Part shown: positions 1 to 33,711 of the stretch, piece after piece
Layout: every line of letters begins with the position of its first letter
How positions within the stretch are numbered: position 1 is the stretch's first letter
Assembly (NCBI GenBank): GCA_025455865.1
Contig: JALOLS010000021.1
Location: 1-33,711 of the forward strand
Direction of reading: 5' to 3'
Origin: Thermoleophilia bacterium
Lineage (GTDB): Bacteria; Actinomycetota; Thermoleophilia; Miltoncostaeales; Miltoncostaeaceae
Length of the DNA stretch: 33,711 nt
Made by a program: the position numbers and the translations under genes
The notes under the pieces: generated by a model
Databases searched by the model: none
What the model was told of the DNA's origin: nothing
Seen by the model: the letters and a program-made list of their open reading frames with translations, nothing else

Positions 1-2
1 GC

Positions 3-212
3 GCGCTGACCGCGGCGCCCCAGGTGACGAAGGAGTACTCCCAGTCACCGGAGACCGGGGGCTGGGTGAACTGGACGTCGATCAGCGCGAACTGCCCCGC
101 CAACTCCCTGAAGGTGACCGCGGGCCGGTTCACGCTCCCGGACAGCGTCGTGCCCGACGGCGACCTGAAGGAGGTCGCGGCCGACCAGAGCTTCACGATC
201 CTGGTGCCGTGA
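3..212 (+). CDS. C-terminal end of an unidentified protein (5' end outside window)
   Basis: An open frame enters from the left edge and stops at TGA 210-212, giving about 69 residues. A GTG at 24 lies in frame, but the frame is open upstream of it, so this is read as a truncated gene rather than a 62-residue protein. The visible part is polar, with Trp, Asn and one Cys (VNWTSISANC) and a beta-rich look ending in SFTILVP. This would suit the last strands of a secreted or extracytoplasmic domain. I do not recognise the family. A long perfect hairpin follows the stop at once, which supports this being a true gene end. Confidence 0.6.
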   Translation, partial: ALTAAPQVTKEYSQSPETGGWVNWTSISANCPANSLKVTAGRFTLPDSVVPDGDLKEVAADQSFTILVP

Positions 213-218
213 CCGGCA

Positions 219-252
219 CGGGCTCCTGCCCCCGCGCGGGGGCAGGAGCCCG
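219..252. terminator. 34-base perfect palindrome between convergent genes, likely bidirectional terminator
   Basis: Positions 219-252 form a perfect inverted repeat: the left arm begins CGGGCTCCTGCCCCC and the right arm is its exact complement, giving a stem of at least 15 bp. It lies between the stop of the plus-strand gene at 212 and the stop of the minus-strand DUF4396 gene at 275. There is no T-tract on either side. The location between convergent genes and the very stable stem support termination in both directions. Confidence 0.75.
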
Positions 253-274
253 ATCCTCCGCGCCCGGCCGGGCG

Positions 275-832
275 TCACCGGGTGGCGGCCCCGGCCACCA
301 GCACCGCCGTGCCGAACACGAACGCCGCGGCCACCAGCGCGCCGACCGGCCGCGGGTCCGGGCCGCCGTGGATGCCGGTCCGGTGCACGGCGGCGTGACC
401 ACGGCCCCGTCCGATGAGCCGGCGGTTCACCGGGACCGCGACCACGAACGCCACCGCCAGGGCGAACACGAGCGCGCCCCAGACGACCAGGGAGCCGAGC
501 CCGGACTCCATCGCCCCGGGGACGACGACCATGACCGCGTCGTCGACGACCTCCATGACGGCGATCGAGACGGTGTCGGCGGCGAGCGCGATGGGGATCA
601 CCGTCGCGAGCGGCAGGCCCGCCCGGAGCAGCGGCAGGCTGGTGAGCGCGGAGCCGAACACGAAGGCCAGCGTCACGGCCAGCGCGACCGTGGGCCAGGT
701 GCCGAGCCCGAAGGCGGTGCCCAGGGCCATCCCGGCCACCTCGCCGATGGCCCAGCCGGTGAGGCAGTGCAGGGTGGCCGAGACCGAGACGCCGCACGGG
801 GCGAGGGGCGGGGCGGTCGCGTGGACGGGCAT
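275..832 (-). CDS. DUF4396-type integral membrane protein
   Basis: A 185-residue hydrophobic protein with about five predicted membrane segments (near residues 24-42, 47-65, 74-95, 112-135 and 162-182). The N-terminal region has a CGVSVSATLHC stretch (C13, H22, C23) followed by GWAIGE. Such a Cys/His-containing first helix resembles DUF4396 proteins, which I remember from heavy-metal contexts; that link is recalled, not shown here. The start at 832 is chosen because GGAGG (838-842) lies five bases upstream; longer in-frame versions would run into the promoter region. The acidic and polar residues in the third helix (EVVDDAV) could be functional. The gene is alone on the minus strand, and its promoter overlaps a striking palindrome. 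Confidence 0.7.
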   Translation of the reverse strand: MPVHATAPPLAPCGVSVSATLHCLTGWAIGEVAGMALGTAFGLGTWPTVALAVTLAFVFGSALTSLPLLRAGLPLATVIPIALAADTVSIAVMEVVDDAVMVVVPGAMESGLGSLVVWGALVFALAVAFVVAVPVNRRLIGRGRGHAAVHRTGIHGGPDPRPVGALVAAAFVFGTAVLVAGAATR

Positions 833-858
833 GGGGACCTCCGGCGCGGGCCGGTGCA

Positions 859-898
859 ATACGGGGGGCGGGTATCTACCCCCCAGGGGCACGGTCAA
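859..898 (-). promoter_or_regulatory. Promoter and GC-box palindrome upstream of DUF4396 gene
   Basis: On the minus strand, TTGACC (893-898) could be a -35 box. Downstream of it, where a -10 would fall, lie two overlapping inverted repeats: GGGTA-TC-TACCC at 870-881, and ATAC/GTAT half-sites bracketing a G-run (ATACGGGGGGCGGGTAT, 859-875 on plus). GTAT next to G/C runs resembles operators of CsoR-type copper repressors, but the two halves are not a clean match. A metal-responsive repressor site is a hypothesis only. Confidence 0.4.
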
Positions 899-998
899 CC
901 CAGGCGCCATGTCCTGCTCACGGTGTGCACGTTTGTGGCAGCCGACTCGGGGGGTTTCCCCGGTGCGCGGCGGCCGGCGCCGGTGGAACGCTGACCCC

Positions 999-1994
999 AT
1001 GCGCGTCCTTGTCCTCATCGCCGCGGTGGTCATGGTGCTGCTCCCCGTGCCGGCGGGGGCCACGACGACCTTCGGCACCGACCTCGGCCGCGCGCCCGAC
1101 GACCGGATGGTCGACTGCACCGTCCTCCCGCCGTACGGCGTCCCGACCTTCACCGACAGCTGCACCTGGTACAGCACCCTGAGCGAGGCCGAGAACCACA
1201 TCGTGCCCCTTGGCGTCGGCGTGATCACGCGGGCCCGGGTGCGCATGGGGAGCGTCACCGGCCCGATGCAGTTCGCGATCGGCCGCGCCCAGCTCGACCG
1301 CAACAAGGAGCCCGGGCACCAGCTCATGTGCTGTGTCTGGCGGGAGGCGGGACCGGTCTTCACGCCGACCCCGAACGCGGTCACCGAGGTCACGCTGAAC
1401 GTGCCGGTGGAGCACGTGCGGGACTTCCAGAGCAACCAGGACCTGTTCGACAACCTCGCGCTGTCGGTCCTGCAGCCCGGCGTGCCGATCCCGGCTGCGC
1501 CTGCGGTGGGCGGGCTGAACATCACCTCGACGGCGGGCGCCTGCTGGCCGGCGGTGCAGCGGGGCAACTCCTACTGCATGCCGGGCGGGCCCGGCCGGTA
1601 CGCGGTGCTGTTCAACGCGGACTGGGAGTCCACGCCGGCCGGTGGCCGGGCGGACATCGCCGTCGACCTGGCCCGGGAGTTCGCGTGGGTCCGCCGCAAC
1701 ACCGCACGGGTCCAGCTTCTCTGCCGGCTTGCCGAGCGGTGCGAGGGTCTCCTGCGGCTCCAGAACGCGAGGGCCCCGGGCGCGGGGCAGCAGTCGGCCG
1801 CCGAGATGGTGACCTACGGCAGCGTCCGCTTCCGGATCGCGGCCGGGAAGACCGGCACGGTGCAGGTCAGGCTCGGTGCGGCGGGGCGGGCGCTGCTGCG
1901 CCGCCGCACGACCGCACGGGTGTGGGCCAACAGCATCGTGGGGAGCGGGGCGGCGCGGCGGGTCGCCAGCGAGCGCCTGACCCTCCGGCGCTGA
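999..1994 (+). CDS. Secreted protein of unknown function with Thermoleophilia-type C-terminal domain
   Basis: 331 residues. The start is ATG at 999, where an N-terminal signal peptide begins (MRVLVLIAAVVMVLLPVPAGA, cleavage probably after residue 21). The mature part has several Cys (CTV, SCTW, LMCCVW, GACWPAV, SYCMP) that could form disulfides, and a GRYAVLFNADWE segment. The last 95 residues contain a C-x-L-x5-C element (LLCRLAERCEGL) and then repeated beta strands with many Arg (VRFRIAAGKTGTVQVRLGAAGRALL). I associate this tail with exported proteins of Solirubrobacterales-like bacteria. No enzyme motif is visible. I see no TANNNT box or clear SD just upstream. Confidence 0.7.
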   Translation: MRVLVLIAAVVMVLLPVPAGATTTFGTDLGRAPDDRMVDCTVLPPYGVPTFTDSCTWYSTLSEAENHIVPLGVGVITRARVRMGSVTGPMQFAIGRAQLDRNKEPGHQLMCCVWREAGPVFTPTPNAVTEVTLNVPVEHVRDFQSNQDLFDNLALSVLQPGVPIPAAPAVGGLNITSTAGACWPAVQRGNSYCMPGGPGRYAVLFNADWESTPAGGRADIAVDLAREFAWVRRNTARVQLLCRLAERCEGLLRLQNARAPGAGQQSAAEMVTYGSVRFRIAAGKTGTVQVRLGAAGRALLRRRTTARVWANSIVGSGAARRVASERLTLRR

Positions 1995-2038
1995 CGTCGG
2001 TCGGCCCCGCGCGATTCGCACCGGGGATGCGGCGCGGC

Positions 2039-2044
2039 TAGCGT
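2039..2044 (+). promoter_or_regulatory. TANNNT -10 box for the TAP-like hydrolase (near-leaderless)
   Basis: TAGCGT ends nine bases before the GTG start at 2054, and there is no Shine-Dalgarno in between. A start site six to nine bases after the box would put the mRNA 5' end at or next to the start codon. Confidence 0.6.
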
Positions 2045-2053
2045 CACGATCCC

Positions 2054-3889
2054 GTGACCCGGACCGCCCTCGCCCTCGCCGCCCTCGCCGCCCTCGCGAT
2101 GCTGCCGGGCGGGGCGCGGGCGGCCGAGGGCCCGTGCCCGGACGACGCCACCGAGCGCTGCGGCACCCTGACCGTCCCGCTGGACCGGAGCGGTGCGCTC
2201 GCGGGCACGCTGGACCTGGCCTACCGCGTGCGCCCGGCCGGCCGCGGGCCCCGCCGGGGCGTGATGCTCTTCCTCGCCGGCGGCCCGGGCGAGGCGTTCG
2301 GCCCCCAGGGGCGGGAGCTCCGGACGCTCCTCGGGGACCTGGCCCCCGCGCTCGACGTGGTCACGATGGACACCCGGGGGACCGGCGCCGGCGCGCTGCG
2401 GTGCGCGGCCCTCGACTCGGGCGGGGCCGACGGGGAGGACGCCACCGCGGCCCGGGTCGCCGCGCTCGTCGCGCGCTGCGCCGGCCAGATCGGGCCCCGC
2501 CGGGCGGCCTTCACCTCGCTGGAGGTCGCCGACGACATCGAGGCCCTGCGCGAGGCGCTCGGCACGCCCACCCTCACGCTCGCCGGCGTGTCCTACGGGA
2601 CGCTGGTCGCCCAGGTCTACGCCCGCCGTCACCCCGCCGGGGTGGAGCGCCTGGTGCTCGACTCGGTGGTCGACGACCGCTCCCTCGACGGGAGCGGCGC
2701 CGAGCGCCTCGCGGCCGCACGCCGCATCCTGCGCGAGCTCTGCGCGGGCGGGGCGTGCCGGGAGGCGGGCGGGGACGTGCTCGCGGCCACCGGCCGCCTG
2801 GACGCCCGGCTCTCCCGCCGCGCCGTGCGGGCCGGCCTGGTGAGCCGCGCGGGCCGGGTGCGCACGGTCCGGGTGGGGGGCCCGGCGCGGCCGCAGGTGG
2901 TCCTGAACGCCCTCCTGGCCGGCGACCTCAACCCCTCGGTGCGCGGGTTCTTCCCCGGGGCGGTCCGGGCCGCCCTGGCCGGCGACGCGGCGCCGCTGGT
3001 GCGCGTGCTCGACTCCGGGCCGGATCTGGCCGAGGTCCCGCCGCGCGCCTTCTCCCTGGCCCTCTTCGCGGCCACGGTGTGCCGGGACACCGCCTTCCCC
3101 TGGGGGCCGGGGATCCCCCTGGAGGCCCGCGCCGGGGCCCTCGCCGCGCGGGCGGCCGGCGTCCCCGACCAGGCCTTCCGCCCGTGGAGCCGCGCGACGC
3201 TCGCCGCGGGGGAGACCTCGGCGCTCTGCCTGGGCTGGCCGGACGACCCCGCGGCGCTCCCGGACGCGCCGCTGCCCGACGTGCCGGCCCTGCTCCTGTC
3301 CGGCCGCCAGGACGTGCGCACGCCCCTCGAGAGCGCGCGGGCGGTGGCCGCGCGCCTCCCGCGCGCGCGCCTGGTCGCGGTGCCCGGCCGCGGCCACTCG
3401 CTGCTCGCGAACGAGCCGTGCGCCCGGGCGGCCCTCGCCCGCTTCCTGGCCGGCCGCGATCCCGGTCGCGCCTGCGAGCGGCTCGCGGCGATCGTGGTGC
3501 CGCCCGCGCCGGTGGCGCGCTTCGCGGCGCTCCGGCCCGTGGCGGGCCTGCCGCCCCGGCCCGGACGCGCGGTGCGCGGGGCGGCCGTCACCCTCGCGGG
3601 GCTCGGCCTCGCGCTTCCGGCCTTCGCCACCGAGGTGGACGGTGCGGTGCGCATGCGCGGGCTGCGGGGCGGGACCCTGCGCCTGGTCGCCGGCGGGTCG
3701 GCCGCGCGGCTGACCCGCTACAGCGACGTCCCCGGCGTGACGCTGACCGGGACGCTCGGCGCCGCGGACCGGTCCGGCACGTTCCGGGTCGGCGGGGTGG
3801 TCTCGGGCACCCTGCGGATCTCCCCCCGCGGCCTCCGGGGCCGGGTGGGCGGCGCCGACATCGACCTGCCGTTCCCCGCCCGGCGCTGA
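2054..3889 (+). CDS. Exported alpha/beta hydrolase, tripeptidyl-aminopeptidase-like (S33 type)
   Basis: 611 residues, beginning with a signal peptide rich in Ala and Leu that ends near GARA-AEG (residue 23-24). The hydrolase core has an oxyanion loop FLAGGPGEAF, the nucleophile elbow GVSYGT with Ser180, a likely acid Asp420 in SGRQDVRTP, and His448 in GRGHS. The C-terminal part of the core matches the TAP-like C-terminal domain found in secreted peptidase or proline-iminopeptidase relatives. After about residue 480 there is a 130-residue beta-rich extension (RMRGLRGGTLRLVAGG, VSGTLRISPRGLRGRVGG) that is not part of the fold. Likely role: extracellular or periplasmic peptidase or esterase. Substrate unknown. 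Start GTG 2054 is supported by the -10 box at 2039. Confidence 0.85.
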   Translation: MTRTALALAALAALAMLPGGARAAEGPCPDDATERCGTLTVPLDRSGALAGTLDLAYRVRPAGRGPRRGVMLFLAGGPGEAFGPQGRELRTLLGDLAPALDVVTMDTRGTGAGALRCAALDSGGADGEDATAARVAALVARCAGQIGPRRAAFTSLEVADDIEALREALGTPTLTLAGVSYGTLVAQVYARRHPAGVERLVLDSVVDDRSLDGSGAERLAAARRILRELCAGGACREAGGDVLAATGRLDARLSRRAVRAGLVSRAGRVRTVRVGGPARPQVVLNALLAGDLNPSVRGFFPGAVRAALAGDAAPLVRVLDSGPDLAEVPPRAFSLALFAATVCRDTAFPWGPGIPLEARAGALAARAAGVPDQAFRPWSRATLAAGETSALCLGWPDDPAALPDAPLPDVPALLLSGRQDVRTPLESARAVAARLPRARLVAVPGRGHSLLANEPCARAALARFLAGRDPGRACERLAAIVVPPAPVARFAALRPVAGLPPRPGRAVRGAAVTLAGLGLALPAFATEVDGAVRMRGLRGGTLRLVAGGSAARLTRYSDVPGVTLTGTLGAADRSGTFRVGGVVSGTLRISPRGLRGRVGGADIDLPFPARR

Positions 3890-3901
3890 ACGGGGCTGGG
3901 C

Positions 3902-3907
3902 TACCCT
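3902..3907 (+). promoter_or_regulatory. TANNNT -10 box, leaderless start at GTG 3914
   Basis: TACCCT followed by six bases and then GTG at 3914. This is the same geometry as at 8995 and 13571. The GTG it points to does not lie in the reading frame of the hydrolase downstream but opens an 11-residue ORF. Confidence 0.5.
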
Positions 3908-3913
3908 CGCCGC

Positions 3914-3949
3914 GTGCCCGACGCCGCCGCCCCCGCCTGCACCCGCTGA
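3914..3949 (+). CDS. Leaderless upstream mini-ORF (11 residues)
   Basis: GTG at 3914 reads MPDAAAPACTR and stops at TGA 3947-3949. The TGA overlaps a CTG (3946-3948) that is in the frame of the next hydrolase, so the arrangement is a CTGA stop/start overlap. It may be a translated leader that delivers ribosomes to the hydrolase, or a sign that the hydrolase frame was shifted by one base in the C-rich run at 3930-3935. Coding status is unproven. Confidence 0.35.
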   Translation: MPDAAAPACTR

Positions 3950-3987
3950 GCGGACCGGAGCCCCTCCCCCTCCCGGGCGGCGCGGCC

Positions 3988-4644
3988 GTGCGCCTGCGCG
4001 GTCCCGCCGGCGGCCTGGCCGTGGTCTGCGTGAACGGCGGCACCGCGCGGGAGGTCCCCGGGACCTGGAGCGCCACCATCGAGTGGCTGGTCGACCGCCT
4101 CGCGGCGCGCCTCCCCGACGTCCGCTTCTGCGAGGTGCGCTACCGGGTCAAGTCCTGGAAGCGCCTCGACGGCTGCATCGAGGACGGCGCCGAGGCCATC
4201 GACCTGGTCGCCCGGGAGAGCCGCCCCGCCTGCCTGCTGGGCTTCTCGATGGGCGGGGCGGTGGCCATCGCCAACGCCGGCCACCCGGCGGTGCGCGACG
4301 TGGTGGCCCTGGCCCCCTGGATGCCCGCCGAGCTCGACCTCGCGCCCCTGGCCGGCCGCCGGCTCACGGTCGTGCACGGGCAGGTCGACGGCTACCTGCC
4401 CGGTGTCCCCGGCGTGAGCCCGGCCCACTCGCGCGCGGGGGTCGCCCGGGCGCGGGCGATCGGGGTGCGGGCGAGCCACGAGGTCATCCCCGCCGCGATG
4501 CACGGGACCGCCCTCCGGGCGCCCTGGGGGTCGCTGGTGCCCCTGCCCCGCAGCGGGGAGTGGCTGCGCCTGGTGTCGGCCGCCGTCGGGCGGGCGGTTC
4601 AGTCCGCCGCGGGCGCGGCGGCCCCGGCCGGGTCCGGGGCATGA
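3988..4644 (+). CDS. Small cytoplasmic alpha/beta hydrolase
   Basis: 218 residues from GTG 3988; a CTG at 3946 in the same frame would give 14 more residues and overlaps the stop of the leader mini-ORF. The nucleophile elbow is GFSMGG (Ser at codon 4246-4248), followed by an ALAPWMP strand, a VVHGQVDGYLP segment with a likely acidic residue, and a late His in AAMHGTAL. No signal peptide is present. The motifs fit a serine hydrolase (esterase or thioesterase-like) of unknown substrate. The 3' end overlaps the convergent desaturase gene by 46 bases. The N-terminus is uncertain because the only good promoter (3902) points to a different frame. Confidence 0.7.
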   Translation: MRLRGPAGGLAVVCVNGGTAREVPGTWSATIEWLVDRLAARLPDVRFCEVRYRVKSWKRLDGCIEDGAEAIDLVARESRPACLLGFSMGGAVAIANAGHPAVRDVVALAPWMPAELDLAPLAGRRLTVVHGQVDGYLPGVPGVSPAHSRAGVARARAIGVRASHEVIPAAMHGTALRAPWGSLVPLPRSGEWLRLVSAAVGRAVQSAAGAAAPAGSGA

Positions 4645-5579
4645 GCGCGCCGGGCGTCCATGCGGCCCTCGGTCGGGATCTTCAGGTCCCAGGCCAGGCC
4701 GACCCGCGCCATCCCCTTGATGACCCAGGCGCTCACGTCGACCTGCCGGCGGCCCAGGCCGTGCACGGCCGAGCCGGGGAAGGCGTGGTGGTTGTTGTGC
4801 CACGCCTCGCCGAAGGTCGGGACCGCGAGCGGCCAGAAGTTGTGGCTCTCGTCCTCGGTCTCGAAGTCGCGCCGGCCCCACATGTGGCAGACGGAGTTGA
4901 CGCTCCAGGTGATGTGGTCGAACACGAAGACCCGCAGCGCCCCGGCCCAGACCAGGCACTGGAATCCCGCGCCCACGTCCAGGCCGGCGGCCAGGTAGCC
5001 GACCAGGAACGGGATGCCGAAGGTGAGCACCACCCACAGGAAGTAGAGGCGGTCGATGGTCCGGATCATCCGGTCCTCGTACAGGTCCTTGGCGTAGCGC
5101 TCGGCGCGGACGAGCCCCTTGGTGGTGACCAGCCAGCCCATGTGGGCGTGGAAGAGCCCCACCAGGACCCCCCACCAGCCGTGCCTGCGCCCCACGTGGG
5201 GCGAGTGGGGGTCGCCGGCCTTGTCGCTCATCGCGTGGTGGCGGCGGTGGTCGGTCACCCACTGGGTGAGCGGCCCCTGCATGGCCATGGAGCCGAGGAT
5301 GGCCCAGACCGCGCGCATGAACCGGGTGGTCTTGAAGGCGCGGTGGCTGAACAGCCGGTGGAAGCCGACCGTGATGCCCAGCCCGCAGAGGGTGTACATG
5401 ACCGCGAACGTCGCGAGGTCCACCGGCCCCACCGCGACGCCCCAGAGCACCCCGGTCACCGAGAGCAGCGCGAGCGGCGGCAGGAGCACCGCGGCCAGGG
5501 TGACGATGCGGGCGCCGAGCGACGGCCGTTCCCGGACGACGTGCGGGGCGGGGCGGCTGGGCAGGGCCTCGGTCGTCAC
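4599..5579 (-). CDS. Acyl-CoA/fatty-acid delta-9 type desaturase
   Basis: 326 residues. It has the three histidine clusters of membrane di-iron desaturases: HRLFSH at 74-79, HRRHH at 111-115 and HNNHH at 261-265. These sit between membrane segments near 25-50, 55-75, 90-105, 180-200 and 215-235. The motif order and length match stearoyl-CoA desaturase-like bacterial enzymes, which introduce a cis double bond into a saturated acyl chain using O2 and an electron donor. The product is the substrate type for the cyclopropane synthase encoded nearby. The start is GTG 5577-5579, seven bases after a TACCCT box. The tail (residues about 305-326) is Ala/Pro-rich and overlaps the end of the convergent hydrolase. 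Confidence 0.92.
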   Translation of the reverse strand: MTTEALPSRPAPHVVRERPSLGARIVTLAAVLLPPLALLSVTGVLWGVAVGPVDLATFAVMYTLCGLGITVGFHRLFSHRAFKTTRFMRAVWAILGSMAMQGPLTQWVTDHRRHHAMSDKAGDPHSPHVGRRHGWWGVLVGLFHAHMGWLVTTKGLVRAERYAKDLYEDRMIRTIDRLYFLWVVLTFGIPFLVGYLAAGLDVGAGFQCLVWAGALRVFVFDHITWSVNSVCHMWGRRDFETEDESHNFWPLAVPTFGEAWHNNHHAFPGSAVHGLGRRQVDVSAWVIKGMARVGLAWDLKIPTEGRMDARRAHAPDPAGAAAPAAD

Positions 5580-5586
5580 CGGGGTC

Positions 5587-5592
5587 AGGGTA
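5587..5592 (-). promoter_or_regulatory. TANNNT -10 box for the desaturase (leaderless)
   Basis: TACCCT on the minus strand ends seven bases before the GTG start at 5579. No Shine-Dalgarno lies between. Confidence 0.6.
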
Positions 5593-5653
5593 CCCGCGGC
5601 GGCCGTCCGATCCAGGGGGGTCGGTCGTCTCTGATCGGGCCGGCGGCGGCCCG

Positions 5654-6895
5654 ATGAGGATCGCGGTCGTCGGCAGCGGGATCGGGGGGCTCGGGGCGGC
5701 CTGGCTGCTCTCGCGCGCCCACGAGGTGGACCTCTACGACCGCGACGACCGGGTGGGCGGCCATGCCCACACCGTGCCGGTCCCCGGGGTGGCCGGCGGG
5801 GTCCTCGGCCTGGACACCGGATTCCTGGTCCACAACGAGGTGACCTACCCCCACCTGGTCCGCGCGTTCCGCGAGCTCGGGGTGCGCACCCAGGACTCCG
5901 AGATGGGCTTCTCGGTGTCCTGCGCGCGCTGCGACCTGGAGTACTCGGGCGTCGCGCTGCACCGGCAGGCGGCGCTCCTGGCCCGGCCCGGCTTCCGCCG
6001 GCTGGTGGGCGACCTGGTGCGCTTCCAGCGGCGGGCCACCCGGGCGCTGGACGCCGACCACTCGGGTGCCACGCTCCGGGACTTCGTGCGCGAGGAGGGC
6101 TACTCGCGCACCTTCGTCGACCACTACCTGATGCCGTTCACCGCGTCGATCTGGTCCTCCGGGAGCGCTGACGCCATGGACTTCCCGGCCGCCTACGCGG
6201 TGCGCTTCTGGCGCAACCACGGCCTGCTGGGCTTCCGGCGCCTGCGCTGGCGCACGGTGAGCGGCGGGAGCGTCAACTACGTCAAGCGCATGGTCGAGCC
6301 GCTCGCGGACCGCGTGCACCTGGGCCGGCCGGTCACCGAGGTGCGCCGCCACCCCGACGGGGTCGAGGTGCGGGCCGAGGGCGGCCCGGCCCGCCGCTAC
6401 GACCACGTGGTGCTCGCCGCCCACCCGGGGCAGTCGCTGGCCATGCTCGCCGACCCCTCCGACGCCGAGCGCCGCGTGCTCGGCGCCTTCCGCTACACGA
6501 CCAGCGAGGCCGTGCTGCACACCGACCCGCGGATGCTCCCGGCCCGGGCGGTCGCCCGCTCGAGCTGGAACTACCACCTGGCCGACTGCCGGGCGCCCCA
6601 CGCCCGGCCGGCCATCACCTACTCCCTCAACCGCCTGCAGGCGATCCACGAGGGGCCGGAGTACTGCGTGACGCTGAACCGCGGGGACGAGATCGACCCC
6701 GCCCGGGTCATCCGCCGGGTGCGCTACGACCACCCGGCCTACACCTTCGACGCGCTCCGGGCCCAGAGTGAGCTCCGCGGCCTCCAGGGCCGGCGGCGCA
6801 CGTGGTACTCCGGCGCCTGGACCGGCTACGGCTTCCACGAGGACGGCATGCGCGCGGCCGTCGGGGTGGCCCGGGGGCTGGGGGTGGACTGGTGA
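5654..6895 (+). CDS. FAD-dependent amine-oxidase-like oxidoreductase of the lipid cluster
   Basis: 413 residues. The N-terminus is a dinucleotide-binding fold (VVGSGIGGLGAAWLLS, residues 5-20) followed by the ERVGGH-like motif DDRVGGHAHT, as in amine oxidases and desaturase/saturase-type flavoproteins. The C-terminus has the closing FAD motif (WYSGAWTGYGFHEDGMRAAV). Proteins of this family occur next to DUF1365 and cyclopropane-fatty-acyl synthase genes in many bacteria, and the same order is found here. It probably acts on a membrane lipid acyl chain, but the reaction is not established. The start is ATG 5654; no TANNNT box is evident. It is joined to the next gene by a 4-base GTGA overlap (6892-6895). 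Confidence 0.85.
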   Translation: MRIAVVGSGIGGLGAAWLLSRAHEVDLYDRDDRVGGHAHTVPVPGVAGGVLGLDTGFLVHNEVTYPHLVRAFRELGVRTQDSEMGFSVSCARCDLEYSGVALHRQAALLARPGFRRLVGDLVRFQRRATRALDADHSGATLRDFVREEGYSRTFVDHYLMPFTASIWSSGSADAMDFPAAYAVRFWRNHGLLGFRRLRWRTVSGGSVNYVKRMVEPLADRVHLGRPVTEVRRHPDGVEVRAEGGPARRYDHVVLAAHPGQSLAMLADPSDAERRVLGAFRYTTSEAVLHTDPRMLPARAVARSSWNYHLADCRAPHARPAITYSLNRLQAIHEGPEYCVTLNRGDEIDPARVIRRVRYDHPAYTFDALRAQSELRGLQGRRRTWYSGAWTGYGFHEDGMRAAVGVARGLGVDW

Positions 6896-8970
6896 GGTCG
6901 GCGCTCTACGAGGGCGTGCTGATGCACGCGCGCACGACCCCGGCGGCGAACGTGTTCCGCTACCCGGTGTGCTTCTACGTCATCGACCTGGACGAGGTCG
7001 GGGAGCTCGACCGGCGGCTGCGCCTGTTCGGCCACAACCGGCCGGCGCCGCTCAGCCTGTACGACCGCGACCACCTGGGTGACCCGGAGCGGCCGATCGC
7101 CGAGAACGTGCGCGACCACCTGGCCGGCCGGGGGGTGGACGCGGCCGGCGGGCGCATCCTCATGCTCACCAACCTGCGGGTGGCGGGCTACGTGTTCAAC
7201 CCGGTGACCTTCTTCTACTGCTACTCGCCCGCCGGCGACCTGCGCTGCGTGCTGGCCGAGGTCGCCAACACCTTCGGCGAGCGCCTGCCCTACCTGCTGG
7301 ACGACCGGGTGCGGGTCCCGTCGGACCGCGGCCACGTCTTCCGGCACGACAAGCGGATGCACGTGTCGCCGTTCTTCGGCCTGGCGCAGGAGTATGAGTT
7401 CCGCCTGACCGACCCGGGCGAGCGGGTGTCGGCGCGGATCGACGTGCACGAGGACGGCGGCCGGGCCTTCCATGCCACGCTGTCGGGGCGCCGGCGCGAG
7501 CTGACCGACCGGACGCTGGCGCGGACCCTCGCGCGCTATCCGCTGATGACCGTGCAGGTCACGGCGCTCATCCACTGGCAGGCGCTGCGGCTCTGGGCCA
7601 AGCGCGTGCCGTTCCACCGCAAGCCGGCGTTCACGCCGGGGGAGGGGTCAGTGCCCGAGCCCAGCCGGTCGTCCGAGCAGACCCCCTCCGCCGCCCCCGC
7701 GCGCCCCCGCGGCCTGCGCCCGGTGCCCGAGGTGCGCCGCAGCCCGCTCGCGCCGCTCGTGCGGTCCGGGATGCTCCGGCTGCTCCGCCGGCCGGTGGGC
7801 GGGGCGGTCGAGGTGGCGACCCCCGACGGGCTGGTGCGGCGCCTGGGCGACCCCGGGGCCGACCGCCGGGTGCGGGTCACCGTGCGCAGCCGCGACCTGT
7901 ACCGGCGGCTGGCGAGCCGCGGGCGCGTGGGGCTCGGGGAGGCCTACCAGGCCGGGGACTTCACCAGCGACGACCTGGTCGGGCTGCTCGAGATCCTGGC
8001 CCGGACCGCCGAGGACGTCCGCCGCCGGCCGCCGGGGTCGTGGCTGGTCCGCCTGCAGGAGCTGCGGCCGCACCTGCCCTCGCCGACCGACCTGGTCCGG
8101 GCCCGGCGCGACATCAAGTACCACTATGACCTGGGGAACGACCTCTACCGGCTCTTCCTCGACCCCTCGCTGACCTACTCGTGCGCCTACTTCGAGCACC
8201 CGGGGCAGCTCCTGGCCGACGCGCAGCAGGCCAAGTACCGGCGCATCTGCGAGAAGCTCCGCCTGGCCGCGGGGGAGCGGGTGCTGGAGATCGGCTGCGG
8301 CTGGGGCGGCTTCGCGCTCCACGCCGCCCGGGAGTGGGGCGCCCGGGTGACCGGGATCACGATCTCGGACGCCCAGGCCCGCGAGGCGCGCCGGCGGGTG
8401 GAGGAGGCGGGGCTGGAGGACCGGGTCGAGATCCGGGTCTGCGACTACCGCGAGCTCGACGGCCGGTGGGACAAGGTCGTGTCCATCGAGATGCTCGAGG
8501 CGGTGGGCGAGAAGCAGCTCCCGGTCTACTTCGGCGCGGTCGACCGGCTCATGGGCCCGGGGGGCGTCGCGTGCATCCAGACCATCGCGGTGCCCGACCA
8601 GCGGCTGGAGCGCTACCGGCGGGGCAACGACTGGATCCGCGAGTACATCTTCCCCGGCGGCTACATCCCCTCCCTCGGCGCGGTGGTCGCCGCGATGACC
8701 ACCGGGTCGGAGCTCTGCGTGGAGGGGGTCGAGAACATCGGCATCCACTACGCCGAGACGCTCCGGGTGTGGCGCGAGACGTTCCTGGCCCGCCGGGACG
8801 AGGTGCTCGCCCTCGGCTTCGACGAGACCTTCGTCCGCACCTGGGAGTACTACCTGGCCTTCTGCGAGGCCGGGTTCCGCACCCGGGCGCTCGCCGACTA
8901 CCAGGTCGTGATGAGCCGGCCGTTCAACGACCGGCTGCCCGAGTACCCGGGCGAGCGCATCAGCTTCTAG
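6892..8970 (+). CDS. DUF1365 protein fused to cyclopropane-fatty-acyl-phospholipid synthase
   Basis: One uninterrupted frame of 692 residues. Residues 1 to about 245 are a DUF1365 domain (SALYEGVLMHARTTP, FNPVTFFYCY, HVSPFFGL). Then comes a Pro/Ser/Ala-rich linker near 250-275, and from about 280 a SAM-dependent cyclopropane synthase: YHYDLGNDLYRLFLD, TYSCAYF, the SAM motif VLEIGCGWGG at 464-473, IEMLEAVG, EYIFPGGYIPS. Cfa enzymes add a methylene from SAM to the double bond of a phospholipid acyl chain at the membrane; the desaturase nearby would supply unsaturated substrate. In the cases I know the two parts are separate neighbouring genes. Codon 253 is TCA, and a GTG with a GGGGGAGG sequence upstream follows at 7651, so a separate Cfa of 439 residues could also be made. 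Start GTG 6892 overlaps the upstream stop. Confidence 0.88.
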   Translation: MRSALYEGVLMHARTTPAANVFRYPVCFYVIDLDEVGELDRRLRLFGHNRPAPLSLYDRDHLGDPERPIAENVRDHLAGRGVDAAGGRILMLTNLRVAGYVFNPVTFFYCYSPAGDLRCVLAEVANTFGERLPYLLDDRVRVPSDRGHVFRHDKRMHVSPFFGLAQEYEFRLTDPGERVSARIDVHEDGGRAFHATLSGRRRELTDRTLARTLARYPLMTVQVTALIHWQALRLWAKRVPFHRKPAFTPGEGSVPEPSRSSEQTPSAAPARPRGLRPVPEVRRSPLAPLVRSGMLRLLRRPVGGAVEVATPDGLVRRLGDPGADRRVRVTVRSRDLYRRLASRGRVGLGEAYQAGDFTSDDLVGLLEILARTAEDVRRRPPGSWLVRLQELRPHLPSPTDLVRARRDIKYHYDLGNDLYRLFLDPSLTYSCAYFEHPGQLLADAQQAKYRRICEKLRLAAGERVLEIGCGWGGFALHAAREWGARVTGITISDAQAREARRRVEEAGLEDRVEIRVCDYRELDGRWDKVVSIEMLEAVGEKQLPVYFGAVDRLMGPGGVACIQTIAVPDQRLERYRRGNDWIREYIFPGGYIPSLGAVVAAMTTGSELCVEGVENIGIHYAETLRVWRETFLARRDEVLALGFDETFVRTWEYYLAFCEAGFRTRALADYQVVMSRPFNDRLPEYPGERISF
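7638..7653 (+). promoter_or_regulatory. Internal ribosome binding site and GTG for a separate Cfa product
   Basis: GGGGGAGG (7638-7645) precedes GTG 7651-7653 by five bases, inside the DUF1365-Cfa frame. The in-frame codon just before the GTG is TCA (7648-7650), one base from TGA. This looks like the former junction between two genes. Confidence 0.45.
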
Positions 8971-8994
8971 CTCGCCCGCGGATCGCCCCCGCGG

Positions 8995-9000
8995 TAGGGT
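8995..9000 (+). promoter_or_regulatory. TANNNT -10 box for the upstream ORF of the propeller gene
   Basis: TAGGGT followed by six bases and then ATG 9007: leaderless geometry. It lies just after the Cfa stop (8968-8970), behind a small CCGCGG/CCGCGG hairpin. Confidence 0.55.
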
Positions 9001-9006
9001 CGACGA

Positions 9007-9099
9007 ATGCCCGGCCCTCTCGTCCCCGCCGCGCCGGCCACCGGCCCGTCGCGCCGGTCACGGCGGATCGCCGCCGGGCGCGCCGGGGGCCGAGCGTGA
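9007..9099 (+). CDS. Leaderless upstream ORF (30 residues) coupled to the propeller gene
   Basis: ATG 9007 lies six bases after the TAGGGT box and opens a 30-residue basic peptide (begins MPGPLVPAAPATG, ends AGRAGGRA; eight Arg). It stops at TGA 9097-9099, which overlaps the GTG start (9096-9098) of the propeller gene. The peptide has no recognisable domain. It may act only as a translated leader, because the propeller start has just a weak G-run and no clear SD. Confidence 0.45.
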   Translation: MPGPLVPAAPATGPSRRSRRIAAGRAGGRA

Positions 9100-10382
9100 T
9101 CCGCGCGGCCGTGCTGAGCGCCGCGCTGGTCCTCGCCCTCCCGGCGGTGGCCGCGGCGGAGGCGTGGCGGGCCATCGAGTTCCGGGCGGGGATCACCGAC
9201 GGGTGCAGCATGAGCGACATCGCGGTCGGTCCCGACGGCAACCTGTGGTTCGCGGAGTACGCCAACGGCGCCGTGGGCCGCATCACCCCCGGCGGGCAGG
9301 TCACCGAGATCCCGGTCTCGGACGGGACCCACGCCTTCCCCTCGGGCATCACCACCGGCCCGGACGGACGCCTGTGGGTGGTCCTGCGCAGCGGCGCGGT
9401 CGTGCGCCTGGGCCTCGACGGCGCCCGCACGACGTTCACCGAGGGGATCACCGGCTTCTCGACGCCGCCGGGGACCCGGAGCATCCCCACCGGCATCACC
9501 GCCGGCCCGGATGGGAACATCTGGTTCGCCGAGCCGGACGGCGCCGTGGGCCGCATCACCCCCGACGGGCAGGTGACCGAGTTCCGCGAGGGCGTGAGCC
9601 AGGTGGACGGGTCCGAGCTGGGATCGGTCATCGACGTGGCCGCCGGCCCGGATGGGAACATCTGGTACACCCACGTCCTCGGGCGCATCGGCCGCATCAC
9701 CCCCGACGGGCAGGTGACCGAGTTCGGCGCGGGAATGAGCCCGCAGGCCATCCCCACCGGGATCGCCGCCGGCCCCGACGGCAACCTCTGGTTCACCGAG
9801 CTCTACGGCGACCGCATCGGCCGCATCACCCCGGACGGGCGCATCACCGAGTTCTCGGCCGGCCTGACCCCGGGGGCCGGGCCCAGCGCCATCGCCCCCG
9901 GCCCGGACGGGGCGATGTGGTTCACCGAGCGCGCCGGGCGCATCGGCCGCATCATCCCCGCCGGGCGCATCACCGAGTTCACCGACGGCATCACCCCCGG
10001 CGCGGACCCGAGCGGCATCGTCATGGGCCCGGACCGGGCGCTGTGGTTCACGACGTTCGATCGCGTCGGGCGCATGGCCCCGGTCGCCGAGGCCGTGCCG
10101 GCGTCGCCCTCACCGCCCGCCCGGCCCGTCGTGCGCCGGGACCGGGTGCCGCCCCGCGTGCGGATCGTGCGCCTGCGCGGCACCCGGGCGACCCTGGTCG
10201 CCTCCGAGCCGGCCACGCTCACCGCCCGGCGCGGCGCCACGCGGCTGCGCATCCGGGTCCGGGCCGGCCGGAGCGTGGTCGTGGTGCCGGCCTGGGTGCC
10301 CGGGGCGGTGTCCGGCGGGATGCGGGTGCGTGCCGTGGACCGGGCCGGGAACGCCGCGCCGGTCACCCTCGCCGGGGTCTGA
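9096..10382 (+). CDS. Secreted seven-bladed beta-propeller, virginiamycin B lyase (Vgb)-like fold
   Basis: 428 residues. The signal peptide is residues 1 to about 20 (VIRAAVLSAALVLALPAVAAA). Seven repeats of about 40-50 residues follow, each with a core like GPDGNLWFTE...GRIGRITPDGQVTEF, the signature of streptogramin-lyase or NHL-like propellers. Residues from about 335 are a Pro-rich linker and a beta-rich, Arg-rich tail (PPRVRIVRLRGTRATLVASEPATLTARRG). Vgb opens streptogramin B lactones, but most proteins with this fold are not antibiotic-resistance enzymes, so only the fold is claimed. The high sequence identity among blades suggests internal duplication. The start GTG 9096 overlaps the stop of the leaderless upstream ORF. 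Confidence 0.8.
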   Translation: MIRAAVLSAALVLALPAVAAAEAWRAIEFRAGITDGCSMSDIAVGPDGNLWFAEYANGAVGRITPGGQVTEIPVSDGTHAFPSGITTGPDGRLWVVLRSGAVVRLGLDGARTTFTEGITGFSTPPGTRSIPTGITAGPDGNIWFAEPDGAVGRITPDGQVTEFREGVSQVDGSELGSVIDVAAGPDGNIWYTHVLGRIGRITPDGQVTEFGAGMSPQAIPTGIAAGPDGNLWFTELYGDRIGRITPDGRITEFSAGLTPGAGPSAIAPGPDGAMWFTERAGRIGRIIPAGRITEFTDGITPGADPSGIVMGPDRALWFTTFDRVGRMAPVAEAVPASPSPPARPVVRRDRVPPRVRIVRLRGTRATLVASEPATLTARRGATRLRIRVRAGRSVVVVPAWVPGAVSGGMRVRAVDRAGNAAPVTLAGV

Positions 10383-10394
10383 CCGCCCGCGCCG

Positions 10395-10411
10395 CCGGCT
10401 CGCTCAGCCGG
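10395..10411. terminator. Small hairpin between convergent genes
   Basis: CCGGCT-CGCTC-AGCCGG lies between the propeller stop (10382) and the stop of the minus-strand CMD-like gene (10404), overlapping the latter. It is a six-bp perfect stem without a T-tract, so it is a weak candidate for a shared terminator. Confidence 0.35.
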
Positions 10412-10733
10412 GCGGGGCTTCGCGGTCGAGGACCTCGTTCACCCAGCCGAAGGCGGCGATGGCCGCCGGGAAGCCGGCGGTGGTGACGGCCAGCAGGACC
10501 ACGTGGCGGATCTCGGCCGGGTCGATGCCCTGGGCGAGCGCCTTGCGGGCATGGGAGCGGACCGCGCCCTCCGACTGCGCGCCGACGGCGATGCCGAGCT
10601 TGGCCAGCCGGCGGGCCCGCTCGTCCAGGGGTCCGGCCTCGTGGAGGCGCCCGGCCAGGTGCTGCTGGGCCTCCCAGACGTCGTGGTGCTCCTCGCGGAA
10701 CCGCTCGTACACGTGGGGAAGGTGTTCGCTCAT
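10404..10733 (-). CDS. Carboxymuconolactone-decarboxylase-like (CMD fold) protein lacking the Cys pair
   Basis: 109 residues, all helical. The centre fits the CMD/AhpD fold (LAKLGIAVGAQSEGAVRSHARKALAQGIDPAEIRHVVLLAVTTAG). AhpD-type members have a CxxC and a His in the helix that here reads QSEGAVRSH, so the His is kept but both Cys are absent, as in decarboxylase-type CMD members. Function is unknown; family members include gamma-carboxymuconolactone decarboxylase and uncharacterised proteins. ATG 10733 is preceded by a strong SD (GGGAGG at 10744-10749 on the minus strand, about ten bases upstream), so this start is preferred over a longer in-frame alternative. Confidence 0.75.
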   Translation of the reverse strand: MSEHLPHVYERFREEHHDVWEAQQHLAGRLHEAGPLDERARRLAKLGIAVGAQSEGAVRSHARKALAQGIDPAEIRHVVLLAVTTAGFPAAIAAFGWVNEVLDREAPPG

Positions 10734-10794
10734 GGGCGCAACCTCCCACCCGGGCGCCGCCCGCGCCAGGGACACCCCGCCCGCCGATGCCGGC

Positions 10795-10812
10795 CGACCG
10801 GACCACCGGTCG
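10795..10812 (-). terminator. Hairpin after the MaoC-like gene
   Basis: CGACCGG-ACCA-CCGGTCG is a seven-bp perfect stem in the gap between the MaoC-like stop (10837) and the CMD start (10733). Just before it on the minus strand is CCCCGCGGGG. No T-tract follows. Confidence 0.35.
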
Positions 10813-10836
10813 CCCCGCCCGCACCTCCCCGCGGGG

Positions 10837-11295
10837 TCAGGGACGGCGGGGGACGAGGATCGCGCACACCAGGTGCTGCGCCTCCTCGCCGCGCTGGTTC
10901 AGCGTCACCAGCCGCACCCGCGCGATGCCCCGGTCCGGGCGCGAGCGCGACGTGCGCACCTCCACGACCTCGCCCTCCACGCGCAGGCGGTCGCCGGGCC
11001 GGACCGGCCCCCAGCGCAGGTCCTCCACGCCCAGGCCCACCAGCCCGCCCCCGATCCGCAGGCCCTCCCGGACCACCAGGCGCATGGTGATGGCCGCGGT
11101 GTGCCAGCCGCTCGCCACCATGCCGCCGAACACCGACCCGCCACCGCCGGCCGGGTCGGTGTGGAAGGGCTGCGGGTCCCACTCGCCGGCGAACGCGGCG
11201 ATGGCCGCCTCGGTGACCTCCATCTCGCCGGTGGCGAAGCGCATGCCGGGTGCGAGGTCCTCCAGCCAGTGCTCGGGGCGCGGGTCGTCGGGCAC
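10837..11295 (-). CDS. MaoC-like (R)-specific enoyl-CoA hydratase / dehydratase family protein
   Basis: 152 residues with a single hot-dog fold domain. The hydratase-2 motif is visible: FAGEWDPQPFHTDP, where Asp and His are the usual catalytic pair, followed by SVFGGMVASGWHTAAITMRL. Members hydrate trans-2-enoyl-CoA to the R-3-hydroxyacyl form, or act as dehydratases in lipid and polyketide pathways. The substrate cannot be told from sequence. GTG 11295 is the chosen start; the open frame extends about 40 codons further upstream, but that part is Arg/Pro-rich and crosses the divergent promoter at 11326. The divergent neighbour starts only 43 bases away. Confidence 0.8.
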   Translation of the reverse strand: MPDDPRPEHWLEDLAPGMRFATGEMEVTEAAIAAFAGEWDPQPFHTDPAGGGGSVFGGMVASGWHTAAITMRLVVREGLRIGGGLVGLGVEDLRWGPVRPGDRLRVEGEVVEVRTSRSRPDRGIARVRLVTLNQRGEEAQHLVCAILVPRRP

Positions 11296-11325
11296 CCGGG
11301 GAGGATGCCAGCCCCGGGGTGGGCG

Positions 11326-11331
11326 TAGTCT
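11326..11331 (+). promoter_or_regulatory. TANNNT -10 box for small secreted protein
   Basis: TAGTCT followed by seven bases (all C/G) and then ATG 11339. The G-run could double as a weak SD, but the spacing suggests a near-leaderless mRNA. Confidence 0.55.
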
Positions 11332-11338
11332 CGGGGGG

Positions 11339-11686
11339 ATGCGCCGCGCCCTCGCCGCCGCCCTCGCCGGCATCGTCCTGACCGCCCTCGCGGGGCCGGC
11401 GCTCGGGCGCACCCGCGCCACCCTGGAGCCCGACCCCGTCCGCGCGGGCGGCGCCCTCCTGGTGCAGGGGACCGGATGGGCGCCCGGGGCGGCGGTGTCG
11501 CTCCTGGCCGGGCCGCCGCGCAGCGAGGGGCTCCCGGTGCGCCGCGTGCGGGCCTCGGCGGCCGGCGCCTTCCGGGTGCGGATCCCCGTGGCCCGCTCGG
11601 CCGTGCCCGGGCGCTACGTGATGGTGGTGTGCCAGCGGTCCTGCCGGGTGAAGGTCACCCTTCCCTTCCGGGTCGTCCGGCGCTGA
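11339..11686 (+). CDS. Small secreted protein with Ig-like fold
   Basis: 115 residues. The signal peptide is MRRALAAALAGIVLTALAGPALG. The mature chain has the pattern of a single Ig-like or IPT-like beta sandwich (LLVQGTGWAPGAAVSLLAG, GAFRVRIPVARSAVPGRYVMVV), with one Cys pair (CQRSC). Similar repeats occur in exported actinobacterial proteins of unknown role. No enzyme motif is visible. Confidence 0.65.
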   Translation: MRRALAAALAGIVLTALAGPALGRTRATLEPDPVRAGGALLVQGTGWAPGAAVSLLAGPPRSEGLPVRRVRASAAGAFRVRIPVARSAVPGRYVMVVCQRSCRVKVTLPFRVVRR

Positions 11687-11706
11687 TCCCCGGGGCCGCG
11701 GTCTCC

Positions 11707-11712
11707 TACGCT
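11707..11712 (+). promoter_or_regulatory. TANNNT -10 box for the 36-residue membrane protein / PPOX pair
   Basis: TACGCT, nine bases before ATG 11722. A second ATG at 11743 has AGGAGG (11732-11737) five bases upstream, so the same transcript could start translation either near-leaderless or by SD. Confidence 0.55.
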
Positions 11713-11721
11713 TCCCTCACC

Positions 11722-11832
11722 ATGACCCCTCAGGAGGCCGAGATGGACCCGGTTGCCACCTTCGCGATCATCTTCGCGGGCGTCGTCTTCCTCGTGTTCC
11801 TGCTCTTCGCCGTCACGTTCGTGCGCGGATGA
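11722..11832 (+). CDS. Tiny single-pass membrane protein (36 or 29 residues)
   Basis: From ATG 11722 the peptide is 36 residues; from ATG 11743, which has a good SD (AGGAGG), it is 29. Both contain one membrane helix (ATFAIIFAGVVFLVFLLFAVTF) and end VRG. The stop overlaps the PPOX start as ATGA (11829-11832), so the two are translationally coupled. Function unknown. Small hydrophobic peptides of this shape can be regulators or subunits of membrane complexes, but nothing here shows which. Confidence 0.6.
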   Translation: MTPQEAEMDPVATFAIIFAGVVFLVFLLFAVTFVRG

Positions 11833-12245
11833 GCGTGATCACGCCGGAGGTGCGGGCGCTCGTCGAGGGCCCCAACTTCGCCCACCTCGCGACCACCGGG
11901 CCGGACGGCTGGCCGTCGGTGGTCGCGGTCTGGGTGGCGATGGAGGGCGACGACATCGTCTTCTCCACCGGCGGCGACGCCGCGAAGGTGCGCCACGTGC
12001 GGCGCGACCCGCGCGTCGCCATCTCCATCGTGAGCCAGGACAACCCGTATGAGCTCGCCCGCATCCGCGGTCGGGTCACCGGCATCCGCACCGAGGGCGC
12101 CGACGCGGTGATGGACGGGATCTCGATGGGGTACACGGGGGCGCCGTTCCCCTTCCGGAGCCCCGGCCGGGTGGTGGTGACCATCCGGCCGGAGCGCGTG
12201 ACCCATCACGTCCTGCCCTTCCGGCACACCCCGCCGGCGGGCTGA
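11829..12245 (+). CDS. PPOX-class F420- or FMN-dependent flavin-fold oxidoreductase
   Basis: 138 residues with a split beta-barrel fold. The N-terminal motif FAHLATTGPDGWPSVVAVWVAMEGDDIVFSTG is typical of actinobacterial pyridoxamine-phosphate-oxidase-like proteins that bind F420, and is followed by AKVRHVRRDPRVAISIV. Family members reduce unsaturated bonds (F420 type) or oxidise pyridoxal phosphates (FMN type); the actinobacterial setting favours F420. It is the second gene of an ATGA-coupled pair with the tiny membrane protein. It is convergent with msrB, with only three bases between the stops. Confidence 0.85.
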   Translation: MSVITPEVRALVEGPNFAHLATTGPDGWPSVVAVWVAMEGDDIVFSTGGDAAKVRHVRRDPRVAISIVSQDNPYELARIRGRVTGIRTEGADAVMDGISMGYTGAPFPFRSPGRVVVTIRPERVTHHVLPFRHTPPAG

Positions 12246-12248
12246 CGG

Positions 12249-12644
12249 CTACCCGCGGTCGCCGAACTCCAGGGACGCGGAGTTGATGCAGTAGCGCAGG
12301 CCCGTCGGGTTCGGCCCGTCGGGGAAGACGTGGCCGAGGTGCGCGTCGCAGGTGGCGCAGCGGACCTCGGTGCGGACCATGCCGTGGCTGCGGTCGGTGT
12401 GGGTGGCGACCCCGCCGGCGTCCATCGGCGCGAAGAAGCTCGGCCACCCGGTGCCCGAGTCGAACTTGGTCCCGCTGTCGAACAGCGGCGCGTCGCAGCA
12501 GACGCACCGGTAGACGCCGTCGCCGTGGTGGTCCCAGTAGGCACCCGAGAACGGCGGCTCGGTGCCCGCCTCCCGGGTGATGTGGTACTGCTCGGACGTC
12601 AGCCGCTCGCGCCAGCCGGCCTCGTCCTCGGGCATGTCGCTCAT
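12249..12644 (-). CDS. msrB: Peptide-methionine (R)-S-oxide reductase
   Basis: 131 residues, normal length for MsrB. Zinc ligands are C47 and C50 (CVCC) and C96 and C99 (CATC). The catalytic Cys119 is in [11 protein letters not shown], and the substrate-pocket motif GWPSF is at 66-70. It reduces methionine-R-sulfoxide in oxidised proteins or as the free amino acid, with thioredoxin as usual reductant. ATG 12644 has GGAGG about five bases upstream, and a TATCCT box (12671-12676) lies 26 bases before it. A longer in-frame start at 12683 would lie upstream of that promoter and is rejected. Confidence 0.93.
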
Positions 12645-12670
12645 CAGGTCCTCCGGATCGCGGTGACCCG

Positions 12671-12676
12671 AGGATA
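12671..12676 (-). promoter_or_regulatory. -10 box (TATCCT) of msrB, leadered transcript
   Basis: TATCCT on the minus strand predicts transcription starting near 12664, giving a leader of about 20 bases that carries GGAGG. Unlike most first genes in this window, msrB is therefore SD-led. Confidence 0.55.
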
Positions 12677-12702
12677 GGTCCACCGCGGCCCGCCGCGCGG
12701 GC

Positions 12703-13515
12703 CTACCGCGGCCCGATGGAGTCCAGGCGCCCCTTCATGCGCAGCACGGCCTTGGTGTGGAGCTGGCTCACGCGGCTCTCGGTCACCCCGAGGACCTCGC
12801 CGACCTCGCGGAGGGTCAGCCCGTCGTAGTAGTACAGGGACACGACGATGCGCTCGCGCTCGGGCAGGGTGGCGATGGCCTCCGCGAGCACCTCCCGCAC
12901 GGCGGCGTGCTCCTGGAGCTCGGCCGGGTCGCTCGGCCGCTCGTCGGCGATCACGTCGATCATCTCCGAGCCCTCGCCCCCGGCGCCGGGGGTGGACCAG
13001 AACTCGTTCAGGGCGACCAGCGAGGTGCCGGAGATCTGCACCAGGGCCGCCTCGAGCTCGCCGGGGGTGATGCCGACCTCGGCGGCGAGCTCCTCGTCGG
13101 TGGCGGGGCGCCCGAGCCGCTGCTCGAGGGCGACCGACGCCTGCTCGATCTTCCGCTGGCGGTGGCGCAGCGACCGGGGCGCCCAGTCCAGCGCCCGCAG
13201 CTCGTCGATGATGGCCCCCTTGATGCGGGCCATCGCGTACGTCTCGAACCGGATGCCGCGGTCCGGGTCGAAGCGCTCCACCGCGCCCATCAGGCCGATG
13301 ATCCCGTAGGAGATCAGGTCGTCGCCGTCCACGTGGGACGGGAGCGCCGACCCCATGCGCCCGGCCACGTACTTGACCAGCGGCGCGTAGGCCAGGATGA
13401 GCTGCTCGCGGGCCCGCGGGTCGCCGCTCGCGCGCAGGCGGCGCCACAGCGGGCGCATCTGGGCCGGGTCGGGCGCCCAGGCGGGGGCAGGCTTGGCGGG
13501 GTTCCGGGTGGACAC
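12703..13515 (-). CDS. RNA polymerase sigma factor of the FliA/WhiG (sigma-28) family
   Basis: 270 residues from GTG 13515. Region 2 is clear ([50 protein letters not shown]). The linker [17 protein letters not shown] is characteristic of FliA/WhiG. Region 3 is [16 protein letters not shown] and region 4 is [41 protein letters not shown]. Sigma-28 factors drive flagellar and chemotaxis genes; WhiG drives sporulation genes in Streptomyces. No flagellar or anti-sigma gene is in this window, so the regulon is unknown. It is divergent from the aldo/keto reductase, with a palindrome between them. The first 18 residues or so are variable and Pro-rich, so the start is a little uncertain. Confidence 0.92.
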
Positions 13516-13555
13516 GGCACGTCTGCATCGGGTCCGCGCGCGCGGGCCTTGAGCG

Positions 13556-13576
13556 CCGGCGTGGCGCCGGTAGCCT
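13556..13576 (+). promoter_or_regulatory. Palindrome and TANNNT -10 box in the sigma factor / AKR divergent region
   Basis: TAGCCT (13571-13576) is six bases before ATG 13583, so the reductase is leaderless. Directly against the box lies a perfect inverted repeat CCGGCG-TGG-CGCCGG (13556-13570), in the -10/-35 spacer region. It could be an operator acting on one or both divergent genes. That is inference from position only. Confidence 0.45.
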
Positions 13577-13582
13577 GCCGCC

Positions 13583-14596
13583 ATGGACGCGAGCGCACTC
13601 CCGACCCGGCGCCTCGGCCGCGACGGCCCGGAGATCACCACCGTCGGCTTCGGCGCCTGGGCGGTCGGGGGCGGGGACTGGGCCTACGGCTGGGGACCCC
13701 AGGACGACGACGACTCGGTCGCGGCCATCCACCGGGCGCTCGACGCCGGGGTCGACTGGATCGACACCGCCGCGGTCTACGGCCTGGGGCACTCCGAGGA
13801 GGTGGTGGCCCGGGCGATCGCCGGGATGGCCGAGCCGCCGCTGGTGTTCACCAAGTGCGGGATGGTCTGGCAGGACCAGGCCGACGGGGTGCCCCGGCCC
13901 AACCTGCGCCCGGCCGAGATCCGCCGCGAGGTCGAGGACTCGCTGCGGCGCCTGCGGGTCGAGCGGATCGACCTGTATCAGTTCCACTGGCCCGACCCGA
14001 ACACCGGCACGGCGGTCGAGGACTCCTGGGGGGTCATGGCCGACCTGGTGCGCGAGGGCAAGGTGCGCTGGGCCGGGGTGTCCAACTTCGGTGTGGACCT
14101 GCTGGAGCGCTGCGAGCCGATCCTGCACGTCGACTCCCTGCAGCCCCCGTTCAACCCGGTGCAGCGGGAGGCCGCCGACCTCTTCGGCTGGTGCCGGGAC
14201 CACGGGACCGGGGTCATCGTCTACTCGCCGATGATGAGCGGCCTGCTGACCGGCACGTTCACCCGGGAGCGGATGGCCGCCCTGCCGGCCGAGGACTGGC
14301 GCAACCGCTTCCCCGAGTTCACCGAGCCGCGCCTCTCGCGCAACCTCGCCCTGCAGGGGGCGCTCCGGCCGGTGGCCGCGCGCCACGGGACCACGGTGGG
14401 GGCGGTGGCGGTCGCCTGGACGCTCGCGTGGCCGGGGGTGACCGGGGCCATCGTGGGCGCCCGCACGCCGGCCCAGGCCGACGGCTGGCTGCCCGCGCTC
14501 GGGCTCGAGCTCGACGCCCAGGACCTCGACGCGGTGGCGGCCGCCATCCGGGCGACCGGGGCCGGCGAGGGGCCCGAGCGGCCCCCCGGCCGGTAG
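13583..14596 (+). CDS. Aldo/keto reductase
   Basis: 337 residues forming a TIM-barrel AKR. The catalytic tetrad is Asp61 (WIDTAAVYG), Tyr66, Lys91 (FTKCG) and His135 (QFHWPD). The NADPH-binding end is present (GAIVGARTPAQADGWLPAL). It reduces aldehydes or ketones with NAD(P)H, or in some members acts on sugars; the substrate is not evident. ATG 13583 is six bases from a TAGCCT box. The opposing reductase at 14606-15601 is convergent, with nine bases between the stops. Confidence 0.9.
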   Translation: MDASALPTRRLGRDGPEITTVGFGAWAVGGGDWAYGWGPQDDDDSVAAIHRALDAGVDWIDTAAVYGLGHSEEVVARAIAGMAEPPLVFTKCGMVWQDQADGVPRPNLRPAEIRREVEDSLRRLRVERIDLYQFHWPDPNTGTAVEDSWGVMADLVREGKVRWAGVSNFGVDLLERCEPILHVDSLQPPFNPVQREAADLFGWCRDHGTGVIVYSPMMSGLLTGTFTRERMAALPAEDWRNRFPEFTEPRLSRNLALQGALRPVAARHGTTVGAVAVAWTLAWPGVTGAIVGARTPAQADGWLPALGLELDAQDLDAVAAAIRATGAGEGPERPPGR

Positions 14597-14605
14597 CGCG
14601 ACCGG

Positions 14606-15601
14606 CTACCGCTCGCTGTCGAGCGCGGCCATCTGCCCGGCGTCGTAGCGGTCACCGGCCGCAGCGCCCGGGGGCACCGCGGCGTCGATCCGGGCCAGGG
14701 CCTCGGGCCCGAGATGCAGGCTGAGCGCGCCGAGCGCCTCGGCGAGCTGATCGCGCCGGCGCGCGCCGACCAGGGGCACCACATCGTCTCCGCGCGCGAG
14801 GGCCCACGCGATGGCCACCTGGGCGCCGGTCGCCCCGAGGCCGGCGGCGACCTCCCCCAGGGCGTCGGCCAGGGCGAGGTTCGCTCCCAGGTTCGCGGGC
14901 TGGAATCGCGGGAGCCCACTGCGGAAGTCGGGCGGCCCCGCTGCCCGTTCCGGGCTCCAGTGCCCGCTCAGGAGCCCCCGGGAGAGCACCCCGTAGGCGG
15001 TGACCCCGACCCCGAGCTCCCGGCAGGCCGGGAGGATCTCCGCCTCGACGGCCCGCGACACGAGCGAGTACTCGATCTGCAGGTCGGCCACCGGATGCAC
15101 CGTGCGGGCCCGGCGGAGCGTCTGCGCGCCGACCTCGGAGAGCCCGACGTGGCGCACGTACCCGGCCTGGACCATGTCGGCGATGGCCCCGACGGTCTCC
15201 TCGATCGGGACGGCCGGGTCGATCCGGGCCGGCCGGTAGATGTCGATGTGGTCGGTGCCGAGGCGGCGCAGGGAGAAGGCCAGGAAGTTCCGCACGGCGG
15301 CGGGCCGGGCGTCGACGCCCACCCAGCCGCCGCCCGGGTCCCGCATGGCCCCGAACTTCACGCTCAGCACCACCCGGTCCCGGTCGCGGCCCCGCAGGGC
15401 CCGGGCGATCAGCGCCTCGTTGTGCCCGGAGCCGTAGAAGTCGCCGGTGTCGAGCAGGGTCACGCCCGCATCCAGCGCCGCATGGATGACCGCGACCGAC
15501 TCCGCATCGTCGGCCGGGCCGTAGAGGTCCGACATGCCCATGCAGCCGAGCCCGATGGCCGAGACCTCGGGACCGTCGGCGCCCAGTCGTCGCATCAGCA
15601 T
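14606..15601 (-). CDS. Aldo/keto reductase, YxPAR subgroup
   Basis: 331 residues. Barrel motifs: LGADGPEVSAIGLGCMGMSDLYG, Asp51 and Tyr56 (LLDTGDFYGSGHNE), Lys82 (VKFG), and IDIYRPARIDP where classic AKRs have a catalytic His. The His position is replaced by a PAR motif, as in a common subgroup of actinobacterial and proteobacterial AKRs. The C-terminal NADPH loop is VPLVGARRRDQL. Substrate unknown. ATG 15601 is taken as the start because the protein then begins directly with the conserved MRRLG strand; an upstream TTG would add twelve residues. It lies 18 bases downstream of a strong hairpin. Confidence 0.88.
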   Translation of the reverse strand: MLMRRLGADGPEVSAIGLGCMGMSDLYGPADDAESVAVIHAALDAGVTLLDTGDFYGSGHNEALIARALRGRDRDRVVLSVKFGAMRDPGGGWVGVDARPAAVRNFLAFSLRRLGTDHIDIYRPARIDPAVPIEETVGAIADMVQAGYVRHVGLSEVGAQTLRRARTVHPVADLQIEYSLVSRAVEAEILPACRELGVGVTAYGVLSRGLLSGHWSPERAAGPPDFRSGLPRFQPANLGANLALADALGEVAAGLGATGAQVAIAWALARGDDVVPLVGARRRDQLAEALGALSLHLGPEALARIDAAVPPGAAAGDRYDAGQMAALDSER

Positions 15602-15619
15602 GTGCCCGACGGTCCCACG

Positions 15620-15648
15620 TCCCGGCCCGGTGGTCAACCGGGCCGGGA
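15620..15648 (-). terminator. 12-bp perfect hairpin between secreted protein and AKR genes
   Basis: The stem TCCCGGCCCGGT / ACCGGGCCGGGA (15620-15631 and 15637-15648) encloses the loop GGTCA. It follows the stop of the minus-strand gene ending at 15662 and precedes the AKR start by 18 bases. It could terminate the upstream unit. The minus strand also reads TTGACC across the loop (15632-15637), a possible -35 for the AKR gene. Confidence 0.55.
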
Positions 15649-15661
15649 GGGTGTCTCAGCC

Positions 15662-16366
15662 TCAGCCGCCGATGACGACGCTCCCGCCGCTCCCGCCCCG
15701 GCGGCCGCCCGGGGTGAACACCACCGTCCGCTGCACCGTGGCCTGCCCCCACAGGGAGAAGGACTCAGACGTGAACCGCACGGTGACGGCGCGCCGGCCG
15801 GGGCCGTCGACCGCGCGCACGCGGAAGCGGCCGCGGGAGTCGACCCGGACCGGTCCGCCGAGCTGGGTGATCGTCCGCGGGCCGACCGGAACGGTGATCG
15901 TGACCGTGGCCCGCGGGCCGAGGAGGCCCTCCCGCGTGCCGGGCGAGCTCACGCGTCCCCGGATCTCCACCACCCCCTTCGGCAGGGCCCGCACCTGGGT
16001 GACCTGCACCCGCGGCACCCCCTGGCCCGGGATGACGCCGTTGGAGGTGGCCGATGCGCTCTGGCCGGCGGCGTCGGTGGCGGTGACCACGCAGGTGAGC
16101 GGGACCCCGTAGCGGTAGTAGGGGTCGGTGACCGCGAGCGTGGGGCCGGAGGCCCGCTCGGTGCCCTGGAACACCCACGAGTAGCGGAAGGCGACCGGGC
16201 TCCCGCTCCAGGTGCCCTGGGCGCAGCGGACGGTCTCGCCGAAGCGGATGGTCGTGGGGATCGACGGGGCCTGGGTGGCCGCCGGGGCGGCCAGGGCGGC
16301 GGCGGGCACGGCCGCGAGCACGGTCAGGGCGAGGGCGCCGCGGCGTCGGACCGGGTGGTGGGGCAT
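15662..16366 (-). CDS. Secreted Ig-like beta-sandwich protein
   Basis: 234 residues. The signal peptide reads MPHHPVRRRGALALTVLAAV, with cleavage probably after ALA near residue 27. The next part (IRFGETVRCAQGTWSGSPVAFRYSWVFQGTE, LTCVVTATDAAGQSASATS) has one Cys pair and resembles the Ig-like modules that bind or decorate the surface of Thermoleophilia-type cells. A second beta domain follows (VEIRGRVSSPGTREGLLGPRATVTITVPVG), and the chain ends in a Gly-rich tail. Function unknown. ATG 16366 has GAGGGAG about seven bases upstream, which fixes the start. Confidence 0.7.
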   Translation of the reverse strand: MPHHPVRRRGALALTVLAAVPAAALAAPAATQAPSIPTTIRFGETVRCAQGTWSGSPVAFRYSWVFQGTERASGPTLAVTDPYYRYGVPLTCVVTATDAAGQSASATSNGVIPGQGVPRVQVTQVRALPKGVVEIRGRVSSPGTREGLLGPRATVTITVPVGPRTITQLGGPVRVDSRGRFRVRAVDGPGRRAVTVRFTSESFSLWGQATVQRTVVFTPGGRRGGSGGSVVIGG

Positions 16367-16442
16367 GGGCACTCCCTCATGCGGTGGGCGGTGCCGGAAG
16401 GCTGCCGGCCGGCCGTCCCACCGGCGTCCCACGGGCCGCCGC

Positions 16443-17003
16443 TCACCCGGCGGGCGGGGCCACCCGGTAGGCGAGCTCGGCGAAGGGCCCCCGTCGTCCG
16501 GCCGAGACCAGCTCCAGGCGTCCGGCGTCGAGCCGCCGGGGCAGGAGCGGCGCGCCGCCCCCCAGGGTGACCGGGGCCACGCTCAGGCGCACCTCGTCCA
16601 GCAGCCCGCGGTCGGCGAGCTGCCCGGCCAGGTCGCCCCCGCCGACGACCCAGATGTCCCGGCCGGCCGCCGCCGCGCGCATCTCGGCGTGCACCGCGCC
16701 GACGTCGCCGCTGGCGAAGCGGAGCGCCGCGCCCGCCACCGGGGCCAGGCGCCGGTGGGTCATCACCCAGCACGGCACGTCGCCGTGGGCCTCGCGCCAG
16801 CCCTCCGGCCCCTCCATGTGGGCGGTCACCCACTCGTAGGTGGTCGCGCCCATCACCATCGCCCCCACCCCGGCGAGGAACGCGCGGAACGCCTCCCCGG
16901 CGTCGTCGCCGCCCTCGACCGCGAAGAGCCAGTCGAGGGAGTTCGCGGCGTCGGCGATGAAGCCGTCGATGCTGGTGGCGGTGAGGTAGACGGTGCGGGA
17001 CAC
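16443..17003 (-). CDS. RibD C-terminal / dihydrofolate-reductase-like protein
   Basis: 186 residues. The N-terminus VYLTATSIDGFIADAANSLDWLF, the AMVMGATTYEWV helix and DIWVVGGGDLAGQLADRGLLDEVRLSVAPVTLGGG are the standard pattern of the DHFR-fold RibD_C family, which uses NADPH. The exact substrate is unknown: family members range from riboflavin biosynthesis reductase to uncharacterised proteins. The GTG start 17003 has GGGAGGAG upstream. It begins 21 bases after the stop of the tiny membrane ORF at 17025, so it could be the distal gene of the SHOCT/mini-ORF unit. Confidence 0.85.
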   Translation of the reverse strand: MSRTVYLTATSIDGFIADAANSLDWLFAVEGGDDAGEAFRAFLAGVGAMVMGATTYEWVTAHMEGPEGWREAHGDVPCWVMTHRRLAPVAGAALRFASGDVGAVHAEMRAAAAGRDIWVVGGGDLAGQLADRGLLDEVRLSVAPVTLGGGAPLLPRRLDAGRLELVSAGRRGPFAELAYRVAPPAG

Positions 17004-17024
17004 GGCGTGGGCTCCTCCCGGTCC

Positions 17025-17123
17025 TCAGGTCAGGGCGTTGAAGACCTCGACCCCGAGCAGCATGCCGGCGACGATGGCCGCGAGCTGGACGAGGATCACG
17101 ATCACCCGTCCGCGGGCGCTCAC
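17025..17123 (-). CDS. Tiny membrane protein (32 residues) at the end of the mini-ORF array
   Basis: GTG 17121-17123 opens a 32-residue peptide with one membrane helix (RVIVILVQLAAIVAGMLLG), ending VEVFNALT and TGA. Its GTG overlaps the TGA of the last repeat mini-ORF (GTGA), and GGGAG sits seven bases upstream. Function unknown. The clear hydrophobic segment and the coupled start argue that it is translated. Its first bases, GTGAGCG, are the same as those that begin each repeat unit. Confidence 0.55.
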   Translation of the reverse strand: MSARGRVIVILVQLAAIVAGMLLGVEVFNALT

Positions 17124-17188
17124 GCGCCCGCTCCCATCCAAGGGCCCTCGGCGCCCTCCCAGACGACTCGGGCGCCGGGCACGCTCAC
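17120..17188 (-). CDS. Mini-ORF 4 of the repeat array (22 residues)
   Basis: Variant A again. Its TGA (17120-17122) overlaps the GTG of the 32-residue membrane ORF, so it is the last link of the chain. Confidence 0.35.
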   Translation of the reverse strand: MSVPGARVVWEGAEGPWMGAGA

Positions 17189-17253
17189 GCGCCCGCTCCC
17201 GCCCAGGCGCCCTCGGCGCCCTCCCAGACGACTCGGGCGCCGGGCACGCTCAC
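17185..17253 (-). CDS. Mini-ORF 3 of the repeat array (22 residues)
   Basis: Same geometry as mini-ORF 2. Variant B, with the C-terminus EGAEGAWAGAGA: Pro and Met of variant A are replaced by Ala through two base changes each. Confidence 0.35.
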   Translation of the reverse strand: MSVPGARVVWEGAEGAWAGAGA

Positions 17254-17318
17254 GCGCCCGCTCCCATCCAAGGGCCCTCGGCGCCCTCCCAGACGACTCG
17301 GGCGCCGGGCACGCTCAC
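17250..17318 (-). CDS. Mini-ORF 2 of the repeat array (22 residues)
   Basis: Start GTG overlaps the stop of mini-ORF 1 (GTGA); GGGAG lies seven bases upstream. Variant A, with the C-terminus EGAEGPWMGAGA. Translation is predicted from the start/stop geometry only. Confidence 0.35.
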   Translation of the reverse strand: MSVPGARVVWEGAEGPWMGAGA

Positions 17319-17374
17319 GCGCCCGCTCCCGCCCAGGCGCCCTCCCAGACGACTCGGGCGCCGGGCACGCTCAC
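17315..17374 (-). CDS. Mini-ORF 1 of the repeat array (19 residues)
   Basis: GTG 17372-17374 overlaps the TGA of the SHOCT gene. GAGGAGG lies about ten bases upstream, within the SHOCT 3' end. The peptide reads MSVPGARVVWEGAWAGAGA. It lacks three residues (nine bases) found in the other copies, which keeps the frame and the GTGA coupling. No similarity recognised. Confidence 0.4.
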   Translation of the reverse strand: MSVPGARVVWEGAWAGAGA

Positions 17375-18099
17375 GGGACGAGGCCCTCCTCGCGCATGAG
17401 CGCGTCCTTGAGCCGCTCGTACTCCTCGGCATCGACCGCGCCGCCCCGGCGCAGCGCGTCCAGGCGCTCGATCCGCCCCAGCAGGTCCCGGGAGGCGGTC
17501 CGTGGCGGGCCGGGCGCGGGCGCCGGGCGCCCGCGGTGCCGACGCCGGTGGGGACGGACCCCGAGGGGGCGGGCGATGCGGGGGGAGATCGCGCCCAGGT
17601 GGTCGCGCACCCCGACCCGGGCCGGCGCGCCCTCGGCCCGTGGTGGCCCGCCCCACATGAGCCCCCAGGCCACGCCGGGCTTCAGCAGGGCGAGCATGGG
17701 AAGCCCGCCCATCGCCCAGAAGAGCACCCCGCACACCAGCCACCCCCAGACGATGCCGTCGCCGCCCGGCGGCCGGAGGCCGTACTCCAGGAAGTTCCAC
17801 CCCAGGGACAGGAAGAGCGCGGGCCAGGCCAGGAGCACCAGGCGCGGCCCGCCGTCGCTGAAGCACGACCCGCCGTACAGGGCCAGGAACCCGAGCCCGG
17901 CGAAGATCGAGAGCGGGGTGAGCCACGCGATGCCGTCCGGGCACTCGTTGGCGATGACGTACGGACCGCCCGACGCGCAGCTTCCGCCGATGTCCATGAC
18001 CGCGCGCATGGACAGGAACAGGATCACCAGGCAGGCGACGAGGCCGGCCAGGCCGACGAACTGGAGCACCACGCGGCGCACGACCTGCGCGGTGGTCAT
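17371..18099 (-). CDS. Membrane protein with C-terminal SHOCT domain
   Basis: 242 residues. Four membrane segments are visible: LQFVGLAGLVACLVILFLSM, LSIFAGLGFLALYGG, LLAWPALFLSLGWNFLEYG and WGWLVCGVLFWAMGGLPMLALL. A basic, Pro-rich linker (about 165-205) leads to a short C-terminal SHOCT module (LLGRIERLDALRRGGAVDAEEYERLKDALM), a small helical domain that often sits at protein ends and may mediate oligomerisation. An extracytoplasmic Cys pair (GGSCASGG, NECPDG) may be disulfide-bonded. ATG 18099 follows the LuxR stop (18129) by 29 bases. The gene ends with GAGGAGG and a GTGA overlap that launches the mini-ORF array. Confidence 0.75.
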   Translation of the reverse strand: MTTAQVVRRVVLQFVGLAGLVACLVILFLSMRAVMDIGGSCASGGPYVIANECPDGIAWLTPLSIFAGLGFLALYGGSCFSDGGPRLVLLAWPALFLSLGWNFLEYGLRPPGGDGIVWGWLVCGVLFWAMGGLPMLALLKPGVAWGLMWGGPPRAEGAPARVGVRDHLGAISPRIARPLGVRPHRRRHRGRPAPAPGPPRTASRDLLGRIERLDALRRGGAVDAEEYERLKDALMREEGLVP

Positions 18100-18128
18100 C
18101 TCACCGGCGTATCCCACTGCGCGCGAGC

Positions 18129-21050
18129 CTACCCGCCGACGAGCATGCCCCGCTCGGCGGCCAGCCGCGCCGCCTCGGCCCGGGAGTGGACGCCGAGCTT
18201 GCGGAACAGGTTGGCCACGTGCCGGGCCGCGGTCGCCTCGGAGATGACCAGGCGCTCGCCCACCTCGCGGTTGGTCATCCCGTCGGCCACCAGGCGCAGG
18301 ACCTCGACCTCCCGCCCCGTGAGCCCCTCCCGGCCCGCCGCGTCGGCGCGGGCCGCCGCCCGCCGGCCCAGGCCCCGGAGCGCGGCCGCCGCCCGGCGCT
18401 CCCAGCCCGTTGCGCCCATCGCGGCGGCCCGGTCGAGCGCGAGCTGGGCCAGGCCGGCGGCCTCCTCGGGGTCGGCGCCGCACGCGGCCATGCCCTCGGC
18501 GCCGAGGGCGCCGATCCGCACCACGTCGTGGGCCCAGCCGTGGGCGTCGAGGTCGGCGACGGCGCCGGCCAGGGCGCCCGGCCGCGGGGCCCGGCCGCGG
18601 GCGAGGTCGGCGAAGGCGCGGGCGGCGGCGGCGATGGCCGGCGGCGTGCGGTCACCCAGCCCGGTGAGCCGCTCGAGCTCCTCGCCGCCGAGGTCGTGGG
18701 CGAGCGCGGCGCGCTCGAGCGCGGCGAGCACCACGTCGGGCAGGCTGCAGACCGGGCCCGGCTCGGCCAGCGCGTCGGCGACCGCCGGGGCCAGCGCCTC
18801 CCGCGCCTCGGCGTGCCGGCCGAGCAGCGTGAGGCCCCGGGCGAGCCCGGCGCGCGCCGGCCACACGAGCTGGCTGTCGCCGATCCGGTCCGCCCCGGCC
18901 ACCGCCCGCCGGGCCACCGCGACGGCCGCCTCGGCGTCCCCGCGGACCAGGGCCACGACGGTGCGCCCGACGTCGGCGTCGACGCCCTCATAGGCGTACT
19001 CCGCCCCGCACGCCCCCGCCCGGAGCGCGTCCACGCTCGCCAGGTCGCGCTCGGCCGCCCCGAGGTCCCCGGCGCCCGCGTGCAGCCCGGCCGAGAGGTT
19101 GAGCAGCCAGATCTCGTGGGTGCGAAGGCCGCGCTCGCGGGCCAGCGCGACCCCCCGGGCGGTCAGGGCGAGCGCCTCGGCCGGGTCGTCCTGGAGCGAT
19201 GAGGCCAGGTTCTGCAGGGCCCGGATCATGGCCGCCGCGTCGCCGAGGGCCTCGGCCACCTCGAGGCTCTCGCGCAGGTCGTCGCGGCCGGCCGGCATCT
19301 GGTCGGCGCGCACCGCGCAGCCTCCCCGGGTGGCCAGCAGGTGCACCCGCTCGCGCTGCTCGCCCGGGCTCGGCGGGTCGCCCGCGAGGGCCAGGCCGGC
19401 GTCGGCGGTGGCCACCGCGGCCTCCATGCGCCCGGCCATCATCAGCGCCCGCGCGAGGCGCGCGAGCGCCCCCATGCGGGCCACCACCGGCGCGTCCGGG
19501 CCGAGCTCGGCCACCGCGACCTCGAGGTCCTGGATCCCGGCCCGTCGCTCGCCCGCGTCGCCGCGGGCCTGGCCCAGGTCGACCAGCGCGAGCGCCGCGC
19601 CCACCCGGTCGCCGGCGGCCAGCATGATGCCGCGCGCCTCGGCGAGGGCCGCCCGCGCGGCGGCGTGCTCACCGAGGGTCCAGAGCGCCCGGCCGAGGTC
19701 GCGCAGCACCGCGGCGCGGGCCGGCATGCCGTCATCCGGGTCCCAGAGCCCGCGGGCGCGCTCCAGATGGTCCCGGGCCTCGGCGGCCCCGCCGATCGCC
19801 AGCGAGCGGGCGGCCGCCTCCCGGGAGGCGGCGAAGCCCGCCGCGCGGTCCCCGCCGGCGACCGCGTGGGCGGCCAGGACGTCGGGCGGGGCCCCGAGCC
19901 GCTCGCCCGCGCGCAGCGCGGCCAGGTGCAGCCGGCGGCGCTCGGCGGCGAGCATGCCGGCCAGGACCGCCTCGCGGGTGATCGCGTGCCGGAAGGCGAG
20001 CGCCTCGCCGTCCTCGCGCACCAGCCCGGCGCCGAGCAGGGCCCCGGCGGCGGCGATGGCCCCGCCCTCGTCCATGCCGGCGGTGGCGGCGGCCAGATCC
20101 AGGTCGAAGCGCTCGCCGGCCACCGCGGCGGCCTCGAGCAGCGCCCGCTCGCCGGGGGCCAGGCGCTCCACCCGGGCGGCGACCACGTCCTGCACGGTGG
20201 CCGGGAGGGGGAGCACGGCGCGGTCGGCCCACCGGCCGGTCCGCAGGTCGACGCAGCCGCAGGCGATCGACTCCCGCACCATCTCCTCGACCACGAAGGG
20301 ATTGCCGCCGGACCGGCGGGCGATCTGGCCGAGCGCGGCCTCCGGCGGCGCGGCCCCGGTCAGGCCCGTGACCATCTGGGCGACCTCCCCCTCGTCGAGC
20401 GGCGTGAGGGTGACCAGATGGGCCAGGCGCTCCCGGCTGAGCTCGCGCAGGAGGTCACGGAGCGAGGGCGGCCGCTCCTCCTCGCGGAGCGTGCCCACCA
20501 CCAGCACCGGATCCCCGCGCAGCGCCCGCGCCAGGGCGTGGACCAGGGCGTGGCTGGTGGCGTCGGCCCAGTGGAGGTCCTCGAGCACCAGCACCGCGCC
20601 GCGGCCCGCGGCAAGGGCGCGCAGATGCCGGGTGCACGCCTCGAAGAGCACCGCGCGGTCGGCCGCCCCGCCCCCCGGGCCGCCCCCGAGCTCGGGGAGG
20701 ACCAGCGCCGGCAGGGCGGCGGCGAGGCGGTCGTCGGTCACCGGGCCGGGCTCGCCGGCCCGGTCGGCCGTGCGCAGGGCGTCCTGCAGCACACCCAGGG
20801 TGAGCCCGGCGTCCAGGGCGCTCGTGCGGCCCACCCGCACGGCCCGGCCGTCGGCCCGGGCCCGGGCGGCGGCCTCGGCGGCCAGGCGGCTCTTGCCCAT
20901 GCCGGCCTCGCCGGTGAGGAGCAGCACGCCCGGCGCGGCCGGCTCCGCGCGGCCGGGGCGGCGGCCGGCCAGCGCCGCGTCGAGGGCGGACAGCGCCTCG
21001 CCGCGCCCGACCAGGGTGGGGGCCTCCGGGCTCACCCGACCGATTCTCAC
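18129..21050 (-). CDS. Large LuxR-family regulator with N-terminal AAA/NTPase domain (LAL/MalT-like)
   Basis: 973 residues. Walker A GEAGMGKS is at residues 47-54, and Walker B is in the segment AVLVLEDLHWADATSHAL (LVLEDLHWAD). A long helical region of TPR-like repeats follows (residues about 350-890). The C-terminal helix-turn-helix is LTGREVEVLRLVADGMTNREVGERLVISEATAARHVANLFRKLGV. These proteins use ATP and a bound signal to activate transcription; the signal is unknown. The start is set at GTG 21050 because it overlaps the TGA of the upstream membrane gene (GTGA, 21047-21050); a GTG at 21035 is the alternative. Operon context suggests it reads a signal related to the membrane proteins on either side. 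Confidence 0.88.
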   Translation of the reverse strand: MRIGRVSPEAPTLVGRGEALSALDAALAGRRPGRAEPAAPGVLLLTGEAGMGKSRLAAEAAARARADGRAVRVGRTSALDAGLTLGVLQDALRTADRAGEPGPVTDDRLAAALPALVLPELGGGPGGGAADRAVLFEACTRHLRALAAGRGAVLVLEDLHWADATSHALVHALARALRGDPVLVVGTLREEERPPSLRDLLRELSRERLAHLVTLTPLDEGEVAQMVTGLTGAAPPEAALGQIARRSGGNPFVVEEMVRESIACGCVDLRTGRWADRAVLPLPATVQDVVAARVERLAPGERALLEAAAVAGERFDLDLAAATAGMDEGGAIAAAGALLGAGLVREDGEALAFRHAITREAVLAGMLAAERRRLHLAALRAGERLGAPPDVLAAHAVAGGDRAAGFAASREAAARSLAIGGAAEARDHLERARGLWDPDDGMPARAAVLRDLGRALWTLGEHAAARAALAEARGIMLAAGDRVGAALALVDLGQARGDAGERRAGIQDLEVAVAELGPDAPVVARMGALARLARALMMAGRMEAAVATADAGLALAGDPPSPGEQRERVHLLATRGGCAVRADQMPAGRDDLRESLEVAEALGDAAAMIRALQNLASSLQDDPAEALALTARGVALARERGLRTHEIWLLNLSAGLHAGAGDLGAAERDLASVDALRAGACGAEYAYEGVDADVGRTVVALVRGDAEAAVAVARRAVAGADRIGDSQLVWPARAGLARGLTLLGRHAEAREALAPAVADALAEPGPVCSLPDVVLAALERAALAHDLGGEELERLTGLGDRTPPAIAAAARAFADLARGRAPRPGALAGAVADLDAHGWAHDVVRIGALGAEGMAACGADPEEAAGLAQLALDRAAAMGATGWERRAAAALRGLGRRAAARADAAGREGLTGREVEVLRLVADGMTNREVGERLVISEATAARHVANLFRKLGVHSRAEAARLAAERGMLVGG

Positions 21051-21832
21051 CGGGCCGGGGCGGCGGAGGCAAGCCCGGCGGCCGCCGGCGGGGCGGCCAC
21101 GCTCTCGGGCAGCAGCAGGAGCGCCCCGGCCAGGAAGCCGATCGCGCCGCCCAGCGTCGCCAGGCTCGCGAGGCCGTCGTCCAGGGCCGCCCCGGTGGAC
21201 GGGAGCACCAGCGCCGCGGCCGCCGACACCGCGAAGAGCACCGATCCGGCCATGTTCGCCGCGCCGATCCGCCACTCCAGCACGTCCCCCCGGGCGCGCA
21301 GCCGCACCCGGCCCCCGCACGCCTCGGCCCACGCCACCCAGCTGGCGATCAGGAAGCAGGCCGAGCCGACGGCGTCCGGGGCCCAGACCAGCGCGTCCTC
21401 CTGGCGCGCCGACAGGCCCTGGGGGATCGCGAGGGCGGTGTTGACGTTGAAGAGCACGGTCCCGACGAGCTGGACGGCGGTGGCGAGCCAGTCCGCCCGC
21501 CGGGGCGCCCACGCCCAGCGCCGCCCCCCGCTCGTCCTGCCCGCGTTCAGCGCCTCGGCGAACTGCCCGGCCGCCGCGGTGGTGAAGAAGATCGACCCCG
21601 AGAAGTAGACGACGGCCGCGACGGCCGCATCGCCCCCCGCCAGGTCCACGCCGGCCCCGGCCGCGAACAGCGCGGAGCCGGCCGCGAAGAGCACCCCGAT
21701 CCACCAGGCCAGGCGCCGGGGCGCCCACCACCAGCGCTCGCCCGCCCCGGGGCGGCGCGCACGGGCGATGCGGCCGGCGCCACGCTTGCGATGGGCCCGG
21801 GAGGTCCACTCGATGCGGCCGGCCGGCCGCAC
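21047..21832 (-). CDS. Multi-pass membrane protein, YrhK-like (tentative)
   Basis: 261 residues from GTG 21832, which is 14 bases after the sulfurtransferase stop. After a basic N-terminus and WWWAPRRLAWWIGVLFAAGSALFAAGAG there are about five to six hydrophobic segments, including VVYFSGSIFFTTAAAGQFAEAL, LVGTVLFNVNTALA and MAGSVLFAVSAAAALVL. The repeated G-S/T-x-F-F/L patterns resemble YrhK-domain membrane proteins; I am not certain of the family. It overlaps the LuxR gene by four bases, so the two should be made together. Confidence 0.6.
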   Translation of the reverse strand: MRPAGRIEWTSRAHRKRGAGRIARARRPGAGERWWWAPRRLAWWIGVLFAAGSALFAAGAGVDLAGGDAAVAAVVYFSGSIFFTTAAAGQFAEALNAGRTSGGRRWAWAPRRADWLATAVQLVGTVLFNVNTALAIPQGLSARQEDALVWAPDAVGSACFLIASWVAWAEACGGRVRLRARGDVLEWRIGAANMAGSVLFAVSAAAALVLPSTGAALDDGLASLATLGGAIGFLAGALLLLPESVAAPPAAAGLASAAPAR

Positions 21833-21846
21833 GCCGGGCGACCGGG

Positions 21847-22686
21847 TCAGCGCTCCACGGGCACGCCGACCAGGCTCCCGTACTCGGTCCACGAGCCGTC
21901 GTAGTTGCGGACCCGGGGATAGCCGAGGAGCTCGTGCAGGACGAACCAGGTGTGGCTGGAGCGCTCGCCGATGCGGCAGTAGGCGATCACGTCGGTCTCC
22001 GGGCCGACGCCTGCGCCGGCGTACAGGGCCCGCAACTCCTCGTCGTCCTTGAACGTGCCGTCGTCGCGCGCCGCGATGGCCCAGGGCACGTTGCGCGCGC
22101 CGGGCACGTGCCCGGGCACCTGGGCCTGCTCCTGGGGCAGGTGGGGCGGCGCGAGCATCTCCCCGGTGAACTCCGCCGGGCTGCGCACGTCCACGAACAC
22201 GGTGCCGGGGGCGCCGACGGCGGCCAGGACGTCGTCGCGCCAGGCCCGGACCTCGGGGCGCTCGGGGCCGAGCGGCCCGGGATCGGCGGGCGCCACGTCG
22301 GTGTGGTCGGCGACCAGCGGGCGGCCCTCCATCTCCCACTTGCGGCGGCCGCCGTCCAGCAGCCGGACCCGGTCGAAGCCGCGCAGGCGGCAGATCCAGT
22401 AGGCGTGGGCGGCGAACCAGTTGTGGCTGCCCCCGTAGAGCACGACGGTGGTCTGGGGGCCCACGCCCGAGCGCGTGAGCAGGGCGATGAGCCGCTCACG
22501 CGAGATGAGGTCCCGCCGGGGGTGCTCGTGCAGGTCGTCGCGCCAGTGCCAGGCCACCGCGCCGGGGATGTGCCCGGCCTCGAATGCGGTCGCGTCCTCG
22601 TCGCACTCGACCAGGCGGCAGGCGGGGTCGTCCAGGTGCTCCACGACCCAGTCGGTGGCGACCAGGACCTCGTCGCGGCGGCTCAT
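21847..22686 (-). CDS. Thiosulfate/3-mercaptopyruvate sulfurtransferase (two rhodanese domains)
   Basis: 279 residues, the usual length of SseA-type enzymes. Domain 1 (about 5-125) is inactive: its active-site loop reads LYGGSHNW without Cys. Domain 2 (about 145-275) has the active loop YCRIGERSSHTW with catalytic Cys237, after the VDVRSPAEFTGE strand. It transfers sulfane sulfur from thiosulfate or mercaptopyruvate to cyanide or a thiol acceptor. The start ATG 22686 follows GGGAAGG; a TAGACT box lies 27 bases upstream. It heads the minus-strand unit with the membrane protein, LuxR and SHOCT genes, which hints at a link between sulfur chemistry and that regulator. Confidence 0.92.
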   Translation of the reverse strand: MSRRDEVLVATDWVVEHLDDPACRLVECDEDATAFEAGHIPGAVAWHWRDDLHEHPRRDLISRERLIALLTRSGVGPQTTVVLYGGSHNWFAAHAYWICRLRGFDRVRLLDGGRRKWEMEGRPLVADHTDVAPADPGPLGPERPEVRAWRDDVLAAVGAPGTVFVDVRSPAEFTGEMLAPPHLPQEQAQVPGHVPGARNVPWAIAARDDGTFKDDEELRALYAGAGVGPETDVIAYCRIGERSSHTWFVLHELLGYPRVRNYDGSWTEYGSLVGVPVER

Positions 22687-22713
22687 GCGTGCCTTCCCGT
22701 CGGGGGGAGCGCG

Positions 22714-22719
22714 AGTCTA
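22714..22719 (-). promoter_or_regulatory. -10 box (TAGACT) of the sulfurtransferase unit
   Basis: TAGACT on the minus strand with a 27-base gap to the ATG that includes GGGAAGG. This is a leadered, SD-led transcript, divergent from ccmE. Confidence 0.5.
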
Positions 22720-22795
22720 TCCCCGCGGTCTGCCGACCCGGGACCGGCCGTCGGGCAGGGCCGACCGTCATGCTCGCGGCGGGCGGGTCCGCTGG

Positions 22796-22801
22796 TAGCA
22801 T
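22796..22801 (+). promoter_or_regulatory. TANNNT -10 box for the ccm operon
   Basis: TAGCAT followed by ten bases and then ATG 22812. No SD is present; near-leaderless. Confidence 0.55.
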
Positions 22802-22811
22802 CGGTGACCGG

Positions 22812-23264
22812 ATGAGGCGCGCCCGATTCGCCATCGCTCTGAGCCTCGCCGCGGTGCTCGGCGGCTGGCTCGTGTGGACCAGCATCGGCGGCAGCCTGGA
22901 GACCTACTCCAGCCCGGCCGGGCTCCAGCGGACCGACGGCACGACCTACCGCCTCAACGGGCTGGTGGCCGCCGGCGCCCCCGTCGACGCCGCCGAGCGC
23001 GCACAGGGCCCCGACGGGCTGCGCTTCACGGTGGTGGACAAGAAGGACGCCGAGAGCCGGGTGACGGTGGTCTACCGCGGCTCGGTGCCCGACACCTTCC
23101 AGAGCGGCCGCGAGGTCGTGGTGACCGGCCACATGAGGGACGGGGTCTTCGAGGCCCGCCGCGGGTCCCTGGTGACGCTCTGCCCCTCGAAGTTCAAGGC
23201 CAAGCCCGGCGAGGAGCAGCAGCACCCGGCGAACGTCCCGAAGACGCCCGTCACGCCCACGTGA
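22812..23264 (+). CDS. ccmE: Cytochrome c maturation haem chaperone CcmE, CxxxF variant
   Basis: 150 residues, with an N-terminal membrane anchor (FAIALSLAAVLGGWLVW) and an OB-fold periplasmic domain (TTYRLNGLVAAG, LRFTVVDKKDAESRVTVVYRGSVPDTFQSGREVVVTGHM, VFEARRGSLVTLCPSKF). CcmE carries haem covalently between CcmC and CcmF. The classic haem site is H-x3-Y; a known variant has C-x3-Y. Here it is C124-P-S-K-F128, so the aromatic position is Phe. It is first in an operon with ccmF, with a GTGA overlap (23261-23264). Confidence 0.88.
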   Translation: MRRARFAIALSLAAVLGGWLVWTSIGGSLETYSSPAGLQRTDGTTYRLNGLVAAGAPVDAAERAQGPDGLRFTVVDKKDAESRVTVVYRGSVPDTFQSGREVVVTGHMRDGVFEARRGSLVTLCPSKFKAKPGEEQQHPANVPKTPVTPT

Positions 23265-25258
23265 GCCTGCTCGGCCGGGCGGCGCTGCTCCTGGCGTTCG
23301 CGGCGGCGATCTTCGCGGTGGCCGCCGCCCTGTGGTCGCGCCGGCCCGGCCAGCGCCGCTGGCAGGAGAGCGCCGAGCGGGCGGTCTACGGGGTCTTCGG
23401 CCTCATGTCGCTCGGCATGGGGGTCATGTGGGCGGGGCTGCTCAGCGGCGCCTTCGAGCTCCGCAACGTGGCCGACTACTCCTCGACCACCCTCGCCTGG
23501 CCCTTCCGCATCTCCGCGCTGTGGGGCAGCCAGGCGGGCTCGCTCCTGCTCTGGGCGTGGATGCTGTCGCTGTTCGCCGCCATCGCGGTGTTCACCAACC
23601 GCCGGCGCAACCGCGAGCTGATGCCGATCGTGGTCGCGGTGCTCATGGGCATCGCGGTCTTCTTCACCAGCGTGCTGTCGTTCGTGACCAGCCCGTTCGA
23701 GACCCTGGCCGTGGTGCCCGCGGAGGGGCGGGGGCTGAACCCCCTCCTGCAGAACGGCTACATGATGATCCACCCGCCCATGCTCTACGTGGGCTACGTC
23801 GGCCTGGCGGTGCCGTTCGCCTTCGCGATCGCCGCGCTGTGGACCCGGCGGCTGGACACCCAGTGGATCCAGAGCGTGCGCCGCTGGACCATCGTGGCGT
23901 GGCTCTTCCTGGGCCTCGGCATCCTGCTGGGCGGCCGCTGGGCCTATGAGGAGCTCGGCTGGGGCGGGTACTGGGCCTGGGACCCGGTGGAGAACGCGGC
24001 GTTCATGCCCTGGCTGGTGGCCACGGCGTTCCTGCACTCGGTCATGGTGCAGGAACGGCGGGGGATGCTGAAGGTCTGGAACATGGTGCTGGTCGTCCTG
24101 ACCTTCTCCCTGTGCCTGTTCGGCACGTTCCTGACCCGGTCCGGGGTGCTCTCATCGGTCCACGCCTTCGGCGAGTCGACCCTGGGCCCGTACTTCCTGG
24201 GGATGATCGTCGCCATCCTGGCGGGCTCGCTCGCGCTCATCATCAGCCGCCTGCCGGACCTGCGCAGCCAGAACTCGCTGGAGAGCTACATCTCCCGCGA
24301 GGCGGTTTTCCTCTACAACAACCTGCTGCTCGTCGGCCTGGCCTTCGCGGTCTTCTGGGGCACGATCTTCCCGATCCTCTCCGAGGCCGTGCGGGGCGAG
24401 CGGATCACCGTGGGGGTCGGGTTCTTCGACCAGGTGACGCTCCCCATCGGCCTCGCGCTGCTCGTCCTGACCGGCGTCGGCCCGATGATCTCGTGGCGCA
24501 AGGCGTCCGGCGCGCAGCTGCGCCGGCGCTTCGTGGGCCCCCTCATCGCCGCCGCGGTGGCGGTGCCGCTGGTGCTCGTGATCACCGGCGGGGCCGGCCA
24601 CTGGGCGGCCAACGCGGTCTTCGTGATCGGCGTGTTCACCCTGGCCTGCATCGTGAGCGAGCTCTGGCGGGGCACCCGGGTGCGTCACCAGCTCGGCGGG
24701 GTGTCCTGGCCCGGGGCGTTCCTCCAGCTCTTCGCCCGCAACCGGCGCCGCTACGGCGGCTACGTGGTGCACATCGGGGTGGTGGTGCTCATGGTCGGCA
24801 TCGCCGGCTCCAAGTCGTTCGCAAGCGAGGGCGACCTGGCCCTGCGCGACGGCCAGCGGGGCGAGGTGGCGGGCTACACCATCGTGAACGAGGGCGGCAG
24901 CCGCGGCTCGGACGAGCACAAGATGACCGTCGCGGTGCGGCTCGGGGTGTTCAAGGACGGCGAGCGGGTGGCCACCCTGGACCCGGCGGTCAACCTCTAC
25001 CGGGTCTCCCAGCAGCGGTCCACCGAGGTGGCGATCGCCAGCAAGTGGGACCGGGACATCTACGTGGTGCTCGTCGGCCTCACCGAGAGCCGGCTCGCGC
25101 GCATCGCGGTGTTCGTGAACCCGCTGGTCGGCTGGCTGTGGGCGGCCGGGCTCATCATCGCCCTGGGCGCCCTCATCGCCGTGTGGCCCGCGCCCCGCCC
25201 GGCGCTCGCCCCGGTGCCCGGCGCCGCCCGCTCGGGCGCCGCCGCGCGCGGGGACTGA
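23261..25258 (+). CDS. ccmF: Cytochrome c haem lyase subunit CcmF
   Basis: 665 residues with about 14 membrane segments. The haem-handling WWD motif WGGYWAWDPVE is at 234-244. Conserved HPP (MMIHPPMLY) and later external His residues (VVHIGVVV) are as in CcmF/CcsA-type haem transporters. It takes haem from CcmE and, with CcmH, attaches it to CxxCH sites of apocytochromes on the outer face of the membrane. GTG 23261 overlaps the ccmE stop, so the two are coupled. The C-terminal part (residues about 500-620) is the extracytoplasmic domain typical of long CcmF. Confidence 0.93.
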   Translation: MSLLGRAALLLAFAAAIFAVAAALWSRRPGQRRWQESAERAVYGVFGLMSLGMGVMWAGLLSGAFELRNVADYSSTTLAWPFRISALWGSQAGSLLLWAWMLSLFAAIAVFTNRRRNRELMPIVVAVLMGIAVFFTSVLSFVTSPFETLAVVPAEGRGLNPLLQNGYMMIHPPMLYVGYVGLAVPFAFAIAALWTRRLDTQWIQSVRRWTIVAWLFLGLGILLGGRWAYEELGWGGYWAWDPVENAAFMPWLVATAFLHSVMVQERRGMLKVWNMVLVVLTFSLCLFGTFLTRSGVLSSVHAFGESTLGPYFLGMIVAILAGSLALIISRLPDLRSQNSLESYISREAVFLYNNLLLVGLAFAVFWGTIFPILSEAVRGERITVGVGFFDQVTLPIGLALLVLTGVGPMISWRKASGAQLRRRFVGPLIAAAVAVPLVLVITGGAGHWAANAVFVIGVFTLACIVSELWRGTRVRHQLGGVSWPGAFLQLFARNRRRYGGYVVHIGVVVLMVGIAGSKSFASEGDLALRDGQRGEVAGYTIVNEGGSRGSDEHKMTVAVRLGVFKDGERVATLDPAVNLYRVSQQRSTEVAIASKWDRDIYVVLVGLTESRLARIAVFVNPLVGWLWAAGLIIALGALIAVWPAPRPALAPVPGAARSGAAARGD

Positions 25259-25268
25259 CCCCGCCGGC

Positions 25269-25580
25269 GTGGCCGTCCTGCTCGTCGTCCTGCTCGGGGT
25301 GGGCCTGGTGGCGCTGGTCGCCTGGCCGCTGCTCGCCCGCTCCGGCGCGGGCGACGGCTCCGTCGCGAGCCCGGCGGACATCGAGCGCCAGCGCGTGGAG
25401 GAGGACCTCGACCGCGCCCTCACCGCCATCCGCGAGATCGAGTTCGACCACCGGGCCGGCAACCTCTCGGATGAGGACTTCGCCGCGCTCGATCGCGAGG
25501 AGCGGGCGCGGGCGGTCGAGCTCATCCGCCGCCGCGACGCGCTGACCGAGCCCGGCAGCCCGCAGGGCGAGCCCGGGTGA
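25269..25580 (+). CDS. Short CcmI-like / membrane-anchored helical protein
   Basis: 103 residues. One N-terminal membrane helix (VLLVVLLGVGLVALVAWPLL) is followed by a charged helical stretch (EEDLDRALTAIREIEFDHRAGNLSDEDFAALDREERARAVELI). Length, helix and the RAL..REIEFD-x-GN-LS-x-EDF motif resemble the N-terminal part of CcmI, which holds apocytochromes for haem ligation. The TPR domain of full-length CcmI is absent. GTG 25269 is ten bases after the ccmF stop. It overlaps the next gene as GTGA (25577-25580). Confidence 0.75.
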   Translation: MAVLLVVLLGVGLVALVAWPLLARSGAGDGSVASPADIERQRVEEDLDRALTAIREIEFDHRAGNLSDEDFAALDREERARAVELIRRRDALTEPGSPQGEPG

Positions 25581-26563
25581 GGCGCGCGGCCAAGGGCCTG
25601 CTCGCCGGCCTCGCGGCCGCCGTGGCGGCCCTTGCGCTGGGCGGCTGCCAGGCGGAGCTGATCCAGGGCGTCCAGGTCAACGAGCGGGGGACCGGGGAGC
25701 TCACGCTCACCCTGCGCCTGGACCCCGACGCGCAGACCGCGATCAACCTGGACCGGCAGTTGCAGGACGAGACGTTCCTGGAGTTCCTGCGCCCGGACCT
25801 CGAGGGCTGGTCGGCCCCGGACGGGAGCGGGCGGGTCATCGGCGACCGCACCGAGGCGGACGGCACGCGGGTGTTCGAGACCCGCCGGTCGATCCTGTCC
25901 AGCCCCGACGACCTGCGCGACATCCTGAGCGAGGACCGGCCCATCGCCCCCATCGTCGAGGCGACCGGCGGGCTCTACCAGCTGCCCCCGCCCGCCGAGG
26001 ACGCCGGCGAGACCACCGCCACCGCGCCGGCCACCGCCCCGCTCACGGCGCTCCCGCCGGCGGTCACCACGACCCCCGCCCCCCGCGCGCGGGTCGCCCC
26101 GCAGTCGGTGCTGACCGACCTCAGCGCGATCGCGCCGCTGCAGGAGGTGCTGGTCCTGCGCTTCGAGGCCGCCCAGACCGGGCCGGACCGCGCGCCGGCG
26201 ACGTTCCGGATCGCGACCCGCGGGGGGGTGGGGGAGATCGGCGACGCCACCTGCTCCAGCCTGGCCTCGCGCCCGCCCACGATCGCCGACCGCCAGCTCC
26301 AGGACGGGCTGACCCTGCGGTATCGCTACCGCATGCCGTCGCCGGTCGAGTCGGCCTCGGACGGCGCCGAGCGGACGCGGGGACAGGTGGCCTGGTCGAT
26401 GCCCTACGGGCGGTGCGACCTGCTGGAGGCCTCCTCGGCGGGCGCATCGTCCACCGCGGCGGTGAACGGGCTCATCCTCGGGGGCGCGCTGGGGTTCATC
26501 CTGATCGTGCTCGGGCTGCGGGCGCTCTCCAAGCGCCGCCGCCGCCGCCGCACCCCCGTCTGA
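25577..26563 (+). CDS. Lipoprotein, LppM-like, with C-terminal membrane helix
   Basis: 328 residues. A signal peptide ends in the lipobox LGGC with Cys24. The ectodomain starts AELIQGVQVNERGTGELTLTLRLDPDA, the pattern of the LppM family of actinobacterial lipoproteins. It has a Thr/Pro/Ala-rich linker near 145-175 and ends with one membrane helix (LILGGALGFILIVLGLRAL) and an Arg-rich cytoplasmic tail. Tethered at both ends, it would sit on the outer face of the membrane. Function unknown. GTG 25577 overlaps the upstream stop, so it belongs to the ccm operon; whether it aids cytochrome maturation is not known. Confidence 0.8.
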   Translation: MRRAAKGLLAGLAAAVAALALGGCQAELIQGVQVNERGTGELTLTLRLDPDAQTAINLDRQLQDETFLEFLRPDLEGWSAPDGSGRVIGDRTEADGTRVFETRRSILSSPDDLRDILSEDRPIAPIVEATGGLYQLPPPAEDAGETTATAPATAPLTALPPAVTTTPAPRARVAPQSVLTDLSAIAPLQEVLVLRFEAAQTGPDRAPATFRIATRGGVGEIGDATCSSLASRPPTIADRQLQDGLTLRYRYRMPSPVESASDGAERTRGQVAWSMPYGRCDLLEASSAGASSTAAVNGLILGGALGFILIVLGLRALSKRRRRRRTPV

Positions 26564-26676
26564 GGGAAATCCTCACAGTTCCTCATCATGGGCGCCGCCG
26601 AGAGGCGGTGATCCCGCACTCGCGGCTCCTCTGGCGCCCCGGTTCGTCGATGGGGACCTTCGTCACGCGAAGCCCC
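26561..26676 (+). terminator. Cluster of hairpins after the ccm operon
   Basis: Three small perfect stems follow the lipoprotein gene: TGAGG-GAAAT-CCTCA starting at its stop codon (26561-26575), CCGCC-GAGA-GGCGG (26595-26608), and a longer one built from GGGG plus CTTCG and their complements (26652-26676). None has a T-run. Together they are a plausible end of the ccm transcript. No ORF that I would defend lies in 26564-26729. Confidence 0.45.
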
Positions 26677-26729
26677 TGCTCGGAGCGGCGAACGGCACGG
26701 AATCGGCACGGCCGGGGCACACGATGCCC

Positions 26730-26757
26730 TTGACCCGCCGACCCTCATCGGTATTCT
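26730..26757 (+). promoter_or_regulatory. Sigma-70-type promoter of the first M23 gene
   Basis: TTGACC (26730-26735), 16-base spacer, TATTCT (26752-26757). This is the best -35/-10 pair in the window. Transcription should start near 26764, giving a leader of about 107 bases. Confidence 0.7.
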
Positions 26758-26763
26758 GCGCCG

Positions 26764-26870
26764 CGTCCCGTCCTCCGAGGGGCACCCCACGACGCAGACC
26801 CGGCGTACTTGGGGTGACCTACAGCCCACTGGGAGCCCCCCAAAGGCCCTGCGGGCGGAAAGGAGAGAGG
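26764..26870 (+). promoter_or_regulatory. Structured 5' leader of the M23 gene, possible riboswitch
   Basis: The leader can form a perfect stem CACCCCA (26783-26789) with TGGGGTG (26810-26816), a CCCACTGGG hairpin and a GCCC-TGC-GGGC hairpin just before the SD AAGGAGAGAGG. GGGGCACCCC followed later by CTTGGGGTGA recalls part of the ydaO/c-di-AMP riboswitch, which controls cell-wall hydrolases in actinobacteria. The other hallmark block (CCGTCAGC) is not seen, so this is only a candidate. Confidence 0.35.
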
Positions 26871-27836
26871 ATTCACGACCGACCGCGCGCCCTGAGCGCA
26901 TCCGGCCGGCCGCTCCGCAGGATCGTGGGGCTGGTCGCTTTCGCGACGACCCTCAGCCTCGCGCCCAGTCTCGCCCTCTCGGTCCCCATGCCGAGCAGCG
27001 CCCCGGTGCTTCCCACCGCGGCGCCTCCGGAGGGCGCGGCGTTGCCTGCCACGGCCAGCAGCTCGCTCGTATCCACTCCCGGCACCACCACGCCGACCGC
27101 CCTGCGCACGCTGCGCCTGGGCTCCACCGGCACGGACGTCGCCGACCTCCAGCGCGTCCTGCGCTCCCGCGGCCTGCGGGTGTCCGTCGACGGCTCCTAC
27201 GGCGCCTCCACCCGGACCGCCGTCCGCTCCCTCCAGAAGCGCCTGCGCCTGCGCGCCACCGGGGTCGTCACCCCCGCGCTGCTCCGCCGCCTGGGCATCC
27301 AGGTGCGGACCGTCGCGAGCGGGACCGGCGCCGCTCCCGCGACCGATCCCGCGGCGGCCGTGCCGGCGCCGTCGGGGGCCGCCGTCGCCCCGGTCACCGG
27401 GCGCAGCGGCCAGTACCTCAAGGTCTTCCCGGTCAACGGCCGCAACACCTACACCGACGACTACGGCGCGCCGCGTGGGCAGGGCGCCCATGAGGGCAAC
27501 GACCTCATGGCGGCCCGGGGCACCCCGGTCGTCGCGGTGGCCGACGGGGTCATCGACCGGCTCACGCGGGTCGAGACCGGCCTGGGCGGCATCTGGATCT
27601 GGATGAGCGACCGCGCCGGCAACGAGTACTACTACGCGCACCTCGACACCATCTCGCCGGGCCTGCAGCCGGGCAGCCGGGTCGCGGTGGGTCAGCAGAT
27701 CGGCACCGTGGGCAACACCGGTGACGCGCGCTACGGCGCGCCGCACCTGCACTTCGAGATCCACCCGGGCGGCGGCGGGGCCATCAACCCCTACCGCGAG
27801 CTGCTGGCGGTGGATCCGGACGGCCCCACCCGGTAG
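26871..27836 (+). CDS. Exported peptidoglycan hydrolase: PG-binding domain plus M23 metallopeptidase
   Basis: 321 residues if it starts at ATT 26871. That codon is directly behind AAGGAGAGAGG at ideal spacing, and the residues that follow give a good signal peptide (RPLRRIVGLVAFATTLSLAPSLALS). No in-frame ATG, GTG or TTG lies near the SD; GTG 26814, GTG 26925 and ATG 26724 are poorer choices. A peptidoglycan-binding_1 domain is at about 78-140 (LRLGSTGTDVADLQRVLRSRGL). The M23 domain is from about 185 with zinc ligands His207 and Asp211 (HEGND) and HLHFE at 292-296. It should cut peptide cross-links in the wall. The next gene encodes another M23 protein, suggesting joint action in wall turnover. 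Confidence 0.82.
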   Translation: MHDRPRALSASGRPLRRIVGLVAFATTLSLAPSLALSVPMPSSAPVLPTAAPPEGAALPATASSSLVSTPGTTTPTALRTLRLGSTGTDVADLQRVLRSRGLRVSVDGSYGASTRTAVRSLQKRLRLRATGVVTPALLRRLGIQVRTVASGTGAAPATDPAAAVPAPSGAAVAPVTGRSGQYLKVFPVNGRNTYTDDYGAPRGQGAHEGNDLMAARGTPVVAVADGVIDRLTRVETGLGGIWIWMSDRAGNEYYYAHLDTISPGLQPGSRVAVGQQIGTVGNTGDARYGAPHLHFEIHPGGGGAINPYRELLAVDPDGPTR

Positions 27837-27857
27837 GGGTCGCCACCCGGACGGCGA

Positions 27858-27872
27858 ATGGTGCGCCCGTGA
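27858..27872 (+). CDS. Four-codon mini-ORF overlapping the second M23 start
   Basis: ATG GTG CGC CCG TGA, whose TGA overlaps GTG 27869 of the next gene (GTGA). No SD is seen. It may be chance, but it repeats the coupling seen at 3914 and 9007. Confidence 0.2.
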   Translation: MVRP

Positions 27873-29089
27873 CTCGTCACGGGCGCACCGGCCGCGCCAA
27901 GCGGCGCCTGGCCGCCGGCCTCGTCGCCGGCGTGCTGACCGTGTGCCTCGCCACGGCGGGGTCGGGCGCGCCGTCGGCCGCCGACCGCAAGGCCGACGTC
28001 GACCAGCGGCTGCAGCGGGCCGAGGCGCGCCTCGTGCGGGCGCGGGACCAGGAGGCCGTCCTGAGCTCCGAGGTCTCGGCCTACACCGGGCGCATCCGCC
28101 GCATCGAGCGCCGGCTGGTGCCCCTTGAGACCCGCAGCAACCGGCTGGGCAACGAGCTCGCCGTGCTCGAGGGGCGGCTGGCCGACCTGACCGGGCGCCT
28201 CGACGCCGAGCGCGCGAACCTCGCCCGGGCCCGGGCCCGCCTGGTGACCCAGCGCGAGGTCCTGGGGACGCGCCTGCGCGCGATGTACCGGCGCGACGAC
28301 CCCGACCCGCTGCTGGTGCTCCTGGAGTCCGGGAGCATCGCCGGCGCGGTGGCGGCGGTCGACCAGATCGAGCGGGCGGCCGACCTCGACAAGGAGGCCA
28401 TCGCCTCGGTCGAGGACTACGCGCGCGAGGTCCGGGAGGCCCGCGACCGCCTGGCCGACCTGCGCGCGGGGGTGCAGCGGTCGGAGCGGCGGGTCAAGGC
28501 GGCGGCCCTCCGGGCCCGCGGGGCGGCACGGGCGCTGCGCGCCGAGCGCGACGACCTCGGCCGCTTCCGGGACGGGCGGCAGCGGCTGCTCTCCCGGGTG
28601 CGCGGCGACCGCGAGGACCTCGAGGTCGAGACCCGGGGCCTCAGGGAGCGCTCGCTCAGGCTCGGCCGCGAGATCGCCCGCATCCAGGGGGTGAGCGGGG
28701 CCAGCATCGACATCACCCCGTCGCAGGCCGGCCTGGTCTGGCCGGTCAACGGCCCGCTGACCTCGCCCTTCGGCATGCGCTGGGGCCGCATGCACGAGGG
28801 GATCGACGTCGGCGTCGGGGAGGGCACCCCGATCTCCGCGGCGAAGGCCGGCACGGTCATCATGGCCGGCTGGGGCGGGGGATACGGGAACCTGGTCGTC
28901 ATCGACCACGGCGGGGGGCTCTCCACCGCCTACGCCCACCAGAGCCGCATCGCGGTCGCCGTCGGCCAGCAGGTGGGGCAGGGGAGCGTGATCGGCTACG
29001 TCGGCAACACCGGCCACTCGTTCGGCGCCCACCTGCACTTCGAGGTGCGGGTGAACGGGTCGGCCACCGACCCGCTGGCCTACCTGTGA
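27869..29089 (+). CDS. EnvC-like exported coiled-coil protein with M23 domain
   Basis: 406 residues. Basic N-terminus, then a signal helix (LAAGLVAGVLTVCLATAGSGA). Residues about 40-255 are long heptad-rich coiled coil (RKADVDQRLQRAEARLVRARDQ, ETRSNRLGNELAVLEGRLADL), as in EnvC and RipC-like proteins that regulate wall amidases. The M23 domain begins GLVWPVNGPLTSPFGMRWGRMHEGID, with His309 and Asp313, and HLHFE at 388-392. All zinc ligands appear to be present, so it may be an active endopeptidase rather than a mere activator. GTG 27869 lies 32 bases after the upstream gene, so the two are probably co-transcribed. Confidence 0.88.
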   Translation: MTRHGRTGRAKRRLAAGLVAGVLTVCLATAGSGAPSAADRKADVDQRLQRAEARLVRARDQEAVLSSEVSAYTGRIRRIERRLVPLETRSNRLGNELAVLEGRLADLTGRLDAERANLARARARLVTQREVLGTRLRAMYRRDDPDPLLVLLESGSIAGAVAAVDQIERAADLDKEAIASVEDYAREVREARDRLADLRAGVQRSERRVKAAALRARGAARALRAERDDLGRFRDGRQRLLSRVRGDREDLEVETRGLRERSLRLGREIARIQGVSGASIDITPSQAGLVWPVNGPLTSPFGMRWGRMHEGIDVGVGEGTPISAAKAGTVIMAGWGGGYGNLVVIDHGGGLSTAYAHQSRIAVAVGQQVGQGSVIGYVGNTGHSFGAHLHFEVRVNGSATDPLAYL

Positions 29090-29126
29090 GGCCGGTGGCG
29101 CCGAGGTCGTGGATGCGTCCGGACGG

Positions 29127-29150
29127 GTGGTGTACCGTCCGCGCTACCAC
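29127..29150 (+). promoter_or_regulatory. TANNNT box and hairpin before the extended SD
   Basis: TACCGT (29133-29138) predicts a start near 29145. GTGGT (29127-29131) can pair with ACCAC (29146-29150), directly before AGAAAGGAGG. The promoter call is moderate because no clear -35 is visible. Confidence 0.4.
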
Positions 29151-29169
29151 AGAAAGGAGGTGGTCCAAC

Positions 29170-29205
29170 TTGATCGATGGCCATAGTGGAGGTGGCAGCA
29201 GCTAG
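29170..29205 (+). CDS. Micro-ORF (11 residues) behind the extended SD
   Basis: TTG 29170, nine bases after AGGAGG, reads MIDGHSGGGSS and stops at TAG 29203-29205. Its last codons form the 5' arm of the closing stem, so a translating ribosome would open that stem. An alternative ATG at 29177 in another frame gives a 14-residue peptide starting MAIVEVAAARG, but its SD distance (16 bases) is poor. Confidence 0.4.
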   Translation: MIDGHSGGGSS

Positions 29206-29292
29206 GGGGCGAGTCCCCTGAAGCGCAGCTGCAGCCCGGGGACAGGATGGTCCGGTTCCCGAGCGCCCTCTGGCAATCCACTGCTGTCACCG

Positions 29293-29328
29293 GGAGCCCC
29301 GCACGACGCGCGCGTCATGCGGGGCTCC
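29293..29328. terminator. Strong hairpin between the RNA locus and the UDG gene
   Basis: GGAGCCCCGCA / TGCGGGGCTCC forms an 11-bp perfect stem around the inner palindrome GACGCGCGCGTC. It overlaps the last codons of the minus-strand UDG gene (stop 29315-29317). There is no T-tract. It could serve both directions. Confidence 0.7.
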
Positions 29329-29995
29329 TGCCGTTCGGGCCGGCGAGCGCGAGGGCCCGGGCGAGGACCGCGTCGAGCATGGCCGGGGTGAGCCGGCCGG
29401 TGAAGGTGTTCTGCTGGCTGGGGTGGTAGCTCCCGATCAGGGTCCGCCCCCCGGCGGCGGCCTCGGCCCCGTGGCCGAAGCGGGGGCGGGGGCGCGGGGC
29501 CTCGAGCGCCCGCAGGGTCGCGTCCCAGGCCAGGCCGCCCAGGCAGACCAGCACCCGGGCCTCCGGGCACAGGGCGATCTCCCGGCGCAGGTACCCCAGG
29601 CACCGGTCGCGCTCCTCCGGGGTCGGGCGGTTGGCCGGCGGCGCGCAGCGCACCGCCGCCGTCCAGCGGGCGCCGAGGAGCCTGAGGCCGTCGGTGACCG
29701 CCACCGAGACCGGGCGGTCGGCGAGCCCGGCGCGGTGCATGGCGGCGACCAGGAAGTCGGCCGAGCGGTCGCCGGTGAACATCCGCCCGGTGCGGTTGCC
29801 GCCGTGGGCGGCGGGGGCGAGGCCGACGAGGAGGATGCGCGGGTCGGGGTCGCCGAAGCCCGGCAGCGGACGCCCCCAGTAGTCCTCGTCGCGGAAGGCC
29901 GCGCGCCGCTCGCGGGCCACCTGCTCCCGCCAGGCCACCAGCCGGGGGCAGGCCCGGCAGGCGACGACCTCCGCGGCGAGGGCCTCCAGGCTCAC
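29315..29995 (-). CDS. Family 5 uracil-DNA glycosylase (UdgB type)
   Basis: 226 residues. The active-site motif GLAPAAHGGNRTGRMFTGD and the late motif SYHPSQQNTFTG are those of UDG family 5, which has no catalytic Asp/Asn at the usual position. Iron-sulfur Cys candidates are C13 and C16 (CRACP), plus RCAPP and ALCPEA further on. The enzyme removes uracil and some oxidised or deaminated bases from DNA, a useful function in a very GC-rich genome. GTG 29995 is the start; the upstream hydrolase stops 25 bases away on the same strand. Confidence 0.92.
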   Translation of the reverse strand: MSLEALAAEVVACRACPRLVAWREQVARERRAAFRDEDYWGRPLPGFGDPDPRILLVGLAPAAHGGNRTGRMFTGDRSADFLVAAMHRAGLADRPVSVAVTDGLRLLGARWTAAVRCAPPANRPTPEERDRCLGYLRREIALCPEARVLVCLGGLAWDATLRALEAPRPRPRFGHGAEAAAGGRTLIGSYHPSQQNTFTGRLTPAMLDAVLARALALAGPNGRSPA

Positions 29996-30020
29996 GGCGG
30001 CGGGGGCGGCGCGGCGGCGG

Positions 30021-30674
30021 TCAGGTGAGGTGCTCCCGGAGGAAGCCCAGGGTCTCCCGCTGGACCCGGGGGTCGTGCTGCAGCGAGCGGTGGTGGCCGC
30101 CGAGGCTCACCCGCAGGTGGCGCGGCTGCGGCGTGTGCTGGGCCAGCGCGAACGAGCACGCCCACGGCACCGCCTCGTCGCCGGTGGCATGCCAGTAGCC
30201 GCGCGCGACGCCGTCGGCCCGCGCGACGGCCGGGGTGAGGGGCATCCGATTCGGCCACGCGCCGTAGCGGCGCGCGAGGGTGTGGGGGGCGGCGGGGCAG
30301 ATGGCGACGCAGGCGCGCACGCCCGGGTGGACGGCCGCGGCGTGCAGGCCCAGGAAGCCGCCGAGCGACGACCCGCGCAGGCCGAGCGCCCCGGCGCCCC
30401 GGACGGCGAGCGCGTCGAGCGCGGCGTGGACGTCGTCGAGCATGCCGGGGCCGGGCTCGCCCCCGCTCATCCCGTGGCCGCGCAGGTCGGGGACGATGAC
30501 CCACATGCCGAGGGCGGCCGCCCGGCGCGCGAAGTCGGCGTGGTTCTCGCGGCGCGAGCCCGCCCCGTGCACGACGACCACCCCCGGCGCCCCCGGCGCG
30601 GCCGGGTGGCAGGTCGCCCGGATGCGGGTGCCGTCGCGTGCGGTCAGGTCGATGTCGTGCGGCGCGGCGCCCAT
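30021..30674 (-). CDS. Alpha/beta hydrolase (dienelactone-hydrolase/esterase-like)
   Basis: 217 residues. HGAGSRRENH forms the oxyanion region, the nucleophile elbow is GLRGSSLGGFLG (Ser in GSSLGG), and the acid is probably in YWHATGDEAVPW. The late His is in LGGHHRSLQHDP. No signal peptide is seen, so it is cytoplasmic. The substrate is unknown. ATG 30674 is eight bases after a TACGCT box (30683-30688). It is divergent from lysA and probably co-transcribed with the downstream UDG gene. Confidence 0.8.
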   Translation of the reverse strand: MGAAPHDIDLTARDGTRIRATCHPAAPGAPGVVVVHGAGSRRENHADFARRAAALGMWVIVPDLRGHGMSGGEPGPGMLDDVHAALDALAVRGAGALGLRGSSLGGFLGLHAAAVHPGVRACVAICPAAPHTLARRYGAWPNRMPLTPAVARADGVARGYWHATGDEAVPWACSFALAQHTPQPRHLRVSLGGHHRSLQHDPRVQRETLGFLREHLT

Positions 30675-30682
30675 GGGGCGCC

Positions 30683-30688
30683 AGCGTA
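30683..30688 (-). promoter_or_regulatory. TANNNT -10 box for the hydrolase/UDG unit
   Basis: TACGCT on the minus strand, eight bases before ATG 30674; near-leaderless. Confidence 0.55.
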
Positions 30689-30731
30689 GCCCCGCGCCCG
30701 CCGCGCGTCGGCCCGGGGGACGGCTCCCTGC

Positions 30732-30737
30732 TAGCGT
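30732..30737 (+). promoter_or_regulatory. TANNNT -10 box for the lysA-hom-thrC operon
   Basis: TAGCGT followed by ten G/C bases and then ATG 30748. The divergent box at 30683-30688 lies only 43 bases away. Confidence 0.55.
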
Positions 30738-30747
30738 CCGCGGGCCG

Positions 30748-32049
30748 ATGATGTCCCTCGCCCAGGTGCTGCCGCAGTCCGCGACGACCACCCCCGAGGG
30801 GCACCTCTCCGTCGGCGGGTGCGACCTGGTCGACCTCGCGACCGAGTTCGGCACCCCGCTGGTCGTCTACGACGAGGGCGAGCTCCGCTCCGCCGCCCGC
30901 CGCTACCGCGAGGCCTTCGCCGCCCACGCGCCCGACGGCGAGGTCCTCTACGCGAGCAAGGCCTTCTACGCGCAGGCGGTGCTCCGCCTGCTGCGCGAGG
31001 AGGGCCTCTCGGTGGACGTCGCGTCCGGAGGGGAGCTCTACGCCGCGCTCCGCGCCGGGTTCCCGCCCGAGCACATCTACATGCACGGCAACGCCAAGGA
31101 CGCGGGCGAGATCGGAGAGCTGCTCGACGCCGGCGTCGGCACCGTCATCGTCGACTCGCTGGACGAGATCGGCCTGCTCGACCGCATGGCCGCCGAGCGG
31201 GGCGTGCGCCAGCGGGTGCTGGTGCGGGTCACGCCCGGGGTCAAGCCGTCGACCCACTCCTACATCTCGACCGGCCAGCTCGACTCGAAGTTCGGCTTCT
31301 CCCTGGAGGGCGGCGCCGCGCTGGCCGCGGTGGAGGCCGTCCGCGCGGCCCGCGCGCTGGACCTGGAGGGGCTGCACTGCCACATCGGCTCGCAGCTGTT
31401 CGACCTGGCCGGTTACCGGGCGGCCGCGTCGCTGCTGGCCGACTTCGGCGCCCGGCACCTGGACGGCGACCTGAGGACCCTCGACATGGGCGGCGGGCTC
31501 GGGATCGCCTACACCCGCGGCGACGAGCCGCCCTCGGTGGAGGCCTGGGCCGACGCGGTCATGGAGAGCGTGCGCACCGAGTGGGCGCGGGTGGGCCTGC
31601 CCATGCCGCGGATCCTGGTGGAGCCCGGGCGCAGCATCGTGGGGCGGGCGGGGCTCACGCTCTACCGGGTCGGGGTGGTCAAGGACGTGCCGGGGGTCCG
31701 CCGCTACGCCGCGGTCGACGGCGGCATGAGCGATCTGCTCCGCCCCATGCTCTACGGGGCCACCTACGAGGCGCTGCTCGCCAACCGGGCCGACGCGGAG
31801 CCCGCGGGCGCGCTGCGGCTGGTGGGCAAGCACTGCGAGAGCGGCGACGTGCTGATCCAGGAGGCCCAGCTCCCCGACACCCGGCCGGGCGACCTGGTCT
31901 GCCTGCCGGCCACCGGCGCCTACGGGGTCTCGATGGCCTCCAACTACAACGGCGTGCCCCGGCCGGCGATCGTGTTCGTGGACTCGGGCCGGGCGCGCCT
32001 GGTGACCCGGCGCGAGACCTACGCCGACCTGGTCGCGCGGGACCTGTGA
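30748..32049 (+). CDS. lysA: Diaminopimelate decarboxylase
   Basis: 433 residues, usual length. It is a PLP-dependent fold III enzyme: Lys71 in LYASKAFY binds PLP, HCHIGSQ and GGGLGIAY belong to the barrel, and EPGRSIVG plus CESGDVL (Cys363) complete the active site at the dimer interface. It converts meso-diaminopimelate to L-lysine and CO2, the last step of lysine synthesis. ATG 30748 is taken, followed by a second ATG at 30751. It is the first gene of an aspartate-family operon with a GTGA overlap to hom (32046-32049). Confidence 0.95.
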   Translation: MMSLAQVLPQSATTTPEGHLSVGGCDLVDLATEFGTPLVVYDEGELRSAARRYREAFAAHAPDGEVLYASKAFYAQAVLRLLREEGLSVDVASGGELYAALRAGFPPEHIYMHGNAKDAGEIGELLDAGVGTVIVDSLDEIGLLDRMAAERGVRQRVLVRVTPGVKPSTHSYISTGQLDSKFGFSLEGGAALAAVEAVRAARALDLEGLHCHIGSQLFDLAGYRAAASLLADFGARHLDGDLRTLDMGGGLGIAYTRGDEPPSVEAWADAVMESVRTEWARVGLPMPRILVEPGRSIVGRAGLTLYRVGVVKDVPGVRRYAAVDGGMSDLLRPMLYGATYEALLANRADAEPAGALRLVGKHCESGDVLIQEAQLPDTRPGDLVCLPATGAYGVSMASNYNGVPRPAIVFVDSGRARLVTRRETYADLVARDL

Positions 32050-33350
32050 GCGCGGTGAGCGGCGCCCCGGTGCGCATCGGCCTGCTGGGGTGCGGCACCG
32101 TCGGCCAGGGGGTGGTGCGGATGCTCGCGGGCACCGCGGGCGCCACCATCGAGCGGGCCTCGGGCCAGCGCCTGGAGGTGGGGCCGGTGCTGGTGCGCGA
32201 CGCCGCGAGGCCCCGCCCCGGCGTGGACCCGGCGCTGCTCACCACCGATCCGGAGCGGGTGCTCGGCGACCCCTCGGTCGCGGTCGTGGTCGAGGTGATG
32301 GGCGGCATCGACCCGCCGATGTCGTGGCTCCTGCGGGCGCTCCGGTCGGGCAAGTCGGTGGTGACGGCCAACAAGCAGCTGATCTCCCGGCACGGGTCGG
32401 AGCTCCTGCGCGCCGCACAGGAGTCGGGCACCGAGCTGCGCTTCGAGGCCTCGGCGTGCGCGGCGATCCCGGTCATCAAGGTCCTGCGCGAGTCGCTGCT
32501 CGCCGCCGAGATCGAGGCGGTCACCGGCATCGTCAACGGCACCACCAACTTCATCCTCACCGAGATGCGCCGGAGCGGCCTGTCCTACGCCGACGCGCTC
32601 GCCCGCGCCCAGGAGCTCGGCTACGCCGAGGCCGACCCCACCGAGGACGTGGGCGGGGCCGACGCCGCGGCCAAGATGGCCATCCTCGCCTCGATCGCCT
32701 TCCACTCGCGCGTGCTGCTCGGCGACGTGCCCTACGAGGGCATCGACCGCCTGCAGGCCGAGGACGTGGACATGGCCCACGACCTGGGCTTCGTGGTCAA
32801 GCTGCTCGGCCTGGCCCGCCTGGTCGAGGGGGCGGTGTCGGTGCGGGTGCACCCGACCCTGGTGCCGGCGGGCCACCGGCTGGCGGCGATCGGCGGGCCG
32901 GACAACGCGGTGCTGCTCGAGAGCTCCACGGTGCGCGAGATCATGCTGGTGGGGCCGGGCGCCGGCGGCACCGAGACCGCGTCGGCCATCGTCGCCGACG
33001 TGCTGTCGATCCTCGGCACCCACCGTGGGTCGTTCCTGCACAACGCCCTGGCCGACGCCGGCCGGCCCATCCTCCCGCCCGATGAGGTGCAGTCGGCGTT
33101 CTACATGCGCCTGGTGGTGGCCGACCGGCCGGGGGTGCTCGCGCTGGTCGCCTCGGTGCTCGGGGAGGAGGGCGTCTCCATCCGCACGGTCGTGCAGCGC
33201 GGCCAGGGCGTGGAGGCGCGCCTGGTGATGGTGCTGCACCCCACCCCCGGGGTGCGGGTGCGCGCGGCCACCGTTCGCCTGGCCGCCCTCGAGGAGGTCC
33301 GCGAGGACCCGGTGGTCATCCCGGTGCTCGGCTCGGGTGAGGGCGGGTGA
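32046..33350 (+). CDS. hom: Homoserine dehydrogenase with C-terminal ACT domain
   Basis: 434 residues. The NAD(P)-binding motif is [11 protein letters not shown] near residues 12-22. The catalytic region contains [15 protein letters not shown] and [16 protein letters not shown], with Lys210 as the expected catalytic residue. The C-terminal ACT domain ([30 protein letters not shown], about 355-425) usually gives feedback control by threonine. It reduces aspartate semialdehyde to homoserine. GTG 32046 overlaps lysA, and the end overlaps thrC as GTGA (33347-33350). Confidence 0.95.
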
Positions 33351-33711
33351 GGCGGCTGCCGCTCATCGAGCGCTACCGCGACCTGCTCCCGGTCTCGGAG
33401 TCGACCCCGGTGGTGAGCCTGGGCGAGGGCACCACGCCCCTGGTGCGCCTGGCGCGGCTCTCGGAGTGCCTGAGCCTGGACATCCACGCCAAGCTCGAGG
33501 GCATGAACCCCACCGGCTCCTTCAAGGACCGGGGCATGACCCTCGCCATGTCCAAGGCCGTCGAGGAGGGCGCGAGCGCGGTCATCTGCGCCTCGACCGG
33601 GAACACCTCCGCCTCGGCCGCCGCCTACGCCGCGCGGGCCGGCCTGCGCGCGGCGGTGGTCATCCCGGGGGGCAAGATCGCCGCCGGCAAGCTCGCCCAG
33701 GCCCTGGTGCA
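33347..33711 (+). CDS. thrC: Threonine synthase, N-terminal part (runs off window)
   Basis: The first 121 codons are present. The N-terminus [28 protein letters not shown] and [10 protein letters not shown], with the PLP-binding Lys60, and [18 protein letters not shown] are diagnostic of threonine synthase. It converts O-phosphohomoserine to threonine. GTG 33347 overlaps the hom stop. The 3' end lies outside the window. Confidence 0.95.

Follow-up and report, generated by a model that had tools for sequence, protein, structure and literature searches.

What is an exceptionally long Shine-Dalgarno (SD) sequence doing in a gap between two convergent genes? From the sequence of the window (the whole stretch of DNA analysed, 33,711 nucleotides), an earlier note had proposed that this gap encodes a stand-alone structured RNA with a micro-ORF, and had offered three ideas for its role: a translation-switched RNA, a 30S-binding decoy, or the mRNA of a conserved micropeptide. 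The existence of such an RNA is now strongly supported by comparative evidence, together with transcripts and ribosome footprints of its relatives. As for its role, the best explanation appears to be a stand-alone, translation-gated RNA that senses ribosomes, a reading that we hold tentatively, at a little under an even chance.

The gap and its elements

The elements of the locus are as follows.

27869-29089, plus strand: M23 peptidase gene, left flank of the RNA gap
29110-29138, plus strand: putative promoter, with a -10 element TACCGT at 29133-29138 and a weak -35 element at about 29110-29115, placed by alignment with the block upstream of the homologues
29147-29152, plus strand: 5' strand of helix PA, CCACAG, pairing with 29184-29189 (covariation)
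29151-29167, plus strand: extended SD, AGAAAGGAGGTGGTCCA (sequence and complementarity to the 16S tail)
29162-29165, plus strand: 5' strand of PB, GGUC, pairing with GGCC at 29179-29182 around the start codon (direct reading; weaker, clade-dependent support)
29170-29205, plus strand: micro-ORF TTG...TAG of 11 codons, MIDGHSGGGSS*, with its TAG at 29203-29205; start, stop and open frame kept in 105 sequences
29184-29189, plus strand: 3' strand of helix PA, TAGTGG, within the ORF (covariation)
29190-29194, plus strand: AGGTG motif within the ORF, present in every lineage in differing reading frames
29191-29201, plus strand: 5' strand of helix PC, GGTGGCAGCAG, the last codons of the ORF (fold and pairing statistics)
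29202-29211, plus strand: 5' strand of helix PD, beginning at the stop codon (minimum free energy, MFE, fold)
29212-29263, plus strand: inner variable hairpins, differing among relatives (MFE fold)
29264-29273, plus strand: 3' strand of helix PD (MFE fold)
29275-29280, plus strand: conserved one-sided bulge AATCCA, RAATCC/AAACC-like in most homologues
29281-29291, plus strand: 3' strand of helix PC, CTGCTGTCACC (fold and pairing statistics)
29293-29328, plus strand: terminator-like stem (inverted repeat), reaching into the end of the convergent UDG ORF
29315-29995, minus strand: UDG-superfamily gene, right flank, convergent

The flanking genes are thus convergent as described, and the ORF of 11 codons does follow the SD. 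A scan of the window for consensus promoters and terminators found nothing. Just upstream of the aligned homologues, a TTGcc...TANNNT-like element stands at a constant place, from which the transcript would be expected to start at about 29145-29147, some six bases before the SD. The strong terminator-like stem predicted earlier is present at 29293-29328, but it has no U-run in the window; terminators at the corresponding place in several close relatives are U-rich. The stem extends past the stop of the UDG ORF (29315) into the 3' end of that ORF, and so may serve both genes.

The earlier note had taken the 16S tail from general knowledge in claiming that the SD pairs with 17 contiguous bases of it, one pair being G-U. 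This is correct, since two genomes of the same family carry exactly GGCTGGATCACCTCCTTTCT as 16S 3' tail (the 16S 3' end is not assembled in the window's own assembly). Allowing one mismatch at most, this locus is the single occurrence of the 14-base SD core, AAAGGAGGTGGTCC, in the 3.16-Mb genome. In productive initiation, the SD bases adjoining the start codon probably cannot pair with 16S, being too near that codon, and this nearness would permit a docked state as well as an initiating state. Such a surplus of complementarity, with the ribosome protection seen on relatives (below), would also suit a decoy whose extended SD titrates or parks free 30S subunits and whose short ORF merely clears the subunit. 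A decoy, however, needs neither a conserved start, frame and stop nor helix PA, helix PC or a pseudoknot, all of which are conserved, and effective titration requires a very high copy number; we consider it improbable.

Kinship with Ms_IGR-5

Searches of the window for tRNA and tmRNA, and for Rfam families at their gathering thresholds, returned no match. The covariance search suggested earlier nevertheless bore fruit below the cut-off: positions 29146-29334 align end to end (1-184 of 184) with RF02471, Ms_IGR-5, at 30.0 bits (E = 2.3e-5), where the gathering score is 45 bits. The window RNA is, on this alignment, a divergent relative of Ms_IGR-5 that, by the Rfam threshold, stands outside the family itself. 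The earlier note was unaware of this kinship, and had also missed helix PA and the upstream promoter element. The two RNAs share the 5' extended SD, a GAGGTGGC...CACC closing stem and a terminator-like 3' stem, and Ms_IGR-5 is a stand-alone gene, as the window RNA is by its gene layout. They differ in that the window RNA lacks the pseudoknot hairpin and reads AGGTG in another frame. The Rfam structure has no PA, since its first 13 positions are unpaired, and the family carries the description sRNA.

Matches to RF02471 were found in 30 of 149 Actinomycetota genomes, in a continuous grade from 176 down to 29 bits. By blastn, the window RNA was detected in 19 of 41 relatives (its own genome counted), all of the same family, and a motif pattern matched 190 of 396 Actinomycetota genomes, some of them by chance according to a reversed-pattern control. 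Homologues occur in most Miltoncostaeaceae-like (Thermoleophilia) genomes and are widespread in Actinomycetota. One genome of the same family has two copies of the RNA (L009 and L021) with different start regions. Three loci from metagenome assemblies titled 'Bifidobacterium breve' (L055, L060 and L115) have sequence near the window's family, so the titles look wrong; L060 has the RNA.

Ms_IGR-5 relatives of the window RNA are expressed: an RNA-seq transcript is on record in S. lividans (PMC8079986), S. avermitilis has an sRNA transcription unit (PMC8780764) and M. smegmatis the transcript ncMSMEG15794c (PMC10454040). In M. abscessus and M. smegmatis, Ribo-seq gave ribosome-protected reads on Ms_IGR-5 (PMC4974804). 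Searching the literature under alternative names turned up no functional study.

Synteny with M23 and udg genes was rejected as a defining context, because neighbour genes change from clade to clade; among the closest relatives of the window RNA, some do share udg-type neighbours. In one clade, f17, all 8 of 8 loci (L203-L210) have, 3' of the RNA and on the same strand, genes that by sequence inspection resemble a Na/phosphate cotransporter and phoU. This arrangement would be expected if the RNA were the leader or the attenuator of a gene 3' of it. In the window, by contrast, the next gene is convergent, elsewhere the neighbours vary by clade, and a terminator-like stem lies 3' of the RNA, which makes a leader very improbable. 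Variable neighbours, a promoter-like element and terminator of its own, and the Rfam annotation would suit an ordinary base-pairing sRNA, whose 3' domain or loop pairs with target mRNAs and whose translation is incidental or part of a dual function (compare SgrS/SgrT). Conservation is, however, centred on the ORF region and its pairing partners and not on an exposed seed, and the inner loops vary; this explanation, too, seems quite unlikely to us.

Translation signature and covarying helices

The ORF was compared in 105 distinct sequences, which are phylogenetically related, so that counts do not represent independent events. Most were collected by patterns containing the SD and AGGTG, the invariance of which is therefore overstated; the helices and the stop codon lie outside these patterns. 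In blastn and Rfam-model searches, where AGGTG is not required, nearly all matches still have it. A stop codon lies 8 or 9 bases 3' of AGGTG in 105 of 105 sequences (TAG in 89, TGA in 11, TAA in 5). The micro-ORF frame is open in 103 of 105, compared to 14 and 36 for the other two frames. A standard start codon stands at SD spacing in this frame in 83 of 105 sequences (3 and 7 in the other frames); counting CTG, ATT, ATC or ATA, found in 21 more, the total is 104 of 105, against 21 and 19. Across actinobacterial relatives the ORF is 10 to 15 codons long.

The signature of a genuine ORF, and peptide patterns that recur within clades, such as SDS...TLEV and TREVAAG, would be expected if this were the mRNA of a conserved micropeptide that is itself active. 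Between lineages, however, the peptides are wholly unlike: MSDHCGGGSS in the window's clade and MSDSSHGTLEVAGR, MISHRTREVAAR or MSSDSSCVTVEVMRR elsewhere, with VCSGNQQRWLR as a further example. The frame of AGGTG changes as well, giving E-V (GAG-GTG) in most Actinomycetota, G-G (GGA-GGT) in the window's clade, and either G-G or R-W in Planctomycetota. Conserved residues, moreover, fall on conserved or covarying RNA bases. An active conserved peptide, the third of the original ideas, is thus a poor fit and in our judgement improbable. Since AGGTG is read in all three frames across lineages, what is conserved is the RNA and the boundaries of the ORF, not the peptide. Peptide and frame vary while start, stop and helices persist, so selection on translation itself is likelier; this comparison suggests that the act of translation matters, not its product.

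Positions 29140-29335 are predicted to fold at -99.5 kcal/mol (z = -2.71); since 2 of 200 shuffles do as well, folding energy by itself is no more than modest evidence. The long-range stem of 11 bp, said earlier to have the final ORF codons as its 5' arm (29191-29201 with 29281-29291, here PC), is present in both the MFE and the centroid folds. Conservation and compensatory changes in the stems, on which the earlier proposal hung, both go well beyond chance.

The strongest case is helix PA, formed between the hexamer immediately 5' of the SD and the hexamer immediately 5' of AGGTG; almost every actinobacterial sequence keeps this pairing in a single register without gaps. Among 51 rows picked for distinct PA helices, 82.4% of cells are paired, compared to 26 to 51% when one strand is slid; the covariation score is 0.650, compared to at most 0.166 when slid, and none of 500 shuffles reaches it. 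The three central pairs each change on both sides in 26 to 28 rows, and the bases at columns 7 and 30, which would make one of the six pairs, are unpaired in most rows. PA is absent from both the earlier note and the Rfam model. For PC, the end of the ORF is paired with the 3' CACC arm in 95.6% of cells compared to about 35% at one-base slides (34 gap-free rows), a fraction biased upward because the arm was located by best complementarity. In PC the pair types vary on both sides; within the window's clade, for example, A-U pairs are replaced by G-C in a compensatory manner.

In other actinobacterial clades, a pseudoknot, lying outside the RF02471 model, joins GGAC of the ORF to a GUCC loop 20 to 24 bases after the CACC arm: with the GAC and GTC anchors fixed, flanking positions pair in 123 of 184 cases, where shuffling gives 80 on average and 98 at most. 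The same GGAC/GUCC pairing was not supported in the window's clade. Support for the PB hairpin around the start codon is weaker, partial and clade-dependent. A pairing of the window ORF's GGCCAU with an inner loop was dropped, since close relatives do not have it.

Proposed ribosome gating and comparison with other RNAs

These features can be assembled into a mechanism of translation gating. The RNA's own promoter would give a short transcript whose 5' end is a near-complete complement of the 16S tail. In it the SD would bulge out between helices PA and PB, and the loop of PB would hold the start codon. Loading there, a ribosome would translate 10 to 15 codons. Since the ORF codons provide one strand of each of three helices (3' in PA and PB, 5' in PC), with the stop codon at the PC/PD junction, a ribosome on the ORF must open these helices, and a translating or terminating ribosome would keep the RNA open. 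When no ribosomes initiate or elongate, PA and PC would close, as would the pseudoknot outside the window's clade. Occupancy would in this way report ribosome or initiation capacity, possibly through the stability of the RNA or through the 3' domain acting in trans. Gating is supported by the conservation of start, stop and frame, by covarying helices that share bases with the ORF, by the lack of peptide conservation and by footprints on mycobacterial relatives. Among the three original ideas, the translation-switched RNA fits best; that its fold switches in vivo is what we infer.

Comparable loci were found beyond Actinomycetota. In the phylum of a Gemmataceae (Planctomycetota) genome, 19 of 199 genomes had a match to a stricter pattern, and the control had none. 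Most planctomycete loci read have an extended SD, an ORF of 9 to 16 codons ending soon after AGGTG (with endings such as RRWLx, EVVAS and QQRGGTA) and, by eye, a complementary 3' arm. An AGGTG/CACC-type stem was noted in L273 (identical to L256) and L266-L284, at about locus position 1497 where flanks are complete. An Rfam search of one planctomycete RNA (L256) reached no family, and helix PA was not found in the same register in Planctomycetota. One genome in the phylum of a Myxococcales record (L286) has an extended-SD ORF, VSSCSTCTTREVVSF, like the actinobacterial TREV peptides; transfer or contamination is possible. Some Gemmatimonadota/Chloroflexi and other pattern matches (L252-L255, L257-L262) were rejected as chance or repeats, the surrounding architecture being missing.

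In Alphaproteobacteria, CC2171 (RF01867) resembles the window RNA in that AAAGGAGGTGATCC/T is followed at 7 nt by the start codon of a short ORF, with a terminator-like stem as well. CC2171-like loci in Azospirillum, Skermanella and Methylobacterium have MSHC... ORFs of 24 to 26 codons. The gathering score of 75 bits is reached neither by the window (21.1 bits) nor by the planctomycete RNA (27 bits), and the window ORF, MIDGHSGGGSS, is not the MSHC-type ORF of about 24 codons. The peptide of CC2171 is longer and partly conserved, and no AGGTG/CACC stem was seen; its likeness to the window RNA is one of architecture. Three CC2171-like RNAs (L288, L290 and L291, about position 700) lie on alphaproteobacterial plasmids or chromids; codons 3-5 in these have a possible pairing partner in a 3' GACAATGG-type strand. 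Two Azospirillum loci (L289 and L292, also about position 700) combine an extended SD and an MSHG start with an ORF of at least 57 codons that resembles a small secreted protein. A class of RNAs sensing ribosome occupancy, with an over-long SD and a self-folded ORF of 10 to 25 codons whose translation and not peptide is kept, might span Actinomycetota, Planctomycetota, Alphaproteobacteria and possibly Myxococcota, an extension that we regard as rather doubtful.

Ms_IGR-5 is listed in Rfam as an actinobacterial sRNA, found also in mycobacteria and Streptomyces, and we found no paper giving its function. A translated micro-ORF and a helix that covaries between 5' end and ORF across Actinomycetota make it a testable device; if translation does gate the RNA, cells would possess an RNA dedicated to reporting ribosome or initiation capacity. 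Short ORFs within structured small RNAs are known from SgrS/SgrT, RNAIII/hld and rnTrpL/peTrpL, and the position of a ribosome can alter folding. For these dual-function and leader-peptide RNAs a target gene or a role of the peptide is known, whereas in the window RNA the ORF itself forms the majority of the conserved helices. Extended SD motifs with long pairing and unannotated small ORFs have been described in Staphylococcus aureus (PMC13009471). There the extended SD is a general feature of mRNA initiation, whereas in the window it belongs to one RNA gene with a fold of its own.
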